This document shows positions 1 to 64,000 of a stretch of 64,000 nucleotides of DNA, piece by piece. Each line of letters begins with the position of its first letter. Within the stretch, counting starts at the first letter, position 1. The notes under the pieces are model-generated. The model had not been told where the DNA came from and did no database searches. It saw only the letters and a program-made list of their open reading frames with translations. Source of the stretch: Ralstonia sp. UNC404CL21Col (GTDB lineage: Bacteria; Pseudomonadota; Gammaproteobacteria; Burkholderiales; Burkholderiaceae); assembly GCF_000620465.1 (NCBI RefSeq), contig NZ_JIBE01000004.1, positions 434,001-498,000 of the forward strand, given 5' to 3'. A program made the translations under genes and the position numbers.

Positions 1-64
1 CCATCAAGGCAATCACGGCAAGCGAGCCAGACCAGGCGGTATGTCGACGGGGGGTCATAGGCAT
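1..64 (-). CDS. N-terminal fragment of a leftward gene cut by the window edge
   Basis: An open frame runs leftward out of the window from an ATG at 64 (second in-frame ATG at 58). The visible product begins MPMTPRRHTAW and continues with a short hydrophobic run (SLAVIALM), as expected for a signal peptide or first membrane segment. A GAGA element sits a few bases upstream of the start. Only about 21 codons are visible, so no family can be assigned. The gene would be divergent from the MpaB-like gene that starts at 249. Confidence 0.4.
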   Translation of the reverse strand, partial: MPMTPRRHTAWSGSLAVIALM

Positions 65-248
65 GGCGTTCTCGTGGAATCGTTCTTCATTCTAGGAGGC
101 GCGGATGCACATGCCGTCGCAACAAATGGTCCTGCGCCGGCACATCGTCCATGCGGCGTTCTGTCATCACGGCTGCCAAGGCATGCGCCGATGCGGCTCG
201 GTAAAATGAACGCTTCTTCGCCTCGTGCTTCCCGGCACTTTCGGCACC

Positions 249-1145
249 ATGCCCTCGCCATTCGACGCCATTCGCGAACGCATCGCCAATCAGGTCCGCG
301 GCCTGACGCGCGCCACCGGCAGCCTCACCCTCGACATTGCTTCACCGCCCGGCGACCCCGGCCTGTTCGGCCCCGATGCAGTCTGCTGGAAGGTGCACGC
401 CGATTTTCCGGCGATGATGGCCGGCGGCATCAGCGCGTTGTTGTTGCAGGCGCTGCACCCCCGCGCGCTGGCCGGCGTGTGGGACCACTCCAATTTTCGT
501 GAAGACCTGCAAGGGCGCCTGGGCCGCACCGCGCAGTTCGTGGCCGGCACCACGTATGGCAGCCGGCAAGATGCGCTGGCGCTCATCGACCGCGTGAAGA
601 CCATCCATGACCGTGTGCAGGGCATCGCGCCCGATGGCCGGCCGTATTCCGCCAACGACCCCGACCTGCTCACCTGGGTGCACGTGGCCGAAATGTCGAG
701 CTTCCTGGCGGGCTATCTGCGCTATGTGGATGCCGGCCTGAGCGGCGCGCAGCAGGATCGCTACTTTGAAGAGACCGCGCTGGTGGCCGAGATGCTCGGC
801 GCGCGAGACGTGCCGAAATCGCGGGCGGCGGTGCAGACTTATCTGAACGCGATGCGCGCCGAGCTGGTGGCCAGCGATCGCACGCGCACGGTGGTGGACG
901 TCTTGATGACGTGGCAGGCGCCGCGCCCGGGGTTGCGTCCAGCGGTCCGCCTCTTTCTGGACGCGGGCATCCAGCTGTTGCCGCCGTGGGCCATCCAGAT
1001 GCTTGATCTGAAGCGGCCGCCGCTGCAGGCGGCGTTTGCCTCGGCGGCCATGCGCACCGTGGCACCGACGCTGCGCTGGGCGTTGCATGACGGCAGCGTG
1101 GCGCGCCGCGCTCGTCGGCGCGCGCTGGCGCCTGCCGCGAGCTAG
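249..1145 (+). CDS. MpaB-like (DUF2236) oxygenase-family protein
   Basis: The 298-residue product matches the DUF2236 / MpaB family, putative heme-dependent oxygenases related to latex-clearing protein and fungal MpaB. Family landmarks are the early ALHPRALAG segment (His70 when started at 249), the following RLGRT and GTTYG segments, and a mid-protein TWVHVAEMSSF stretch. There is no signal peptide, so it is probably cytosolic. The frame is open from 225, but the ATG at 249 gives a normal family N-terminus and is preferred. The gene stands alone, with the convergent DHA2 pump just downstream. The substrate is unknown. Confidence 0.75.
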   Translation: MPSPFDAIRERIANQVRGLTRATGSLTLDIASPPGDPGLFGPDAVCWKVHADFPAMMAGGISALLLQALHPRALAGVWDHSNFREDLQGRLGRTAQFVAGTTYGSRQDALALIDRVKTIHDRVQGIAPDGRPYSANDPDLLTWVHVAEMSSFLAGYLRYVDAGLSGAQQDRYFEETALVAEMLGARDVPKSRAAVQTYLNAMRAELVASDRTRTVVDVLMTWQAPRPGLRPAVRLFLDAGIQLLPPWAIQMLDLKRPPLQAAFASAAMRTVAPTLRWALHDGSVARRARRRALAPAAS

Positions 1146-1157
1146 CGCGCTCGTCTT

Positions 1158-2750
1158 TTACTCGATGGCTTCGGCAAGTGACACCTTGCCGCGCAGCGCC
1201 TTCTCTTCCAGCCGCACGATCAGCAGCGGCGAAATTACCGACACCGCCGCGGCAAAGAAGAACAGATGCCGGAACGCGCTTTCGCCTGCGCGTTGCAACG
1301 CCTGGGCGTCGGCGCCATTGCTTGCCAGGGCCGCGTGGAACAGGTCCATCAGCACGTCGCCGCCGGCCGCCACCTGGGCGCCGGGCGCAGCCTGCCGCAG
1401 CAGCGCAATCAACACGGAGGTCAGCACCGCCACGCCCACCGCGCCACCCAACAGGCGCGAGAAGGCGGTCAGCGCCGTGGCCAGGCCCACCGTCTGCGGT
1501 GGCACCGCGTTTTGCGTGGCGACCAGGCCAGTCGGGAACTGCACGCCGATCGCCAGGCCGAGCACGATCATTGCCAAGGTGAGCGCCAGCACGCTGTGCG
1601 GGTCGAGCAAACCCAGCGATGCGACGGCGAACGGCACCACGCTTGCGCCAATCAGCATCAACGGCTTGTAGCGGCCGCTGTGCGTCATCCACCGGCCGGC
1701 AATGAAGGCGCCAAGCGGAATCGACAGCGTGAGCGGCACGAGGCGCAGCGCGGCCGCATCGGGGCTGGCACCGGCCACCATCTGAAAGCGCAGCGGCATC
1801 AGCACCGACGTGGCAATCAACTGGAAGAAACACAGGAACAGCGCCAGGCAGCAGATCGTGACCGTGCGCACACGGAACATCGACAGCGGAATGATCGGCT
1901 CGACGGCACGGTTTTCCTGCCAGACGAACGCGCCCAGCAACACCACCGCGCCCGCCAGTAGGCCTAGGTTGTCGGGCTGCGTGAGCGGCGTGCCCTGTCC
2001 CACCCGGGTGATCATCAGCAAGAGCGCGGTCAGCCCCGCGGCAAACAGCAACACGCCCGGCACGTCGATCGGGCGACGCTGATGCGCCACCGGCAGATGC
2101 CGCAGCGTGCGGCGCACGACGAGCAGCGCGACGATGCCCAGCGGCAGGTTGATCCAGAAAATCCAGCGCCACGACAAGTAATGCGTCAGGTAACCGCCGA
2201 TCACCGGCCCGGCGAGGCTGGCCATGGCCCACATGCCGCTCACGTAGCCCTGGTAGCGGCCCCGCTCGCGCAGCGGCACCACATCGGCAATCGTGGCCTG
2301 CGACACCGAGATCAAGCCGCCGCCGCCCAGGCCCTGCAGCACGCGCGCAACCAGCAGCATCGGCATGCTGGTCGCCAACGCACACGCCACCGACGCCAGC
2401 ACGAACAGGACGATGGCCGTCGTCAGCATGGCGCGGCGGCCGTAGAGGTCGCTCAACTTGCCGTAGATGGGCGTGACGACCGTGGACGCCACCAGATACG
2501 CCGACACCAGCCACGCCATCAGCGCAAAGCCGTTGAATTCGCCCGCGATCACGGGCAGCGCCACGGCAACGATCGTCTGTTCCAGCGCGCCCAGCAAGAT
2601 GGCGAGCATCAGCCCGCCCATCACCGCCATCACCGGAATGTCGGCAACCGGTAGCGCGTCCAGCGGGCTGGATGCCGCGCTGGGTGCCGACGCGATTGGC
2701 GCAGTGGGCGTGTCGGGCTTGGGCGGTTCAATGCTGGGGCGGGAGGACAT
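1158..2750 (-). CDS. DHA2-family (EmrB/QacA type) MFS drug efflux transporter
   Basis: A proton-driven inner-membrane exporter of the 14-helix DHA2 family. The product carries the early motif LGALEQTIVAVALP, the MFS motif A loop YGKLSDLYGRR, the motif C-like region SLAGPVIGGYLTHYLSWRWIF, and repeated hydrophobic segments through the C-terminus. In-frame ATGs lie at 2807, 2780 and 2750. None has a good ribosome site, so 2750 is chosen because it leaves about 40 residues before the first helix. A LysR gene lies 90 bases upstream on the same strand. The substrate cannot be read from sequence. Confidence 0.88.
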   Translation of the reverse strand: MSSRPSIEPPKPDTPTAPIASAPSAASSPLDALPVADIPVMAVMGGLMLAILLGALEQTIVAVALPVIAGEFNGFALMAWLVSAYLVASTVVTPIYGKLSDLYGRRAMLTTAIVLFVLASVACALATSMPMLLVARVLQGLGGGGLISVSQATIADVVPLRERGRYQGYVSGMWAMASLAGPVIGGYLTHYLSWRWIFWINLPLGIVALLVVRRTLRHLPVAHQRRPIDVPGVLLFAAGLTALLLMITRVGQGTPLTQPDNLGLLAGAVVLLGAFVWQENRAVEPIIPLSMFRVRTVTICCLALFLCFFQLIATSVLMPLRFQMVAGASPDAAALRLVPLTLSIPLGAFIAGRWMTHSGRYKPLMLIGASVVPFAVASLGLLDPHSVLALTLAMIVLGLAIGVQFPTGLVATQNAVPPQTVGLATALTAFSRLLGGAVGVAVLTSVLIALLRQAAPGAQVAAGGDVLMDLFHAALASNGADAQALQRAGESAFRHLFFFAAAVSVISPLLIVRLEEKALRGKVSLAEAIE

Positions 2751-2840
2751 GGGAGAGTGCGCGCATGCCGCTCGGAGCATGCACGCCAATGGGGGAAGCG
2801 AAGCCATTGATGATACTGCCGATTCGCATTCGTTGCAGAG

Positions 2841-3788
2841 TCAACGATCGGGTTTCCGAACGATGTCTTCATAACAGCGGCTGACATTCGCCGTGATGCC
2901 GGGCAACTCCTCGGCCAGGAATTCGATGAACGCGCGCACAGCCGGCACCAGCCCCCGGCGTGACGGAAATACCGCGTGAAACTGGTGCACCGGCAAGCGG
3001 TATTCCGGCAGCAGCACGACCAGCCGACCGTCGCGCACGGGCTCCGCGCAGAGGTTGAACGGCAGTTGCGCCACGCCAATGCCAGCCAGCGCGGTCTGGC
3101 CCATCAGGTACAGGTCGTCCGTCACCAATGCGGGGGTGTATTCGATATCGACCGCACCGCCTTCGGCTGTGGTCAGGCGCCAGCGCGTCCGCTCGCCTGC
3201 GGCGCCCTCCACGCCCACGCCCATCACGCCGCGCATCGATTCGGGCGTCTCAAACGGGCCATGCTCGGCAACAAACGACGGGCTGGCCACCAGCACCTGG
3301 TCGCTCACGCCAAAGCTGCGCACGACGAGGTTGGAATCGTCCAGCGTCGAGCGCACGCGCAGCGCCACGTCGTAGCCGTCGCCGATCACGTCGACACGGC
3401 GGTTCGTCACGTCCAGCTCCAGCCTCACATCGGGCTGCGCGCGCAGGAATTTGGACAGCACGGGCGCGATGAACACATGCGCCACGCCCACCGGACAGCT
3501 CACGCGCAGCCGGCCCGAAGGCTTTTCGCTCGCGTGCTCCGCCACTTCGAAGGCGGCGCGCGCGGCCTGCGTCATCGATTCGCAATGCGTATAGAACGCC
3601 GAGCCCACGTCCGTCACATGCACCGCCCGCGTCGAGCGTTGCAGCAGCCGCACCCCCAGGCGCGTTTCCAGATCGGCCACGCGCCGGCTCACACGCGATT
3701 TCGGAATCCCCAGCGCCCTGGCGGCGCCGGAAAAACTGCCGTGGGTCACCACGCTGGCAAACAGGACGAGGTCGTTCAGGTCTTCCAT
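2841..3788 (-). CDS. LysR-family transcriptional regulator
   Basis: A 315-residue LTTR: N-terminal winged helix-turn-helix at residues 1-60 (DLVLFASVVTHGSFSGAARALGIPKSRVSRRVADLE) and a periplasmic-binding-like effector domain from about residue 90. The ATG at 3788 has a well placed GGAGAA. It is divergent from the azoreductase at 3916 across 127 bases, the classic arrangement for an LTTR and its target, so control of azoR-like expression is the first guess. The downstream DHA2 pump is a second candidate target. The effector is unknown. Confidence 0.9.
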   Translation of the reverse strand: MEDLNDLVLFASVVTHGSFSGAARALGIPKSRVSRRVADLETRLGVRLLQRSTRAVHVTDVGSAFYTHCESMTQAARAAFEVAEHASEKPSGRLRVSCPVGVAHVFIAPVLSKFLRAQPDVRLELDVTNRRVDVIGDGYDVALRVRSTLDDSNLVVRSFGVSDQVLVASPSFVAEHGPFETPESMRGVMGVGVEGAAGERTRWRLTTAEGGAVDIEYTPALVTDDLYLMGQTALAGIGVAQLPFNLCAEPVRDGRLVVLLPEYRLPVHQFHAVFPSRRGLVPAVRAFIEFLAEELPGITANVSRCYEDIVRKPDR

Positions 3789-3915
3789 GGCCGTTCTCCA
3801 AAGGACCGGCGCATTGTCTCACTCATAGAACGATGTGTGTCGATTCGACCCACTACTGGAACTCGCTGCATCGCACTATCTTTGCAGCAACCCACCTTTT
3901 TCTTGGAGAGACACC

Positions 3916-4542
3916 ATGCAAGTCCTTCACATTGATTCCAGCATCCTCGGTGACGCCTCGGCTTCGCGCCTCCTGAGCGCCGCCATTGTCGACGAGCTGC
4001 GCCGCGAAAACCCGAGCGCCACCGTCGTCCACCGCGACCTGTCGGTCGAAGCCATCCCTCACCTGGACGGCGCCATTGCCGCCGGCTTCCGCGCCACGGG
4101 TGCCGACGATTTTGACGACGCGACCCGCGCCGAGCATGCCCGCTCGGAAACGCTCGTGAATGAACTGCTCGCCAGCGACGTGATCGTGGTCGGCGCGCCG
4201 ATGTACAACTTCTCGGTGCCGAGTCAGCTCAAGGCGTGGATCGACCGCGTGGCGCAAGCCGGCCGCACGTTCAAGTACACGGAAACCGGCCCGGTTGGCC
4301 TGGCCGGTGGCAAGAAGGTGATCGTGGCATCGACGCGCGGCGGTATGTACTCCGCCGGCCCGGCCGCCGCCATGGACTTCCAGGAGGCCTATCTGAAGAC
4401 CGTGTTCGGCTTCTTCGGCATCACCGATGTGCAGTTTGTACGCGCAGAACGCCTGGCGATGGGCCCGGACGCTCGCGCACAGGCCTTGGAAGCCGCACAC
4501 GCCGCCATGCGCGACGTTGTAAGCCAGGCCGTGGCAGCCTGA
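3916..4542 (+). CDS. azoR: FMN-dependent NADH-azoreductase
   Basis: The 208-residue product is a flavodoxin-fold quinone/azo reductase. It starts MQVLHIDSSILGDASASR, the FMN phosphate-binding strand-loop of AzoR. It carries the GAPMYNFSVPSQLKAWID segment (around residues 94-109) that packs on the isoalloxazine ring, and the later VASTRGGMY segment. It uses NADH to reduce quinones, azo and nitro compounds in the cytosol. The ATG at 3916 follows TTGGAGAGA, a good ribosome site. Expression is probably controlled by the divergent LysR. A strong terminator follows at 4597-4634. Confidence 0.92.
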   Translation: MQVLHIDSSILGDASASRLLSAAIVDELRRENPSATVVHRDLSVEAIPHLDGAIAAGFRATGADDFDDATRAEHARSETLVNELLASDVIVVGAPMYNFSVPSQLKAWIDRVAQAGRTFKYTETGPVGLAGGKKVIVASTRGGMYSAGPAAAMDFQEAYLKTVFGFFGITDVQFVRAERLAMGPDARAQALEAAHAAMRDVVSQAVAA

Positions 4543-4596
4543 GCGAACGGGATGGCGGCGCAACGGGACGCGCCGCACCCTGCCTCGCACAATGCC

Positions 4597-4634
4597 AAAC
4601 GGGCGCCGCATCGCTGCTGGCGCCCGTTTTCGTT
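4597..4634 (+). terminator. Rho-independent terminator after azoR
   Basis: Perfect 11-bp inverted repeat AAACGGGCGCC (4597-4607) and GGCGCCCGTTT (4619-4629), with an 11-base loop, followed by TTTTCGTTTT on the plus strand. It lies 54 bases past the azoR stop. Confidence 0.88.
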
Positions 4635-4686
4635 TTCTACTGCCGTGACAACAAGGTGCGATCGCCCCGGTGGGCTAATCGGCCGA

Positions 4687-4833
4687 TTACTCGTCGCGGT
4701 GTTCGCGCGCCTGATGCATGGCTTCGAGCACACGGCGCGCCCGCAGCTTGCTCCACATGACCGGCACAACGATCGCGGTGGCGATCAGGCACGGTGCAGC
4801 CCAGGCGATGGTGGATTCCAGAAAATTCGTCAT
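4687..4833 (-). CDS. 48-residue single-pass membrane mini-protein
   Basis: A short frame, ATG at 4833 and TAA at 4687-4689, encoding 48 residues. The product starts MTNFLESTIAWAAPCLIAT, has one hydrophobic segment at about residues 9-27, and then a strongly charged cytosolic-type tail rich in Arg, His, Glu and Asp. The start is preceded at good spacing by GGGGGGA, a clear ribosome-binding site. I know no family for it. It is flanked by the azoR terminator and a 450-base gap, so it is probably a monocistronic small membrane protein. Confidence 0.6.
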   Translation of the reverse strand: MTNFLESTIAWAAPCLIATAIVVPVMWSKLRARRVLEAMHQAREHRDE

Positions 4834-5290
4834 GATGCATCCCCCCGATATGTTGCCGATGCGCACCGTTGGGTAGCGCGCATCGCATGGTCCCCGCAGG
4901 GCTTGCTGCCTCGACTGGGCCGAGGCGCCCTGACATCTGTCTCTATATAAACGGCTATCGGCGCCGCGCGTTCAAACTTGAAGCACAACGTTTGCCGTTT
5001 GGTGTATTTCCCGCCTATCTCGACGATCTGTCAATAGTGTGACGATAAGTTCGTGGAACATTGTGGCGCTGCACTGACAGTGCCCGAGCAGGCGCGCGGT
5101 GCTCCACAGTCCCGCCGCAAAGGTAACGGCAAATTACGGCGCCCCCGATCCGCGCGTTGCCAATGCGGGCGGGAAGACGGATTACCGGCCTGGACGTCAC
5201 AGTTTTTCTTACAAACGGTAAAGCGCGGTTGCGAGGCATTTCCATACAGTGAGGCCAGATCAACGGTCACCATCACCACGGAGCCTCATC
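4834..5290. other. Intergenic stretch between two mini-genes
   Basis: About 450 bases with no convincing coding frame. It must hold the leftward promoter for the 48-residue membrane protein and the rightward promoter for the small lipoprotein. An AT-rich TCTATATAAACGG patch lies near 4941, and the stretch TTTTTCTTACAAACGGTAAA near 5203-5222 is a plausible regulatory or promoter region for the lipoprotein. Nothing else stands out. Confidence 0.4.
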
Positions 5291-5422
5291 ATGAAACGCA
5301 CCATCGCCCTGCTCATCCTTGCTGCTGCCGCCACCTCTGCGCTGAGCGCCTGCGTGGTGGTGCCGGCGGGCGGCTATTACGACCGCCCGCATTACTACCA
5401 CCCGTATTACCGCGGGTATTGA
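5291..5422 (+). CDS. 43-residue tyrosine-rich lipoprotein
   Basis: A short frame beginning MKRTIALLILAAAATSALSAC with a lipobox LSAC (Cys21). The mature peptide is only about 23 residues and is dominated by Tyr, His, Pro and Gly (GGYYDRPHYYHPYYRGY). Signal peptidase II processing and lipid anchoring are expected. Very small Tyr/His-rich lipoproteins of this kind are common in Burkholderiales but have no assigned function. It is convergent with, and only 16 bases from, the peptidase gene ending at 5439. Confidence 0.72.
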   Translation: MKRTIALLILAAAATSALSACVVVPAGGYYDRPHYYHPYYRGY

Positions 5423-5438
5423 TCCGCAAACCGGAGGC

Positions 5439-7019
5439 TCAGGCCTTGCGCGCTTGCAGCATGCGGATGCGCGCGACGGCCTGGTGGTCGGTCGTGGCGG
5501 CGTCATACAGGCGCGCGAGGTCGGCCTTCAATGCCGTGCGGGAGCCGCCATCCAAATACACCATGTGCCCCGACGGATAGAACCCCGCCGACAGGTTCTT
5601 GCGCACATCGGCATCCAGCAACGGCATCGCCTTCAGATCCAGCATGGTCTGGTAGAACGGCGTGACGAAGTCGTAGTAGCCGTTGGCGGAGAAGACTTTC
5701 AGATCCACGTTCAGGCTCATCGTGGCGGCCAGGTCGCCGGCGGTGTAAAGGGCGACATTGCCATTGGCATCGAGCCCCTTCTGCGCGCCGGTCGGGTCGG
5801 TGTGGCGGAAATCCCAGTGGCGGAAGGCCTGGTCGTTCAAGTCCGTGAAGGCGGAGTTGGACGTGAACTTCAGGTCGTCGTTCAGGTAGGTGTTCCACAT
5901 GGCCGTGTAGACGCCGGACACCGCCGTCATGGTCGGATCGTTGCCGCCCGAGTTGGGATCGACACTGGCCGCAATGCCGGTGTGGATGCCCGTGACGCGG
6001 CCGTCGTACGCACCCAGCGACAAGCCCTTGTCTGCCAGCAGTGTGGTCAGGAACAGCGACGTGCCTGCGCCGTCAGACGCGGCCACATCCAGCCGCCAGC
6101 CCTGCAGCGTGGCCGCGTCGATGCCGGTGTAGGCCGCCAACGCTTTCAGCACGGCCGGATCGGCATGCGCGGGCTTGGCAAGCGCTTTTTCGTAATCGGT
6201 ACTGGCAAATACGGCGGCGGCTTCCGCAAAGTCGCCCACGTCAGCGGGCAGCGGCCCGCCTTTGGGCGAGGTGGCACGCTTGTGGAACCACGCGTCCGCC
6301 GCGCACGTCGGCAAAAGCCCCACCGGATTGCCCGCCTGCGTGTAGTCGAGGATGGACGACTGCAGCGTGATGCCGTTCAGGTCGACCCCGTCCTCGTGCA
6401 GCACATACGAGAGCACGCAGGAACGCGCCGTGCCGTAAGACTCGCCAAACAGAAACTTGGGTGAATTCCATCGATCATTGGCCGTCAGCCAGCGCTTGAT
6501 GAACTGCGCGATGCTGCGCGCGTCCTGGTCAACGCCCCAGAAATCGAGGTTGCGCTTGGGCGCGATGGCCGTCGAATAGCCGGTGCCGACCGGGTTGATG
6601 AAGACGAGGTCGGAGCGATCGAGCAGGCTGTCGGGATTGTCTTCCATGCGATACGGCGCGGGCGGCGTGAACGACGGCATCGACGTCACGATGCGGCGCG
6701 GCGCAAACGACCCGAGCAGCACAAACACTGCCGAAGACCCCGGCCCGCCGTTATAGAAGAACGTGACCGGCCGCGCCTGCGCGCCGCCTTCCGGTGCATC
6801 GGCCACAAAGGCCACATGGAACATCTTGGCCACCGGCTGCGAACTGCTCGGGTCGACCGTGACGAGGTGGCCGGCGTGCGCGGTGTAGGCGATGTCGCGT
6901 CCGCCGATGCGCACGGTGTGGTGCGTGATCGCCATGCCCTCGCTGGTGTCGGTCACGCTGTCGTCGGGGCCGTTGCCGTAGGCGGTGGGGTCGAAGAACG
7001 GCTGGTCGGTGGTGGTCAT
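5439..7019 (-). CDS. S10-family serine carboxypeptidase
   Basis: The 526-residue product has the serine carboxypeptidase catalytic landmarks: oxyanion segment NGGPGSS (about 90-96), nucleophile GESYGT (Ser194), then ANGYYDFVTPF with the acidic residue and YPSGHMVY with the catalytic His near the C-terminus. It should release C-terminal residues from peptides at acidic pH. The ATG at 7019 is the natural N-terminus. No signal peptide is visible, which is unusual for S10 enzymes. It lies 13 bases after the S53 peptidase gene and is probably cotranscribed with it. Confidence 0.9.
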   Translation of the reverse strand: MTTTDQPFFDPTAYGNGPDDSVTDTSEGMAITHHTVRIGGRDIAYTAHAGHLVTVDPSSSQPVAKMFHVAFVADAPEGGAQARPVTFFYNGGPGSSAVFVLLGSFAPRRIVTSMPSFTPPAPYRMEDNPDSLLDRSDLVFINPVGTGYSTAIAPKRNLDFWGVDQDARSIAQFIKRWLTANDRWNSPKFLFGESYGTARSCVLSYVLHEDGVDLNGITLQSSILDYTQAGNPVGLLPTCAADAWFHKRATSPKGGPLPADVGDFAEAAAVFASTDYEKALAKPAHADPAVLKALAAYTGIDAATLQGWRLDVAASDGAGTSLFLTTLLADKGLSLGAYDGRVTGIHTGIAASVDPNSGGNDPTMTAVSGVYTAMWNTYLNDDLKFTSNSAFTDLNDQAFRHWDFRHTDPTGAQKGLDANGNVALYTAGDLAATMSLNVDLKVFSANGYYDFVTPFYQTMLDLKAMPLLDADVRKNLSAGFYPSGHMVYLDGGSRTALKADLARLYDAATTDHQAVARIRMLQARKA

Positions 7020-7032
7020 GCGTGCCTCGCTG

Positions 7033-8631
7033 CTAGAAAAGGTTCGCGATCGCGTCGCCCTTGGGACTGCCCAGGCCGGTGCAGGCGTCCCAACCGGGCG
7101 CCGCGGCAAAGGTGCCGTTGTTGCCCTGCTTGATGTCGTTGAACGCGCCGGGGTTCTGATACAACCGCGCATGCAGATAACCGACCGGCCGCCCCTTGAT
7201 GGCATTGATGCGCGCGATGAGCGCAGCCCACAGCGGCGCGGCCGCGCTGGTGCCACCCACGACACCGGTCTCGCCATCCACGCGGACGACGTAGCCCGTC
7301 AGCGGGTCGGCATCGGCCGATACATCGGGCACGCCGCGCCGCGCCAGCGGCACACTCGCGCCCCGCGTCTGCTGCGCCGCCAGGCCTTGCTGCCAGCTTG
7401 GTAGCGCAAACACCGCGCTCACCCCGCCGCCGCCCGCACCGCCCTGCGCGCCGGCGTTCCACACCGTTTCCTCTGCGATGCGGTTTCCGCTGGCGCGCAC
7501 GCTGGTGCCGCCGCATGCGAGCGCGTACGGGCTGGAGGCGGGAAAGTCGACGTGGTCCGTGCGATCAGGCAAGCCGTCGGTGGAGCCGCTGTCGCCCGAG
7601 GCCACACACACCGTCACGCCCATCGTCGCTGCGCTTTGCAGTGCGGCGTTCACGGCTTGCATGGCCTGCGGCGTCCAGGCGCTTTCGGGCGCGCCCCAAC
7701 TGATGGACACCACCGATGGCCGCAGCTTGGTGTCATGGATGGCAGCGTTGATGGCCTGCACGAAACCGGCATCGGTATTGACGGTGAAGTACACGGCCAG
7801 CGTGGCGCCCGGTGCCGCAGCGCCTGCCACCTCGAGGTCGAGCATGACTTCGCCGTCCGGGCCGCCCGGGTCGCCCGTTGGCCGATTGGCGCCCTGCCCG
7901 ACCGGCACAGCTGTCACTGTCGGCATCGGCACGCCAAGCTCCTGGAAGTACGCCCGCAGATCGTCTTCCCGATAGCCGCCGCCAAGTTCAATCAACGCAA
8001 TGCACTGGCCCGCGCCATCGCCCTGCGGAAAACCGTAGAGCTGCGCGAGCTGCACCGGCGTGTACGACGCCGTGGGCGCTGCACGCGCGGGCCGGATGCC
8101 TCCGGGCTCAGTCGTTCCCGTGGGCAGCGGCACGAAACGGAAATGCGGCTCCGCCTGCGGGCGCGAGTCCAGCCCCAGCACGGCAACGACCACGTCCTGC
8201 AACGACTCCGGCAAGCGCAGCGGGCCGGAACGCCCGCGGTATTCGCAATCGCCATGTGCCACGCGATGCAGATGCGTATCGAATGCCTTGCAGAACTGTT
8301 CGACGGCGCCTTCGAGCGTGACGGTGGCGGCGGCCACGCTCACGTCGACGACTTGCAAACCGTGTTCGCGGGCGAAGTTGCGGACGGCGTCGATGTCGTC
8401 TGTGGTGGCGCCAAACTGGGCGGCCCATTGTTCGCGCGTGAGGGGCGTGGGCGGTGGCGTTCCGGCTGCATGCGCGTGTGCAAATCCGGACAGGCGCGCA
8501 TCCAGATCCGCCTCATTCGGACGGCGCAACTGCACGAGCGCGCGGATCTGCTCCGCGGGGTGCGCATCGCCGAGGATGCGGGCGTCTTGAGGAATGGTGC
8601 GTTCGCTGCCGCGCAGGGGGTGCCGGACCAT
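7033..8631 (-). CDS. S53-family (sedolisin / kumamolisin-like) serine-carboxyl peptidase
   Basis: The 532-residue product carries an N-terminal activation propeptide (about residues 1-180) followed by the subtilisin-fold catalytic domain. Visible catalytic elements are GEVMLDLEVAGAA (Glu and Asp of the S53 triad), the oxyanion-Asp segment ASGDSGSTDG, and the Ser motif GGTSAAAPLWAA near the C-terminus. Such enzymes are acid endopeptidases matured by autoproteolysis. The ATG at 8631 has GGAGA upstream; the frame is open to 8670. No classical signal peptide is seen. It is the first gene of the pair with the S10 carboxypeptidase, so the two could act in sequence on the same substrates. Confidence 0.92.
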   Translation of the reverse strand: MVRHPLRGSERTIPQDARILGDAHPAEQIRALVQLRRPNEADLDARLSGFAHAHAAGTPPPTPLTREQWAAQFGATTDDIDAVRNFAREHGLQVVDVSVAAATVTLEGAVEQFCKAFDTHLHRVAHGDCEYRGRSGPLRLPESLQDVVVAVLGLDSRPQAEPHFRFVPLPTGTTEPGGIRPARAAPTASYTPVQLAQLYGFPQGDGAGQCIALIELGGGYREDDLRAYFQELGVPMPTVTAVPVGQGANRPTGDPGGPDGEVMLDLEVAGAAAPGATLAVYFTVNTDAGFVQAINAAIHDTKLRPSVVSISWGAPESAWTPQAMQAVNAALQSAATMGVTVCVASGDSGSTDGLPDRTDHVDFPASSPYALACGGTSVRASGNRIAEETVWNAGAQGGAGGGGVSAVFALPSWQQGLAAQQTRGASVPLARRGVPDVSADADPLTGYVVRVDGETGVVGGTSAAAPLWAALIARINAIKGRPVGYLHARLYQNPGAFNDIKQGNNGTFAAAPGWDACTGLGSPKGDAIANLF

Positions 8632-8765
8632 GGGCCATCTCCATGTAGGTAGGTGGCCCGTGCGTCGCAACCGGCGTGCCGAAGGCGCTCAAGAATGCCG
8701 ACAGGATGCGGCGCCACCTTCAACCACGTTAGGCGATGGCTTGCCCGCTTGACCTACGGGGCCTG

Positions 8766-9824
8766 TCAGTCGGCGAAATCGGCGCTGCCGGCGCCTTCCG
8801 CAGGATGCTGCGGCTTGCCGTCCGCAAAGGCACGGCGGATCAGTGCGCCGCATGCCGCGCTGCGCACATAGGCGCGTGGGCCGAGCGTCTCGCGTACCAG
8901 CATGCCGTAGTAGCGTTTGTCGGCGGTAATCCACGGATAGAAGCCAAATGCCCCGGCCGAGCTGAACGCGCCATCGCCGCCGGGCTGATCTTCGATCCAG
9001 TAGTTGAGCGCGTAGTGCCACGGCAGCGCGGCCGGCGTGCTGACCGCCGTCGGGCAGGTGCCGGGCTCGGTGCAGACGGCATGCTGGCCGAGCATCTTGC
9101 CGAGCTGGTATTCGCCGCGGATGAGGCGGCGCAAGAACTGCCCATAACCGGCAGGCGTGGCGATCATCCCGCCGGCTGGCTCGGGCGCGAGGTAGCGGAT
9201 GCCGAGCGGCTGGCCGCCGTCGCGCAGGCCGGGTGCATTGGCAAGCTGGCGGTCGAGGTCGTTGTTGAGCGCCTCGGCGTCGGCGCGGCCCAGGCCGAGA
9301 TCGATCAGCAGCTTCTGGTCATGGCCGCCGTTGTAACTGAAACGCCCGACGTGCCCTGGCGTAAAGGTCGCGTTGCGGCCGCGCTCAAAGCAGCTCTGCA
9401 CCGTGTCATTACGATTGCACAGCAGCGGATTCAGCCCGTCGTAACCCGAGCGCATGGTGAGTGCATCGATTTCGGCAGGTGTGGGTTTGCCCTTGGCCCG
9501 TTCGACCACGTAGGCGCCAAACACCCATTTGGATGCCGATGCCAGCCGCACTGTCTTGTTGGCACCGATGCGCTGGCCCTGCTGCCCGCGCATCAGCACG
9601 CCACCGGCGTCGCCAATTTCCCAGTAGTAATCGCCCAGATGCTGGCAGCTGGCCGCACGCGCCAAGGTCGACTCCACGGCGGCGCGGCGCGTTGCCAGGC
9701 TTGGCGGGGCAGCGAGCACGGCGGTCGTCACCACCCATGTTGTCGATGCCACCAGGGCGGCGCTCCCCAAACGCCCGAACCCTGCGAACGCCCTGATGTT
9801 CCGGGCGTGTCTTGCTTGCGTCAT
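8766..9824 (-). CDS. Exported beta-lactamase / PBP-fold serine hydrolase
   Basis: A 352-residue protein with an N-terminal export signal (hydrophobic stretch to about residue 39, ending VLAAP). It has active-site elements of the penicillin-recognising hydrolase fold: SASK (Ser96-x-x-Lys99) and Ser-Tyr-Asn at 163-165 (FSYNGG). An obvious KTG box is not seen, so it may be an esterase or peptidase rather than a true beta-lactamase. The ATG at 9824 has AGGA upstream; a GTG at 9839 is in frame. Several Cys residues suggest a disulfide-bonded periplasmic protein. Confidence 0.72.
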   Translation of the reverse strand: MTQARHARNIRAFAGFGRLGSAALVASTTWVVTTAVLAAPPSLATRRAAVESTLARAASCQHLGDYYWEIGDAGGVLMRGQQGQRIGANKTVRLASASKWVFGAYVVERAKGKPTPAEIDALTMRSGYDGLNPLLCNRNDTVQSCFERGRNATFTPGHVGRFSYNGGHDQKLLIDLGLGRADAEALNNDLDRQLANAPGLRDGGQPLGIRYLAPEPAGGMIATPAGYGQFLRRLIRGEYQLGKMLGQHAVCTEPGTCPTAVSTPAALPWHYALNYWIEDQPGGDGAFSSAGAFGFYPWITADKRYYGMLVRETLGPRAYVRSAACGALIRRAFADGKPQHPAEGAGSADFAD

Positions 9825-10053
9825 GTTGATGTCCTGCACGTTCTCTCATGCCTTGCCGGCCCGGCGGCACTGTACCGCAGCCGGCGTTGCATTCTTGCTG
9901 TTTTACGCTGGAGCGCCCGTTTCTGTGCAGACTTGCAACATGCCCCAACGAAGGCGCATGACTGTATCGGCGGTACCTTGCAGGCAGGTTGCGAGGCACG
10001 ATCGACCGGCGTTTGAAACGTAAGCGTTTGCGCGTCGATTAATCGTCTTGGCG

Positions 10054-10069
10054 AGTGATGAATATCACT
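10054..10069. promoter_or_regulatory. CRP/FNR-type palindrome
   Basis: AGTGATGAATATCACT is a perfect 16-base inverted repeat. Read as GTGA-N6-TCAC it matches the core half-sites of the CRP consensus. Read as GTGAT-N4-ATCAC it also resembles an FNR-type box. It lies 175 bases upstream of the small gene at 10244. Confidence 0.42.
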
Positions 10070-10133
10070 TCATATTTGCACCCCCAATATGTCCTAAACC
10101 TCCCGTTTATGAGCCAAATGGAGGATAAGAATC

Positions 10134-10172
10134 ATGCCAAGAGGCGCTGGCGGTCTGCATAGAGTGTCCTAG
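10134..10172 (+). CDS. Possible 12-residue leader peptide
   Basis: ATG at 10134 opens a 13-codon frame encoding MPRGAGGLHRVS then TAG. It is preceded by GGAGGATAAG with about nine bases of spacing, one of the strongest ribosome sites in the window. The peptide has no recognisable attenuator character. The strength of the ribosome site is the only support, so this could be a short leader, or a degraded gene start. Confidence 0.22.
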   Translation: MPRGAGGLHRVS

Positions 10173-10243
10173 AATGCAATCGAAGAAAAGCAGAATTAAA
10201 TAAAACTAAATACGCGGCATCGACGAGCTTTCGGGAGCGAGCC

Positions 10244-10441
10244 ATGGGAACAATGAAACGGGGAACAGCGGGCTTCACTGCTCGCCTGGGGTGGGAACGT
10301 CACACTGCCAATTGGCAGGTGATTCCTACGCGTCGGCGCCTTTTTCAAACGCGCCTCCCCACGCGCGCCTCTACCGTGTTTCTTTGGATGCTGGCCATCT
10401 CGATCGCCGTAGGTCTCGGGCTGCTGCACCGATTGTGGTAA
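10244..10441 (+). CDS. Small hypothetical protein with C-terminal membrane segment
   Basis: A 65-residue frame with GGGAG upstream. The first 43 residues are basic (many Arg), followed by a hydrophobic segment STVFLWMLAISIAVGLGLL that could be a C-terminal membrane anchor. No family is recognised. The palindromic site at 10054-10069 and the AT-rich leader upstream are consistent with a regulated small gene. Conservation in relatives would decide whether it is real. Confidence 0.42.
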   Translation: MGTMKRGTAGFTARLGWERHTANWQVIPTRRRLFQTRLPTRASTVFLWMLAISIAVGLGLLHRLW

Positions 10442-10710
10442 CCATAAAAACATAAGCAAATTTTGTACGGGGAAGGTCGCAGCGCGAGAGCGAATCGCAG
10501 TCAAACACCGAATTGACAGACCGGCATAACGGCACCGAGGGATAGTCCGACCCGCTTTACTGGGTCAACCGCATCCGGATGGATTCAGCATCTGGAGCAT
10601 CGTCATCCCTCCATTCGGAAATCACGCTCCTGCATGTGGCCACTACGCCGCGAAAGCGGCATGTGGGGCACGCCGCTCATCCGGCGCGCCTGGTCAATGG
10701 GGGGAGCATC

Positions 10711-11052
10711 ATGAACATTTCATTCACCGGCAAGACCTTCAGGTCCGTAGGCGACCTGTTCTTCCAAGCCATCGTCGACGGCAAGGTCGTGAGCTGTTTC
10801 GTCACATCCGAAGCCCTGTCGCTCTGCGATTGCGCACATCAGAAGATCACGGCCGAAGAGGTCTATCGAAATTACCGCGACTGGATCGAGCTGGCTGCGT
10901 CGGACCTGATCCGCGCTGGCTCGCTCGCGCCGGTCATCGTACGTGGCCGCGACCTGGCCGCCTCACGCGCATCGCTGCCGCACGGCGGCGTCCCCGCTTA
11001 CGACCTGGATCGCGTGCGTCAACTGCGCCTGGTCCCTCGCTCGTCGCGCTGA
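10711..11052 (+). CDS. DUF1488-like small protein
   Basis: The 113-residue product begins MNISFTGKTFRSVGDLFFQAIVDGK and continues with a VVSCFVTSEALSLCD segment. This pattern (beta hairpin, then C-x-I/V-S/T-x-EAL, then a helix with conserved Arg and Asp) resembles the DUF1488 family. The ATG at 10711 follows GGGGAGC and is clearly better than the upstream in-frame starts. The protein is cytosolic and its function is unknown. A perfect 11-bp hairpin follows at 11075-11104 between this gene and the convergent acyl-CoA synthetase. Confidence 0.6.
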   Translation: MNISFTGKTFRSVGDLFFQAIVDGKVVSCFVTSEALSLCDCAHQKITAEEVYRNYRDWIELAASDLIRAGSLAPVIVRGRDLAASRASLPHGGVPAYDLDRVRQLRLVPRSSR

Positions 11053-11074
11053 CGTCCCTCAGCGCTGGCGCAGC

Positions 11075-11104
11075 GGAACGTGCGGTCGGGGGGCCGCACG
11101 TTCC
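11075..11104. terminator. Hairpin between convergent genes
   Basis: GGAACGTGCGG (11075-11085) and CCGCACGTTCC (11094-11104) form a perfect 11-bp stem with an 8-base loop, located 22 bases after the DUF1488-like stop and 50 bases past the end of the opposing synthetase gene. There is no T-run on either strand, so it may end transcripts in a Rho-assisted way or protect 3' ends. Confidence 0.5.
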
Positions 11105-11153
11105 GTGGGTGCCAAAACGCCCAAACGCCAGAACAGAACGCGCACATCGCACA

Positions 11154-12851
11154 TCAGTCGGTCGGGAAATCCTCTTCCCAATATTCCTGCAGGTTGCGTA
11201 CGCCAGCGGTGTTCTCGCTGCGCGCGGCTTCACGCATGCGCAGTTCGACGCGCCGGATCTTGCCCGAGATGGTTTTGGGCAGATCGGCAAATTCGATGCG
11301 GCGCACGCGCTTGTATGAAGCCAATCGGCTGCGGCAAAAGCGGAGGATGTCGCGCGCCAGTTCCGGCCCGGCTTCGTGCCCCGCACGCAGCACCAGGAAG
11401 GCTTTCGGCACGGCCAGGCGCAGCGGGTCGGGGCTCGGCACAACGGCGGCTTCGGCGATGGCCGGGTGCTCGATCAGCACGCTCTCCAGCTCGAACGGGC
11501 TGACTCGGTAATCCGATGCCTTGAATACGTCATCGGCGCGGCCGACGTAGGTCAGGTAGCCGCTGGCATCGCGCGCCGCAATGTCGGAGGTGTGATACAC
11601 GCCGCCGCGCATCGCTTCGGCGGTTTTGTCGGCGTTGCCGGCGTAGCCTTCCATCAGGCCGGTCGGCCGTGAATTCAATTCGATGCAGATCTCCCCCTCT
11701 TCCGCCTCGTGGCCGTCGGGGTCGCGCAGCGTGATGCGGTAGCCCGGCAGCGGGCGCCCCATCGAGCCCGCCTTGACGGGCTGCCCCGGGCTGTTGCCGA
11801 TCTGGCAAGTGGTTTCGGTCTGGCCATAGCCGTCGCGGATGGTGATGCCCCACGCGGCGCGCACACGTTCGATCACCTCCGGGTTGAGCGGCTCGCCTGC
11901 ACCAACGAGTTCGCGCAGCGCCGGCTTCCACGTGGCCAGATCTTCCTGGATCAACATGCGCCATACCGTGGGCGGTGCGCACAGTGTCGTCACCTTGGCG
12001 CGGCAGAGCACGTCGAGCGCCGCCTTGGGTTCGAAGCGCGCGTAGTTGTAGATGAAGACGGTGGCGCCGGCATTCCACGGCGCGAAGAAGCAGCTCCACG
12101 CGTGCTTGGCCCAGCCGGGCGAGCTGATATTCCAGTGCACATCACCGGGGCGCAGACCGATCCAGTACAGCGTGGACAGATGCCCGACCGGGTAGCTCGC
12201 ATGCGTATGCATGACGAGTTTGGGTTTGGACGTGGTGCCGGACGTGAAATACAGCAGCAACGGATCGCTGGCCTGCGTGGGCGCATCCGGCGTGAATTCG
12301 GCGGACGCATCGTAAGCGTCTTCAAAGCGGTGCCAGCCGGCGGGCGCCTTGTCCGTACCGACCGCGATGCGCGTGAACGTGCCCGATACCGCGTCGAGCT
12401 TGGCGCAATCTGCCCCGCCCACCACCACGTGGCTCACCTCGCCCATGGCGATGCGTTCGCGCAGGTCTTCGGCGGTGAGCAGCGTCGTGGCCGGGATGAT
12501 GACCGCGCCGATCTTGATGCTGGCGAGCATCACATCCCAAAGCCCCGGCACGTTGCCGAGCATGAGCAGGATGCGGTCACCGCGCTGCACGCCCAGTGCC
12601 CGCAAATGGTTGGCCACGCGCGCCGAGCGCTCGGCCATCTGCGCGAACGACAGCCGCGTCTCGTTGCCCTGATCGTCGACGACCCAGAGGGCGAGCGCGT
12701 CGTTGCCGCGCGACATGGTGTCGAAATAATCGAGCGCCCAATTGAAGCGGTCCAGCTCGGGCCACGCAAAGTCGCGCACGGCGGTGTCGTAATCCTCACG
12801 GTGCGCGAGCAGAAAGTCGCGGCACCGCAGGAAGGCATCCAGCGATGTCAT
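11154..12851 (-). CDS. Medium-chain-type acyl-CoA synthetase (AMP-forming)
   Basis: A 565-residue adenylate-forming enzyme. Motif A3 is TSGTTSKPK (203-211). The GAGEPLNPEV and DGYGQTETTCQIGN segments form the adenylate site. The TYVGRADDVFKASDYRVSPFE hinge precedes the C-terminal domain, with catalytic Lys531 in KTISGKIRR. It would activate a carboxylic acid to its CoA thioester via an acyl-AMP. The sequence resembles the MACS group rather than acetyl-CoA synthetase. The start has CAGGAGACAGGC upstream. It stands alone, so the substrate is not revealed by neighbours. Confidence 0.9.
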   Translation of the reverse strand: MTSLDAFLRCRDFLLAHREDYDTAVRDFAWPELDRFNWALDYFDTMSRGNDALALWVVDDQGNETRLSFAQMAERSARVANHLRALGVQRGDRILLMLGNVPGLWDVMLASIKIGAVIIPATTLLTAEDLRERIAMGEVSHVVVGGADCAKLDAVSGTFTRIAVGTDKAPAGWHRFEDAYDASAEFTPDAPTQASDPLLLYFTSGTTSKPKLVMHTHASYPVGHLSTLYWIGLRPGDVHWNISSPGWAKHAWSCFFAPWNAGATVFIYNYARFEPKAALDVLCRAKVTTLCAPPTVWRMLIQEDLATWKPALRELVGAGEPLNPEVIERVRAAWGITIRDGYGQTETTCQIGNSPGQPVKAGSMGRPLPGYRITLRDPDGHEAEEGEICIELNSRPTGLMEGYAGNADKTAEAMRGGVYHTSDIAARDASGYLTYVGRADDVFKASDYRVSPFELESVLIEHPAIAEAAVVPSPDPLRLAVPKAFLVLRAGHEAGPELARDILRFCRSRLASYKRVRRIEFADLPKTISGKIRRVELRMREAARSENTAGVRNLQEYWEEDFPTD

Positions 12852-13012
12852 GCCTGTCTCCTGAGGTTCGGAGCGTGTGATGCACGCTCCAACAGCACGC
12901 CTCGTCCGGGCGCTACAGTCCGGGCGCTACAGAAACGCACCTGCAACCGACATCGCCACTTATAGGAGGAATTCCTTCGCCAGACCAGCCCGGATTGTCC
13001 CGAGCCATGCGC

Positions 13013-13534
13013 TCATTGCGAGCGCGGCGGAAAGCGCAACGAACGGCCACCGCCCAGGCTCAGCCACGCCCAGGCCGTTGCGGCCATCACCACGCCCAGC
13101 ACGACGATCCATTGCGCGCTGACGAGCATCAGCTCGATCGTGCCGGCCATGTCCGGCAATATCTGCGGCCACGCGGGGGCTAGCCAGCCATCGGCGTCGA
13201 ACCATGCGCCGCGTCCGGCACCCGTGGCGAGTTCCACCGCCAGCAGCGCCGCGTTGATGGCCGCGAATGCCATGCCGCTGTGTGCGAGCAATCGGCTGAA
13301 CACCGGCAGCTCATACAGCGGTCTCATATATTGGATGTGCCGCGTGAGCGACCACGCGCACACGATCAGCAGCGCCACGCTGATGGCCACCATGGGCGCC
13401 GGGCTGCGCAGGCACACGCCCAGCGCGATCCACGCCAGCGCATTGATCTCGTGGCGCCGATAGATGCGCAGCGCACGCGCCGCGTGCAGCAGGCCGATCG
13501 GCGGAACACCTGGGGGAACACCGGCAGACGCCAT
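13013..13534 (-). CDS. Hypothetical multi-pass membrane protein
   Basis: A 173-residue product with about four hydrophobic segments (roughly residues 27-51, 72-95, 120-150 by eye) separated by short Arg- and Trp-containing loops. The start at 13534 (MASAGVPPG) is chosen because ATGGAGCAC lies at good spacing upstream; an alternative ATG at 13546 has no ribosome site. I do not recognise a family. Neighbours (acyl-CoA synthetase, LysR) are not obviously related. It is probably an inner-membrane protein of unknown role. Confidence 0.62.
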   Translation of the reverse strand: MASAGVPPGVPPIGLLHAARALRIYRRHEINALAWIALGVCLRSPAPMVAISVALLIVCAWSLTRHIQYMRPLYELPVFSRLLAHSGMAFAAINAALLAVELATGAGRGAWFDADGWLAPAWPQILPDMAGTIELMLVSAQWIVVLGVVMAATAWAWLSLGGGRSLRFPPRSQ

Positions 13535-13677
13535 GATGTGCTCCATGAGCGGAGGGTTGGTGCGGCGCCGCACGTCAGTGGCTGGACGGCCCGCAACTGC
13601 TTGCAGTGTACCGACGCGTTTTCAGCGGCGCGAGTTCAAACAGCATCTCTCCGCCAAATGACGGACACGCACCCCGC

Positions 13678-14562
13678 TCAGGCCTCGCGCAAATGCTCGA
13701 TCAGCTGGCGCGCAAAGACGGGCAGATCGTCGAAATGACGCACGCAAATCCGCAGCAGGCGCGTCGCCCAGGCGTCGGTCAGGCGCACACGGCGGATGGC
13801 CATGGAGCGCTGCAGCCGGATCGCCGCATGCTCGGGAATCACCCCGACGCCCACGTTGCGTTCCACCATGCGGCAGACGGCGTCGAAGCTGCGCAACCGC
13901 ACGCGGTATTTGAGCCGATGGCCGGCGCGCGCAGCATGCCCTGCCAGATACGCCTGCAATGCGTTGTCGCCCGTCAGGCCGACAAAATCTTCCTGCAAGG
14001 TTTCAACGAAGGCCAGCTCGCGGCGCTCGGCCAGCGGGTGGTCGCGCGCGGTCACCAGCACGAGGCGGTCGTGGCGGAACGGAAAGGTCTCCAGCCCCGA
14101 CAGATCGACCGCGTCGTTGACGATGCCGATGTCGGCGCGCCCCTGCGCAATCGCTTCGACAATCTCGTGGCTCACCAGCTCTTCCAGGTCGATATCCACT
14201 TCCGGATGCGCGGCGAGAAAAGCGCTGAGCGTTTCCGGCAGGAACTCCGTCATGGCGGCCGTGTTGGAAAGCAGCCGCACGTAGCCCTTCAGGCCACGCG
14301 CGTATTCGCCCAGCTCACCGCGCATGCGGTCCATCTGTTGGAGGACCACGCGGGCGTGGTGGACGAGCGTGCGGCCGGCAGCGGTCGTTTCCACGCCGCG
14401 CCGGTTGCGCGTGAGCAGCGGCACGCCCAGTGTGTCTTCCATCCCGCGGATGCGCGCGCTGGCCGACGCCAATGTCAGGTGCGCGCGCTCGGCGCCCGCA
14501 GTGATGCTGCCGGCTTCAGCGGTGTGGAGGAAGAGTCGGAGGTCTGTGAGGTCGAAGCGCAC
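13678..14562 (-). CDS. LysR-family transcriptional regulator
   Basis: A 294-residue LTTR with helix-turn-helix near residues 15-45 (AEAGSITAGAERAHLTLASASARIRGME) and a standard effector domain. The start is a GTG at 14562 with GAG upstream, giving MRFDLTDLRLFL, the usual LTTR opening; an in-frame TTG at 14574 is a less likely alternative. The HTH has Ala-Ser-Ala-Ser-Ala-Arg in the recognition helix, as in the sub-family that often controls exporters. It is divergent from the TauE/SafE gene, its probable target. Confidence 0.88.
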   Translation of the reverse strand: MRFDLTDLRLFLHTAEAGSITAGAERAHLTLASASARIRGMEDTLGVPLLTRNRRGVETTAAGRTLVHHARVVLQQMDRMRGELGEYARGLKGYVRLLSNTAAMTEFLPETLSAFLAAHPEVDIDLEELVSHEIVEAIAQGRADIGIVNDAVDLSGLETFPFRHDRLVLVTARDHPLAERRELAFVETLQEDFVGLTGDNALQAYLAGHAARAGHRLKYRVRLRSFDAVCRMVERNVGVGVIPEHAAIRLQRSMAIRRVRLTDAWATRLLRICVRHFDDLPVFARQLIEHLREA

Positions 14563-14693
14563 GATGCGTCTCAAAGTTGGCGTCAGCCTCAGTCCTGCGC
14601 TGAGGCTCGGTCAATGTATCGCAGATTGTCGCGGGGTCGCCAGTGCCCGAAACTGAGGCACCTAAAAACAAAACATCTCAGACATCGCCCCCA

Positions 14694-15452
14694 ATGGAAT
14701 CCACCACGCCGTTGCTTTTTGGCGCGGGCCTGCTCGCCGGCATGATGAATGCGCTGGCGGGCGGCGGCTCGTTTGTCACCCTGCCCGCGCTCATGTTCGC
14801 GGGTGTGCCGTCGGTCTTTGCCAATGCGTCGAGTACGGTCGCGCTGCTGCCGGGCGCGGCCACGTCGGCCTGGGCGTATCGCGCGGACTATCGCGGCTTC
14901 GGGCACGTCTCGATGCGCGCCATGGTCGCGATCAGCCTGGTGGGTGGACTGCTCGGCGCGCTGCTGCTGATGAACACGTCGTCTCGCGCGTTCGATTTCA
15001 TCGTGCCGTGGCTGCTGTTGATCGGCTCGCTGGCATTCACCTTCGGCAAGCAGGCCGGGGCGTGGCTGCGCCGGCGCGTGCAGATCGGGCGCACCACGCT
15101 GCTGATCGCGCAAGGCGCGCTGGCCATCTATGGCGGCTACTTTGGCGGCGCGGTCGGGATCATGATGATGGCCGTCTGGACCCTGTTCGGCCACGACGAC
15201 ATCAAAGCACTGAACGCCTCACGCACGCTGCTGGTGGGCGCGACCAACCTGGTGGCGGTGGCCTGTTTTGCGCTGGCAGACATGGTGTGGTGGCCGCAGA
15301 CGGTGGTCATGCTGGTGGCCGCGGCGCTGGGCGGTTATCTCGGCGCGCATGTCGGCAAGCGTCTGCCGGTGCCGGTGGTACGGGCGTTGATTTCCACTTT
15401 CGGTTTTTCGATGACGGCGCTGCTGTTTTGGCGCGCCTGGTCGCACGCTTGA
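14694..15452 (+). CDS. TauE/SafE-family membrane permease
   Basis: A 252-residue protein with about eight hydrophobic segments and the family features: GAGLLAGMMNALAGGGSFVTLPAL at the N-terminus (first inverted repeat) and GGYFGGAVGIMMMAVW near residue 150 (second repeat). The family exports sulfite, sulfoacetate or other organosulfur and organic anions. The frame is open from a GTG at 14643; the ATG at 14694 places the first helix at the normal position. The divergent LysR and the small protein at 15470 are its likely regulator and operon partner. Confidence 0.87.
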   Translation: MESTTPLLFGAGLLAGMMNALAGGGSFVTLPALMFAGVPSVFANASSTVALLPGAATSAWAYRADYRGFGHVSMRAMVAISLVGGLLGALLLMNTSSRAFDFIVPWLLLIGSLAFTFGKQAGAWLRRRVQIGRTTLLIAQGALAIYGGYFGGAVGIMMMAVWTLFGHDDIKALNASRTLLVGATNLVAVACFALADMVWWPQTVVMLVAAALGGYLGAHVGKRLPVPVVRALISTFGFSMTALLFWRAWSHA

Positions 15453-15469
15453 GCATGAGGAGAACCGCC

Positions 15470-15748
15470 ATGTCGCACGTGCAGCCTCATCCGACACGCC
15501 GCACGCCCGCGCCGCGGGCCCATCGCGATCCACTACCCTACCGCGCCGCGCGCAGTGCCTGGCACGCCCACGTTGCCGAGACCCCATCTGCCGAACCGGA
15601 AATAGCGGGGGCGCAAACGGTGTTCTACATCGCGCGCGGTCTTGCCGTCTTGCTGGCCGCCGTGGCCGTGGGCCTGGGAGCCACGTCCAATGACGCGGAA
15701 CACCCATCCACGGCATACCCCTCTTCTTCGCACGCGACAGCGCGCTGA
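15470..15748 (+). CDS. Small basic protein with one membrane segment
   Basis: A 92-residue product. The first 50 residues are rich in Arg, Pro, His and Ala. They are followed by one hydrophobic helix (VFYIARGLAVLLAAVAVGL) and a short Ser/Thr-rich tail. The ATG at 15470 follows GAGGAGAACC. It begins 17 bases after the TauE/SafE stop, so the two are probably cotranscribed. I recognise no family; an accessory to the permease is a guess from position only. Confidence 0.6.
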   Translation: MSHVQPHPTRRTPAPRAHRDPLPYRAARSAWHAHVAETPSAEPEIAGAQTVFYIARGLAVLLAAVAVGLGATSNDAEHPSTAYPSSSHATAR

Positions 15749-15815
15749 GGGCGCGCTATCATCCGCCCCCGCCACCGCACAGTCCCGGACAGTACAGATT
15801 CAGTATCGACCGGGC

Positions 15816-15852
15816 AAAGAAAAAGCCCGCGGGCCGGGGGGCGAGCGGGCTT
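15816..15852 (-). terminator. Rho-independent terminator, minus strand
   Basis: AAGCCCGC (15823-15830) and GCGGGCTT (15845-15852) form an 8-bp stem with a GC-rich 14-base loop. Reading leftward the stem is followed by TTTTTCTTT. It can end the candidate small RNA and also read-through from the thioredoxin-like gene that stops at 15999. Confidence 0.85.
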
Positions 15853-15929
15853 AACATCTTCAGCCTTTGACGACGAAAGATGGTCGGGTGTGCTTTGTGA
15901 ACGAGCAATGCGCCGGAATTCACAAAGCG
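15816..15929 (-). ncRNA. Candidate intergenic small RNA with own promoter and terminator
   Basis: On the minus strand a TATAAT (15940-15935) is followed after six bases by a perfect 10-bp stem-loop (GCTTTGTGAA at 15901-15892, partner TTCACAAAGC at 15928-15919 as read on the plus strand, 17-base loop). Next come about 38 unstructured bases, and then a GC-rich terminator ending TTTTTCTTT at 15824-15816. The span is about 114 nt and has no coding frame. It lies between convergent genes. The -35 region is weak. No known RNA family is recognised. Confidence 0.5.
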
Positions 15930-15934
15930 AGGCC

Positions 15935-15940
15935 ATTATA
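15935..15940 (-). promoter_or_regulatory. -10 element of the candidate small RNA
   Basis: A perfect TATAAT on the minus strand preceded by a T-run. No good -35 hexamer is seen at 16-18 bases, so an activator may be needed. Alternatively the preceding G/C-rich hairpin (about 15951-15978) and TTTTT may simply be the terminator of the upstream gene. Confidence 0.42.
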
Positions 15941-15998
15941 AAAAGTGCACGCCCCCCGCCATACCCCAACAACGAGGGGGGTCCGTGTCGTTTTCTGA

Positions 15999-16505
15999 TT
16001 AATCCCTGAGCGCTGTTTCCAATAGTTGGGGCGTCAGCAAGCCGCTCGATGCGTGGCGCTTACCGTCCGGGCGCAGGATGATCGTACGCGGCATCTCGCC
16101 CTGCCAGCCGGGGTCGAGCGCGGCGCGCAGGCGTTCCGGCATGTCTTCGGCATTGGCGTATTGCGGCACGCGGGCAATGTCGATCTTCCTGTCGCGGGCC
16201 AGCGGCGCCAGGGCGCGGTTCAGCATCTCGGCCTGCTCGGGGCCGTCCATCGAGACCATCACCACATCGACGTTCTTCTTGGCCGTGCGCCGCCAATGCG
16301 CGATACGGGCGATGTTCTCCCGGCAGTAGCTGCATTCCAGTGACCAGATTTCGACGATGAGCGGGCGCGCCTGTGGCGTCTGCAGCAGTGCCGGCACATC
16401 GCGCGCATGCAGCGGCTGGAATTGCAGCGTGCCGGCGGCCTGCGCTGCAAAAGCGGCGGCGGCCAGCGCTACGCCCATCGCAAACGATTTCCATCGTCCC
16501 TTCAT
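15999..16505 (-). CDS. Periplasmic thioredoxin-like protein (CSYC)
   Basis: A 168-residue exported protein. The signal peptide ends near residue 23 (AAFAAQAAG). The domain has a Trp and Cys motif EIWSLECSYC (Cys58-Ser-Tyr-Cys61), a redoxin-type active site, and a later PRTIILRPDGK segment with the cis-Pro region. It should reduce or form disulfides in the periplasm. The ATG at 16505 overlaps the stop of the beta-propeller gene by four bases (ATGA), so the two are translationally coupled. In this operon a likely role is keeping the Cys of the metal-binding propeller or TonB system reduced. Confidence 0.8.
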   Translation of the reverse strand: MKGRWKSFAMGVALAAAAFAAQAAGTLQFQPLHARDVPALLQTPQARPLIVEIWSLECSYCRENIARIAHWRRTAKKNVDVVMVSMDGPEQAEMLNRALAPLARDRKIDIARVPQYANAEDMPERLRAALDPGWQGEMPRTIILRPDGKRHASSGLLTPQLLETALRD

Positions 16506-17755
16506 TTCGATGCCTCCAATGATGGATTGGACGGGCTGACATTGCCGATATCGATCAGCCGGTAGCCCTCGGCCTGCGTGCGCCAAGACAAGTAGACATG
16601 GCCGTCGCGCGCGAGCAGTTGCGGGTGGTCGCTGCCGCCATTGGTGCTTGCCGCGCTGGCGGGCGCTGTCCAGTGTGCGCCGCCGTCCGTGGATTTGCGC
16701 AGCAGGATCTGCATGCGGTCGTCGGCAAATTGTTTCCAGACCAGCCACAGCGCGCCGTCCGCGGCGAGCAATGCGGGGTGCGATGCCTGCGCGCCGGCTT
16801 GTGGCGAACCGGCAAAACCCCAAGCCTCGCCGATCGGTTTGCCGTCGGCCGACAGCCGGCTGTAGAACAGGCCGGGCTTGTCCTGCTGCACGGAGAACCA
16901 CGCCATGTGCCGCACGCCATCGGCCGTAACGGCCAACGCGGGGCCATGGTGCGGACACGCATCAACGCGCCACTCCGAGAACGTCGCGCGCGTGACGGCA
17001 AGCGGCGCATTACCAATCGGTAATGTTGCCAACGCGTGATCGCGAATCTGCCCGGCAAACACGTTGCGCCACAGGGCGAGCATGTGGCCGTCGGCATCGG
17101 GCGCGAGCGCAATGCGGCAGCATTCGCAGGTCTGGTCGATGATCTTGCGCTCGGGCGCAAAGGTGGCGCCGCGGTCGGTCGAAACGGTGTAGTACACCGC
17201 CGCGCCGTCATACGGCTGTTTGGCCGCTTGCGCGCGCAGCAGGTCGCGCTTGTCGATCCACGTGACGAAGATGCGGCCGGCGCTGTCGACGGCAATCGAA
17301 TCGAAGCGGTGCGTGATCGGCTGGCGATCGTGGTGGACGGTGACTGGCGCGCTCCACGTCTTGCCGCCGTCGAGCGAGCGCGAGAAACGCACGAAGCCCG
17401 TGTACGGCGCATCGAGCGGGCGCGACCAGCTCACATACAGCGCACCGTCAGGGCTGGCGATGACCTTCGGGCGGTTCTCGCCGTCGGTATAGATCGGCTC
17501 GGGTTGCGGGTTCACGCGCTGCGGCGCGGACAGCGTTTTGCCGAGATCGTCGGACGAAGCGATCACCACGTGCTGCCCTTCCGCCCACGTCACCCACAGG
17601 CGCCCTGCCTTGTCGAACGCGGCCGTCGTGGCGAGCTGCGGTTTGGCGGCCGGCTTGCCTGCCATGGCGCCGTGGTCGTGGCCTTCGTGCGCGGCCGCCA
17701 CCGTGGCCGCCAAGGCCAGCAGCGCACCGGCAAGGAATCGAGGAATCGACTGCAT
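16502..17755 (-). CDS. Exported Cys/His-rich BNR-repeat beta-propeller, sialidase-like fold
   Basis: A 417-residue exported protein. After the signal peptide comes a His-rich tag HEGHDHG (residues 23-29). Asp-box (S-x-D-x-G-x-T/x-W) repeats recur: SSDDLGKTLSAP, SRSLDGGKTWSAP, STDRGATFAP and KSTDGGAHWTAP, typical of a sialidase-type propeller. Two clusters, Cys210-Glu-Cys-Cys213 and Cys267-Pro-His-His270, look metal-binding. The set of Arg residues needed for sialic-acid hydrolysis is not evident, so enzyme activity is doubtful. ATG at 17755 overlaps the receptor stop (TAATG); ATG at 17767 is the alternative. Confidence 0.78.
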   Translation of the reverse strand: MQSIPRFLAGALLALAATVAAAHEGHDHGAMAGKPAAKPQLATTAAFDKAGRLWVTWAEGQHVVIASSDDLGKTLSAPQRVNPQPEPIYTDGENRPKVIASPDGALYVSWSRPLDAPYTGFVRFSRSLDGGKTWSAPVTVHHDRQPITHRFDSIAVDSAGRIFVTWIDKRDLLRAQAAKQPYDGAAVYYTVSTDRGATFAPERKIIDQTCECCRIALAPDADGHMLALWRNVFAGQIRDHALATLPIGNAPLAVTRATFSEWRVDACPHHGPALAVTADGVRHMAWFSVQQDKPGLFYSRLSADGKPIGEAWGFAGSPQAGAQASHPALLAADGALWLVWKQFADDRMQILLRKSTDGGAHWTAPASAASTNGGSDHPQLLARDGHVYLSWRTQAEGYRLIDIGNVSPSNPSLEASK

Positions 17756-20073
17756 TACAGACGCCATTTCAGTTGCCCATAGAAGGTGCGCGACGGATAC
17801 GGGTGGTACACGAAATACCGCCGGTCGGTCAGGTTGTCGACGCCCAGCGCCAGCGTGACGTGCTTGTCGATACGGTAGCTGGCCTTGAGGTCCACGGTGA
17901 AGAAGCTGCTGGTGCCGCCGTAGACATTCGGCAGCACATCGGTGTTGTCGAGCGTGCCGTATTGGCGGCCGGAGTAACGCACGCCCGCGCCGACCGTCCA
18001 GTCGGGCGTGGCATGCCAACTCGCAAAGAGATTGGCACGCACGCGCGGCATGCGCGGCCAGGTCTCGTCGACGTAGGTCGGGTTGGCCGCATCGGCCAGC
18101 GTCTTCGATTGCGTGAAGGCGACGTTGGCTTCGACGTCCACGCCACGCACGCCGGCGCCCTGCAAGACGTCCTGCCCCGAGTACGCCAGTTCGATGCCGC
18201 GCGTGCGCACGCGATCGACGTTCTGCACGTTCGTCACGTTGGGCGTGACGGTGATGTTGGTCTGCGTGTAGATGCTGTCGCGCACGTCGCTCTGGAACAG
18301 GCTGGTACGCAGCACGCCGTAGGGCACGGCCTGCTCGACGGTGAAGTCGAAATCATTGGCGCGCTCAGGCTTGAGATTCGGATCGTTGTTGACGATCGTG
18401 TTGCCGCTGATCGTGCCCTGGAACAGCTCCGCCACCGTTGGAAAGCGCACCGCACGGCCGTACGACAAGCGCAGCAGCGTGTCTTGCGTGGCCTGCCATT
18501 GAATGGCCGCCTTGGGCGAAAACGCGTCTTCGGTACGGCTGGCGTAGCCCAACGTGCTTGTGCCGTTGCCGAGCTGGCCGTTGTAGGCGCGCCAGCTTTC
18601 GTAGCGCAGGCCCAGGGTGGCAAGCCAGCGCGGCGCAAACGCCCAGGCATCCTGCAGGAACACCGCCTGCGTTTGCGTGTCGCCCTGGTAGCTGGATTTC
18701 AACGTGGATAGCGTTTCCGCCGACCAGTTCGTCGCGTTGAAGGTCTGGTTGCGCAGGTGGTATTGGTCGTAGTGGTAACCGGTCGTGAAGGTATGGCCGG
18801 ACACCGTGGGCGACGTCGCCTTGATGTCGAAGTTGGACCAGCCGGTGCCGTCGCCGTAGAACACCGTGCCGGGTCCATTGCCGGCCGCCGTGTTCGACGC
18901 GCGCAGGATGTCGCGCGAAACGTTGTAGGCCGACGCGTTGGTGTCGATCTTCCAGCCGCCGATCTTGCCCTTCACGCCCAAGCCGTAGAGCCAATTTTCC
19001 TGGTCGCCGTTTTGCGGGGCGAAGGTGTTCGGGGCGATCGTGTACGGCGTGCCGTTGATCAGCACATTGCCGCCCGTGACGGTGTTGCCGGCCGCATCGC
19101 GCAGGAAGCTGAGCGCCTGGTCGTTGAAATGGTTTTCCCAATGGCCCAGCGTGAGCGATGCTTCCAGGCTGTCGCTGAACACGTAGCCGAATCGCAGCGT
19201 CTCTTGCAGCTGCTGCGTGCGCTCAAGCATCTGCGGCCCGAGAATCACGCGCGGCTGGCCGTTGGGGCCAAGATCCTGCCGCGCACCCGTGACCGGCACG
19301 GGCGTGCCGCCCGCAGTGAACCTTGAGTTGGGCGTGGCGTATTGCATCGGCTGGCTGTCGTTCTCCAGCCGGTCGACCGACAGCGCATACCAGAACTTGC
19401 CGATCCGGTCACCCAGCGACGCACTCTCGTGGTTGCCGGTGACGTTGCGCGAAAAGCCGTAGGCATCGTTGTAGTGCTGGCTCATGATCTGCGTCTGCGC
19501 CGCGGCCTCGAACTTTTCGGGACGGCGCAACGTCATCGCAATGGTCGTGCCCATCGAGTTGCCCGGCAGCAGCGCAGAGAACGGCCCATACAGAATATCG
19601 ACGCGCGCAAGGTCGTCCGGCCCGACCATCGACCAGCGCGGCGGGAAGCTGTAGCTCGACCCAAGCAGGTTCGAAAGCAGGATGCCGTCGGCATACAGCA
19701 GGCCCCGCGCGCTTTGAATCTCGTTGAAGTCGCGGCCGGCGAAGATGGAGTTGCGGTCGCCAATGAAGCGGCGGCGCACCATCACGTTGGGCTGGTATTT
19801 GACGGCGTCTTCGGTGGTGACGACGTTGCGGTCGGCGAGCTGATCGGCCGTGACGCTTTGCACGACCGCCGGCGTATTGCGGGCGAACGGCGCGGGATTG
19901 GCGTTGGCCCGGACCACGGTGGGCGCGAGTTCCTGTGTGACAGGCGGGGGCACGGAGGCCGCATCGTCGGCGGCAAAAGCAGACAGCGGTGCCGCTGCGC
20001 TCAGCGCGAGCGCAGCACGGCACACCAGCGTGCGCTTAGGGGCAGCGGCCCCGGTGCGCTTGTGGAATGACAT
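17755..20073 (-). CDS. TonB-dependent outer-membrane receptor (metal uptake, probably copper-linked)
   Basis: A 772-residue receptor: signal peptide to about residue 34 (LSAFA), plug domain (VTADQLADRNVVTTEDAVKY ... RWSMVGPDDLARVDILYGP), then a 22-strand-type barrel ending with the aromatic terminus TFYGQLKWRL. ATG at 20073 has GGAGACC upstream. TonB energy would import a metal chelate or other ligand into the periplasm. The neighbours (DUF2946 upstream, Cys/His-rich propeller and redoxin downstream) suggest copper or another thiophilic metal; the ligand itself cannot be read from sequence. Confidence 0.88.
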   Translation of the reverse strand: MSFHKRTGAAAPKRTLVCRAALALSAAAPLSAFAADDAASVPPPVTQELAPTVVRANANPAPFARNTPAVVQSVTADQLADRNVVTTEDAVKYQPNVMVRRRFIGDRNSIFAGRDFNEIQSARGLLYADGILLSNLLGSSYSFPPRWSMVGPDDLARVDILYGPFSALLPGNSMGTTIAMTLRRPEKFEAAAQTQIMSQHYNDAYGFSRNVTGNHESASLGDRIGKFWYALSVDRLENDSQPMQYATPNSRFTAGGTPVPVTGARQDLGPNGQPRVILGPQMLERTQQLQETLRFGYVFSDSLEASLTLGHWENHFNDQALSFLRDAAGNTVTGGNVLINGTPYTIAPNTFAPQNGDQENWLYGLGVKGKIGGWKIDTNASAYNVSRDILRASNTAAGNGPGTVFYGDGTGWSNFDIKATSPTVSGHTFTTGYHYDQYHLRNQTFNATNWSAETLSTLKSSYQGDTQTQAVFLQDAWAFAPRWLATLGLRYESWRAYNGQLGNGTSTLGYASRTEDAFSPKAAIQWQATQDTLLRLSYGRAVRFPTVAELFQGTISGNTIVNNDPNLKPERANDFDFTVEQAVPYGVLRTSLFQSDVRDSIYTQTNITVTPNVTNVQNVDRVRTRGIELAYSGQDVLQGAGVRGVDVEANVAFTQSKTLADAANPTYVDETWPRMPRVRANLFASWHATPDWTVGAGVRYSGRQYGTLDNTDVLPNVYGGTSSFFTVDLKASYRIDKHVTLALGVDNLTDRRYFVYHPYPSRTFYGQLKWRL

Positions 20074-20155
20074 CGGAAAGGTCTCCGGATTGCGATGGCG
20101 TCGGCCCAAGCGGGGCCGAACGCAAAGGCGCCACGGCGTTACGTCCGCAGGCGCG

Positions 20156-20557
20156 TCAGATCGACAACGACGGAAACACAGGAGGCGCGCGCGACTCGGC
20201 CACGCGCAACGCACTGCGCGCGTACACGGGTGCCGGAGTGGCCGGCTGCCGCACGCGATAGATGAAATGGGCGGAAGGAACATCCAGCGCCGGCAACGAG
20301 GCCAGCGCCAGCCCGGCAGCAAACCCCGGGCAATACAGACAGTGCGCCACGCTGTGGTGGGCGCCCGAACCGTCGGCGGAGCCATCGCCTTGCAGATCGA
20401 TGGCAACCTGCACGGTGCTGCCATGCGGGGCCGTTGCGCTGCACAGCTCGACGTCGAGCGTGCCCGTGGCCGCCGCGCGTGCGGAGGCGAGCACCGGCGA
20501 CAGTACGTTCAGTACGATCGCAAGCCAGACGAGGAAGAGCCAGCGGCGATGGAGCAT
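20156..20557 (-). CDS. DUF2946 exported protein, metal-related
   Basis: A 133-residue product with an N-terminal membrane/export segment (RRWLFLVWLAIVLNVLSPVLA) and a Cys/His set: Cys39, His45, His67-His68, and His72-Cys73-x-x-Cys76 (AHCLYCPGF). This C-x-x-C-P pattern is the mark of DUF2946 proteins, which recur beside copper-responsive TonB receptors. It lies 82 bases upstream of the receptor and is probably the first gene of the operon. A TATACT box at 20588-20583 gives a short leader. No ribosome site is evident. Confidence 0.72.
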   Translation of the reverse strand: MLHRRWLFLVWLAIVLNVLSPVLASARAAATGTLDVELCSATAPHGSTVQVAIDLQGDGSADGSGAHHSVAHCLYCPGFAAGLALASLPALDVPSAHFIYRVRQPATPAPVYARSALRVAESRAPPVFPSLSI

Positions 20558-20582
20558 GAATAGGCAACGTCAGAATGTGTGG

Positions 20583-20588
20583 AGTATA
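20583..20588 (-). promoter_or_regulatory. Putative -10 for the DUF2946-TonB operon
   Basis: TATACT on the minus strand, 25 bases upstream of the DUF2946 start. No clear -35 is present. A perfect palindrome GCGGCA-CAG-TGCCGC lies 29 bases further upstream at 20617-20631 and may be an operator. Confidence 0.4.
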
Positions 20589-20694
20589 GCGCTGCACACA
20601 GTTCCCCGAATTGCCTGCGGCACAGTGCCGCGCAATCGCAAATCGGGCCGAGCCGACTGCAATCCGGCTGGCAATTCGGGCGGAATTAGCCTTA

Positions 20695-20716
20695 ATTATT
20701 GAATCGACTATAATTT
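20695..20716 (+). promoter_or_regulatory. AT-rich promoter and possible operator of the AAA ATPase gene
   Basis: TATAAT (20710-20715) lies 40 bases upstream of the ATG. It is embedded in an inverted repeat AATTAT (20695-20700) / ATAATT (20711-20716). A related pair, TCGACT near 20705 and TCGAGTC near 20734, adds further symmetry. The patch is far richer in A+T than its surroundings. Confidence 0.5.
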
Positions 20717-20755
20717 ATACCGACTTCCATAATCGAGTCTAAAACAGGGCTTTCC

Positions 20756-21937
20756 ATGGATTCCGACACTGATACCGGCCGCTTCAACTTCCACCGCCAG
20801 GACCTTGCCAACACGCTGTGCGACAGCCTGGAAGGCAAGGGCCTGGCCGATGCGCGCTCCGGCTTGTTCCTGGCAGCGCCCCGGCGCACCGGCAAAAGCA
20901 CCTTCCTGCGCGAAGACCTGGTGCCGGAGGTCGAGCGCCGCAAGTGGATCGCCATCTACGTGGACTTATGGGCCGACCGCGCCCGCGACCCCGGCCTGCT
21001 GATCGCCGACGCCATCAAATCGAAGCTGGCCCAGTTCGACGGGCCGATCGCGAAACTCGCAAAGCAGGCCGGCATGGAGAAGGTCGACGTGTTGCGTACG
21101 TTCACGTTCAACCTCGGCAAGATCGGGCTGCCGCCGGGCATCACCCTGGCCGACGCGCTCGATGTGCTCTACAAGGCGGTGCAGCGGCCCGTCGTGCTGA
21201 TCATCGACGAGGCGCAGCACGCGCTGTCCACCGAGGCCGGCACCAACGCCATGTTCGCGCTCAAGGCCGCGCGCGACCAGATGAACCAGGGCGTGGTCGA
21301 ACCGCGCCTCTTCCTCGTCTTCACGGGGTCGAACCGCGACAAGCTCGCCAACCTGCTGCTCAATCGCACGCAGCCGTTTTTCGGCTCGCGCGTGACCAAC
21401 TTCCCGCTGCTGGGGCGGCCGTATGTGTCGGCGTACACCGCGTGGGTCAACCAGCACCTGGCGCCCAACAACCAGTTCAAGGAAGACGACATGTTTGCCG
21501 CCTTCCAGCTGGTCGGGCACCGGCCGGAGATGCTCAAGGGCATCGTCAGCGAGATCGCCCTGGAGCTGGGTGAAGCCGCCAGCCTGGGCGAGCTGCTCAA
21601 GCGCGGCGCGCAGGGTTTTCGGGACCGCATCTGGGGCGAGATCGAAAGCGATTACAGCGCACTGACCGAAATCCAGCGGGCCGTGCTGGCGGTGCTGATC
21701 GAGCGTGGGCAAGGCTATTCGCCGTTTTCGGAAGAGTCGATGAAGGCGTATGCGGCCAAGCTGGGCCACAGCGAGTTTTCTACCGCCACGGTGCAGGCCG
21801 CGCTGGACGCGCTGCGCGACAAGAACCTGATCTGGAAGGAATCCCGCGGCGCCTACGCGCTGGAAGACGAAAGCCTGGCGCTGTGGTTTCGTGAGACGCG
21901 TGGCGCGCATGCCGTGCCGCCGAAGCTGAGCGAATAG
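20756..21937 (+). CDS. Orphan AAA/STAND-type ATPase
   Basis: A 393-residue P-loop protein: Walker A APRRTGKST (41-49), Walker B PVVLIIDEAQHAL (Asp151-Glu152), and sensor-1-like FLVFTGSNRDK. A C-terminal region (about 290-385) looks like winged helix-turn-helix (AVLAVLIERGQGYSPFSEESMKAYAAKLG ... VQAALDALRDKNLIWKE). This layout matches archaeal-type/ORC-like ATPases and transposition- or defence-linked ATPases. It has no partner gene on either side. The AT-rich promoter differs from the surroundings, hinting at lateral acquisition. Function unknown. Confidence 0.75.
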   Translation: MDSDTDTGRFNFHRQDLANTLCDSLEGKGLADARSGLFLAAPRRTGKSTFLREDLVPEVERRKWIAIYVDLWADRARDPGLLIADAIKSKLAQFDGPIAKLAKQAGMEKVDVLRTFTFNLGKIGLPPGITLADALDVLYKAVQRPVVLIIDEAQHALSTEAGTNAMFALKAARDQMNQGVVEPRLFLVFTGSNRDKLANLLLNRTQPFFGSRVTNFPLLGRPYVSAYTAWVNQHLAPNNQFKEDDMFAAFQLVGHRPEMLKGIVSEIALELGEAASLGELLKRGAQGFRDRIWGEIESDYSALTEIQRAVLAVLIERGQGYSPFSEESMKAYAAKLGHSEFSTATVQAALDALRDKNLIWKESRGAYALEDESLALWFRETRGAHAVPPKLSE

Positions 21938-22025
21938 CGCGTCCGAGGCGATCATCCCGCGGCACGCAATGGCTTGCGCCCGCTACACTGGACAGACGAC
22001 ACAACAATATTCGGGGAGCAGCCAA

Positions 22026-23054
22026 ATGGCACGCAATCACACCACGTGGCGCGCGCTCGCGGCCGCGTTTTTCCTATTGGCGGGCGGCGGCACGGCTGCC
22101 GCGCAAGACGCCACGCCCGCACAGGCACCGGCACCGGCATCGGCTCCGAACTGTCCGCCACCCGCCTCCAGCTTCATCCCCAAGGACGGCTGGGCCGCCG
22201 CCGCGCAACGCGCGACCGACCACGGCTTGCTCTGGCGCATCGAGAAGAATGGTCACACCTCGTGGCTCTACGGCACGATCCACGTGGCGCGGGCCGACTG
22301 GATGCTGCCCGGTCCCACCGTGCGCAGCGCGCTTCAGCAAGTCGACAGCATCGCGCTCGAACTCGACCTGCTCGACAAGGACGCCGACCGCAAGCCGCTG
22401 ACCGCGCACAACAGCGCAGAAGACCGCCGGCTCCTGACCGGCCGTCGCGGCGAACGCTTCAACAAACTGCTGTCCGCGGCTTGCCTGCCCGACACGGCCC
22501 TCACACAGATCCGCAAGTTCCAGCCGACCATGCAGCTGGCCTCGCTGGCGGTGCTGGGGGTGCGCACGGACGGGCTCTATCCCGATTTCGGCATCGACCT
22601 GTTTCTCACCACCTACGCCAAGAGCGTGCACCTGCCGATCGTGCCGCTCGAAACGCTGGCGCAGCAGGTGCGCGTGCTCAACGAGATCGTGCCGAAGAAC
22701 GAGGTTGCGCAGCAGTTCGATACCGTGCTCGACGCGATTGAATCCGGCGAGGCGCGCACGCAGACGCTCACGCTCGCCAATGCCTGGGCCGACAGCGACC
22801 TCAGCACGCTCGAGCACTACCCGCAGTGGTGCGATTGCCTGAAGACGGCGTCGGACAAACGCGCCTTCCAGCGCCTGGTGACGAACCGCAACCGCGCCAT
22901 GGCCGAGAACATTGCGCGCGTGCACAACAGCGGCCAGCGTGTGTTTGGCGCCGTGGGGGCGCTGCACATGATCGGGCCGAAAGGGATTCCGGCGCTGCTG
23001 GCAGCACGCGGGTACAAGGTCACGCCGGTGTTGCCGGCACCCGAGCCGCGTTAG
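22026..23054 (+). CDS. TraB/GumN-family exported protein
   Basis: A 342-residue protein with a signal peptide (to about residue 26) and an Ala/Pro-rich linker. The TraB/GumN domain follows: GLLWRIEKNGHTSWLYGTIHVA contains the first conserved GT-x-H motif, and RNRAMAENIARVHNSGQRVFGAVGALHMIGPKGI the second (G-x-x-H) near the C-terminus. The family contains metal-dependent peptidase-like proteins including pheromone-shutdown TraB and animal Tiki; the role in proteobacteria is unclear. GGGAGC precedes the ATG. Confidence 0.85.
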   Translation: MARNHTTWRALAAAFFLLAGGGTAAAQDATPAQAPAPASAPNCPPPASSFIPKDGWAAAAQRATDHGLLWRIEKNGHTSWLYGTIHVARADWMLPGPTVRSALQQVDSIALELDLLDKDADRKPLTAHNSAEDRRLLTGRRGERFNKLLSAACLPDTALTQIRKFQPTMQLASLAVLGVRTDGLYPDFGIDLFLTTYAKSVHLPIVPLETLAQQVRVLNEIVPKNEVAQQFDTVLDAIESGEARTQTLTLANAWADSDLSTLEHYPQWCDCLKTASDKRAFQRLVTNRNRAMAENIARVHNSGQRVFGAVGALHMIGPKGIPALLAARGYKVTPVLPAPEPR

Positions 23055-23078
23055 GCGGCGCGCGTTTTCGCTATTCGG

Positions 23079-23387
23079 TCAGCGCTTTTCCGGCGGCGTC
23101 GATCCAACGGCCGCCGCCAATTCGGCATGCGCGGCCAAGTCCGCCCGGCGATGCTTGACCGTCGTACTGGCCGGATACTTGCCCAGGAAGTTGCCGTTCT
23201 TCCAATCCTTCGCCGGGCGGATCGGCCGCGCCGTAAAACCGCCGCCGCAGTTCGGGCAGACATTGCCGAACACGCCGTCCGCGCACGTCGCGCAGAACGT
23301 GCATTCGAATGAACAGATGCGCGCGTGGGTCGCGTCGGGCGGCAGTGCGGTGTTGCAGTGTTCGCAGGTCGGGCGGAGTTCGAGCAT
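23079..23387 (-). CDS. DUF1272 small zinc-ribbon protein
   Basis: A 102-residue protein beginning MLELRPTCEHCNTALPPDA and continuing CSFECTFCATCADGVFGNVCPNCGGGF. The eight Cys arranged as C-x-x-C pairs, with GG-x-F following, are diagnostic of DUF1272 (likely two structural zinc sites). The C-terminal third is variable. Cytosolic, function unknown. It lies 21 bases downstream of the SorC regulator stop on the same strand, so the two may be cotranscribed. Confidence 0.85.
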   Translation of the reverse strand: MLELRPTCEHCNTALPPDATHARICSFECTFCATCADGVFGNVCPNCGGGFTARPIRPAKDWKNGNFLGKYPASTTVKHRRADLAAHAELAAAVGSTPPEKR

Positions 23388-23408
23388 CGCGTCCTCGGTG
23401 TGGTGGGT

Positions 23409-24362
23409 TCAGTCCAATGCAGCCAGGATGCGTTGCGCGCAGGCTTCGTCGGTCACCAGACCGGTCAGCCAGCCGCCTCGCAACGCCGCCCCAATCGCGC
23501 CTGCCTTCGCCACGCTGCCGGCAACGGCGATGACGGGGCGAGACGGCATCGGATTGAGCGGCAAGCTGGTAATGCGGGTCTGCAACGGCACATCAAGCAA
23601 ACGGCCCTGGGCATCGATCGGCCGGCCGATCAGCTCGCCCGCGGCGCCATGGGCGAGCAGATCGTCCACATCCTTCGCGCTGATGAAGCCGTCGACCTGC
23701 AATGGGCAACCCGGCCCGATCGTGCCGACACCGATGAAGGTGACATCCGCCTGCGCTGCCAGATCGGCCACCACGCCGTAGAGCCGGTGGTGGCACCACT
23801 GGCGCGTGTCTTCGGCGCTGTCGGCAACGAGTGGCGCGGGCAGGAGGTAATAGCGGCTGCGGGTTTTCTCCGCGGCGGCGAGTGCAACGTCGTAGCGGTT
23901 GGACGACCCATCCGCCGCAATGGCCCCGACCATCGAGACGATGCGGTGTTGCGGCCGGTCAAGGTCGGGCAGTTGGTCGATCGCGGCGCGCAGCGTGCGG
24001 CCGGAGCCGACATTCACCACGCGCGGCGCGTCGGCCAGCAGGTGGCGCTCCATGATTTCCGCGGCGGCCACGGCAATCATGCGTTGGGCGGCGTCGGCGT
24101 CGTCGGCATTGGCCGGCACCACGTGGCAGGTCTCCAGCCGGAAACGGCTGCGCAGGCTCTCGGCCAACTCCAGACACGTCGACACCGGGTGCGTCACGCG
24201 CACCTTCACCAGCCCGTGCTCCACCGCATAGGCGACCAACCGCTGGGCGATCTGGCGCGACACGCCCAACTGCTCGGCGATGTCGTGTTGCGTGTGGTTG
24301 CCCACGTAATAGAGCCACGCTGCGCGGGCGGCCTGGTCTCGTTTCTCTTGCTGCTTGGACAC
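23409..24362 (-). CDS. SorC/DeoR-family sugar-binding transcriptional regulator of the polyol operon
   Basis: A 317-residue regulator: N-terminal helix-turn-helix (NHTQHDIAEQLGVSRQIAQRLVAYAVEHGLV, about residues 22-53) and a large sugar-phosphate-binding domain of the SorC type (VVNVGSGRTLRAAIDQLP ... TFIGVGTIGPGCPL ... VIAVAGSVAKAGAIGAALRGGWLTGLVTDE). It is divergent from the polyol ABC operon. The repeated TTGCTC/GAGCA sites in the 192-base gap are its probable operators. The inducer is likely a polyol or a phosphorylated derivative. Confidence 0.9.
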   Translation of the reverse strand: MSKQQEKRDQAARAAWLYYVGNHTQHDIAEQLGVSRQIAQRLVAYAVEHGLVKVRVTHPVSTCLELAESLRSRFRLETCHVVPANADDADAAQRMIAVAAAEIMERHLLADAPRVVNVGSGRTLRAAIDQLPDLDRPQHRIVSMVGAIAADGSSNRYDVALAAAEKTRSRYYLLPAPLVADSAEDTRQWCHHRLYGVVADLAAQADVTFIGVGTIGPGCPLQVDGFISAKDVDDLLAHGAAGELIGRPIDAQGRLLDVPLQTRITSLPLNPMPSRPVIAVAGSVAKAGAIGAALRGGWLTGLVTDEACAQRILAALD

Positions 24363-24411
24363 GCAGCGCCTCCTCTAGTACCTCGGCGATATGAGACGCA
24401 TCGTAGCGTGC

Positions 24412-24492
24412 TTTTGCTCTTTCAACGAGCATTTGCTTGACAAGCGCAACATCGCATCCAATTATTTGCTCACAACACGGACAATTGCTCAA
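24412..24492. promoter_or_regulatory. SorC operator cluster and polyol-operon promoter
   Basis: Four related sites lie in the divergent gap: TTTTGCTC (24412-24419) with GAGCATTT inverted (24427-24434), TTTGCTCA (24465-24472), and TTGCTCAA (24485-24492). A perfect -35 TTGACA (24437-24442), 17-base spacer and AATTAT (24460-24465) form the forward promoter. The third site covers its start region, so binding there should block initiation. Confidence 0.6.
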
Positions 24493-24554
24493 ATCCCGAA
24501 GCAAGTCCAGGCGGTGCGCCCGCATCGCCACATTCCAAGAAAGGAGACGACTGC

Positions 24555-25904
24555 ATGTTCCGCACGCTTCTGCGCGGGATGGCCCGCCCATCCCGGCTAC
24601 TCAAGCTGACCGCCTTCGCTGCCCTCCCGGCCTTCACCGCCATTTCCGCGCACGCCGCGCCCACCACGCTCACCATCGCCACGATCAACAACCCCGACAT
24701 GATCGTGCTGCAGAAACTGTCGAGCCAGTTCGAGCAGGCGCATCCCGATATCAAACTGCGCTGGGTCACGCTGGAAGAAGGCGTGCTGCGTCAGCGCGTG
24801 ACGACCGACATCGCCACCGGCAGCGGCCAGTTCGACCTGATGACGATCGGCGGCTACGAGGCGCCGCTGTGGGCCAAGAAGGGCTGGCTCACCCCGCTGG
24901 ACATGCCTGCCAGCTACGACGCGGCTGACCTGCTGCCGACGGTGCGCGACGGCCTCTCGCAGGGCGGCAAGCTGTTCGCCGTGCCCTTCTATGCCGAAAG
25001 CTCGATGACGTATTACCGGCGCGATCTGTTCAGCGCGGCCGGCCTGAAGATGCCCGAGCAGCCAACGTATGACGACATCGCCCAGTTCGCCGCCAAGCTC
25101 CACGACCCGGCCAAGGGCGTGTACGGCATCTGCGTGCGCGGTCGTGCGGGCTGGGGCGAAAACATGGCGCTGGTGTCCACGATGGTCAACACGTTCGGCG
25201 GCCGCTGGTTCGACGAGAAATGGCAGCCGACGATCGACACGCCCCAGTGGAAACAGGCAGTCAACACGTATGTCGACCTGCTGAAGAAGTACGGCCCGCC
25301 CGGTGCAAGCAGCAACGGCTTCAACGAAAACCTGGTGCTGTTCTCGGGCGGCAAGTGCGGCATGTGGATCGACGCCACCGTCGCGGCCGGCATGGTCAGC
25401 AGCGCGAAGGATTCCAAGGTGGCCGACAAGGTCGGCTTTGCGAATGCGCCCATCGCCAGCACGCCCAAGGGCTCGCATTGGCTGTGGATCTGGGCGCTCG
25501 CGGTGCCGAAGTCGTCGAAATCGCCGGAGGCTGCCAAGACGTTCGCGGCCTGGGCGACATCGAAGGACTACATCCGCGCCGTGGCCAAGGCGCAGGGCTG
25601 GGGCGAGGTGCCGCCGGGCACGCGCGCGTCGACGTATGACGACCCCGCCTACCAGAAAGCCGCGCCGTTCTCGGGCTTCGTGCGCCACGCCATCGAAACG
25701 GCCAACCCGAACGATCCGTCCGCACAGAAAGTGCCCTACACCGGCGTGCAGTTCGTGACGATTCCGGAGTTCCAGTCGCTGGGCACGGTGGTCGGCCAGG
25801 CGATTGCCGGCGCGCTCACGGGCAAGACGACGGTGGACGACGCGCTGCGTGTCTCGCAATCGCAGGCACAGCGTGCGATGCGCCAAGGCGGCTATCTGAA
25901 GTGA
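24555..25904 (+). CDS. Polyol ABC transporter, substrate-binding protein
   Basis: A 449-residue extracellular solute-binding protein (family 1). The signal peptide ends at HAAP (about residue 34). The mature start APTTLTIATINNPDMIVLQKL, the FDLMTIGGYEAPLWAKKGWL segment and the C-terminal LKTGxT-like AGALTGKTTVDDALR resemble the SmoE/MtlE sorbitol-mannitol binding proteins. It delivers the polyol to the two permeases. AAGGAGACG precedes the ATG. First gene of an operon running to 33543. Confidence 0.9.
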   Translation: MFRTLLRGMARPSRLLKLTAFAALPAFTAISAHAAPTTLTIATINNPDMIVLQKLSSQFEQAHPDIKLRWVTLEEGVLRQRVTTDIATGSGQFDLMTIGGYEAPLWAKKGWLTPLDMPASYDAADLLPTVRDGLSQGGKLFAVPFYAESSMTYYRRDLFSAAGLKMPEQPTYDDIAQFAAKLHDPAKGVYGICVRGRAGWGENMALVSTMVNTFGGRWFDEKWQPTIDTPQWKQAVNTYVDLLKKYGPPGASSNGFNENLVLFSGGKCGMWIDATVAAGMVSSAKDSKVADKVGFANAPIASTPKGSHWLWIWALAVPKSSKSPEAAKTFAAWATSKDYIRAVAKAQGWGEVPPGTRASTYDDPAYQKAAPFSGFVRHAIETANPNDPSAQKVPYTGVQFVTIPEFQSLGTVVGQAIAGALTGKTTVDDALRVSQSQAQRAMRQGGYLK

Positions 25905-25932
25905 TGCAGCCGCTGCTGCGCCCGGAGGTGTC

Positions 25933-26886
25933 ATGGAACATGTATTGGAGTCGCGGGTGAACGGCATGGGCGGCACGCCGTCACCCGCCCAGCCCGTACA
26001 ACCACAAAACGGCGCACGGCGCTGGCTGCCGACGCTGCTGGTGTCGCCGTCGGTGCTGGTGCTGCTGTTGTGGATGACGGTGCCGCTGGCGATGACGCTG
26101 TATTTCTCCGTCAGCCGCTACAACCTGCTCAACCCCGATCAGACCGGCCTGGCGGGGCTCGACAACTATCGCTTCCTGATCGAAGACCCCGCCTTCTGGC
26201 CGGCCATCGGCAACACGCTGGTGCTGATCGGCTCGGTGCTGGCGATCAGCGTCGTGGCCGGCACGCTGCTGGCGGTGCTGTTCGACCAGCCGTTCGCGGG
26301 GCGCGGTGTGGCGCGCATCCTTGTCATCAGCCCGTTCTTTGTCATGCCGACGGTGGCCGCGCTCATCTGGAAGAACATGATGCTGCACCCCGTGTACGGC
26401 CTGGCCGCCTGGGTGGCGCGGCTGTTCGGCGCCGAGCCGGTGGACTGGCTGGCGACGCATCCGATGCTCTCCGTGATCATCATCGTGGCGTGGCAGTGGA
26501 CGCCGTTTGCCTTCCTGATCCTGCTGACGGCGCTGCAATCGCTCGACCCCGAGCAGAAGGAAGCCGCGCAGCTCGACGGCGCGAGCCCCGTGCGCATCTT
26601 CTGGCACATCGTGCTGCCGCACCTGAAGCGCGCGATTGCCGTGGTGGTGATGATCGAAACGATTTTCCTGCTGTCGATCTTTGCCGAGATCCACACCACC
26701 ACCGCGGGCGGCCCCGGCACAGCCACGACCAACCTCGCCTACTTCGTCTACAGCCTCGGCCTGCAGCAGTTCGACATCGGCATTGCGTCGGCCGGCGGCA
26801 TCGTGGCCGTGGTGCTGGCAAACGTGGTGGCGTTCTTCCTGGTCCGCATGCTGGCCCGCAACCTGAAGGGAGTGCACGAGCAATGA
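25933..26886 (+). CDS. Polyol ABC transporter permease, first subunit
   Basis: A 317-residue inner-membrane permease of the MalF/UgpA class with six hydrophobic segments. The EAA loop EQKEAAQLDGASPVRIFWHIVLP (about residues 197-219), which docks on the ATPase, is intact. The N-terminal 25 residues are a polar extension with an alternative ATG at 25969. The stop overlaps the second permease start by four bases (ATGA). Its closest look-alikes are SmoF/MtlF. Confidence 0.9.
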   Translation: MEHVLESRVNGMGGTPSPAQPVQPQNGARRWLPTLLVSPSVLVLLLWMTVPLAMTLYFSVSRYNLLNPDQTGLAGLDNYRFLIEDPAFWPAIGNTLVLIGSVLAISVVAGTLLAVLFDQPFAGRGVARILVISPFFVMPTVAALIWKNMMLHPVYGLAAWVARLFGAEPVDWLATHPMLSVIIIVAWQWTPFAFLILLTALQSLDPEQKEAAQLDGASPVRIFWHIVLPHLKRAIAVVVMIETIFLLSIFAEIHTTTAGGPGTATTNLAYFVYSLGLQQFDIGIASAGGIVAVVLANVVAFFLVRMLARNLKGVHEQ

Positions 26887-27704
26887 GCACCCTCACCTCA
26901 ACCTGGCGCACGCGGCTGGCCGGTGTGCTGGCGTGGGCGATTGCCCTGGCACTGTTCTTCCCTATCGCCTGGGCAGCGCTGACCGCCTTCAAGACCGAGC
27001 AGGACGCCTATACGCCCACGCTGTTGTTCACGCCGACGCTCGACAGCTTCCGCGAGGTGCTGGAGCGCGCGCATTACCCGAGCTTCCTCGGCAACTCGCT
27101 GGCGGTATCGATCATCTCCACGCTGCTGGCCCTGGCGATTGCCATTCCGGCGGGCTACGCGATGGCGTTCTTCCCGAACAAGCGCACGCAGCAGGTGCTG
27201 CTGTGGATGCTGTCGACCAAGATGATGCCGGCCGTGGGCGTGCTGCTGCCGGTGTACCTGCTGGCAAAAACGGCGGGGCTGCTGGATTCCATCACCGCGC
27301 TCGTCATCGTCTACACGCTCGCCAACCTGCCGATTGCCGTGTGGATGGTCTTCACCTACTGCAACGACGTGCCGCGCGAGATTCTCGAGGCCGCGCGCAT
27401 GGACGGCGCCAACCTCTGGCAGGAACTCGTCTACGTGCTGCTGCCGACGATGCTGCCGGGGCTCGCCTCCACCGCGCTGCTCCTGCTGATCCTGTCGTGG
27501 AACGAAGCCTTCTGGAGCCTGAACCTGACGAGCATCGATGCCGCGCCGCTCACCGTGTTCATCGCGTCGTACTCCAACCCCGAGGGGCTGTTCTGGGCGA
27601 AGCTGTCGGCGGCCTCGGTCCTGGCCATTGCGCCGATCCTCGTGCTGGGCTGGCTGGCACAACGGCAACTCGTGCGTGGCCTGACATTCGGGGCCGTGAA
27701 ATGA
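26883..27704 (+). CDS. Polyol ABC transporter permease, second subunit
   Basis: A 273-residue permease of the MalG class with six hydrophobic segments and an EAA loop PREILEAARMDGANLWQELVYVLLP (about residues 162-186). It pairs with the preceding permease to form the membrane channel. It resembles SmoG/MtlG. Both ends overlap neighbours by ATGA junctions, so the permeases and the following HAD gene are translationally coupled. Confidence 0.9.
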   Translation: MSTLTSTWRTRLAGVLAWAIALALFFPIAWAALTAFKTEQDAYTPTLLFTPTLDSFREVLERAHYPSFLGNSLAVSIISTLLALAIAIPAGYAMAFFPNKRTQQVLLWMLSTKMMPAVGVLLPVYLLAKTAGLLDSITALVIVYTLANLPIAVWMVFTYCNDVPREILEAARMDGANLWQELVYVLLPTMLPGLASTALLLLILSWNEAFWSLNLTSIDAAPLTVFIASYSNPEGLFWAKLSAASVLAIAPILVLGWLAQRQLVRGLTFGAVK

Positions 27705-28417
27705 CGCCACATGCCAACGAATATGCCAACACACGCGCGCCCGCCTACCTGATCTGCGATTGCGACGGCGTGCTGATCGACAGCGAGTCGGTGGCGTTGC
27801 GCGCGCTGATCCGCACGCTCGGCCCGCACGTACCGCATCTCTCATCCGCCGCGCTGGAAGAAGTGCTCGAGCCGCGCCTGGGCATGAACACGATGGCGCT
27901 GCTGACGGAGCTGCAGAGCAGCATCGGCTTTCATCTGTCCGACACGCAACTGGCCGGCGTGCTGGCCGATGTCGAACACGACTGCGCCACGCAATCGCAG
28001 CCGGTGCCCGGCATTGCCAACCTGCTGGCCGCACTGCCGCAGCCCAAGGCCGTCGCAAGCAACAGCAGCCGTCCGCGCATTGAAGCAAGCCTGCGCAGAG
28101 CGGGCTTGCTCGATATGTTCGGCCCGCACATCTATAGCGCCTACGAAACACCGCGGCCCAAGCCGGCACCGGATGTGTACCTCGCCGCCTGCGCGGGCCT
28201 GGGCGCCAGCCCCGCGCAATGCCTCGTCATTGAAGACAGCGACACCGGCGTGCGCGCCGCCCGAGCCGCCGGCCTGACCGTATTCGGCTTTGCCGGTGTC
28301 GCACATGTACCGGCAGTTGCCACACAGCGCCTGCTGGCTGCCGGCGCACGCCACGTCTTTACTGACACGCGGGCACTGGCCGATGCGCTGACGTCGACGC
28401 TCGCCACGCCCGCCTGA
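27701..28417 (+). CDS. HAD-superfamily phosphatase inside the polyol operon
   Basis: A 238-residue HAD hydrolase of the beta-phosphoglucomutase/GPP-like sub-family. Motif I is DCDGVLIDSES (Asp20, Asp22), motif II Ser in VASNSSRPR, motif III Lys in PRPKPAPDVY, and motif IV IEDSDTGVRAARAAG. A cap domain lies between I and II. It probably dephosphorylates a sugar or polyol phosphate. ATGA overlap with the permease gene. HAD genes at this place recur in Burkholderiales polyol operons and may relieve sugar-phosphate stress. Confidence 0.85.
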   Translation: MTPHANEYANTRAPAYLICDCDGVLIDSESVALRALIRTLGPHVPHLSSAALEEVLEPRLGMNTMALLTELQSSIGFHLSDTQLAGVLADVEHDCATQSQPVPGIANLLAALPQPKAVASNSSRPRIEASLRRAGLLDMFGPHIYSAYETPRPKPAPDVYLAACAGLGASPAQCLVIEDSDTGVRAARAAGLTVFGFAGVAHVPAVATQRLLAAGARHVFTDTRALADALTSTLATPA

Positions 28418-28451
28418 TCCGCACACAGAACACGCCCAAGGAGACCTCGCC

Positions 28452-29570
<1,119 letters not shown>

Positions 29571-29603
29571 GGTTCACACCGCCCAACGTTGCACGCCCCG
29601 ACC

Positions 29604-31022
29604 ATGCCTTCCCCCAACGATTCTTCCACCTGGCTGCACCTGGGTGCCGGCTCCTTCCACCGCGCGCACCAGGCGTGGTATCTGCATCGCCTTCGCGAGA
29701 CCGGCGACACATCGTGGCGCCTAGCGCTTGCCAACATCCGCGACGATGCCGGCACGCTGCTGCATGACCTCGTTGCCCAGCACGGCGCCTACACACTGGA
29801 GACAGTCGACACCGCCGGTCATCGCCAATACACGCGCATCGAGTCCATCGATGCGGTCGTGCCGTGGGATGCCGAACTTGCGGCACTGTGCGAGATCGGC
29901 GCGGCGCCCGACACGCGCGTGATCTCGTTCACCGTGACGGAAGGCGGCTACTACCTCGACCAGCAGCACCAGCTCGACGCCACGCAGCCGGACATCGCCG
30001 CCGACCTGCGCGGCGGTGCCAGCACGCTCTACGGCGCACTGGCGCGCCTGCTGCGCCTGCGTTTGCAGCGCGGCGGCGCTCCGCTCACGCTGCTCAATTG
30101 CGACAACCTGCGCCACAACGGCGAGCGCTTCCGAAGCGGCCTGCGCCAGTTCCTCACGCTGCGCGGCGAGCCCGGCGACAGCGACCTCATCGCATGGCTC
30201 GACGCGCACGCCAGCACGCCCAACACGATGGTCGACCGCATCACGCCGCGCCCCACCGACGCCTTGCGCCAACGGGTGGCCGCACAAACCGGCTGGCAAG
30301 ACCGCTGCCCCGTGATGGCCGAGACCTTTGCGCAATGGGTGGTGGAAGACGACTTCCGCGCCGGGCGGCCCGCGCTCGAACGCGTGGGCGTGGAGTTCGT
30401 CGCCTCGGTGCTGCCGTACGAGGAAGCGAAGATCCGCGTGCTCAACGCCAGCCATAGCTGCATCGCGTGGGCCGGCACGCTCCTGGGGCTGCACACCATC
30501 GATGAAAGCGTGGCCGTGCCGTCCATCCACCGCATGGCGAGCGCCTACGTCACCGACGATGTCATCCCGTGTCTCACGGCCAACCAGCCCAGCCCCATCG
30601 ACCTGGCCGCCTACCGCGACACCGTGCTCGACCGTTTCGCCAATCCGCACATCCGTGACACCAACCAGCGCGTGGCGGCAGACGGCTTTTCGAAAATTCC
30701 CGGCTTCATCACGCCCACGCTGGCGGAATCCTTTGCGCGCGGGCATGTGCCCCTTGCCACGGCGATGCTGCCGGCGCTGTTCTTCGTCTTCCTGGAGCGC
30801 TGGCAAGCGGGCACGCTGCCGTATGCCTACCAGGATGGCCAGTTCGATCCGGTTGCCGCGCACGCCATGCTGGAGGCCGACGACCCGGTTGCCGTGTACT
30901 GCCGGAACACTGCCCTGTGGGGCAGCCTTGCGGGCACGGAAGCGCTCACTGGCCTTGTCCGCAACGCCATCGAGCGTGTGCGGGCGTGGCTGGCAGTCGA
31001 ACAAGCCGCCACTGCCGGCTAA
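29604..31022 (+). CDS. mtlD: Mannitol (polyol) 2-dehydrogenase
   Basis: A 472-residue long-chain polyol dehydrogenase. The N-terminal NAD-binding segment is [17 protein letters not shown]. The C-terminal catalytic domain has [16 protein letters not shown], with the general-base Lys at about residue 276 and the conserved Asn and His. It oxidises mannitol (and often sorbitol or arabitol) to the ketose with NAD. The start at 29604 gives [10 protein letters not shown]; a TTG at 29589 is also in frame. Its position after the transporter fits import followed by oxidation. The gene symbol follows common use for mannitol dehydrogenase in such operons. Confidence 0.88.
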
Positions 31023-31090
31023 TCATCAGCAAACGCAACGGCGGATTCGCGCGACAATCCACGGTTCAAGCAACCGGACCCGGCGGCCTC

Positions 31091-32599
31091 ATGTACCTCG
31101 GCATCGATCTCGGAACCTCGGAAGTCAAAGTGCTGTTGCTGGACGCGACGGGCACCATCGTCGGCACGGCCGGCGAGCCGCTCACCGTATCGCGGCCGCA
31201 TCCGGGCTGGGCCGAGCAGACGCCGGAAAACTGGTGGCAGGCCACCAGCGCCGCCATCGGCAAACTGCGTGATGCGGCGCCGGAAGCCTTCGCTGCCACC
31301 CGCGCCATCGGCCTGTCGGGCCAGATGCACGGCGCGGTGCTCCTCGACGCGCGCAACCGTGTGCTGCGCCCCGCCATGCTGTGGAACGACACGCGCAGCA
31401 CCGCCGAATGCCTGGAACTCACCCGCCGCGTGCCAGACCTGCACGCCGTTGCCGGCAACCTGGCAATGCCGGGCTTTACCGCGCCAAAGCTGCTGTGGAG
31501 CGCGCGCCATGAACCCGACGTGTTCAGCGCCATCGATTGCGTGCTGCTGCCCAAGGACTACCTGCGCCTGCGTCTGACAGGCGAGCGCGCTTCCGACCCC
31601 TCGGATGCGGGCGGCACGCTGTGGCTGGATGTTGCACGACGTACGTGGTCTGACGAACTGCTCGCCGCGACGGGCTTGTCACCCAGCCAGATGCCGCGCC
31701 TGGTGGAAGGCAGCGCGCCCAGCGGCGCCTTGCTGCCCGAGGTGGCCGACGCATGGGGCATGGCGCGTGGCGTCGTCGTAGCTGGTGGCGGTGGCGATGG
31801 CGCGGCCAGCGCTGTGGGCATCGGCGCGACCCAGCCTGGCGATGGCTTTCTGTCGCTGGGCACGTCGGGCGTGATCTTTGTCGTCAATGACCGCTTCCGT
31901 CCAAACCCGGCTCAAGCCGTGCACGCGTTCTGCCATGCGCTGCCGGGCCGCTGGCACCAGATGAGCGTGATGCTGTCCGCCGCGAGCTGCCTGCGCTGGT
32001 TCTGCCGGCTGACGAGTGTGCCGGAAGCCACGCTGCTGCCTGAAATCGCTGCGCTGGCCGCCACGGAACAAACGGAACGCCAGTCAGCGCCGTTCTTCCT
32101 GCCCTACCTCAGCGGCGAGCGCACGCCGCACAACGATGCGTTTGCGCAAGGCCATTTTCACAACCTCACGCATGCCAGCGACCGCGCCGCGCTCGGTTAC
32201 GCCGTGCTCGAAGGCGTCGCCTTTGGCATGGCGGATGGCCTGGACGCCTTGCGCGCAGCCGGCACGCAGGTGGCCTCGCTCTCGTTTGTGGGCGGCGGCT
32301 CGCGCAGCCCGTTCTGGGCGCAATTGCTGGCCGACACGCTCAACACCGAACTGACGACCCATGTCGGCAGCGAAGCCGGCGGCGCGCTCGGTGCCGCGCG
32401 CCTGGGGTGGATGGCCGACGGCGGCATCGAAGCGGCCGTCTGCGCCAAGCCGCCCGTGCAGGCCACGTATCGGCCCGATGCCGCACGCCACGCGCGCCTT
32501 GCCGAACGGCTGTCGACATTCCGTGCGCTGTATCGGCGCGCTTCACCGCTGCCGGTCACGCCTTCTGCCCAAACCACCGATCTCCCCTTGCCTGCATGA
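31091..32599 (+). CDS. xylB: Xylulokinase
   Basis: A 502-residue FGGY-family kinase: N-terminal phosphate-1 motif MYLGIDLGTSEVKVLLLD, the SGQMHGAVLLD segment with catalytic-domain residues, the MLWNDTRS substrate loop, LSLGTSGVIFV, and adenosine motif SFVGGGSRSPFWAQLLAD. It phosphorylates D-xylulose to xylulose 5-phosphate, which would handle the product of arabitol oxidation. It begins 68 bases after mtlD and overlaps the fructokinase gene by four bases. Confidence 0.9.
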   Translation: MYLGIDLGTSEVKVLLLDATGTIVGTAGEPLTVSRPHPGWAEQTPENWWQATSAAIGKLRDAAPEAFAATRAIGLSGQMHGAVLLDARNRVLRPAMLWNDTRSTAECLELTRRVPDLHAVAGNLAMPGFTAPKLLWSARHEPDVFSAIDCVLLPKDYLRLRLTGERASDPSDAGGTLWLDVARRTWSDELLAATGLSPSQMPRLVEGSAPSGALLPEVADAWGMARGVVVAGGGGDGAASAVGIGATQPGDGFLSLGTSGVIFVVNDRFRPNPAQAVHAFCHALPGRWHQMSVMLSAASCLRWFCRLTSVPEATLLPEIAALAATEQTERQSAPFFLPYLSGERTPHNDAFAQGHFHNLTHASDRAALGYAVLEGVAFGMADGLDALRAAGTQVASLSFVGGGSRSPFWAQLLADTLNTELTTHVGSEAGGALGAARLGWMADGGIEAAVCAKPPVQATYRPDAARHARLAERLSTFRALYRRASPLPVTPSAQTTDLPLPA

Positions 32600-33543
32600 G
32601 CGACGCCCTGCCCTTGCCCCGCCTCGTCGTCTTTGGCGAAGCGCTGACCGATTTCCTGCACCAAGGCAACGGCCAATGGCTCGCCCGGCCAGGCGGCGCA
32701 TGCTGGAACGTCGCCCGCGTGGCAGCGCGTCTGGGCATGCGCACGGGTTATGCCGGCGCCATCAGCAACGACGTGTTCGGCGACGCGCTCTTCGCCGATT
32801 CCCAGGCCGCCGGGCTCGACCTGCGCTATCTGCAGCGCGTGGATCGCTCGCCGTTGCTGGCGATGGTCACGTCGACCCAGCCGCCGCATTACTTCTTCGT
32901 CGGCGATGACAGCGCCGACCTGCATTTCGATGCGCAAGCCCTGCCCGCCGGCTGGCAGACCGCCGTGGAAATCGCCCACTTCGGCTGCATCAGCCTGGCG
33001 CGCGAGCCGCTCGGCAGCCGCCTCGTGGCGCTGGCCGAAACGCTGGCCGCGCAAGGCACCCGCATCACCTTCGACCCGAACTGGCGCACGGCGATGAACG
33101 CACCGCACTACGCGCCGCTGCTGCTGCGCATGGCTGCCATCGCATCGGTCATCAAGGTGTCGGATGAAGACTTGCGCCACCTGTTTCCCGGGGATGCCGA
33201 TCCGCTGACCACGCTGCGCACCCTCGCGCCGCAGGCCGACATCCTGCTCACGCTCGGGGCCGAGGGCATGGAATGGCTGGCAGCGGCGCACGGCGGGCAA
33301 GACGATGCGCGTATCGCCCAACCGGCCTTTGCCGTGCGGGTGGCAGACACCGTCGGCTGCGGCGATGCTGCGATGGGCGCTTGGCTGGCGAGCCAGCTGC
33401 AGTCGCCCGAGGCGCCACCGCAGGCGCATCTGCGCCAAGCCGCAGCGGCGGCCGCCCTCACCGCCACGCGCGCCGGCGCGTATGCGGGCACGCAAGCCGA
33501 GATCGATGCGCTACTGCAGGCGCACACCGCCTCGCCCGCCTGA
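32596..33543 (+). CDS. PfkB-family fructokinase
   Basis: A 315-residue ribokinase-fold sugar kinase. The N-terminal FGEALTDFLHQGN and GGACWNVARVAARLG segments are the first PfkB signature. The second signature appears as RVADTVGCGDAAMGAW, where the usual GAGD is GCGD, with the catalytic Asp retained. It likely phosphorylates fructose made from mannitol or sorbitol. ATGA overlap with xylB. As the last gene of the operon it completes the route from polyol to ketose phosphate. Confidence 0.85.
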   Translation: MSDALPLPRLVVFGEALTDFLHQGNGQWLARPGGACWNVARVAARLGMRTGYAGAISNDVFGDALFADSQAAGLDLRYLQRVDRSPLLAMVTSTQPPHYFFVGDDSADLHFDAQALPAGWQTAVEIAHFGCISLAREPLGSRLVALAETLAAQGTRITFDPNWRTAMNAPHYAPLLLRMAAIASVIKVSDEDLRHLFPGDADPLTTLRTLAPQADILLTLGAEGMEWLAAAHGGQDDARIAQPAFAVRVADTVGCGDAAMGAWLASQLQSPEAPPQAHLRQAAAAAALTATRAGAYAGTQAEIDALLQAHTASPA

Positions 33544-33624
33544 GGTCGAGTGAGACCGCGTGGCAGCGCCGCCCCACATGCCACAATCGGCGCCGTCTAC
33601 GTCTTGATTGCTCCGGGGCCCGTT

Positions 33625-33957
33625 TTGGAACTGCTTCGTATTGCCGTGCTGTTTGCCGTCACCGCCGTCGCGGAAATCGTCGGTTGTTATCTGCCGTGGC
33701 TCGTGCTGCGGCAAGGCAAGCCGATCTGGCTATTGCTGCCGGCGGCCGCCTCGCTGGCGCTGTTTGCGTGGTTGCTGACATTGCACCCGACCGCGGCCGG
33801 CCGCACCTATGCCGCATACGGCGGTGTGTATATCGCCGTGGCACTCGTGTGGCTGCGTCTGGTCGACGGCGTGACGCTCACCCGCTGGGACATCGGCGGC
33901 GCAGCCATTGCGTTGGCAGGGATGGCCGTGATCGCCCTGCAACCGCAGGCCAATTGA
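33625..33957 (+). CDS. YnfA/UPF0060-family small membrane protein
   Basis: A 110-residue four-helix inner-membrane protein. [27 protein letters not shown] at the N-terminus and [41 protein letters not shown] at the C-terminus are characteristic of YnfA, which is structurally akin to SMR transporters. The start is not an ATG. TTG at 33625 gives MELLRI and the normal family length of about 108; TTG at 33604 or GTG at 33550 would add non-conserved residues. No terminator is seen in the 82 bases after the fructokinase stop. Confidence 0.86.
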
Positions 33958-34098
33958 TCGGATTGCACGCGATATTTAGGTTTTCCTGAGCGAAACGGAA
34001 CCCTAAGCCGCCGCCAGGATCGGAAGGTGGATCATTGCTGCGGCCATCGCGCTGCACGCCGGTCGCCCCTCATCCAACGCTTTGTCCTGGAGGCCGCG

Positions 34099-34425
34099 AT
34101 GCCTGCCAACACCCTCAAACACCTCGTCGTGGCCACGATGCTGATGTCCGCAGCGATGACCGCCTCGGCCCTGACCACGTCAACGTTCACCTTCACCGAT
34201 CAGGATCTGCAAGGGATGCTTGCCCACAGCCAGTCTGCCAAGCCCGCCCAGCAGGCCAAGCCAGCGGAACCGGCCGAACGTGCCGCTACAGAGAGGCTCC
34301 GCGTCGGCCTGAGCGATCCGGGCACGCAGCTCGTGCTGCCCTGGTTCCTGGCGGATCTGGTGGATGCGGTCAACCGGCGGGCATCGCCGCAGGATTTCGC
34401 GAAAAAGCTGCGGGACGGGATCTGA
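34099..34425 (+). CDS. Small exported hypothetical protein
   Basis: A 108-residue product with a clear signal peptide (MPANTLKHLVVATMLMSAAMTASA). A Gln/Lys/Pro/Ala-rich linker (AKPAQQAKPAEPAERAA) precedes a more ordered C-terminal 40 residues ending in a basic helix. TGGAGG precedes the ATG at good spacing. No family is recognised. It is unrelated in function to the helicase gene downstream, which has its own LexA-type control. Confidence 0.6.
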   Translation: MPANTLKHLVVATMLMSAAMTASALTTSTFTFTDQDLQGMLAHSQSAKPAQQAKPAEPAERAATERLRVGLSDPGTQLVLPWFLADLVDAVNRRASPQDFAKKLRDGI

Positions 34426-34487
34426 TCGGCCACCGCCGTCAGCCTCCCGTTCACCACCCTCACTTTCCACAGGCAGGCATCACAGTG

Positions 34488-34503
34488 CTGTATATTCATA
34501 CAG
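34488..34503 (+). promoter_or_regulatory. LexA (SOS) box
   Basis: CTGTATATTCATACAG is a near-ideal LexA operator (CTGT-N8-ACAG, AT-rich core), placed 22 bases upstream of the helicase start. LexA bound here would sit over the promoter and release on RecA-stimulated cleavage. Confidence 0.82.
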
Positions 34504-34525
34504 TTATTTTTTGTGACGCCCTGCC

Positions 34526-36676
34526 GTGCTTGCCGCTTCCCCCACCCCAGACACCGCCACTGTGCCGGCCACGCCCGGTTACCTGGCCCAGCTGAACGAC
34601 CAGCAGCGCCAGGCGGTCGAGTTCGGTATTTCCGGGGCAGACGCGGCGGAAACCGGCCCGCTGCTCGTGCTGGCCGGTGCTGGGTCCGGCAAGACGCACA
34701 CCCTGGGCTGGCGCGTGGCGCACCTGGTGGCCAACGGCGCCGATCCGCAACGCATTCTGCTGCTGACGTTTTCCCGCCGCGCGGCCAGCGAACTGTCGAA
34801 CCGCGCCGGCCACCTGCTCGCGCGCGCCATGCAGGGCGAGCGATCGAACCACGCGCTCAATTCCGCGGGCACGTCGTACAAGACCACGCTGCCCTGGGCC
34901 GGCACCTTCCACGGCATCGGCGCGCGCCTGCTGCGCGAATACGCCGACCGCGTCGGCCTCGCGCCCGATTTCACCATCCACGACCGCAGCGACTCGGCCG
35001 ATCTGCTCAACGTCGTGCGCCATGAACTGAACCTGTCGACCAAGGAACGCCGCTTCCCGCTCAAGCAGACCTGCATCGCGATCTACTCGCGCGCCATCAA
35101 CGCCGAAAGCTCGCTGAACGCCGTGCTCAAGCACCACTTTCCGTGGTGCGCGATGTGGGAGACGCAATTGCGCACGCTGTTCGATGCGTATGTCGAAGCC
35201 AAGCAGGCGCAGCACGTGCTCGACTACGACGACCTGCTGCTCTACTGGCACGCGATGGTGTCCGACGCAGAGCTGGCGGCCGAGATCGGCGCGCGCTTCG
35301 ACCACATCCTCGTCGACGAATACCAGGACACGAACCGGCTGCAGTCGTCCATCCTGCGTGCGCTGCGTCCGGACGGCCGCGGCGTCACCGTGGTGGGCGA
35401 CGACGCGCAATCGATCTACGCATTCCGCGCGGCGACGGTGCGCAACATCCTCGATTTTCCGCGCCACTTTTCGCGGCCGGCGCACACGGTGCTGCTGGAG
35501 CGCAATTACCGTTCGACGCAACCGATTCTGGATGCCTCGAATGGCGTGATGCGTTTTGCCACGGAACGCTTTGCCAAGACGTTGTGGACGGACCGCGCAT
35601 CGACGCATCGTCCGCGTTTGATTTCGGTGCGTGACGAGGCCGAACAGGCGCGTTGCGTGGCCGAGCGGGTGCTGCATCACCGGGAAGGCGGACTGACGCT
35701 GAAATCGCAGGCGGTGCTGTTTCGCACCGCGAGCCACAGCGCGCCGCTGGAGATCGAACTCACGCGCCGCAACATCCCGTTCGTGAAATACGGCGGCCTC
35801 AAGTTTCTGGAGGCGGCGCATGTGAAGGACGTGCTATCGGTGCTGCGCTGGGCCGAGAACCCGCGCAACCGCATTGCCGGGTTTCGCGTGATCCAGCTGC
35901 TGCCGGGCGCTGGCCCGGCCACGGCGGCACGCGTGCTCGACGCCATGGCGGAAGCGGCGGACCCGATTGCCGCGCTGCTCGCCTATGAGCCGCCGGCACG
36001 GCTGGCTGGCGACTGGTCTGCGCTGATGGCGCTCATGCAAACCCTGCGTACGCCCAAAGACAGCCTGGAATGGGCCGCTGAACTCGAAGCCGTCGGCGCC
36101 TGGTACGCACCGCACATGGAGCGCCTGCACGACGATGCGGCCGTGCGCCAGGGCGATCTGGACCAGCTCGCTCGCATGGCCACCACCTACGCCACGCGCG
36201 AGCGCTTCCTGACCGAAATGACGCTCGACCCGCCCGAGCTGACCAGCGATGAATCGGGCGACCCGTACCGCGATGAGGACTACCTGATCCTCTCGACGAT
36301 CCATTCATCGAAAGGCCAGGAGTGGAAAGCGGTGTATGTGCTGAACGCCGTGGACGGCTGCATGCCGGCCGATCTGGGCGCGGGCTCACATGAAGAGCTG
36401 GAAGAAGAACGCCGGCTGCTTTACGTGGCGATGACGCGTGCGCGCGAGCATCTGGACATCCTGGTGCCGCAGCGCTTCTACGTCACGCAGCAAACGCCCA
36501 ACGGCGACCGGCACATCTACGCGTCGCGCACGCGCTTCATTCCGCCTGCGCTGCTGCCGCTGTTCGAAGCGTGCGCATGGCCGGAACCGGAGCCCGGCGC
36601 GGACCCCGCAGCCGAAGCGCGTGCCGCGGCCAAGGTCGACCTGAGCAAGAAGATGCGCGGCTACTGGAAAAAGTAG
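34526..36676 (+). CDS. UvrD/Rep-family superfamily 1 DNA helicase, SOS-type
   Basis: A 716-residue SF1A helicase: motif Q in QLNDQQRQAV, Walker A GAGSGKT (51-57), motif Ia LLTFSRRAASEL, motif II VDEYQDTN (about 263), motif III GDDAQSIYAFRAA, motif IV LERNYRST, motif V STIHSSKGQEWKAVYV and motif VI LLYVAMTRARE. It is shorter than UvrD and lacks its extended C-terminus. It would unwind or translocate on ssDNA. The start is a GTG at 34526. The LexA box upstream shows damage-inducible expression, as for UvrD in other bacteria. Confidence 0.92.
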   Translation: MLAASPTPDTATVPATPGYLAQLNDQQRQAVEFGISGADAAETGPLLVLAGAGSGKTHTLGWRVAHLVANGADPQRILLLTFSRRAASELSNRAGHLLARAMQGERSNHALNSAGTSYKTTLPWAGTFHGIGARLLREYADRVGLAPDFTIHDRSDSADLLNVVRHELNLSTKERRFPLKQTCIAIYSRAINAESSLNAVLKHHFPWCAMWETQLRTLFDAYVEAKQAQHVLDYDDLLLYWHAMVSDAELAAEIGARFDHILVDEYQDTNRLQSSILRALRPDGRGVTVVGDDAQSIYAFRAATVRNILDFPRHFSRPAHTVLLERNYRSTQPILDASNGVMRFATERFAKTLWTDRASTHRPRLISVRDEAEQARCVAERVLHHREGGLTLKSQAVLFRTASHSAPLEIELTRRNIPFVKYGGLKFLEAAHVKDVLSVLRWAENPRNRIAGFRVIQLLPGAGPATAARVLDAMAEAADPIAALLAYEPPARLAGDWSALMALMQTLRTPKDSLEWAAELEAVGAWYAPHMERLHDDAAVRQGDLDQLARMATTYATRERFLTEMTLDPPELTSDESGDPYRDEDYLILSTIHSSKGQEWKAVYVLNAVDGCMPADLGAGSHEELEEERRLLYVAMTRAREHLDILVPQRFYVTQQTPNGDRHIYASRTRFIPPALLPLFEACAWPEPEPGADPAAEARAAAKVDLSKKMRGYWKK

Positions 36677-36705
36677 TCGGCCGAATCGCCGAAGTGCACC
36701 CTCCC

Positions 36706-38136
36706 TCAGTGCACTTCCATCTCGGGCCGCTTGACGACGTGCGTTGACTCGAAGCGCGAGAGCTGCGCGAAGATCCACGCGGCCGCGCAGGTCATGACAC
36801 CCACGCAGACAAACGTCTTGTGGAACGCCGCCAGCGTGTCGCGCCCTTCCGGGCCGGCGGTGAAGTCGGTAAAGCCCGTCAGCAGTGCGCCGGCGGCGGC
36901 CACGCCCAGGCTCATCGACAGCATCATCACCATCGACAGCATGCTGTTGCCCGCGCTGGCCAGCGGGCCGGTCAGGTCCTTCAGCGTGAGCGTATTCATG
37001 GCCGTGAACTGCATCGAGTTGAAGGTGCCGAAGATCGCCAGTTGCACGATGCGCAACCACACCGGCACGTTGGGCGTCATCACGGCAAAGCTCGCCATCA
37101 TCAGGCCGACCATGACCGTGTTGACGGACAGCATGCGGCGATATCCGTAGCGCTTGATGGCCCACGTGCCCAAAGGCTTGGCGGCCATGCCGGCGGCAGC
37201 CACCGGCACCATCATCAGCCCGGCCTGCAGCGGCGTGTACCCCAAGCTCACTTGCAACAGCAGCGGAATGAGGAACGGCATCCCGCCGCTGCCGATGCGT
37301 GCAAACAGGTTGCCGAGCACACCAATGGAAAAGCTCGGAATGCCGAACAGCGTGCGCGGAAACAGCGGCCCAGCCACGCGCCCCGCATGCAGCCAGTAAG
37401 CCGTGAGCGCCGCCAGACCAAAGATCAGCAGCACCAGCACCGTCGCGTGCTGGAAGCCCAGCTCCGACAGCCCGTCGAGCGAGAACGACACCGCCGCCAT
37501 GCCGAAGGCCAGCATCAGATAGCCCGACCAGTCGAAGCGGCTGTCGTCTTCAGCATGCACATCGGGCATCACCTTGAGCGTGACGAGCGCGCCGATCACC
37601 CCCACGGGAATGTTGATCAGGAAGATCCAGTGCCACGACACGGCCTCCACCAGCCAGCCTCCCAGCGTCGGGCCGATCAGCGGACCGATCAGCCCCGGGA
37701 TGGTGACGAAACTCATGGCCGGCAGGAACTGCTCGCGCGGCACCACGCGCAGCACGGTCAACCGCCCCACGGGCATCAGCAGCGCGCCGCCCACACCTTG
37801 CACCACGCGCGAGGCAATCAGCATGGTCAGGCTGCGCGATTCCGCGCACAGCAACGAGCCAATCGTGAACAGGAAGATGGCGGCGAAGAACATCTTTCGC
37901 GTGCCGAAGCGATCGGCCATCCAGCCCGAGGCCGGCATCAGCATGGCGGTCGTCAACGTGTAGGCGATGATGACCGACTGCATCTTCAGCGGGCTTTCCG
38001 ACAGGCTGCGGGCCATGGCCGGCAAGGCGGTGTTGACGATGGTGGAATCGAGGGTCTGCATGAACAGACCCATCGCCACCAGCCAGAGCAGCGGTTTCAG
38101 CGATGGGTCGACGGAGGCGGAGGGCGTGGTGGGCAT
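36706..38136 (-). CDS. DHA2-family MFS multidrug transporter (MdtD-like)
   Basis: A 476-residue 14-helix exporter: MQTLDSTIVNTALPAMA (motif D1), MADRFGTRKMFF (motif A), LIASRVVQGVGGALLMPVGRL and LIGPLIGPTLGGWLVEAVSWHWIFLINIP (motif C). The C-terminus is short and polar. It resembles MdtD and the third DHA2 pump in this window (62918) in its GALLMPVGRL segment. It is convergent with the helicase gene (29 bases apart) and divergent from fumC. The substrate is unknown. Confidence 0.9.
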   Translation of the reverse strand: MPTTPSASVDPSLKPLLWLVAMGLFMQTLDSTIVNTALPAMARSLSESPLKMQSVIIAYTLTTAMLMPASGWMADRFGTRKMFFAAIFLFTIGSLLCAESRSLTMLIASRVVQGVGGALLMPVGRLTVLRVVPREQFLPAMSFVTIPGLIGPLIGPTLGGWLVEAVSWHWIFLINIPVGVIGALVTLKVMPDVHAEDDSRFDWSGYLMLAFGMAAVSFSLDGLSELGFQHATVLVLLIFGLAALTAYWLHAGRVAGPLFPRTLFGIPSFSIGVLGNLFARIGSGGMPFLIPLLLQVSLGYTPLQAGLMMVPVAAAGMAAKPLGTWAIKRYGYRRMLSVNTVMVGLMMASFAVMTPNVPVWLRIVQLAIFGTFNSMQFTAMNTLTLKDLTGPLASAGNSMLSMVMMLSMSLGVAAAGALLTGFTDFTAGPEGRDTLAAFHKTFVCVGVMTCAAAWIFAQLSRFESTHVVKRPEMEVH

Positions 38137-38326
38137 GGGGCGGGGCAGAAGCAGCAGGATGCGACGCAGCCGTCATTGTGGCGCGCCTCGCCTGTGCCCG
38201 CAAACCGTGTACCCGGCGCGCCGGATTGCGTAACGTGCCGCCATACCGCCCCTACCACCAACAAGGACACCGCGCTCTGCCTATACTGGAGCGTTCATCC
38301 CAGTCACCCCGTGCCATTCCTCTGCC

Positions 38327-39712
38327 ATGACGACCCGTACCGAACGCGACACCTTTGGCCCCATTGAAGTCCCTGCGGACCACCTGTGGGGCGCACAAAC
38401 GCAACGCTCGCTGCAGAACTTCGACATTGCCGGCGACCGCATGCCGCGCGAGCTGATCGACGCGCTCGCCCGCATCAAACGTGCCAGCGCCGTCGTCAAC
38501 CAGCGCCTGGGGCTGCTCTCCGCGGACAAGGCCAACGCCATCGTCAATGCCGCTGACGAGGTCATCGCGGGCAAACACCCCAATGAATTTCCGCTGGTGG
38601 TCTGGCAAACGGGCTCAGGCACGCAGACCAACATGAACATGAACGAGGTGCTCGCCAACCGCGCCAGCGAGCTGCTCGGCGGCGAGCGTGGCGAAGCGCG
38701 CCTCGTGCATCCGAACGATGACGTGAACCGCAGCCAGTCGTCCAACGATGTGTTCCCGACCGCCATGCACGTCGCCGCCGTGACGGCCATCACGCGTCAT
38801 CTCCTGCCCTCGCTGCGCACGCTGCGCGAGACGCTGGCCAAGAAGGCCGCCGACTTCAACGACATCATCAAGATCGGCCGCACGCACCTGCAGGACGCGA
38901 CGCCGCTCACGCTGGGCCAGGAGTTCTCCGGCTACGTCGCCCAGTTGCAGCACAACGAAACGCATCTGAACGCCGCCCTGCCGCACCTGTGCGAACTCGC
39001 GCTGGGCGGCACGGCGGTCGGCACCGGTCTCAACGCACCGGCCGGTTACGCCGAACAGGTGGCCGAAGAGCTGGCGCAACTGACCGGCCTGCCCTTCGTC
39101 ACCTCGCCCAACAAGTTCGAGACCATGGCGTCGGCCGATGGCCTGGTGCATGCGCACGGCGCGCTGAAAACGCTGGCGGCCAGCCTGACCAAGATCGCCA
39201 ACGACATCCGTTGGCTGGCGAGCGGCCCGCGCAGCGGGCTGGGCGAAATCTCCATCCCCGAGAACGAGCCGGGCTCGTCGATCATGCCCGGCAAGGTCAA
39301 CCCCACGCAGAGCGAAGCCGTGACGATGCTGTGTGCGCAGGTCTTCGGCAACGACGTCGCCGTGAACGTGGGCGGCGCCTCGGGCAACTTCGAGCTGAAC
39401 GTGTTCCGCCCGATGATCGCGTACAACTTCCTGCACAGCGTGCGCCTGCTGGCCGACGGCATGCGCAGCTTCAACGATCACTGCGCCGTGGGCATCGAAC
39501 CCAACCGCGACCGTATCGACGAGCTGGTGCAGCGCTCGCTGATGCTGGTGACGGCGCTCAACCCGCATATCGGCTACGACAAATCGGCGCAGATCGCAAA
39601 GAAGGCGCACAAGGAGGGCACCAGCCTGCGCGAGGCCGCACTGGCGCTCGGCTATGTCACGCCCGAGCAGTTCGATGCGTGGGTGCGGCCGGAGAACATG
39701 GTGGGCCGCTAA
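38327..39712 (+). CDS. fumC: Class II fumarate hydratase
   Basis: A 461-residue iron-independent fumarase. The N-terminal [22 protein letters not shown], the [19 protein letters not shown] segment, the [21 protein letters not shown] catalytic region and the family signature [10 protein letters not shown] (316-325) are all intact. It interconverts fumarate and L-malate in the citric acid cycle as a cytosolic tetramer. No neighbouring TCA genes are present, as is usual for fumC. Confidence 0.96.
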
Positions 39713-39784
39713 GTGATCTGTCATGGGCCCGCAGCTTGCGACGCGTGGCCTATCCTTCTTCCTTTTCCATTGCCCGTTTCAAGC

Positions 39785-39803
39785 GCGCCGGCCCGGCCGG
39801 CGC
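39785..39803 (+). other. Strong hairpin just upstream of the diguanylate cyclase start
   Basis: GCGCCGGC (39785-39792) and GCCGGCGC (39796-39803) form a perfect 8-bp GC stem with a 3-base loop. It ends 10 bases before the ATG at 39814, where the ribosome site should be. No T-run follows. It could reduce translation of the downstream gene or help end the fumC transcript. Confidence 0.5.
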
Positions 39804-39813
39804 CCCTTTGCGC

Positions 39814-40860
39814 ATGAAACCCGCTCCCATTCCGACGAACGAACCCGAACGTCTTGCCTCGCTGCAAGACATGCTGTTGCTCTCCACACCCGACGAGGAG
39901 TTGTTCGACCGCGTCACGCGCACGACCAAGCGCGTGTTCGACGCACCGATCGTGCTCGTGTCGCTCATCGACGCCCAGCGGCAATGGTTCAAATCGTGCA
40001 TCGGGTTGAACGTGCGCGAGACCGGGCGCGACATCTCGTTCTGCGGCCATGCCGTGGCCGAGGAGCAGATGCTCGTCATTCCCGACACCAAGGCCGACCC
40101 GCGCTTTGCCGACAACCCGCTCGTGACGGGTGCGCCGCATATCCGTTTCTATGCTGGGCGGCCGGTCAAGAATCTGGCGGGCTATGCCGTCGGTACGCTC
40201 TGCGTGATCGACCAGAAGCCGCGCCCGTTTGAACAGGCCGAGCGGGAGCTGCTCAATGACCTGGCCAGCTGGGTGGAATCGGGATTCCGCGAACGTGAAC
40301 TGAGCGAATCCCAGCGCTCCATCCTGACCGAGCTGCAGGTGGCACGCCACGAAAGCCTGACCGATCCGATGCTGGGCATCTGGAACCGGCGCGCGGCGAT
40401 GGAGCTGCTCACGCGCGAATGCGGCCACGCCATGCTGCACGGGCAACCGCTTTCCTTGCTGGTGGTGGATGTGGACCACTTCAAGCGCGTGAACGATACC
40501 TACGGCCACCCCGCAGGCGATGCGGTGCTGGTTGAGATCGCACGCACGCTGCGCGTGAATTCGCGCCCCGTCGACGCGGTGGGCCGCTACGGCGGCGAGG
40601 AATTCCTGGTGGTGCTGCCGGATACGACCACACTGCAGGCCACCGGCATTGCGCAACGGCTACGCAGCGCGGTGGAATCGCTGGAGATCGCCACGCCAGA
40701 GGCCAACATCCGCTGCACCATCAGCGTGGGCCTGGCAAGCTGCGAGGCGGGCAGGAACCTGTGCACGCCCACAGACCTCATCATGCGTGCCGATGCCGCC
40801 CTGCTGGCGGCCAAACGGCTGGGGCGCAATCGCGTGATATTCGACGGTCAGCCGGTGTAG
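39814..40860 (+). CDS. GAF-GGDEF diguanylate cyclase
   Basis: A 348-residue protein with an N-terminal GAF domain (about residues 15-165: VFDAPIVLVSLIDAQRQWFKS ... DISFCGHAVAEEQMLVIPD) and a C-terminal GGDEF domain (about 175-345). The active site is GGEEF (260-264), and the product-inhibition I-site Arg251-x-x-Asp254 lies five residues before it. The GAF is of the type found in cytosolic redox or small-molecule sensors. It makes cyclic di-GMP. No ribosome site is seen before the ATG; a GTG at 39745 is in frame. Confidence 0.9.
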   Translation: MKPAPIPTNEPERLASLQDMLLLSTPDEELFDRVTRTTKRVFDAPIVLVSLIDAQRQWFKSCIGLNVRETGRDISFCGHAVAEEQMLVIPDTKADPRFADNPLVTGAPHIRFYAGRPVKNLAGYAVGTLCVIDQKPRPFEQAERELLNDLASWVESGFRERELSESQRSILTELQVARHESLTDPMLGIWNRRAAMELLTRECGHAMLHGQPLSLLVVDVDHFKRVNDTYGHPAGDAVLVEIARTLRVNSRPVDAVGRYGGEEFLVVLPDTTTLQATGIAQRLRSAVESLEIATPEANIRCTISVGLASCEAGRNLCTPTDLIMRADAALLAAKRLGRNRVIFDGQPV

Positions 40861-40861
40861 C

Positions 40862-41287
40862 TCAGTTTGACGGGGGCGCAGTCCCGCGACGGGCGACGCG
40901 CACATCAACACGTTGCGGCGTCAACGCGCGCTCGAACACTGCGCGCGCGGCATGCGTCGTGCCGGTGCCGCACATGAATGCGTCGATGGCGGCAAAGCCG
41001 TGCTCGGGCCAGGTATGAATCGAAAGGTGCGACTCAGCGAGCAGCAACACGCCCGTCACGCCGCCCTGCTCGCCAACGGGCAAACCCGTGCGCACAGAAT
41101 CGAAGCGATGCAGGTGCGCATGCAGGATGGTCGCACCGAGCGCGTCGGCCGCATCGCGCAGCGCGGTTTCCAGCGCCGCCGCATCGCGCAGCAGTGCGGG
41201 TGCCACGCCGTAAAGATCGAGCAGAAGATGCTCGCCTACGGCGGCGGAGGCTTCCTCCGCAGACAGCGCTGCGTCGGTCCGCGTCAC
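40862..41287 (-). CDS. speD: S-adenosylmethionine decarboxylase, class 1B type
   Basis: A 141-residue proenzyme. Self-cleavage is expected between Glu85 and Ser86 in LAESHLSIHTWPEH; Ser86 becomes the pyruvoyl group. His91 and Cys106 stand at the family spacing (+5 and +20). It converts AdoMet to decarboxy-AdoMet, the aminopropyl donor. The GTG start overlaps the stop of the mini membrane protein gene by four bases (GTGA). Together with the aminopropyltransferase at 44675 it supplies a dedicated polyamine branch within this cluster. Confidence 0.92.
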   Translation of the reverse strand: MTRTDAALSAEEASAAVGEHLLLDLYGVAPALLRDAAALETALRDAADALGATILHAHLHRFDSVRTGLPVGEQGGVTGVLLLAESHLSIHTWPEHGFAAIDAFMCGTGTTHAARAVFERALTPQRVDVRVARRGTAPPSN

Positions 41288-41472
41288 TTGTGGCCCCCGC
41301 TGAAACCGCCGCCATAGCCGCTACCGCCCGAAGAACCGCCCCAATAGGACGACCCGCCCGTGCTACTGCTGCCGTACGACGGCGTGCGCGGTGCGGCAAA
41401 GCCGGCCTTCCAGTCCATATACGTCGCGCCGATCACCACGGCCACGGCATAGAGAACGAACCAGTTCTTCAT
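41284..41472 (-). CDS. Gly/Ser/Tyr-rich mini membrane protein
   Basis: A 62-residue product: one N-terminal hydrophobic segment (WFVLYAVAVVIGATYMDW) followed by a low-complexity tail rich in Gly, Ser and Tyr and ending GGHK. Its start overlaps the DUF4178 gene stop (ATGA) and its stop overlaps the speD start (GTGA), so all three are translationally coupled. Such short glycine-rich membrane proteins recur in DUF4178 neighbourhoods. The exact function is unknown; an anchoring or scaffold role is a guess. Confidence 0.75.
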   Translation of the reverse strand: MKNWFVLYAVAVVIGATYMDWKAGFAAPRTPSYGSSSTGGSSYWGGSSGGSGYGGGFSGGHK

Positions 41473-42917
41473 TCCCCGCCCCCAATCTTGGCGACCAGCC
41501 ATGCGGGCACCAGCAACAGCAGCGCCGCGAAGAACGTGATACCGAACACCGAGCCAGGCGCCATGAAAAACGGCACGAGGTTCAGCAGACCAAGCAGCAC
41601 GCAGGCGACCACCGCCACCGTCATGTAGTTCGACGACGATGCCTTGACGGGCTCGGCGACCACCTTGCCGAACCACGCCTTGATCTGCGCGGCGCTGACC
41701 GGCGTGCTCTTGGACCACGTCAGCTCATGCGCGTCGCTCTCCGCGGCGAGGCTTTCCTCGCCTGCGGTGTATTCGACTACGCGCGTCTGGTCGCCCGATT
41801 GGACACGCCAGTTGAAGGCGCCAGCGGCGTATGTCACGCGCGAGGTGTAATCCTCATCGCGGGCGTAGACCTTGCCGTCGAGCACCGCGGTGCGGCCGTC
41901 GCGCTGGGTGGGCCAGCGGTCGAGCACGTTGGCGCGGAACCAGCCGTCATCGGTTTCAACCATCCAGCTGAAACCGCGCTTGGGCGTGTAAAGCAGATAT
42001 TCGAACCACTCGCCGCCGCCGTCGACCACCGTGCGACGCATCACGCCGATCACCTGCCACTGCAGGCCGTCGATGAGCGCCTTGTCGCCCAGCTCGAGCG
42101 TGGTGGCGACCTGCGGCACCGAGCGTGCGCGCGCAATGATGTCGCCGCGCGGCGTGGCCGCATCGATGGCCGCGCCGCAGCCGGGGCACAGCACATGGCC
42201 GGTCACGCCGGGGCTGAACGCGATCGACGTGCCGCACTGCGGGCAATCGAGATTCGTCAGCTTGCCGGGCACGCGGCCGGCGGTTTCCTTGATCTCGGCG
42301 TCGGTGCGCAGCAGCTGGCACTTGAGCACGTCGAGCGTGGTGGCTTCACCCACGTAGAGCGTTGGCGCCGTACCGTCGGAGTAGTCCAGCGTGATGAAAG
42401 CGTCTTCTCTGCGGCCATCGGCCACGCGCGCATGCCAGCCTTCGCCCACGCGGAACGGCAATTCGCCCTGGCCCCCGGTGCAATCGGCTTCGCGTACGTC
42501 GGACAACACGTACTGCTTGCCCTCGGCGTCGTACAGCTGCCCCGGGCGCAGCGCCTCGAACGCGACCGCATTGGCGGGCGTGCCGCGCGCGAACGTCATC
42601 GTGACGTGCCCGGACGCTTCGGCGAGCCAGCCGTCGGTGCCGTCGTCGAACAGCACGTACCACTCGTTCCAGAAACCCGCGTCGTAGCGCAACTGGATGC
42701 GGCCGACGACGGTGAACGCCTTGTTCTTGTAGCGCCCGGTGGTGCCGATCTGCACGCGTGCATAGTCCTCGAGCACGGCAGACATCTTGCCGATGTCGGA
42801 AAGCGTCTCGCCGTCGCGCAGGAGCGTGCTTTTGCAGAAGCTGCACACCGCCATCACGGCCGCGGCAGACTTCAGTTCCACCGGCGCGCCACACGCCGGG
42901 CAGTTGGCATGAAACAT
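41469..42917 (-). CDS. DUF4178 protein with zinc ribbons and C-terminal membrane segments
   Basis: A 482-residue protein. It begins MFHANCPACGAPVELKS with a C-x-x-C ... C-x-x-C ribbon (Cys6, Cys9, then CSFC). A second ribbon follows in the middle (LDCPQCGTSIAF ... LCPGCGAAID). Two copies of the DUF4178 beta domain lie around residues 50-190 and 270-400. Two hydrophobic helices close the protein (VAVVACVLLGLLNLVPFFM and GITFFAALLLLVPAWLVAKI). It is inner-membrane bound with a large cytosolic part. A terminator separates it from the SPFH gene, and no ribosome site is evident. Confidence 0.85.
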   Translation of the reverse strand: MFHANCPACGAPVELKSAAAVMAVCSFCKSTLLRDGETLSDIGKMSAVLEDYARVQIGTTGRYKNKAFTVVGRIQLRYDAGFWNEWYVLFDDGTDGWLAEASGHVTMTFARGTPANAVAFEALRPGQLYDAEGKQYVLSDVREADCTGGQGELPFRVGEGWHARVADGRREDAFITLDYSDGTAPTLYVGEATTLDVLKCQLLRTDAEIKETAGRVPGKLTNLDCPQCGTSIAFSPGVTGHVLCPGCGAAIDAATPRGDIIARARSVPQVATTLELGDKALIDGLQWQVIGVMRRTVVDGGGEWFEYLLYTPKRGFSWMVETDDGWFRANVLDRWPTQRDGRTAVLDGKVYARDEDYTSRVTYAAGAFNWRVQSGDQTRVVEYTAGEESLAAESDAHELTWSKSTPVSAAQIKAWFGKVVAEPVKASSSNYMTVAVVACVLLGLLNLVPFFMAPGSVFGITFFAALLLLVPAWLVAKIGGGE

Positions 42918-42951
42918 GGTCAGGTCGTTCGATTGCGCAAAAGATTGCGCA

Positions 42952-42980
42952 GAAAAACGGGCGGCTTGCGGTGCCGCCCG
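42952..42980 (-). terminator. Rho-independent terminator inside the cluster
   Basis: CGGGCGGC (42958-42965) and GCCGCCCG (42973-42980) form a perfect 8-bp stem with a 7-base loop. Reading leftward it is followed by TTTTT. It lies between the SPFH gene stop (43006) and the DUF4178 start (42917), so the downstream half of the cluster is either expressed by read-through or from a promoter in the 35 bases that remain. Confidence 0.85.
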
Positions 42981-43005
42981 GTCATCCGGTCAGCGGGGCC
43001 GAAGC

Positions 43006-44049
43006 TCAGCCGCCGGTCAGCGCCTTGAGCACAGCAGCCTTGCCGGCATCAAAGTCGGCTTGCGTGATGAGGCCCTTGTCGAGCAGTTCCTTGAGCTTGG
43101 CCAGGCGCGCGGTGGGGTCGTCCGCTGCAGGAGCCGCGGGTGCGGCGGCAGCGGCAGGTTGAGCCGCCGCACCGCCGGCGTTGCCTTGCACCGCCGTGCG
43201 CAGGCTGTCGGCCATCGCCTGGCCCATCGCCAGGCCGGCTGCCAGGCCGGCGCCCGTGCCCGCGATGCCGCCTTCGTTGCGTGCGGCCAGCGGCAGCGAT
43301 TCGGCCGTCTGGTATTGCGTGAAGCGCTGCATGTCGCCGGTCATGTCCATGCTGATGCGGCGGTCCAGCGCGGCCTGCAGTTCGTCCGGCAGCGTGACGC
43401 TGGACACCTGGAAGCTGTCGAGCGCCAAGCCGTACTGCGTGAACTGCGGCAGCAGCGCCTCGCGCACCTTGTTCGACATCAGCATCTGGTTGGCGGCCAG
43501 GTCCAGGAACGGCACACCGGATTCGCCAAACGCCGTGGCCATCGCACCCATGATGACCGGGGCAAGTTGCGCCTCGACTTCATCCACGGTGTAGATGTCG
43601 CGCGTGCCGCTCACCTGCTGATAGAACAACTTCGGGTCGGCCACGTGGTAGGCGTACACGCCAAACGCGCGCAGGCGGATCATGCCGAAATCCTTGTCGC
43701 GCACCGTCACGGGCTGCGGCGTGCCCCAGCGGCGGCCGAGTTGCTGGCGCGTGCTGAAGTAGTAGACGTCGGACTTGAAGGGGGACTCGAACAGCTTGTC
43801 CCAGTTCTTCAGATACGTGAGAACGGGCAGCGTCTGCGTGGTCAGCTTGAAGGTGCCGGCGCTGAATACGTCGGCGATCTGGCCTTCGTTGACGAACATC
43901 GCCATCTGCGAGTCGCGCACGACCAGGGTGCCGCCGTTCTGGATTTCCATGTCCTGCATCGGATAGCGCCAGGCGAGCACGCCGTCTTCGCTTTCCGTCC
44001 ATTGCAGGATGTCGATGAACTGCTTCTTGATAAAACTGGACAGGCTCAC
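43006..44049 (-). CDS. SPFH / virion-core-like protein with SHOCT tail
   Basis: A 347-residue protein: SPFH (band-7-like) domain over about residues 25-230 (GTLVVRDSQMAMFVNEGQIADVFSAGTFKLTTQT ... VRDKDFGMIRLRAFGVYAYHVADP), a long Ala-rich linker, and a C-terminal SHOCT module LAKLKELLDKGLITQADFDAGKAAVL. It matches the YdjI/virion-core group. No signal peptide; it probably assembles at the membrane face. The GTG start has AAGGAG upstream. It is the second gene of the leftward cluster, 49 bases after DUF350, and is followed by an intrinsic terminator. Confidence 0.87.
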   Translation of the reverse strand: MSLSSFIKKQFIDILQWTESEDGVLAWRYPMQDMEIQNGGTLVVRDSQMAMFVNEGQIADVFSAGTFKLTTQTLPVLTYLKNWDKLFESPFKSDVYYFSTRQQLGRRWGTPQPVTVRDKDFGMIRLRAFGVYAYHVADPKLFYQQVSGTRDIYTVDEVEAQLAPVIMGAMATAFGESGVPFLDLAANQMLMSNKVREALLPQFTQYGLALDSFQVSSVTLPDELQAALDRRISMDMTGDMQRFTQYQTAESLPLAARNEGGIAGTGAGLAAGLAMGQAMADSLRTAVQGNAGGAAAQPAAAAAPAAPAADDPTARLAKLKELLDKGLITQADFDAGKAAVLKALTGG

Positions 44050-44098
44050 AGCAAACTCCTTCGCGATGATTCGCGGGGCAGGAACAATCAGGACAAGG

Positions 44099-44497
44099 TC
44101 AGGACAGGCACGCCGCGTTGATCACGCCCACGGCCAGCGCGCTCACGCCAAACAGCATACCGGCGGCGATATTGTTGTGCTCGATCTGCAAGCGGTAGTC
44201 CGGCATCAGCCGCGTAAGCACCAGAAAGACGACCAGTTGCACCACCGACGCCATCACCGCCCAGAACAGGAACGGCACCAGGCCATCGGCATGCGTGATG
44301 CTCGACGCGATGGTCAGCACGAAACCGAGCAGCGCCCCGGCCAGCGACAGCGCCGCGGCGATATTGCCTTCGCGGATCAGCTTGAACTCGTCATACGGCG
44401 TCAGGCGCAGGTAGACGAAGAAGAAGCCGGAAAACACCACGGCGCCCGCCAGCAGGTGCGAGGCATAGGCGATCACGGAAGCGGTCATGTCAGGCAT
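44099..44497 (-). CDS. DUF350 (YjfL-like) four-helix membrane protein
   Basis: A 132-residue inner-membrane protein with four hydrophobic helices. The landmarks FSGFFFVYLRLTPYDEFKLIREGNIAAALSLAGALLGF and HNNIAAGMLFGVSALAVGVINAAC match DUF350 / UPF0719. E. coli YjfL belongs to this family and sits beside a PspA homologue (YjfJ) and a glutathionylspermidine-synthase-like ATP-grasp protein (YjfC), which supports a membrane and polyamine link. First gene of the leftward cluster; a TATAGT box on the minus strand at 44535-44530 may be its promoter. Confidence 0.85.
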   Translation of the reverse strand: MPDMTASVIAYASHLLAGAVVFSGFFFVYLRLTPYDEFKLIREGNIAAALSLAGALLGFVLTIASSITHADGLVPFLFWAVMASVVQLVVFLVLTRLMPDYRLQIEHNNIAAGMLFGVSALAVGVINAACLS

Positions 44498-44529
44498 GGG
44501 GAGGGGCCGTGCAGTACATAGGTGGCGCC

Positions 44530-44535
44530 ACTATA
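44530..44535 (-). promoter_or_regulatory. Putative -10 of the DUF350-SPFH cluster
   Basis: TATAGT on the minus strand, 33 bases upstream of the DUF350 start. The -35 region is weak. The 177-base gap with the divergent aminopropyltransferase holds no other clear signal. Confidence 0.35.
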
Positions 44536-44674
44536 GCGGCTGATGCGCCGCTTGCGTACCCCCCGATGCGGCCACGCAGTTGCCGGCTCGCCGGGAGGGA
44601 AAAAAGGCGGCACAATCGCGCTCGCCTTGGCATCCGCCCTTTGTTAACGCCCCTTCATTTTCCACCTTCGCAGC

Positions 44675-46252
44675 ATGTCGACGCCGCAGCCTGACGCCAC
44701 ATACGAACCCACGCAGCCTGCCGGCCGCGGCAATGCCCTGCTGGTCCTCGCCGTCTTCGTGGTGGCCTCGTGCGGGCTGGCGTACGAATTGATTGCCGGG
44801 GCATTGGCTTCGTACCTGCTGGGCGATTCCATCCTGCAGTTCTCTTCCATCATCGGCGCCTATCTGTTTGCCATGGGCATCGGCTCATGGCTCTCGCGCT
44901 ACGTGGCGGACGAAGCGCTGCTCGCCCGCTTTGTCGATCTGGAATTGCTGGTGGGACTGTTTGGCGGCGTGTCTGCGGCGGCACTGTTTGCGTTATTTGC
45001 GTTGGAATCGGCGCCGTTCCGGCTGGTGCTGTACGCGCTGGTGACGGTGATCGGCGTGCTGGTCGGCATGGAGATCCCGCTGGTGATGCGCATGCTGCAT
45101 CGCCGTCAGGCCAAGTTTTCCGATCTCGTCAGCCGCGTGCTGACGTTCGATTACCTTGGCGCGCTGGCGGTGTCGCTGTTGTTTCCGCTGGTACTGGCGC
45201 CGCGCCTGGGGCTGGTGCGTACCGGCTTCCTGTTCGGCCTGTTCAATACGGCGATTGCGGTCTGGACGCTATGGCACTTCCGCACCGAGCTAGCGCTCAC
45301 GGCACGTATGCGCACGGCGATGGCGTGGCGCGCCGGCGCGGTAGCGGCAGCATTGCTTGCGGGCTTTGGCGCATCGGACAAGCTCACGCATTGGTCGGAG
45401 CGCGCGCTTTTTGGCGACGAGATCATCCACGCGATTTCCTCGCCGTATCAGCGGCTGGTGGTGACGCGCTGGAAGGACGACCTGCGCCTGTACATCAACG
45501 GCAACCTGCAGTTTTCTTCGCGCGACGAATACCGCTATCACGAGGCGCTGGCGCTGCCCGCGCTGGAATCGGTGCGCGGTGCGCGGCGCGTGCTGGTGCT
45601 GGGCGGTGGTGACGGCCTCGCCCTGCGGCAGATCCTGAAATACCCGCAAATCGAGCACGTCACCCTGGTCGACCTAGACCCGCGCATGACGAACCTGTTC
45701 TCGCACGCGGAAGCGCTGGTCGCGCTCAATCAGCATGCGTTCAGCGACCCGCGTGTCACGGTGGTCAACGCCGATGCGGCGCAATGGATGCAGACTGCCA
45801 CCGACATGTTCGACGTGGCCATCGTCGATTTTCCGGACCCGTCCAACTTCAGCATCGGCAAGCTGTATTCGGTGCCGTTCTACCGGTTGCTGTCGCGCCA
45901 TGTGGCGGATACGGGCCTGGTCGTCATTCAAGCGACGTCGCCCTATTTCGCGCCGCGTTCGTACTGGTGTGTGGATGCGACGCTGAAGGAAGCCGGCTAT
46001 CGCACGTGGCCCTATCACGCGCTGGTGCCGTCGTTTGGCGAATGGGGCTTCATCCTGGCCGCACCGGGCCGCGCGGATTTCAAACCGCCCATGTCGTACC
46101 GCGTGCCGACGCGCTTCCTGGACGCCGACACCACGCACCAGATGTTCAGCTTCGCGCCCGACATGCCGCGCCCGCAGGTAGAACCGAACCGGCTGAACAA
46201 CCAATCGCTGGTGCGGTATTTCGAAGAAGACTGGCACGGCGTGCTGCGCTGA
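44675..46252 (+). CDS. Membrane-fused aminopropyltransferase (spermidine synthase-like)
   Basis: A 525-residue protein. The N-terminal half (about 20-240) has about seven hydrophobic helices (AVFVVASCGLAYELIAGALAS ... GIGSWLSRYVADE). The C-terminal half is a spermidine-synthase fold: VLVLGGGDGLALRQIL (GGGDG at 310-314), VDLDPRM for AdoMet binding, and VDFPDPSNFSIGKLYSVPFYR, with Asp385 and Asp388 of the catalytic loop. It should transfer aminopropyl from decarboxy-AdoMet to an amine at the membrane. Divergent from the DUF350 cluster; the downstream flavoprotein start overlaps its stop (TGATG). Confidence 0.9.
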   Translation: MSTPQPDATYEPTQPAGRGNALLVLAVFVVASCGLAYELIAGALASYLLGDSILQFSSIIGAYLFAMGIGSWLSRYVADEALLARFVDLELLVGLFGGVSAAALFALFALESAPFRLVLYALVTVIGVLVGMEIPLVMRMLHRRQAKFSDLVSRVLTFDYLGALAVSLLFPLVLAPRLGLVRTGFLFGLFNTAIAVWTLWHFRTELALTARMRTAMAWRAGAVAAALLAGFGASDKLTHWSERALFGDEIIHAISSPYQRLVVTRWKDDLRLYINGNLQFSSRDEYRYHEALALPALESVRGARRVLVLGGGDGLALRQILKYPQIEHVTLVDLDPRMTNLFSHAEALVALNQHAFSDPRVTVVNADAAQWMQTATDMFDVAIVDFPDPSNFSIGKLYSVPFYRLLSRHVADTGLVVIQATSPYFAPRSYWCVDATLKEAGYRTWPYHALVPSFGEWGFILAAPGRADFKPPMSYRVPTRFLDADTTHQMFSFAPDMPRPQVEPNRLNNQSLVRYFEEDWHGVLR

Positions 46253-47874
46253 TGGCAACGCGACGCAGCTTTCTTGTGGGTGCAGCTGCGGCCGGTGTGG
46301 CTGCGGCCGGTGCCGCTTCGTGGGCAGGCTTTCGCGCCTTTACCGAAATCACGCCCAACGTGCGCATGCCGGGCCAGGCTGCGGGCCATCGGCTGCGCGA
46401 CCTGCGCGCGCTGCCGACACCATCGGAAACGCGGCGCGTGGGCGTTGCCATTTGCGGCAGCGGCATCGGCGGATTGAGCTGTGCGTGGCGACTCGCAAAA
46501 AGCGGCCGGCGCGACGCAGTGGTCGTAGAAGGCCCGGAGCGCTATGGCAATGCCGCTGGCGGCGCGTTCGGTACGCAGCGCTTCCCGACGGGTGCGCATT
46601 ACCTGCCGCTGCCGTCGATGGAATCGACGCACGTGCGCGAGATGCTGGCCGACTTTGGCGTGATCGAGCGCGACCCGTTTGCCCTGCGCCCGACGTACGA
46701 CGAACGCGTGCTCGTTCACGCGCCCGATGAACGCTTGTGGCTCGGCAATCGCTGGCAAGACGGCTTTGTGCCGCATGAAGGCATTACCGAGGCGGAACGC
46801 GCCGAGCACACACGGTTCTTCGCCCACATCGACCGGCTGCGCCAGACCACCGGCGCCGACGGCCGCCGCGTCTTTGCCGTGCCGACGGCGCTCTCGTCCG
46901 CAGACCCGGCGTGGCGCGCGCTAGACGCACTCACCTTCCGCGACTGGCTGCACCGCGAGGGCTACCGCGCCGCCACGCTGCACTGGTATGCCGACTACTG
47001 CTGCCGCGACGATTACGGCGTCACCGCCGATCACGTTTCCGCCTGGGCCGGCATTGCCTATTTCGCCAGCCGAGGCGGCATGGCCAGCAATGCCGAACAA
47101 GGCACCGTGCTCACGTGGCCAGAGGGCCTGGACTGGATGGCGGAGCGGCTGTTCGAAGCCGCCGGCCTGAATAAACCCGGCCGCCTGCTGCCGGGCAGCG
47201 CCGCGCGCATCGGCACCACAACCGAGGCGGGCGCCCGCGTCTTCGCCGATGTGCTGCAAGCGGATGGCCGCGTCGTTCGGCTGCTGGCCGATCACGTGGT
47301 CAGCGCGATGCCGCTGCACGTTGCCAAACACATCGTCGACGGCTTTGACGTGCCCGACGCCGAGCTGCCCGAAACCGCGCCGTGGCTGCTCGCCAACCTG
47401 CTCATCGACGGCTTTCCGCCCGAACACGACGACACGCCGCTGGCGTGGGACAACGTGGTGTATCGCGGTACGGGGTTGGGTTATGTGGTGGCCAATCACC
47501 AGGACATCCGTGTTGGGCCGCCCGCGCAGAGCGTGTTCACCGCCTACGTGGCGCTGTCGGACATGACGCCAAAGGCGGCACGTGAATGGCTGCTGAAGGC
47601 ATCGCCGCAAACGCTGCTCGATCGCGCGCTGGCCGATCTGGATACCGTGTACGGCATCCGCCTGCGCACGCAGATCCGCCGCGCCGACCTGACGCTACGC
47701 GGCCATGCGATGGCGATTCCCACACCCGGTTTTCTCTCCCGACCGGGCATTGCGCGCTTGCGTGAAAGCGCCGGGCCGATCCACTACGCGCATGCGGACC
47801 TGTCCGGCTATTCGGTTTTTGAAGAAGCGGCGTGGTGGGGGGATCGTGCGGCGCGGCGCATTCTGGGCGGCTGA
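46252..47874 (+). CDS. Tat-type FAD-dependent oxidoreductase, amine-oxidase-like
   Basis: A 540-residue protein. It begins MATRRSFLVGAAAAGVAAAGAA, a twin-arginine-type export signal (R-R-S-F-L). The FAD dinucleotide motif VAICGSGIGGLSCAWRLA (GSGIGG at 69-74) is followed by a GGAFGTQRFPTGAHYL segment. The C-terminal region with HAMAIPTPGFLSRPGIARL contacts FAD. The fold resembles phytoene desaturase/amine oxidase. Given the coupled start after the aminopropyltransferase, the likely substrate is a polyamine or a polyamine-modified product in the periplasm. This is inference from context. Confidence 0.8.
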   Translation: MATRRSFLVGAAAAGVAAAGAASWAGFRAFTEITPNVRMPGQAAGHRLRDLRALPTPSETRRVGVAICGSGIGGLSCAWRLAKSGRRDAVVVEGPERYGNAAGGAFGTQRFPTGAHYLPLPSMESTHVREMLADFGVIERDPFALRPTYDERVLVHAPDERLWLGNRWQDGFVPHEGITEAERAEHTRFFAHIDRLRQTTGADGRRVFAVPTALSSADPAWRALDALTFRDWLHREGYRAATLHWYADYCCRDDYGVTADHVSAWAGIAYFASRGGMASNAEQGTVLTWPEGLDWMAERLFEAAGLNKPGRLLPGSAARIGTTTEAGARVFADVLQADGRVVRLLADHVVSAMPLHVAKHIVDGFDVPDAELPETAPWLLANLLIDGFPPEHDDTPLAWDNVVYRGTGLGYVVANHQDIRVGPPAQSVFTAYVALSDMTPKAAREWLLKASPQTLLDRALADLDTVYGIRLRTQIRRADLTLRGHAMAIPTPGFLSRPGIARLRESAGPIHYAHADLSGYSVFEEAAWWGDRAARRILGG

Positions 47875-47892
47875 TTGCGCTGCCGCTGGCCT

Positions 47893-48165
47893 CTAAGGCA
47901 GCCGCTCGACCTCGGCCATCAGTTCCCACGTGGCCGGATCGATATCGCTGCGCTCCAGTGCCAGCGACACGTATGCGCCGATCATGTCGACAAACCCCCG
48001 CGCAAATGCGGGCGGATAGGCGCTGCCGGTGTACTCCATCAGTTGCTGCCGCAAGAGACGTGGCCGATGCTGCCCGAACTCGAGCACGTAGGCCTGCGTT
48101 CGGCAGAGGAAGGCTCGCGCTTCCAGCGCACCATCAAGGTAGACGCGGCGTTTGGTGAGTGTCAT
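47893..48165 (-). CDS. 90-residue hypothetical protein
   Basis: A small soluble protein starting MTLTKRRVYLDGALEARAFL. It is rich in Arg and Leu, with a helical middle (RPRLLRQQLMEYTGSAYPPAFARGFVDMIGAYVSLALE). The ATG at 48165 has GGGAG upstream; a GTG at 48198 is in frame. No family is recognised. It is convergent with the flavoprotein gene (18 bases apart). It is preceded by a structured leader of more than 200 bases and overlaps, by four bases, a possible 30-codon leader frame. Confidence 0.6.
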   Translation of the reverse strand: MTLTKRRVYLDGALEARAFLCRTQAYVLEFGQHRPRLLRQQLMEYTGSAYPPAFARGFVDMIGAYVSLALERSDIDPATWELMAEVERLP

Positions 48166-48254
48166 GGGCGGCTCCCGGCTCGCAACGGAACGGGACACTG
48201 CCGAGGTGGAGAAGGAAAAGACGCGGGGCGACGCCCGCTGAATACAACAGTCAT
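48162..48254 (-). CDS. Possible 30-residue proline/arginine-rich leader frame
   Basis: ATG at 48254 opens a 31-codon frame that ends TGA at 48164-48162, overlapping the start of the 90-residue gene as ATGA. The product is rich in Pro, Arg and Ser (RRPASFPSPPRQ). The ribosome site is weak (TAGGCGG). Its only support is the exact overlap with the next start, which is the pattern of translational coupling. Confidence 0.25.
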   Translation of the reverse strand: MTVVFSGRRPASFPSPPRQCPVPLRAGSRP

Positions 48255-48273
48255 GGAGCCGCCTACGGATTGC

Positions 48274-48410
48274 AAAAGGCCCGACTAGTCGCTGCTAAAC
48301 GAGGGTGGCGGGCCCGACGACAGGGTTAGCAGACCGGCCCGTAGGACGCCGGCGACCCGAAGGTCCCCTGCCCGGCCCGCCAAAGTACAAGCGTGCGCGA
48401 GCACGGACGT
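48274..48410 (-). promoter_or_regulatory. Structured leader with second terminator-like stem
   Basis: Downstream of the first terminator the minus strand carries a UUCG-tetraloop hairpin (GACC-TTCG-GGTC near 48362-48351). A long stem then pairs GGCCCG with CGGGCC, followed by TTTT at 48277-48274. CTGCTAACCC at 48332-48323 can pair either with the upstream GGGTTTAGCAG (48466-48456) or with the nearer GTTTAGCAG (48300-48292). Mutually exclusive pairings of this kind suggest attenuation. Confidence 0.42.
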
Positions 48411-48488
48411 AAAAAGCCGCACAAGGCGGCCGTCCGGCCATACGGTAAGAATAGGCTGCTAAACCCAGCTGCCGTTGGTGCGGCAGCG
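48411..48488 (-). ncRNA. Candidate 77-nt small RNA / leader with terminator
   Basis: Minus-strand TATAAT at 48500-48495 is followed after 7 bases by a perfect hairpin (GCTGCCG 48487-48481, loop CACCAA, CGGCAGC 48474-48468). A 30-base single-stranded region containing GGGTTTAGCAGC follows, then a terminator GCCGC-CTTGT-GCGGC-TTTTT (48430-48411). It is either a free small RNA or the terminated form of the leader of the 90-residue gene. No coding content. It matches no RNA family known to me. Confidence 0.45.
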
Positions 48489-48494
48489 CCGTGA

Positions 48495-48500
48495 ATTATA
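48495..48500 (-). promoter_or_regulatory. -10 element for the structured leader
   Basis: A perfect TATAAT on the minus strand, about 330 bases upstream of the 90-residue gene. The -35 region (GTGGGC) is poor. Confidence 0.45.
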
Positions 48501-48584
48501 GCGGCGGCAACAGCGCAGCCCACATGCGAAATTGCAGCATTTCGTGATCGCGCCGTACCGCCAAACCCGCCGTCCTGTGTGGGC

Positions 48585-49289
48585 TTACCAGAGCGTGCGG
48601 CCGAAGAACGTCAGCGCGCGGTCCCAGGCGTGTTGCGCCCACACCGGGTCGTATTGCGTGATGGCGATGCGGTTTTCGCCCACGGCCGTTTCATTGGCGA
48701 ATGCGTGATGCGCGAGATAACGATGGAAGTCGACATCGACGCCGGCATCGACGAGCTTCTTTTCCAACGCATCGACCCCTTCGATCTTGAAGGCGGTGTC
48801 CTGCGTGCCCCAGTGGCCCTGCACCGGCACCTTGATCTTCGAGGCGTCGATGTATTCGAGCGGAGGATAGCCGTACCACACCACGCCGGCGTCCGCCTCC
48901 GGCACGTTGCTCAGCGTCAGGAGCGTCAGCGCGCCGCCCATGCAGTAGCCCGTCACGCCGACGCGGGCGCAGGTCTGCTTGAGGTATTGCACGGCGCCGC
49001 GCACATCCTGCGTGGCAGCGTCGCCAAAGTTGAGGTTGGTCATCAGGTGGTGTGCTTCTTCCTCTTCCACCGTCATGGTGCCGCGATAGAGATCAGGCAC
49101 CAGCGCCACGTAACCCGCGCGCGCGAGGCGGTCGGCCACGCCGCGAATCTGGTCGTTCAGGCCCCACCACTCCTGGATGACGACGATGCCCGGGGCGCCC
49201 TCCGCCTTGGCCGGCTTGGCCAGATAGCCCTGGAGTTCCTGCCCATCCGGGCGCTTGAACGTAATCATGGATCCTTGCGATGCTGTCAT
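48585..49289 (-). CDS. Dienelactone hydrolase family protein
   Basis: A 234-residue alpha/beta hydrolase. The conserved QEWWGLNDQIR segment, the nucleophile loop GYCMGG (Cys116, the DLH-type Cys in place of Ser), DTAFKIEGVDALEK and the catalytic His in HHAFANE define the DLH family. It hydrolyses dienelactone or related lactones and esters in the cytosol. ATG at 49289 has AGAGGAG upstream; ATG at 49268 is also in frame. No aromatic-degradation genes are adjacent, so the substrate is open. Confidence 0.9.
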   Translation of the reverse strand: MTASQGSMITFKRPDGQELQGYLAKPAKAEGAPGIVVIQEWWGLNDQIRGVADRLARAGYVALVPDLYRGTMTVEEEEAHHLMTNLNFGDAATQDVRGAVQYLKQTCARVGVTGYCMGGALTLLTLSNVPEADAGVVWYGYPPLEYIDASKIKVPVQGHWGTQDTAFKIEGVDALEKKLVDAGVDVDFHRYLAHHAFANETAVGENRIAITQYDPVWAQHAWDRALTFFGRTLW

Positions 49290-49470
49290 GCGATGGCTCC
49301 TCTGCCTGGAACGAAAGCGCACAGGATAGTCCTCGCCGATGAAATTTGCAGCCGACGCTCGCGGGCAAAGGGGATTGCGCGCCGCTGCCGCGCTGATACC
49401 CCACCATCCGGGTGCAGGCACGCGGCACAAAATCTCTATCATGGCGGCACGTTCACTTTTGATGACCGCC

Positions 49471-49833
49471 ATGATCAAAACCCTCGCCCTGCTCGTCTAT
49501 CTGCTCGTGCTGCTGATCCACGTCTACATCGTCGTACTCGAGATGGTGCTGTGGAAGACGCGCGGCCCCAAGGTCTTCCGCATCACGCCCGAGAAAGCGG
49601 CCGAAACCGCCGCCATGGCGTCCAACCAAGGTTTGTACAACGGTTTTCTGGTGGCGGCGCTGGTCATTGGGCTGGTCGCGCCGGACCCGGCCATCAACGC
49701 TGCGTTTGCGCTGTTCGGGTTGATCTGCGTGGCGGTGGCCGGCATCTGGGGCGCCATCACGGTCAACAAACGGATTCTCTTCGTGCAGACGGTGCCCGCG
49801 GTGGCGGCATTGGCGCTCGGGTGGTTCGCTTAA
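49471..49833 (+). CDS. DUF1304 membrane protein
   Basis: A 120-residue inner-membrane protein with four hydrophobic helices. LIHVYIVVLEMVLWKTRGPKVF and MASNQGLYNGFLVAALVIGL are diagnostic of DUF1304. ATGs at 49441, 49462 and 49471 are in frame; 49471 (MIKTLALLVYLLVL) is the family-like start, though the ribosome site is weak. Divergent from the dienelactone hydrolase gene. Function unknown. Confidence 0.87.
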   Translation: MIKTLALLVYLLVLLIHVYIVVLEMVLWKTRGPKVFRITPEKAAETAAMASNQGLYNGFLVAALVIGLVAPDPAINAAFALFGLICVAVAGIWGAITVNKRILFVQTVPAVAALALGWFA

Positions 49834-49850
49834 AGAACTGGGCGATCCGC

Positions 49851-50405
49851 CTACGGTTTAAGCGGTGATGCGGGCGTTTCTGCGCCGCCCGGCACGACCG
49901 CGCCGCGGCGAAACAACGCATACGGCACACCGCGCTCCGGATGTGCCGTTGTCTCGTCGATGAAGCGTTCCACGTCGGGCACCTCGCGCAGCGCGGTCAT
50001 GAACGGCGCCAACGTGTAGCCCGGCGCTACGCAGCCCTGCACGAGCATCCAGCGCTGCCATATCGTCACCCACAGCGTGGTGTTCTGCTTCCATCCCGGC
50101 ACGTGGATGGACATCCATTGCAGGCGCCGCTTGGCCGTCTCGGCAATCTCGTCGTCGTAAGAAAACGCGTTGGGCAAGCGGCAGCGGCCTTCGACCCAGC
50201 AGTGGTTGCCGTGCTCGATGCGATGGTGCGAATCGCGTTTCCACTCGGCTTCGCTGATGCGCGGACCGGCAGGCTCAGGGCAGTTGGCAACACCGGAGGA
50301 AATCTGGAAGAACGGGTCGTGACCGCGGTTCTGGAGGTCGTCGTCTGCGTGGGCGGCGGGCGCCGCCAGCAGCAGGGCCACAACAAGACAGCGCAGAGCA
50401 ATCAT
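49851..50405 (-). CDS. Exported BON-like domain protein
   Basis: A 184-residue product with a signal peptide (MIALRCLVVALLLAAPAAHA, then ADDD). The body has two Cys pairs and a segment AFSYDDEIAETAKRRLQWMSIHVPGW that resembles the start of a BON (phospholipid-binding) fold; the assignment is tentative. The ATG at 50405 follows GAGGAGG at ideal spacing. The C-terminus is Pro- and Ala-rich. Periplasmic. Downstream of the beta-barrel-like gene at 50489 by 84 bases on the same strand. Confidence 0.62.
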   Translation of the reverse strand: MIALRCLVVALLLAAPAAHADDDLQNRGHDPFFQISSGVANCPEPAGPRISEAEWKRDSHHRIEHGNHCWVEGRCRLPNAFSYDDEIAETAKRRLQWMSIHVPGWKQNTTLWVTIWQRWMLVQGCVAPGYTLAPFMTALREVPDVERFIDETTAHPERGVPYALFRRGAVVPGGAETPASPLKP

Positions 50406-50488
50406 TACGGCGGCCTCCTCGCCCGCACACGGCGTCGGCTTGAGCAATGCTGCCAAGCATAGGCGGTGGGCGGCTCAGCGGCCAGCGA

Positions 50489-51274
50489 TCAACTCAGCGG
50501 AATCTCGAAAATCCACTTCAGCGTCCAGCGGTCTGAGGCGCGTGTCAGGCCCCGGCCGATGCCAACGTTAAAGACGAAAGGCTTGCGGTCCACGTCGAAC
50601 GCCAGAAATACCGTGTGCTGCTGCTCATGCAATGGCGCGATGTGGTTGATGGGGCCCAGCCCGGCGTAATACTCCGTGCCGGCGCGCACGCCTGCCGCAA
50701 CCGTACGCGCAATCTTGAAACTGGGCGCGGCCTCCGGCACACCGCTGCGCCCATCCCCCGAAAGGTTCCAATCGAGCACCGGGTTGACCGCCCAAAGCCA
50801 GCGGTCGTTCTGATACCCATAGATCGGTCGAAGTTCTACAGCGTTTTGGGATGCCTCAAAGCGGCCCGCCACGTGGGCGAGTTCGACGTTGATGCCTGCA
50901 AAGTTGCCCACGCCGTCAACCGGCCGCACCGGCATCCATTTCACCCGCACCTTCGGGCCTGTCACGTAGAACGTGTTTTCGCGTGTGAGCGTGGTCGGCA
51001 CGTAGAGCCCCAGCTCCAGCGAGGGCGTCAGGCCATAGGAGAATTCCGCCGTGGCGCGCCAGCCGTGCGGTGTCGTGATTTCGCCTGGATAGCCGGGCGC
51101 GCCGATGCCGCTGGGCGTGGTATTGACATGCAGCTCCAGCCCGAACTCGCCCGGCGCGTTGATATCCCCGGTATAGACCTGAATCTCGTCTGGCAACACC
51201 GCGTGCGCCGGCAGCGCACACGCCGAGAACAGAACCGCTGTTCCAATCACGCGCGCAACGTGTGCAACCACCAT
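50489..51274 (-). CDS. Exported outer-membrane barrel-like protein
   Basis: A 261-residue protein with a signal peptide ending AHA (about residue 24). The remainder alternates short amphipathic beta stretches with Gly/Asn/Pro turns (GLELHVNTTPSG ... GWRATAEFSYGLTPSLELGLYVPTT ... FEASQNAVELRPIYGYQNDRWLWAVNPV), typical of small outer-membrane barrels. The C-terminus WTLKWIFEIPLS is beta-like. TGGAGG precedes the ATG. No precise family is recognised; a porin-like or barrel channel of unknown cargo. Confidence 0.65.
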   Translation of the reverse strand: MVVAHVARVIGTAVLFSACALPAHAVLPDEIQVYTGDINAPGEFGLELHVNTTPSGIGAPGYPGEITTPHGWRATAEFSYGLTPSLELGLYVPTTLTRENTFYVTGPKVRVKWMPVRPVDGVGNFAGINVELAHVAGRFEASQNAVELRPIYGYQNDRWLWAVNPVLDWNLSGDGRSGVPEAAPSFKIARTVAAGVRAGTEYYAGLGPINHIAPLHEQQHTVFLAFDVDRKPFVFNVGIGRGLTRASDRWTLKWIFEIPLS

Positions 51275-51398
51275 GATGACCTCCAGAGCAATCTCGAGAT
51301 CATAGTGAGGCGGTCGCGTGCCGTGCGGAATAACCGGGCGCCGCAGATAAAAATCCGCATAAGAGGCATTCGCATTTGCAGGTAAGGGCTGCGGGCCG

Positions 51399-52289
51399 CT
51401 ACCTTGACTTCACATGCGCCGCGAGCATCGACGCACACACATCGTGCAGCTCGGTCTTGCCGAAACGCTGCTCTGAAACACCTTTCTCGACATCGATCTG
51501 TCCGGCATTCACCGCGTCGTACAACTCGGTGATGAGCTGCACGTGGTTCGGGCTCAGACCGGCGCGTTGCAGCATCGGCGCCCACGCGGTGCGCGGTACG
51601 GCTTCGGCAACAATGTCGCGGCCGACAACGGCGCTGAATGCGCCTGCCACATCGATCAGGCTGACGCGGCGCGGGCCTTCCACGCTGACGATACGGGGCG
51701 TCTTTGTCGACGGCGCCTCCAGCAACAACTCGGCCGCCAGCGCACCGACGTCCTGCGTGGCGACGGTCGCGAAGGCGCGATCAAGCGGTTGATGCAGGCT
51801 TGGCAGCCGCCCGGTTGCGAGCATGACGGGCAGCATCGCCGCCCAGTTCTGCATGTGCTCGGCTGAACGCAGCAGCGTCAGGTGCGTCGCAAGGGGCTTC
51901 AGCCGCGCTTCCAGCAGATGAAACAGCCGCGTCAGACCCGTGCCCTCGTCCAGCTCCGCGCCGTAATCCGACAAGGCCAGCACAGCGGGCGGCGGGTCGG
52001 CACGCAGCGCGTGGGCGGCCACGTCAATCATGCGCTCCATGGTCGAGGCCGGCTCGATGTCGCCCACCGGCACAGGACACAGAATCTGCACGGCCGCGGC
52101 ACCCTTGATGGCCGAGGCAACCGAGGCGGGATCCGTCAGATCGGCAGTCGCCATTTCACAGCCGATCTTGGCCAGCGCCTCGCCTTGCCGCGCGCGGCGC
52201 ACGACCGCCCGCACAGGCCGCCCTGCATTGCGCAGCGCAACGGCGGTCGCGTGCCCAACCTTGCCCGATGCCCCAAAGATGACAAACAT
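51399..52289 (-). CDS. NmrA-like NAD(P)-binding protein
   Basis: A 296-residue atypical short-chain dehydrogenase of the NmrA/HSCARG group. The Rossmann motif FGASGKVGHATAVALRNAG (about 4-22) is followed by an Arg-rich patch (RAVVRRARQ) that selects NADP. The catalytic Tyr-Lys pair of SDR enzymes is not evident, so it may be a redox sensor. GAGAGGAG precedes the ATG. It lies 95 bases downstream of the AraC gene on the same strand and may be a target of that regulator. Confidence 0.85.
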   Translation of the reverse strand: MFVIFGASGKVGHATAVALRNAGRPVRAVVRRARQGEALAKIGCEMATADLTDPASVASAIKGAAAVQILCPVPVGDIEPASTMERMIDVAAHALRADPPPAVLALSDYGAELDEGTGLTRLFHLLEARLKPLATHLTLLRSAEHMQNWAAMLPVMLATGRLPSLHQPLDRAFATVATQDVGALAAELLLEAPSTKTPRIVSVEGPRRVSLIDVAGAFSAVVGRDIVAEAVPRTAWAPMLQRAGLSPNHVQLITELYDAVNAGQIDVEKGVSEQRFGKTELHDVCASMLAAHVKSR

Positions 52290-52384
52290 GTTCGTGCTCC
52301 TCTCAAGTGGGAGGCACGAGCTTAGGGCGCCACCGCAAACCCGACTTGCAGGAACGGAGGAATTTGGCAGATTCGGTGGATGGA

Positions 52385-53284
52385 CTACGCGGCAGGCGTG
52401 TCGGCAGCGACGGCCGACGCCTTGCCGGCTCGGATGACCTCACGTGGCGTCGCGCCGAGCAGCCGCTGCATCCACTGCGTCAGATGGCTCTGGTGCGCAA
52501 AGCCGACTTCAAGCGCGATCTGCGACGCACTGCGGTGGCCTTCCAGCAGCAGTGCTTTCGCGCGCTCCACCCGGCGCTGCACGACGTAGCGATGCGCCGG
52601 CACGCCCAGCGTTGCACGAAACAGCGCGTTGAAATGCGGCACGCTCAAGCCGGCTTGCGCAGCCAGCTCGGTCAGCGTCAGGCGCGCATGCAGATGGGCT
52701 TCGATGTAGTCGATCACGCGCGTGGCCACGCGGGGCGCCAACGTGCCGGCGCTGTGGGCCATCCCGCCAGCCACGTCCCGGCTGCTGCTCAGCAGACGAA
52801 CGACCAAAGCCGTGCACAGGCTTTCTGCATACAACGCGTTGGAGGTGTCTTCCGCCTCCAGCTCGGCCCCAAGCGCAGCGGCAAGATGATGCACGCGCGC
52901 ATCGCGCCAGTGCAGACGTGGCGTGATGTCGGCCCGCACGCCGACCTGTTCGCCGATGCTGCGTACAAACGTGTCGCTGAGGGCGATGCGCAGAAACCGA
53001 CAGTCGGCGTCGTCTGTCCACATGCCTGGCACGCCGGCGGGAATGACGTCCGCATCGCCATGCGCCTGGATGCGCGAAGTGCGGCGGCCGTCGCATACGC
53101 AATTCGCCCGCACGGGTGGGCCGACATGCACGCTGATCCGGTGATGCGCCATGGCGGGCACTCGGTACGTCCCGGGACGGATGCTGAGCAGCGTGGCGGC
53201 AAAGCCGTCCCAGCCGAGCCCTTCGCTGGAGCGCAGGCTGACGGGGGCGGGTTCAAGCAAGGCGGCGGGCGTGATGGCGTTCAT
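52385..53284 (-). CDS. AraC-family transcriptional regulator
   Basis: A 299-residue regulator. The N-terminal about 190 residues are a sensing domain; the C-terminal AraC double helix-turn-helix begins about residue 195 (RLTLTELAAQAGLSVPHFNALFRATLG ... SASQIALEVGFAHQSHLTQWMQRLLGATPREV). The start at 53284 (MNAITPAALLEP) is preferred to longer in-frame forms with very basic N-termini. Likely activates the adjacent NmrA gene, with the AlkB gene as a more distant candidate. Confidence 0.86.
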   Translation of the reverse strand: MNAITPAALLEPAPVSLRSSEGLGWDGFAATLLSIRPGTYRVPAMAHHRISVHVGPPVRANCVCDGRRTSRIQAHGDADVIPAGVPGMWTDDADCRFLRIALSDTFVRSIGEQVGVRADITPRLHWRDARVHHLAAALGAELEAEDTSNALYAESLCTALVVRLLSSSRDVAGGMAHSAGTLAPRVATRVIDYIEAHLHARLTLTELAAQAGLSVPHFNALFRATLGVPAHRYVVQRRVERAKALLLEGHRSASQIALEVGFAHQSHLTQWMQRLLGATPREVIRAGKASAVAADTPAA

Positions 53285-53384
53285 GGCAGGCGTGGGCAGT
53301 CTTCGCTTCGACATTCTGCGCCAACGCCGTCGCATCGGCTGGCGACGGCTCGCCAGCCGCGACACACCTCAGGCCGGTTGGGAA

Positions 53385-54548
53385 TCAAGCGCGCGCGGGA
53401 TACTGCGCGAGCACCTTGTCGCGGATCGACGGCTTGATGTTCGCCAGCGACATGTTGCCGTTGTAGTGCGCCACCACGCGCGGGTTCATCACGCGGAACC
53501 ACAGCGGCGGCACATAGGCGATCAGGATCATCGCGGCATAGCCGGCTGGCAGTTGCGGCGAATGCTCGAAGTGCCGCAGCGCCTGGAATGACCGCGTCGG
53601 GTTGGCGTGGTGATCGGCATGCCGCTGCAGTTGATACAGGAACAGGTTCGTCACCACGTGGTTGCTGTTCCACGAATGCTGCGGCGTGCATCGCTCGTAG
53701 CGGCCGCTGGGCAATTGCTGGCGGCACAGGCCGTAGTGCTCCAGGTAGTTCACCACCTCCAGCAGCGATGCGCCGTAGATGGCCTGGATGATCAGGAACG
53801 GCACCGCCTTGGGCCCGACAAACGCGATGCACACGCCCCACAGCACCACCGTCATCGCCCAGGCGTTGAGCACATCGTTACGCCAGGACCACACCGAGTG
53901 GCCGTGCTGCTCCAGCCGACGCTTCTCCAATGCCCACGCCGATTTGACGCTGCCCACCACCGTACGCGGCAGAAATTCCCAGAACGACTCGCCATAGCGC
54001 GCGCTTGCCGGATCGGCCGGCGTGGCCACGCGCACGTGGTGGCCGCGGTTGTGCTCGACGAAGAAGTGTCCATACGCCACGGGCGCGAGCGTGATCTTGG
54101 CCAGCCAGCGCTCGAAGCCGTCGGTCTTGTGGCCAAGCTCATGGGCGGTATTGATCGAGATGCCCGTCACCACGCCCACCGAAAACGCGAACGCAATGTA
54201 GTCGTACCAGACGAGGTCATACGTGCGCAGCACCCACATCGCCACCGCAAAGCTCACGTAGAGCACGGTGGTCGCGAGGTAGACGATGCGGCGGTAGTAA
54301 CGCTGTTTTTCCAGCGTGGGGACGACGTCTTCGGGCGGGTTGTCGCGGTCGTCGCCGATCAGGAAATCCAGCAGCGGGATGATCGTGAACACGATGAACG
54401 GCCCCGCCCACCAGAGCGGATGCCAACCGGTCGCGAGCGCCGAGACGGCCGCGACGATGGGCAGCGTGATGGTCAGCGCGCCGAGCATCCAGAGATAGCG
54501 CTTGCCGTCGGTCCATTCCACGGACGCGACCATGCCGGGTGTTGCCAT
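53385..54548 (-). CDS. alkB: Alkane 1-monooxygenase
   Basis: A 387-residue integral-membrane non-heme diiron hydroxylase. The His boxes HELGHK (136-141), EHNRGHH (165-171), NYLEHYG (267-273) and LQRHADHH (307-314) are complete, with about six hydrophobic helices around them. It hydroxylates the terminal carbon of medium-chain alkanes with electrons from rubredoxin. AGGAGGAAG precedes the ATG. A rubredoxin gene is not adjacent. A promoter-like TTGGTC-N17-TATAAC lies at 54662-54634. Confidence 0.93.
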   Translation of the reverse strand: MATPGMVASVEWTDGKRYLWMLGALTITLPIVAAVSALATGWHPLWWAGPFIVFTIIPLLDFLIGDDRDNPPEDVVPTLEKQRYYRRIVYLATTVLYVSFAVAMWVLRTYDLVWYDYIAFAFSVGVVTGISINTAHELGHKTDGFERWLAKITLAPVAYGHFFVEHNRGHHVRVATPADPASARYGESFWEFLPRTVVGSVKSAWALEKRRLEQHGHSVWSWRNDVLNAWAMTVVLWGVCIAFVGPKAVPFLIIQAIYGASLLEVVNYLEHYGLCRQQLPSGRYERCTPQHSWNSNHVVTNLFLYQLQRHADHHANPTRSFQALRHFEHSPQLPAGYAAMILIAYVPPLWFRVMNPRVVAHYNGNMSLANIKPSIRDKVLAQYPARA

Positions 54549-54633
54549 GTGTCTTCCTCCTGTTTTGCCCCGCTGGGTGGCTTGGCTTGTCTACGCACAT
54601 GCGTGCGCCGCCGGGGTCGTGCCCGACATCTGC

Positions 54634-54662
54634 GTTATAGGCGCAGCAGGAGAAGAGACCAA
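54634..54662 (-). promoter_or_regulatory. Putative alkB promoter
   Basis: On the minus strand TTGGTC (54662-54657) and TATAAC (54639-54634) are 17 bases apart, 86 bases upstream of the alkB ATG. Confidence 0.42.
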
Positions 54663-54686
54663 CGCCGGAAACTAGGCGCGAAACTC

Positions 54687-54712
54687 CAAACAAAAGGGCC
54701 GCCGGGCAGCCC
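54687..54712 (-). terminator. Terminator upstream of alkB
   Basis: On the minus strand GGGCTG (54712-54707), loop CCCGG, CGGCCC (54701-54696) is followed by TTTTGTTTG. It ends the transcript of the alpha/beta hydrolase gene before alkB, so alkB needs its own promoter. Confidence 0.75.
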
Positions 54713-54744
54713 TCTGAAGGCGGGAAAAAAGCAGGTGATTGAAA

Positions 54745-54769
54745 CGAACGATTTAAAAACGGTCGTTCG
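54745..54769. promoter_or_regulatory. Long inverted repeat, TetR-type operator candidate
   Basis: CGAACGA (54745-54751) and TCGTTCG (54763-54769) form a perfect 7-bp inverted repeat separated by an AT-rich 11-base core. The size and symmetry fit TetR-family operators. It lies between the hydrolase and alkB, upstream of the terminator. Confidence 0.5.
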
Positions 54770-54850
54770 ATTTTGGTGCGACGCACCTGAACGGAGGCTC
54801 GGTGCGAATGCCGATGCCGTGTACTTCGGCCATCTTGCGAACGCCCAGGA

Positions 54851-55663
54851 TCAGGCGGAGGCGCTCAGGAAGGCGTTGACCGCGGCGAGCACCGCCGCTT
54901 CCTGCTCCCGATGCGGCACATGCCCGCAACGCTGCACCAGCTTGAGCGTGGCGGGCGCGCCAGCCAGCGTGACGATGCGCTCCGGCTGCGCGGTGGAGCC
55001 GTATTCGTCTTCGGTGCCATGCAGCGCCAGCACCGGGCTGCGCACGGCAAGCAGCGCATCGTCCAGGCACCACTGCGCAAATGCCGGAGACAGCCACGTG
55101 TTCACCCACGCATCCAGCACCCATTGCGCCTTGCTGCCGTGGTACCGCTCGAGCCGGCCCATCTGGCCGGGCTCTGCAAACTGCGCCTGGGCGATACGGA
55201 TGCCTTGGCGCGTTTGCTCTTCCACAAACGCCTGCGCCGACTCGGTGATCAAGCCCGCGCAGCGGCCCGGATACGCTGCGGCAATCGACACCGCCATGCC
55301 GCCGCCGACGCTGTGGCCGAAGACGATGAAGCGGTCCACGCCGAGCTGGTCCGTCAGCGCGGCAAAGCCACCGTACGCTTCCTGCTGAATGAAGCCCGGA
55401 TCCAACTGCCCCGGATATGCGTCGGATTGGCCAAAGCCGAGCCGGTCATAGGCGATGACTGCATGCCCGGTCGACTGCGCCAGACGCTGCGGAAAATCAC
55501 GCCACAGCGCCACGCAGCCGAGCGAATCGTGCAGCAGCACGATGGGCGGTTTGGCGGCATCGTCGACCGGGCCGCCCCATTGCCGGGCATAAAGCCGGCC
55601 ATCGGGCGTGGTGATCCAGGCTTCGGTCCCGTCAACGGACGGCGCGGAAAGCGATTCGGCCAT
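54851..55663 (-). CDS. Alpha/beta hydrolase
   Basis: A 270-residue hydrolase: oxyanion region VLLHDSLGCVALWRDFP, nucleophile elbow GHSVGG (Ser118), acid in LALHGTEDEYG, and catalytic His in RCGHVPHREQE. It is a cytosolic esterase or lipase-like enzyme. It starts 7 bases after the ilvE stop on the same strand, so the two may be cotranscribed. A terminator lies about 140 bases downstream. The specific substrate cannot be told. Confidence 0.88.
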   Translation of the reverse strand: MAESLSAPSVDGTEAWITTPDGRLYARQWGGPVDDAAKPPIVLLHDSLGCVALWRDFPQRLAQSTGHAVIAYDRLGFGQSDAYPGQLDPGFIQQEAYGGFAALTDQLGVDRFIVFGHSVGGGMAVSIAAAYPGRCAGLITESAQAFVEEQTRQGIRIAQAQFAEPGQMGRLERYHGSKAQWVLDAWVNTWLSPAFAQWCLDDALLAVRSPVLALHGTEDEYGSTAQPERIVTLAGAPATLKLVQRCGHVPHREQEAAVLAAVNAFLSASA

Positions 55664-55670
55664 CCGCGGC

Positions 55671-56771
55671 TCAGAACAGGCGGTCGAGCCAGCCGTGCGG
55701 GTCCGGTGCGCGGCCGTTCTGCAAGTCCACCAGCGCCGCCTTCAGCTTGCTCGTCAACTCGCCAGCCTTGCCATCGCCGATGGTGAAGTTGTGCTTGTGG
55801 CCCTTGACCTTGCCGATGGGCGTGACGACCGCTGCGGTGCCGCAGGCAAAGGCTTCACGCAGGCGGCCGCTTTGCGCGTCGGCCTGCCATTGGTCGATGG
55901 AGTACGGCTCTTCGCGCACGGTGAGGCCCATGCCGCGCGCCAGCGTGATCAGCGAATCGCGCGTGATGCCCGGCAGGATCGTGCCGGTGAGCGGCGGCGT
56001 CTGCAGCGAGCCATCGTCGAAGACGAAGAACACGTTCATGCCGCCCAACTCTTCAATCCACTTGCGCTCCACCGCGTCGAGGAAGACGACCTGGTCGCAG
56101 CCCTCGCGTGTGGCTTCGGCCTGGGCGACCAGGCTGGCAGCATAGTTGCCGCCGCACTTGGCATCGCCCGTGCCGCCGGGGGCCGCGCGCGTGTAGTTGT
56201 CCGACACCCAGATGGTGACGCCCGACGACGCATCGCCCTTGAAGTACGCGCCCACCGGGCACGCGATCACGCAGAACAGGTATTCGGCCGAAGGCTTCAC
56301 GCCCAGGACGACTTCGGTGGCGATCATGAACGGGCGCAGGTACAGCGCCGAGCCCTGGCCCGACGGAATCCAGTCGCGGTCCAGCTTGACCAGCTCGCGC
56401 ACGGCCTGCAGGAAGAGGTCTTCGGGCAGCGCGGGCATCGCCAGGCGCTTGGCCGAGTTCTGGAACCGGCGCGCATTGGCTTCCGGGCGGAACAGCGCAC
56501 CGCCGCCGTCCGGCAGGCGATAGGCCTTCATGCCTTCGAAAATTTCCTGCGCGTAGTGCAGCACCAGCGTGGACGGATCGCACTGGATCGGGCCATGCGC
56601 GCCGATTTTGGCGTCGTGCCAGCCCTTGCCCTCGGTGTAACGGATGGTGGCCATGTGATCCGTGAATACGCGGCCGAAAGCGGGGTTTTCCAGCAGGCGC
56701 GCGCGCTCTTCCGCCGGAACAGGGTTCGGGCGCTTCTCGATCGAAATGGCCGATTCGACAACGTTGTTCAT
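55671..56771 (-). CDS. ilvE: Branched-chain amino-acid aminotransferase
   Basis: A 366-residue fold-type IV PLP enzyme of the BCAT group. The PLP Lys is Lys205 in GDAKCGGNYAAS, and the FEGMKAYR segment (about 78-85) and ELGGMNVFFVFDDG are conserved. It catalyses the last step of leucine, isoleucine and valine synthesis, or the first of degradation. The ATG at 56771 follows GGAGACGG. The long (BCAT-II) form is shown by the N-terminal extension. Confidence 0.93.
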   Translation of the reverse strand: MNNVVESAISIEKRPNPVPAEERARLLENPAFGRVFTDHMATIRYTEGKGWHDAKIGAHGPIQCDPSTLVLHYAQEIFEGMKAYRLPDGGGALFRPEANARRFQNSAKRLAMPALPEDLFLQAVRELVKLDRDWIPSGQGSALYLRPFMIATEVVLGVKPSAEYLFCVIACPVGAYFKGDASSGVTIWVSDNYTRAAPGGTGDAKCGGNYAASLVAQAEATREGCDQVVFLDAVERKWIEELGGMNVFFVFDDGSLQTPPLTGTILPGITRDSLITLARGMGLTVREEPYSIDQWQADAQSGRLREAFACGTAAVVTPIGKVKGHKHNFTIGDGKAGELTSKLKAALVDLQNGRAPDPHGWLDRLF

Positions 56772-56928
56772 ACCGTCTCCATGAGTGCAAGGGGGCGCAA
56801 AAACGCCCAAACCGCTATTTTGCGCCAACGGCGATGCAATTTGGTTGCGTATTCACGCACATACGGTATTGCCGGCGGCGGAAAAACGAGGCGCCCGACT
56901 TGCGCGCGGGCACCTCCAGCACCGTCGC

Positions 56929-58482
56929 TCAACGGCCGGGACGCCGCTTGGCCGAGTCAGAACCCGCTGCGCCTGGCGAGGCGTCCAGACAGGCCCGCAG
57001 TGCTCGCGCGAGGCGCCCGGCGTCCTTCGCGTCAGCCACGTTGGCAAACCCCATGACCAAGCCGCGCGGCGTGTGCCGCAAACGCGCACTGGCGTACCAC
57101 CACGACAGCGCACCAACGGCAAGGCCCGCGTCGCGAGCGCGCATGGCAACAGCAACGTCGTCGACCGGGCCATCGGGACCGACGGTGAAGCGCACTGGAA
57201 ACTGGATGCCGCCGTGGGGCATGTCGACGATCATCCGGTCGCCAAACGCCTGCTTCAACGCATCGGCAATCAGCGTGCGCCGTTCGCCGTACAGCGTCCG
57301 CATGCGCTTGATGTGCCTGGCGAAATGCCCCTGCTCGATGAAATCGGCCAGGGCGGCCTGTAACAACGCCGGCGATCCGGCATTCATGCTGCCGGCCACG
57401 CGCTCGACGCGTTCAACGGCGCGCTCGGGCACCACGGCGTAGGCCAGCCGCAAGCCGGGAAACATCACCTTGCTGAACGTGCCGCAGTAGATCACGCGGT
57501 CACTCTTGTCGAGGCTCTTGAGTGCCGGCAAGGGGCGACCGACATAGCGGAATTCGCTGTCGTAGTCGTCTTCGATGATCCAGCGCGATGCCTTCTCGGC
57601 CCAGTCCAGCAACGCCATGCGCCGCGCAAGCGACAGCGTGTAGCCGAGCGGCGCCTGATGCGAGGGCGTGACCAGCGCAAAGCGCGCCTGCGGGTCAAGC
57701 TCCATGCCGCGCGCGACATCGATGCCGTCTTCATCCACCGGCACCGGAACGAGCTGCACGCCTGTTTCCGACAGGAAGCCGCGCGCAAGCAGGTAGCCAG
57801 GGTCTTCAAACCACATGCGGTCGTTCGGGCTCGCCAGGCTGCGCAAGACAAGCTCAAGGGTTGCGCGGTAGCCGCTGGTCACGAACACCTGTTCCGGCAA
57901 GCACGTGACGCCGCGCGACAGGCCGAGATACGTGGCGATGTGTTCGCGCAGCGCCGGATAGCCCATGGGATTCGGGTAGGCAAGCATCGCGCGGTCGCCG
58001 CTACGCGCACGGCGTGACACCAGTCGGTTCCAGAGCTTGCGCGGAAACACGTCGAGCGCGGGCAGCCCCGGTTGCAGCGGCCTGGGCTCGCCGCTCATGT
58101 CGACGGCAATGGGGAGTTCGCGCCGCATCGGCTGGCAGCCCCGCGGGGCGCTCCCCGCCGTCGGCGCGCCCTGCCGGTCTTGCCGGCCTGGCCCACGTTG
58201 CGCGCGCGTTGCCGCTTCCGGCAGCGACGGCGACACGAACGTCCCCGCCGCCCCACGCATGAGCAGATACCCCTCGTCCACGAGGATCGTGTAAGCCAGC
58301 TCCACCGTGCCCCGCGCGGTATTCAACTGCATGGCAAGGCCGCGTAGCGCGGGCACGCGATCGCCAGGGCGCAAGTGCCCCGCCGCGATGGCGGTACGAA
58401 ATCGTTCGCAGATCTGCAGATAGATCGGCACCGGTTTCTGTCGATCGATCTCGATGCTCAGGGCGGGCGTTTTTACGGTCAT
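56929..58482 (-). CDS. MocR/PdxR-type GntR-aminotransferase regulator
   Basis: A 517-residue fusion. The N-terminal winged helix (QICERFRTAIAAGHLRPGDRVPALRGLAMQLNTARGTVELAY) joins a fold-type I aminotransferase-like domain with a PLP Lys in CGTFSKVMFPGLRLAY and DDYDSEF. MocR proteins use PLP or aminated ligands as effectors, often to control vitamin B6 or amino-acid genes. It is divergent from the NmrA-cupin pair across 141 bases, which are its probable targets. Confidence 0.9.
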   Translation of the reverse strand: MTVKTPALSIEIDRQKPVPIYLQICERFRTAIAAGHLRPGDRVPALRGLAMQLNTARGTVELAYTILVDEGYLLMRGAAGTFVSPSLPEAATRAQRGPGRQDRQGAPTAGSAPRGCQPMRRELPIAVDMSGEPRPLQPGLPALDVFPRKLWNRLVSRRARSGDRAMLAYPNPMGYPALREHIATYLGLSRGVTCLPEQVFVTSGYRATLELVLRSLASPNDRMWFEDPGYLLARGFLSETGVQLVPVPVDEDGIDVARGMELDPQARFALVTPSHQAPLGYTLSLARRMALLDWAEKASRWIIEDDYDSEFRYVGRPLPALKSLDKSDRVIYCGTFSKVMFPGLRLAYAVVPERAVERVERVAGSMNAGSPALLQAALADFIEQGHFARHIKRMRTLYGERRTLIADALKQAFGDRMIVDMPHGGIQFPVRFTVGPDGPVDDVAVAMRARDAGLAVGALSWWYASARLRHTPRGLVMGFANVADAKDAGRLARALRACLDASPGAAGSDSAKRRPGR

Positions 58483-58623
58483 GGCAATCTTTCCGGCAAC
58501 TGAACTTGGCCTAGTCGAATCGATATTTCTTGGCCCTTACTCCTGGGGCATGATTCTTCCACACTGTCTCCATCCAAGCGCTATGCGCATTTACATTCAT
58601 CCACGTCCTCAGGAGACTCTGTC

Positions 58624-59376
58624 ATGAAGATCGTCGTTATCGGTGGTTCGGGCCTGGTCGGCTCGCGTCTTGTCAAGCGGCTTGCGGAAGCCGGCCATAC
58701 GGCGGTTGCCGCCTCCCCGCGCACTGGCGTCAACACCATCACAGGCGAGGGCCTGAGCAACGCCCTGGTCGACGCAGACGTGGTCGTGGACGTCACCAAC
58801 CCGCCGTCATGGGAGCCGCAGGCGGTGCTCGATTTTTTCCGCACCTCCGCTCGCAACCTTGGCAAGGCGGAAGTGGCCGCCGGCGTGCGCCACCACGTGA
58901 CACTGTCGATTGTCGGCACCGACCGCATGCCCGAAAACCCGTACTTCGTCGCCAAGGTCGCGCAAGAAGAAGCGGTGGAAGCGTCCGGCGTGCCGTACAC
59001 CATCGTGCGTGCCACGCAGTTCATGGAGTTCATCGGCGGCATTGCGGATCTCAGCACCAACGACGGCACGGTACGCATCGGCGACGGTCTGTTCCAGCCG
59101 ATTGCCGTGGACGACGTCGTGGCCATCCTCGCGGAGGTGGTTCTGGGCGCCCCGCTGAACGGCACCATCGACATTGCCGGCCCCGACCGCGCACCGTTTG
59201 CGGAAACCGTCACGCGCTATCTGAAGTCGGTCGGCGACGCACGCCCCGTCGTGAAAGACCGGAACGCGCGATACGTCGGCGGGCAGGTCGAGGAACTGTC
59301 GCTCGTGCCACTCGGCGAGGCACGCATCGGCCGAATCGGTTTCCAGCAATGGCTGGCCCGGAATCACGCGGAGTAA
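58624..59376 (+). CDS. NmrA-like NAD(P)-binding oxidoreductase
   Basis: A 250-residue SDR-fold protein. VIGGSGLVGSRLVKRLAEAG (5-24) is the dinucleotide motif. It has TLSIVGTDRMPENPYFVAKVAQEEAVEASG, with the Tyr and Lys in the usual place of an SDR active site. It uses NAD(P)H; the substrate is unknown. AGGAGAC precedes the ATG. Four bases separate it from the cupin gene. Confidence 0.87.
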   Translation: MKIVVIGGSGLVGSRLVKRLAEAGHTAVAASPRTGVNTITGEGLSNALVDADVVVDVTNPPSWEPQAVLDFFRTSARNLGKAEVAAGVRHHVTLSIVGTDRMPENPYFVAKVAQEEAVEASGVPYTIVRATQFMEFIGGIADLSTNDGTVRIGDGLFQPIAVDDVVAILAEVVLGAPLNGTIDIAGPDRAPFAETVTRYLKSVGDARPVVKDRNARYVGGQVEELSLVPLGEARIGRIGFQQWLARNHAE

Positions 59377-59380
59377 CGCC

Positions 59381-59800
59381 ATGCCGTTCCAAGCCATGAA
59401 AACCGTCGTGTCGTGTGCGGCAACGTTGATGCTGCCGCTTCTGCTGGCTGCGGCGCCGGCGATGGCCGCACCGCAAGCGAGCGTCACGCCGTTGCGCACC
59501 GATACGCTGCCCGAATACCCGGGCAAGGAAGTGGAGATGATCGTGGTGGACTACCCGCCGGGCGCGGTCGACCCCGTGCATCGCCACGACGCCCACGCGT
59601 TTGTCTACGTGCTGGAGGGCAGCATCGTCATGGGCGTCATGGGCGGCAAGGAGGTCACCCTCAAGCCGGGCGATACGTTCCATGAAGGCCCCAACGACAT
59701 CCATACCGTGGGCCGCAACGCCAGCGCGACGCAGCCGGCCAAGTTCGTGGTGGTGCTCATCAAGAACAAGGGCGCGCCGATCTTGACGCCTGTGAAGTAA
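59381..59800 (+). CDS. Exported cupin-domain protein
   Basis: A 139-residue protein. The signal peptide ends AMAAPQ. The cupin motif 1 PPGAVDPVHRHDAHAFVYVLEG (two His plus the later Glu) and motif 2 PGDTFHEGPNDIHTV are complete, so a metal site is expected. GGAGTAACG precedes the ATG; ATG at 59396 is also in frame. Cotranscribed with the NmrA-like gene four bases upstream, under the divergent MocR regulator. Small periplasmic cupins of this sort have no fixed substrate. Confidence 0.82.
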   Translation: MPFQAMKTVVSCAATLMLPLLLAAAPAMAAPQASVTPLRTDTLPEYPGKEVEMIVVDYPPGAVDPVHRHDAHAFVYVLEGSIVMGVMGGKEVTLKPGDTFHEGPNDIHTVGRNASATQPAKFVVVLIKNKGAPILTPVK

Positions 59801-59843
59801 CGGGAAGCGTATGTGCGCGGGCCCCGGCCACACCGGCGCCCCG

Positions 59844-60338
59844 CTACGCGGCCCGCAGCAGGAACTGCAGCCGTGTCAGGAAATCCTCGAAACTGGCCCG
59901 GTCTTCAAAGAGCCGTTCCGAGACCTGCGTTTTGGCATCGCCGCTGTCAATGGTCAGGATGCGGGACGATTTCACGGTCTGCATTGTCATGCCGGCGATG
60001 TCGCGCAACGGCACAACGGTTTTCTCCGACGTGGAATACCGCACCGGAATGGCGATGTCGCTGGACGAAAGCGTGATGCACCGCTCCTTCGCGAGCGCAA
60101 GCCGCATGCTGGCGAACCCCAGCGCCACAAAGCCCAGCAAGACCAAGGCGATCAACCACCAGAAAACCCCTGCGCCGTCCAGATCAGGGGCGATCAGGCC
60201 ATCGAGGACCCAGCCCGCGCCATTGTCCACGGCAAGATAGCCGGCAAACACCGCGCAGAAGAGGAAGAACCCCGTGCCGAGCAATGCGCTTTCGAAGGTG
60301 GGCCGGTAGCGGTAGTCGATCGTTCTCTGCGGGTTCAC
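59844..60338 (-). CDS. Two-helix membrane protein with PH-like cytosolic domain
   Basis: A 164-residue protein with two N-terminal hydrophobic helices (LLGTGFFLFCAVFAGYLAV and WWLIALVLLGFVALGF). A soluble half follows (LALAKERCITLSSSDIAIPVRYSTSEKTVVPLRDIAGMTMQTVKSSRILTIDSG) that looks like a small beta-rich PH-like domain. The GTG start has AGGAGGCGC upstream. No family name is certain. It is convergent with the cupin gene. Confidence 0.62.
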   Translation of the reverse strand: MNPQRTIDYRYRPTFESALLGTGFFLFCAVFAGYLAVDNGAGWVLDGLIAPDLDGAGVFWWLIALVLLGFVALGFASMRLALAKERCITLSSSDIAIPVRYSTSEKTVVPLRDIAGMTMQTVKSSRILTIDSGDAKTQVSERLFEDRASFEDFLTRLQFLLRAA

Positions 60339-60575
60339 GCTGCGCCTCCTGTGCAGTGCTTGCCAAATGATACAGATTGGTATCTTTTGGCGTCAATCGC
60401 ACGGCCCCTCCGCACCTGCGCTCGTGCCGTCAGGACTGCCGGGGGCCTGAGGACCGGGCATCACCCCTGCGTGATATGAAGCCCTATGGTACGGTTGTCG
60501 GAATGAACACCATGACCCGCCATCCCCTGCTGGTGCACGGCGGCACAGCGGTGCCGCCAGGGAGCGTCACGCACC

Positions 60576-61007
60576 ATGAGTGATGCGAAACACGATCCGC
60601 GCCGCCAGATCCACGCCGAGAAAGTCGCCGTCAGCCGCGCCTTGCGGCTCAGCGTGCCCGCGGAGGCACGGCCCGCGCCGGTGAACCGAAAAGACTGGCT
60701 CCGGCAACGCAAGGAACAACTGCAGGCCGCCCGCGTGGCCGCCAAACAGCGACGTGATCTGCTCAAGGCGGAAATCCTCTCGGCCGCCCAGGAAATCGCC
60801 CGCGAAGAGCGCGTGGCTGCACGGCTGGAAGCGGAACGCATCAAGGCGGAAAGCAAATCGGCCAGCGTGCATGCCAAGGAAGATGCACGTGCGGCTGCCA
60901 AATTCGAGCGCAGCAAGCCCGCCCGCTCCGCGTCAAAGCGCAAGACGCTGGGACCAGGAAAACGCAAATTGGTCTCTTACGCCGATCTCTTGCGCATGCG
61001 CGGATAA
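60576..61007 (+). CDS. Small basic alpha-helical hypothetical protein
   Basis: A 143-residue product of high Lys/Arg/Ala/Glu content. A long amphipathic helix (RQRKEQLQAARVAAKQRRDLLKAEILSAAQEIAREERVAARLEAERIKAES) could form a coiled coil, and the C-terminus is Lys/Arg-rich. The ATG follows AGGGAG. No family is recognised. The charge pattern would allow nucleic-acid or membrane-surface binding, but this is a guess. Confidence 0.55.
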   Translation: MSDAKHDPRRQIHAEKVAVSRALRLSVPAEARPAPVNRKDWLRQRKEQLQAARVAAKQRRDLLKAEILSAAQEIAREERVAARLEAERIKAESKSASVHAKEDARAAAKFERSKPARSASKRKTLGPGKRKLVSYADLLRMRG

Positions 61008-61184
61008 GTTGCCCGCCCTTCTGCTACGGCCAGATACCAACATCACGCCGTACGCCAGCGACAAACCTCCACCCGATATAGACGGAATTCCACCTGATTG
61101 CCCGCCAGCGCGAATTACGATGCGCCGAGAGATATCGCGTCTGGACGACGATGCAGGTCCAGGCCTCACGCATGGCGTTCCACG

Positions 61185-61766
61185 ATGGCAAGCACAGGTA
61201 TGGAGCAGGAGAGCCGCAACCGGCTCATTCGCAGGGCAACGCAACTCTTTTCGGAAAGAGGCTTTCACGTTGTCAGTATCGGCCAGATTGTTGGCGCGTC
61301 TGACGACTTGCGCAGTGCCATGCAGCGCAACTTCCGCAGCAAAGAGGAACTCGTGCAGGCCGTGCTGGAACAGCGTTACGACGACATCCTGGGCAGCATC
61401 GCACAACGTCTGAAGGCAGTGCCTAATCCGGTCAGCAAGCTCGAGGCAATTTTCGGCTGGTACGGCGATTGGTTTCGTACGCCGGAGTTCTCAGGGTGCC
61501 TGTTCGAGCGGGCATTGTCGGAATTCGGTGTCGACGCCGCTGGCATCTCCGATGTGTCGATCCGCTACCGGAGCACGCTGCAGAATCAGATGGCGGACCT
61601 GCTGCGCGCGTTGATTCCGCACGCACGCGCCACGCGGCTGGCGGCCACATACATGATGCTCTTGCATGGTGCGACCACGGCGGCGCGTGCCCATGGAGCG
61701 CCGGAGGTGGCGCATCATGCATGGCAATCCGCGCACGCGCTGCTCAATGAGGCCAAGCGCGATTGA
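61185..61766 (+). CDS. TetR-family regulator with an eroded recognition helix
   Basis: A 193-residue TetR-like protein. IRRATQLFSERGFHVVSIGQIVGASDDLRSAMQRNFRSKEELVQAVLEQRYDDIL follows the TetR N-terminal pattern, but the usual recognition-helix core (x-LY-x-x-F) is replaced by LRSAMQRNF. The C-terminal ligand-binding half is normal (PEFSGCLFERALSEF). The start is ATG 61185 or 61200. No divergent partner; the AraC gene lies 68 bases downstream. Confidence 0.78.
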   Translation: MASTGMEQESRNRLIRRATQLFSERGFHVVSIGQIVGASDDLRSAMQRNFRSKEELVQAVLEQRYDDILGSIAQRLKAVPNPVSKLEAIFGWYGDWFRTPEFSGCLFERALSEFGVDAAGISDVSIRYRSTLQNQMADLLRALIPHARATRLAATYMMLLHGATTAARAHGAPEVAHHAWQSAHALLNEAKRD

Positions 61767-61834
61767 ACAGCAGCGATTGTCAGCGTCTACGCGTTCAGCG
61801 ATGATCTTCCGCATACCGGGAAAAATTCGTCGCC

Positions 61835-62890
61835 ATGGCCTCGCTGGATGCTGTCCCCGTCTTTCAATTTGCTACCGCAGACTACCCCGAGCGGGACCGC
61901 TTTCATCTGTGGGTGAAAGACAACCTCTGCGACTGCAAATTCGAGGATGACGGTTACGGCGCGTTCAACGCCGAAGCCACGGGCGCTGCACTGGGCCCCC
62001 TCGTCATCTCCGGGCGGCGCTGGCCGAAACGCCCCAAGCCGCTCGCCTACCTTGTCCACCGTAACCCGCGCCGCATTCGGCTGGATGGCCAGGATTCGTT
62101 CCGCTTCACGCTGCTGCTCGGCGGGCGCGTTACGTGCCGCGCCATGGGGCCGGATTCGGTCAAGAAGGCCGGCGATCTGTTCTTTTACGATGTCGCGCAG
62201 ATCAACGATTGCATGGTCGAAGCCGGCGACGTGATCAGCGTTGTCGTACCCCGGCATCTTCTGCCGAGTCACGCTGCGCTGCTGCATGATCGCGTGCTGA
62301 CCAGCGGTATCGCCCGGCTCCTGGGCGATCACCTGCTTTCGCTGTTTCGCAACCTCTCCACACTGCGCGAGCAGGACGTCGCCAGCGTTGTGCAGTCGAC
62401 GCTGCTGCTGATGGCGGCGGCCGTTTCACCGACCGTCGAGGCGGTCCGCGCCGCGCACACGCCGATCAGCACCGCGTTGATTGAACGGATTCGACAGTAC
62501 ATCGATGCGCATCTGCTGGAGCCCGACCTGACGCCCGAGCGCATCTGCCGCGACGTTGGCCTGTCGCGTGCCAAGCTCTACCAGCTGTTTGAAGAAGACG
62601 GCGGAATCATGCGGCAGATTCGCCGCCGAAAACTGCGCCATGCCTATCACGTGCTCAGCGATCCGCAGCGTCAGCATGTCCGCATTGCCGAGGTGGCCTG
62701 GGCGCACGGCTTCTCAGACGAAAAGTACTTTTATCGCCTGTTCAAGGCCGAGTTCGGCCATACCCCCAAAGACACGCTGGAGCAGCGTCGCGGCCCGGTG
62801 TTTCTGCCGTATGGCGACGCCGCAAATGCACCATCGGATGCAGGCAGCCTTCCGGGGTGGACGCTGCCGTTCGGGGTGCTCAACAACTGA
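61835..62890 (+). CDS. AraC-family transcriptional regulator
   Basis: A 351-residue regulator. The N-terminal domain (about 1-200) is of the AraC-binding-like type (FRFTLLLGGRVTCRAMGPDSVKKAGDLFFYDVAQ). The C-terminal double HTH begins about residue 222 (LTPERICRDVGLSRAKLYQLFEEDGG ... RIAEVAWAHGFSDEKYFYRLFKAEFGHTPKD). It lies 28 bases from the convergent DHA2 pump, whose gene it may control, and just downstream of the TetR-like gene. Confidence 0.88.
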   Translation: MASLDAVPVFQFATADYPERDRFHLWVKDNLCDCKFEDDGYGAFNAEATGAALGPLVISGRRWPKRPKPLAYLVHRNPRRIRLDGQDSFRFTLLLGGRVTCRAMGPDSVKKAGDLFFYDVAQINDCMVEAGDVISVVVPRHLLPSHAALLHDRVLTSGIARLLGDHLLSLFRNLSTLREQDVASVVQSTLLLMAAAVSPTVEAVRAAHTPISTALIERIRQYIDAHLLEPDLTPERICRDVGLSRAKLYQLFEEDGGIMRQIRRRKLRHAYHVLSDPQRQHVRIAEVAWAHGFSDEKYFYRLFKAEFGHTPKDTLEQRRGPVFLPYGDAANAPSDAGSLPGWTLPFGVLNN

Positions 62891-62917
62891 TTGGCATCGG
62901 CGTGAAGCGTGCAGGGA

Positions 62918-64000
62918 TCAGCGCGCCTGCACAGCTTCGGCCTCTACGTTCTTGGCACGCGCCGGCTTGGACTTGGCATCGAGCTTGCGGAAAATCAGCG
63001 CAGAAAACGCAGTCACCACGCCCATGGTGAAGAAGGCCAGCCGATACGCCGGCGCTGCCACGCCAAGCTTGACCGAGAACAGGCTGACAAGCCCGCCACC
63101 AATCGATACGCCCAGGCCGATGGCGAGCATCTGCACCATCGAAAACAAGCTGTTGCCGCTGCCGGCATCCTGATGCGACAAGCCTTTGAGCGTGATGCTG
63201 TTCATGGCCGCGAACTGCATCGAATTCGCCCACCCGAACACCGACAGTTGCACGATCGACAGCGCCAGCGGCCAGCCCGGCGACATGGCCGCAAACGAGG
63301 CAATCGAGATGCCAACCACCCACGTGTTGACCTGCAGGAACACGTCATATCCGAAACGGTTCACAAGGGGAACGACCCAGCGCTTGGCGAGCATGCCGGC
63401 AATGGCAATCGGCAATAGCAGCAACCCCGAATGGAGCGGCGAGTAGCCAAGCTGCAACTGGAACAGCAGCGGCAGCAGGAAGGGCACGGCGCCCGAGCCG
63501 ATGCGGCAGAACAGGTTGCCGACGAGCCCAACGCTGAAGTTCGGTTCGCGAAACAGCGCAAGCTGGAACAGCGGCGCCGCACGCCGCTTCGCGTGCGGAA
63601 TATAGAGCAGCGCGCTCACCACGCTCACGGCGATCAGCACCGCGCTCCACGGGCTCTGCGCGCCGTTTTCGAGCGCCAGCGAGAACGCCACCATGCACAG
63701 CGACAGCAGCCCGCAGCCAAGCCAGTCGAATGGCGCCACGGCGCGCACGGCATCGTGCGGCAGATAGCGCCGTACCGCGAACAACCCTACGAAACCCACC
63801 GGCACGTTGATCAGGAAAATCCAGTGCCACGAGACATCCTGTACAAGCCAGCCGCCCAGGGCCGGCCCCAGGAGTGGCCCCACCTGCCCCGCTACCGACA
63901 CGAAGGCCAATGCCGCGATGTACTGCTCGCCCGGAATATTGCGCAACACGGCCAGCCGGCCGATCGGCAACAGCATCGAACCACCAATCCCCTGCAGCAC
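62918..64000 (-). CDS. DHA2-family MFS transporter, N-terminus beyond the window
   Basis: The visible 360 residues are the C-terminal part of a 14-helix DHA2 exporter: MLQGIGGSMLLPIGRLAVLRNI, GPALGGWLVQDVSWHWIFLINVP and FGYDVFLQVNTWVVG. The C-terminal stretch ends EAEAVQAR. The N-terminal helices and start lie past base 64000. It resembles the pump at 36706 in length and motifs. Efflux of a toxic compound is expected. Confidence 0.88.
   Translation of the reverse strand: MLQGIGGSMLLPIGRLAVLRNIPGEQYIAALAFVSVAGQVGPLLGPALGGWLVQDVSWHWIFLINVPVGFVGLFAVRRYLPHDAVRAVAPFDWLGCGLLSLCMVAFSLALENGAQSPWSAVLIAVSVVSALLYIPHAKRRAAPLFQLALFREPNFSVGLVGNLFCRIGSGAVPFLLPLLFQLQLGYSPLHSGLLLLPIAIAGMLAKRWVVPLVNRFGYDVFLQVNTWVVGISIASFAAMSPGWPLALSIVQLSVFGWANSMQFAAMNSITLKGLSHQDAGSGNSLFSMVQMLAIGLGVSIGGGLVSLFSVKLGVAAPAYRLAFFTMGVVTAFSALIFRKLDAKSKPARAKNVEAEAVQAR

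Follow-up and report, generated by a model that had tools for sequence, protein, structure and literature searches.

The window, a 64,000-nucleotide stretch of a Ralstonia genome, contains at 40862..47874 a cluster of seven genes. Five of them lie on the minus strand: SpeD, an AdoMet decarboxylase of the TIGR03330 type and the source of the aminopropyl donor (40862..41287; PF02675, 6e-34; TIGR03330 equivalog); a mini membrane protein of 62 amino acids that ends in ..GGFSGGHK and is our proposed aminopropyl acceptor (41284..41472); a DUF4178 protein with CxxC motifs, two DUF4178 stretches, and a C-terminal hydrophobic segment (41469..42917; PF13785, 1.3e-28); an SPFH (Band_7_1) protein with a C-terminal SHOCT (43006..44049; PF13421, 5.8e-73; SHOCT, 4.3e-7); and a YjfL-like DUF350 membrane protein (44099..44497; PF03994, 5e-35). 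The other two are on the plus strand, a membrane-fused aminopropyltransferase (APT) of the PRK03612 type (44675..46252; NF002956, 1.3e-211; Spermine_synth, 1.3e-32) that is 97% identical to that of R. soli, and a Tat-type flavoprotein of the flavin amine oxidase superfamily (46252..47874; NAD_binding_8, 2.2e-8; Amino_oxidase, 3.6e-6). All seven frames are open at the coordinates given by an earlier, sequence-only reading of this DNA, and the overlapping junctions it described are there: ATGA between DUF4178 and mini, GTGA between mini and SpeD, and TGATG between APT and flavoprotein. Pfam and NCBIfam profile matches back its family calls for six of the seven genes; the mini does not match any Pfam model.

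SpeD scores 113.5 bits against TIGR03330 (the NCBIfam cut-off is 75.65), which we take to make it a class 1b AdoMet decarboxylase, and it is the single AdoMet_dc match in the genome with E<=0.001. The APT scores 703.6 bits against NF002956 (curated cut-off 472). The genome counts a second NF002956 match, weaker than 1e-60. There is no separate soluble SpeE, the fused APT being the sole Spermine_synth match in the genome with E<=0.001.

The APT has seven predicted transmembrane segments (44732..45388, plus strand), based on a hydrophobicity and positive-inside profile taken over homologues; the second segment is the weakest. They are followed by the APT domain (45407..46144, plus strand; profile match to 6bq2, 3e-46, and to 1uir). 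Positive-inside counts favor a C-out orientation in 121/121 homologues (116/116 plus 5/5), and the domain is predicted to be extracytoplasmic, on the same side as the mini tail and the Tat flavoprotein. Residues D284, E285, Y288, H289, D385, D388, and Y447 are invariant in a 42-row alignment. The YHE, the DxxDP, and the Tyr of the PYH before PSFGEWG are conserved and align to both 6bq2 and 1uir, and presumably they have the catalytic roles of the corresponding spermidine synthase residues. The thermospermine synthase 6bq2 and the T. thermophilus aminopropyltransferase 1uir are among the best sequence matches of solved structure, for the catalytic domain only; unlike the cluster APT, they do not have a membrane domain. 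Both of those enzymes act on free amines.

The sequence-only reading took these genes to be one linked, membrane-associated system, to be checked by counting how often the families co-occur. The chance-level co-occurrence that would speak against it did not arise. In a class set of 151 genomes of the same class, the window's own included, the APT is over the cut-off in 10. DUF4178 is found in 4/151, one of which (G139) scores below the DUF4178 cut-off, and all four are among the 10 with APT (hypergeometric 1e-5); DUF350 is found in 22/151, 8 of them APT genomes (2e-6); and the flavoprotein, searched with a single-protein query, in 2/151, both APT genomes (4e-3). Leaving out the window's own genome, all three remaining DUF4178 genomes are within the 9/150 with APT (p=1.5e-4), as are 7 of the 21 with DUF350 (1.2e-5) and the one with flavoprotein (0.06, alone not significant). 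We also assembled 121 APT-defined loci (the window, 40 retrieved, and 80 named). All six HMM-detected families are present in 50 of these, and the flavoprotein (E<1e-40) in 90, with 83 of those 90 on the APT strand at next-gene distance. The gene order is recognizable in Burkholderiales, Rhodocyclales, Acidobacteriota, Gemmatimonadota, Bacteroidota, Spirochaetota, and Myxococcota, and within the genus 14/16 genomes have the APT. Thus the view of one linked, membrane-associated system stands, with families linked above chance and an order recognizable across phyla. An AdoMet_dc match is absent from two APT genomes, G143 (99% complete) and G308 (95%, in 680 contigs).

The mini had been described as a Gly/Ser/Tyr-rich protein. 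The small membrane protein is indeed present, but its conserved feature is the terminal Lys and not the Gly/Ser run. The last two codons, His and Lys (41287..41292, minus strand), form a tail that we followed in 98 DUF4178 loci using a blind pick rule, which took no account of the last residue; one locus (L069) is incomplete, which leaves 97 counted. The picked ORF ends in Lys in 89 of the 97 (74 HK and 15 GK), relative to a background of 101/1480 greedy ORFs (6.8%). The terminal codon of those 89 is AAA in 46 and AAG in 43. For each of the 8 misses an HK/GK tail was found afterwards: it was located for L076, L135, L085, L086, L151, L158, and L167, and for L080 it adjoins SpeD elsewhere in the genome. 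The tail of L069, outside the 97, is also HK. Fusion of the mini to the DUF4178 C-terminus (L079, L082, L132, L135, L164, L175, and L183) leaves the tail in place, and both tandem copies of the mini in L169 have it. As a follow-up prediction test, we took 15 type-1 genomes in which the retrieved APT locus shows no DUF4178. DUF4178 is elsewhere in the genome in 14 of them, with an HK tail beside or on it in 12; in the other two the contig ends before the place. In the genus, the mini ends in GGHK in 13/13 readable APT genomes, window included, and in one more the contig ends first.

Systems without DUF4178 and mini have a lipoprotein beside the APT or DUF350 that ends in RGK, SGK, or GGK (L102, L103, L104, L105, L107, and L108). 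In G056 such a Lys-ended lipoprotein was predicted first and then found. An Alteromonas plasmid system has DUF4178 together with a lipoprotein ending in SGK, and in G038, where the APT match is cut by the contig end and scores below the cut-off, the adjoining ORF ends in SSGK. The Tritonibacter partner ends in ..RVK, so the residue before the Lys is not fixed. Altogether, a Lys-ended partner is near-universal, and it is found in 10/10 class-set APT genomes, with G038 as an eleventh. Two of the ten (G143 and G001) have the APT and no match to DUF350, DUF4178, or flavoprotein, which indicates that the constant pair is the APT and its Lys-ended partner. A partner with a fixed potential C-terminal acceptor, as expected of the DUF350-linked C-terminus modification system that we propose, is what the Lys census finds, with one exception, real or apparent: L171 (G359, a Rhodanobacteraceae MAG) has an APT, but no DUF4178 in the genome and, near the APT, no ORF that starts with a hydrophobic stretch and ends in Lys. 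The DUF4178/mini search covers the loci other than L091 (G308).

A conserved last residue is not in itself unusual. Other families of the cluster favor certain last residues (Arg in 81/121 APTs, Gly in 41/68 SPFH proteins) because homologous ends tend to be alike. HK versus GK requires 2 changes on the APT tree, compared to a mean of ~23 when shuffled, and co-inheritance alone can explain that. The unusual point is that carriers without evident relationship (the mini, the fusion, and the partner lipoproteins, which have no Pfam family in common) end in the same residue.

Related systems are known. Li et al. 2019 reportedly described a fusion of an MFS-type membrane domain to spermidine synthase (MFS-SpdSyn) found with AdoMetDC and DUF350, and are said to have proposed, but not identified, an acceptor other than putrescine; the membrane-fused APT and SpeD reportedly also occur in bacteria that are said not to produce spermidine. 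The window cluster likewise puts a fused enzyme of this kind together with SpeD and DUF350, and here we offer a candidate acceptor. The mSystems 2024 paper (PMC11237479), in the passages we draw on, describes PspA-CesT/Tir polyamine operons and a band-7/SHOCT variant placed with the ATP-grasp group, consisting of a band-7 fused to 2TM and SHOCT, AdoMetDC, a polyamine oxidase, and ATP-grasp-group partners. As a possible member of that variant, the window cluster has band-7, SHOCT, AdoMetDC, an oxidase-like gene, and DUF350; none of its seven genes is an ATP-grasp. Those passages suggest monitoring of polyamine levels or "aminopropylation of other substrates", and they mention neither a Lys-ended mini nor a protein modification. 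With closely related neighborhoods in print in these passages and, reportedly, in Li et al., the cluster is not new. What is new here is the terminal Lys of the mini, which we propose as a candidate for the non-putrescine acceptor of the APT.

Our proposal, on which our own belief is evenly divided, is that the APT aminopropylates the C-terminal Lys of the mini or partner within a protein-modifying envelope system. SpeD would provide decarboxylated AdoMet, and the APT would move the aminopropyl group onto the side-chain amine of that Lys and not onto free putrescine. The butylamine arm of Lys resembles one end of putrescine, so that it could fit the active site of an ordinary APT. At the membrane, the complex may be held, delivered, or gated by DUF4178, SPFH-SHOCT, and DUF350, and the Tat-type flavoprotein may carry out a later step on the exported, modified tail. 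Because the donor is cytoplasmic and the APT domain is predicted to be outside, either the donor needs a route across or the mini would be modified before export.

The terminal Lys could instead be a docking signal. The (H/G)K tail would be recognized by the APT or its complex, and the APT would modify some other membrane target, for example a lipid amine. As the flexible, exposed end of a membrane-anchored protein, the tail fits this role, and the membrane-fused APT domain, with DUF350 and APT both membrane proteins, fits a lipid acceptor. Yet a single fixed residue is usually not enough for docking, and the apparently unrelated carriers (the mini, its fusion to DUF4178, and several lipoproteins) share chiefly the last Lys, as an acceptor would; we find this explanation doubtful. 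It is very improbable that the tail serves for metal binding, charge, or stability, and that its link to the cluster has to do only with assembly: His does precede Lys in 74/89 of the Lys-ended blind picks, but in other lineages Gly or Val takes its place and the Lys stays. A lysyl-oxidase-like reaction of the flavoprotein on the exported tail, accounting for the Lys in place of the APT, has equally little to recommend it. The flavoprotein is Tat-type, predicted on the side of the tail, and of the amine oxidase superfamily, but all 10 class-set APT genomes have the Lys-ended partner while the single-protein query finds the flavoprotein in 2/151, and the flavoprotein HMM is positive in 1/9 other APT loci; divergent flavoproteins elsewhere in those genomes could have escaped both searches.

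Finally, the sequence-only reading had the cluster make a polyamine at the membrane and use it. The product could be spermidine, aminopropyl-hydroxyputrescine, or something longer, and the flavoprotein would be a polyamine oxidase. The SpeD and APT families and the conserved catalytic residues agree with this, as does the resemblance of the flavoprotein to amine oxidases, SpdH among them. On the other hand, Li et al. 2019 reportedly saw no spermidine and no speE complementation with such fusions, and the Lys-ended partner is left unexplained. A related variant does have a gene named as polyamine oxidase in the mSystems passages (PMC11237479), but the single Spermine_synth match of the genome is the fused APT, and according to PMC7857480 putrescine and 2-hydroxyputrescine are made by R. 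pickettii, a relative that may or may not carry the cluster. Small-polyamine synthesis is improbable in our estimate; making and using a polyamine is the less likely, unproven reading, and the mini is the better-supported acceptor. A role of the cluster in envelope maintenance or stress is a plausible guess.

As the sequence-only reading stated, E. coli YjfL adjoins the PspA-family YjfJ and YjfC. RefSeq names both YgiC and YjfC "peptide--spermidine ligase". Like the window cluster, the YgiB-YgiC and YjfL-YjfM-YjfC sets combine DUF350 (YjfL) with a partner that is exported or resembles a lipoprotein and with an enzyme that uses a polyamine, but that enzyme is an ATP-grasp ligase (the type given in the passages of PMC11237479) where the window has an APT. 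The E. coli-type partners end in Gly-Gly (YgiB ..SMGG, YjfM ..HWGG, and ..GFGG in a third DUF1190 protein); such an end would suit an acceptor that is a carboxylate and not an amine. Tentatively, envelope systems of a widespread class may attach polyamine-like groups C-terminally to a small exported partner, with a membrane-fused extracytoplasmic APT extending Lys in the types that have DUF4178, PspA, or a lipoprotein, and the ATP-grasp YgiC/YjfC joining an amine to Gly-Gly. This would give a membrane-tethered cationic tail, with a logic comparable to hypusine but at the cell envelope. If aminopropylation of the tail is true, the bacterial envelope would have a new protein modification, and the DUF4178 and DUF350 systems would gain a function and a tie to the E. 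coli peptide-spermidine ligases. The membrane-fused APT and SpeD occur widely, and the Lys-ended mini bears on what their acceptor is, a question for which the terminal Lys provides one specific and cheap test, the mass of a ~6 kDa protein.

The flavoprotein is present in most DUF4178 systems and absent from the PspA and lipoprotein types examined. Flavin polyamine oxidases usually have a Lys near the flavin; a 32-row alignment of the flavoprotein has no invariant or nearly invariant Lys, and its likeness to those enzymes is a match at the level of the superfamily. Its PDB matches are flavin amine oxidases, including SpdH (7d9j). An RRx-hydrophobic motif is found in 79 of the 86 flavoprotein homologues scored, and a lipobox-like Cys in 39.

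The sequence-only reading had described seven genes at 40862..47874, and ORF reading together with family profile searches bears it out: the genes lie at those coordinates, with the overlaps claimed, and match the families claimed. SpeD, a mini membrane protein, DUF4178, SPFH-SHOCT and DUF350 run leftward, and a membrane-fused aminopropyltransferase (APT) and a Tat-type flavoprotein run rightward. The best relative of this APT among the best 80 of 582 named loci is that of Ralstonia soli, at 97%, and the window is accordingly assigned to a Ralstonia. The mini (41472 to 41284, minus strand) is known from ORF reading and matched no Pfam model; a Pfam search of 10 proteins, the mini and the lipoproteins described below, gave none over the cut-off. 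The stretch between SPFH and DUF4178 contains a terminator-like hairpin of 8 G-C pairs followed by five T (42958-42980, minus strand), and given this hairpin the leftward genes may form two transcription units; the scanned region holds 8 such terminator-like sites where 5.7 are expected. A promoter scan found 0 sites vs. 1.1 expected.

The proposal evaluated here is that APT aminopropylates the C-terminal lysine of a partner protein, the mini or a lipoprotein, and not free putrescine. Across loci, the DNA after DUF4178 encodes a short mini with a single hydrophobic segment; its linker varies, and its last residue is lysine. We used a blind pick that takes, whatever its ending, the closest small ORF encoding a hydrophobic segment, or otherwise the end of the DUF4178 protein itself. 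Lysine comes last in 89 of the 97 blind picks (74 HK, 15 GK), the Lys-ended picks being 45-71 aa long and the terminal lysine being encoded by AAA in 46 and by AAG in 43. For the misses, the mini adjoins SpeD (L076), is fused to DUF4178 (L135), lies farther along (L085, L086), ends in GGK and was skipped by the pick rule (L151, L158, L167), or sits beside SpeD at another site in the genome (L080). In L069, a locus cut at the edge of the fetched region, the mini tail is present when read through L262. Only the census of 97 picks is blind: HK or GK was sought directly in the fusions, in L076 and L135, in the tails of the 12 genomes with a relocated DUF4178, in L080 and L069, and in G038 and Ralstonia.

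Within the genus, APT is found in 14 of 16 genomes, and the mini ends in GGHK in 13 of 13 readable genomes (window included), the contig of the 14th stopping inside SPFH. In one Ralstonia relative (G371, loci L240/L266), APT and DUF350 lie about 5 kb apart with other DNA between them, and the mini still ends in GGHK. In a Solitalea locus (L169 4485-7955), DUF4178, mini and DUF350 are tandemly duplicated, with HK ending both minis. The view that Gly/Ser/Tyr richness is what defines the mini was considered and rejected, as this richness varies and is scant in minis of the codirectional type.

Could a terminal lysine arise without any relation to APT? A general habit of lysine endings is rejected by the background, in which 101 of 1480 ORFs of 100 or more codons, taken greedily and without curation from the same DNA, have lysine last, and by the ends of other families at the same loci, since lysine is not the usual last residue of SpeD, SPFH, DUF350 or the flavoprotein. 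Homologous protein ends do often share their last residue, and this counts against the tail argument: APT itself ends in arginine in 81 of 121 loci (and in lysine in 3). On the APT tree, the HK and GK endings require 2 changes vs. a shuffled mean of about 23, over 117 rows for which some labels were set by hand from locus readings. This pattern fits co-inheritance of tail and enzyme, and alone is no proof of contact.

Three sets of loci were used to test whether the tail goes with APT. Seven loci encode the mini as a C-terminal extension of DUF4178 and retain the HK ending. In a relocation test, 15 genomes with no DUF4178 at the fetched APT locus were searched under the prediction that the mini would be at another site. 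DUF4178 was found at another site in 14 of the 15, some of them on contigs short enough that it is not necessarily far from APT. An HK tail lies beside or on the relocated DUF4178 in 12 of these 14; for the remaining two, the contig stops short of that position. The fifteenth genome carries a lone fused APT (L171 8010-9548, from a Rhodanobacteraceae MAG), has no DUF4178, and shows no Lys-ended candidate near APT; it is an exception to the rule of a Lys-ended partner and counts against the proposal. A re-check that added this exception, along with agreements in G038 and three Ralstonia genomes, left the odds of the proposal unchanged.

The class set (151 same-class genomes) provides the third test. 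Seven APT genomes without the mini (L102, L103, L104, L105, L107, L108 and G056) encode, upstream of APT or DUF350, a protein that resembles a lipoprotein and ends in RGK, SGK or GGK. In G056 the DUF350 gene lies at a distance from APT, and its region was retrieved to test the idea; there too the lipoprotein-like protein ends in lysine. The other tails are those of the window (GGHK), G068 (HK) and G043 (TGK), and a Lys-ended partner is thus present in 10 of 10 class-set APT genomes (own included). In G038, where the end of the contig truncates APT and its match falls below the cut-off, an ORF ending in SSGK adjoins it. Lys-ended proteins also occur in an Alteromonas system (SGK) and in plasmid systems of Ensifer (SGK), Tritonibacter (RVK) and Novosphingobium (SHK). 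APT together with a Lys-ended partner is the most constant part of the system, because the partner is found in all class-set APT genomes and because G143 and G001 have APT and the lipoprotein with no match to DUF350, DUF4178 or the flavoprotein. In two loci (L102 5735-6571, L104 9854-10666), the minimal lipoprotein-APT pair is directly preceded by a gene for a GNAT acetyltransferase.

The sequence-only reading took the seven genes to form one system, and in the class set the families are indeed linked beyond chance. APT is over its cut-off in 10 of the 151 genomes (own included). DUF4178 occurs in 4, of which one scores below its cut-off, and all 4 are within those 10; DUF350 occurs in 22, 8 of them within the 10, and the flavoprotein in 2, both within. 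The hypergeometric tails with APT are 1e-5, 2e-6 and 4e-3, respectively, or 1.5e-4, 1.2e-5 and 0.06 with the own genome left out. At the level of the order, 32 of 200 genomes have APT, counting the own genome, hence a patchy distribution.

We also inspected 121 loci, namely the window, 40 fetched regions and 80 named loci; these last, being the best 80 of 582, over-represent close relatives, and many come from incomplete MAGs. Their phyla include Pseudomonadota, Acidobacteriota, Gemmatimonadota, Bacteroidota, Spirochaetota, Myxococcota, Verrucomicrobiota, Elusimicrobiota and others. All six HMM-detected families are present in 50 of the 121 loci, as counted with neighbourhood HMMs iterated on these same loci. 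Of the 98 loci with DUF4178, 60 have it on the APT strand and 38 on the opposite one. The flavoprotein occurs in 90 loci, and in 83 of the 90 it is on the APT strand at next-gene distance, counting hits below 1e-40 only; its HMM was seeded partly with over-long ORFs, so weak hits (e.g., L091, L142) are taken as spurious. The flavoprotein as the core of the cluster is rejected on its occurrence counts, both in the class set and in the locus census. AdoMet decarboxylase was not detected in two genomes despite APT, one nearly complete (G143) and one a fragmentary assembly (G308), which counts against the proposal. DUF350 appears in forms of about 70, 130 and 300 residues in the same setting (window 44099-44497 and related loci), which suggests one unit in different copy numbers.

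Could the cluster be a simple spermidine operon? The genome has a single AdoMet_dc match and a single Spermine_synth match (E at most 0.001), both inside the cluster. We set this reading aside given that single fused APT and a published statement on Ralstonia polyamines. Li et al. are said to have found that such fusions make no spermidine and fail to complement a spermidine synthase mutant, and reportedly proposed an acceptor other than putrescine. The Lys-ended partner is a directly testable candidate for the acceptor of APT. The APT catalytic domain has its best matches in thermospermine synthase and the T. thermophilus aminopropyltransferase, and the residues of its aminopropyl site, which we take to line that site in spermidine synthases, are invariant in 42 aligned rows.

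A parallel exists in E. coli, where YjfM and YjfC accompany the DUF350 protein YjfL and where YgiB is paired with YgiC. RefSeq labels YgiC and YjfC as peptide-spermidine ligases. YgiB and YjfM end in Gly-Gly, and a third DUF1190 protein ends in GFGG (L225; the E. coli loci are L194 745-1416 and L195 488-1126). An ATP-grasp ligase requires a carboxylate, whereas an aminopropyltransferase requires an amine, and the ends of the putative substrates fit the enzyme type, Gly-Gly with the ATP-grasp ligases (three sequences only) and lysine with APT.

The membrane part of APT has seven hydrophobic segments, and the loops that are cytoplasmic under an N-in topology show an excess of Lys/Arg in every sequence (116 of 116 and 5 of 5). 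This puts the enzyme domain on the outer side, with an uncertain parity, as the segments were defined from the APT of the window and the weakest of them is the second. Of 83 minis, 56 carry more positive charge on the N-terminal flank than on the C-terminal one, 21 show no difference and 6 show the reverse, and a lipobox-like site is present in 8 minis under a loose pattern; the tail is therefore predicted to be outside as well. If the APT domain is indeed outside, the donor would have to cross the membrane, and we speculate that it could pass via the seven-segment domain of APT or via DUF350. The flavoprotein is, by its sequence, distantly related to the flavin amine oxidases; of the 86 scored, 79 begin with a twin-arginine motif and 39 carry a lipobox-like Cys. 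From context alone, the cell-level role may lie in envelope stress or membrane stability.

An mSystems 2024 paper (PMC11237479) describes closely related neighbourhoods, names actinobacterial versions of DUF4247 type, and cites Li et al.; closely related neighbourhoods are thus already known. Among the titles and abstracts listed in searches on DUF4178, DUF350, SpeD, YjfL/YgiC and aminopropylated lysine, none describes a Lys-ended partner, and within that literature the conserved partner appears to be undescribed. The cluster is confirmed, its kind of neighbourhood was known, and the Lys-ended partner is the apparent addition. Two divergent versions of the cluster also include TelA-family "toxic anion resistance" proteins (L190 9009-10115, L101 4833-6017).
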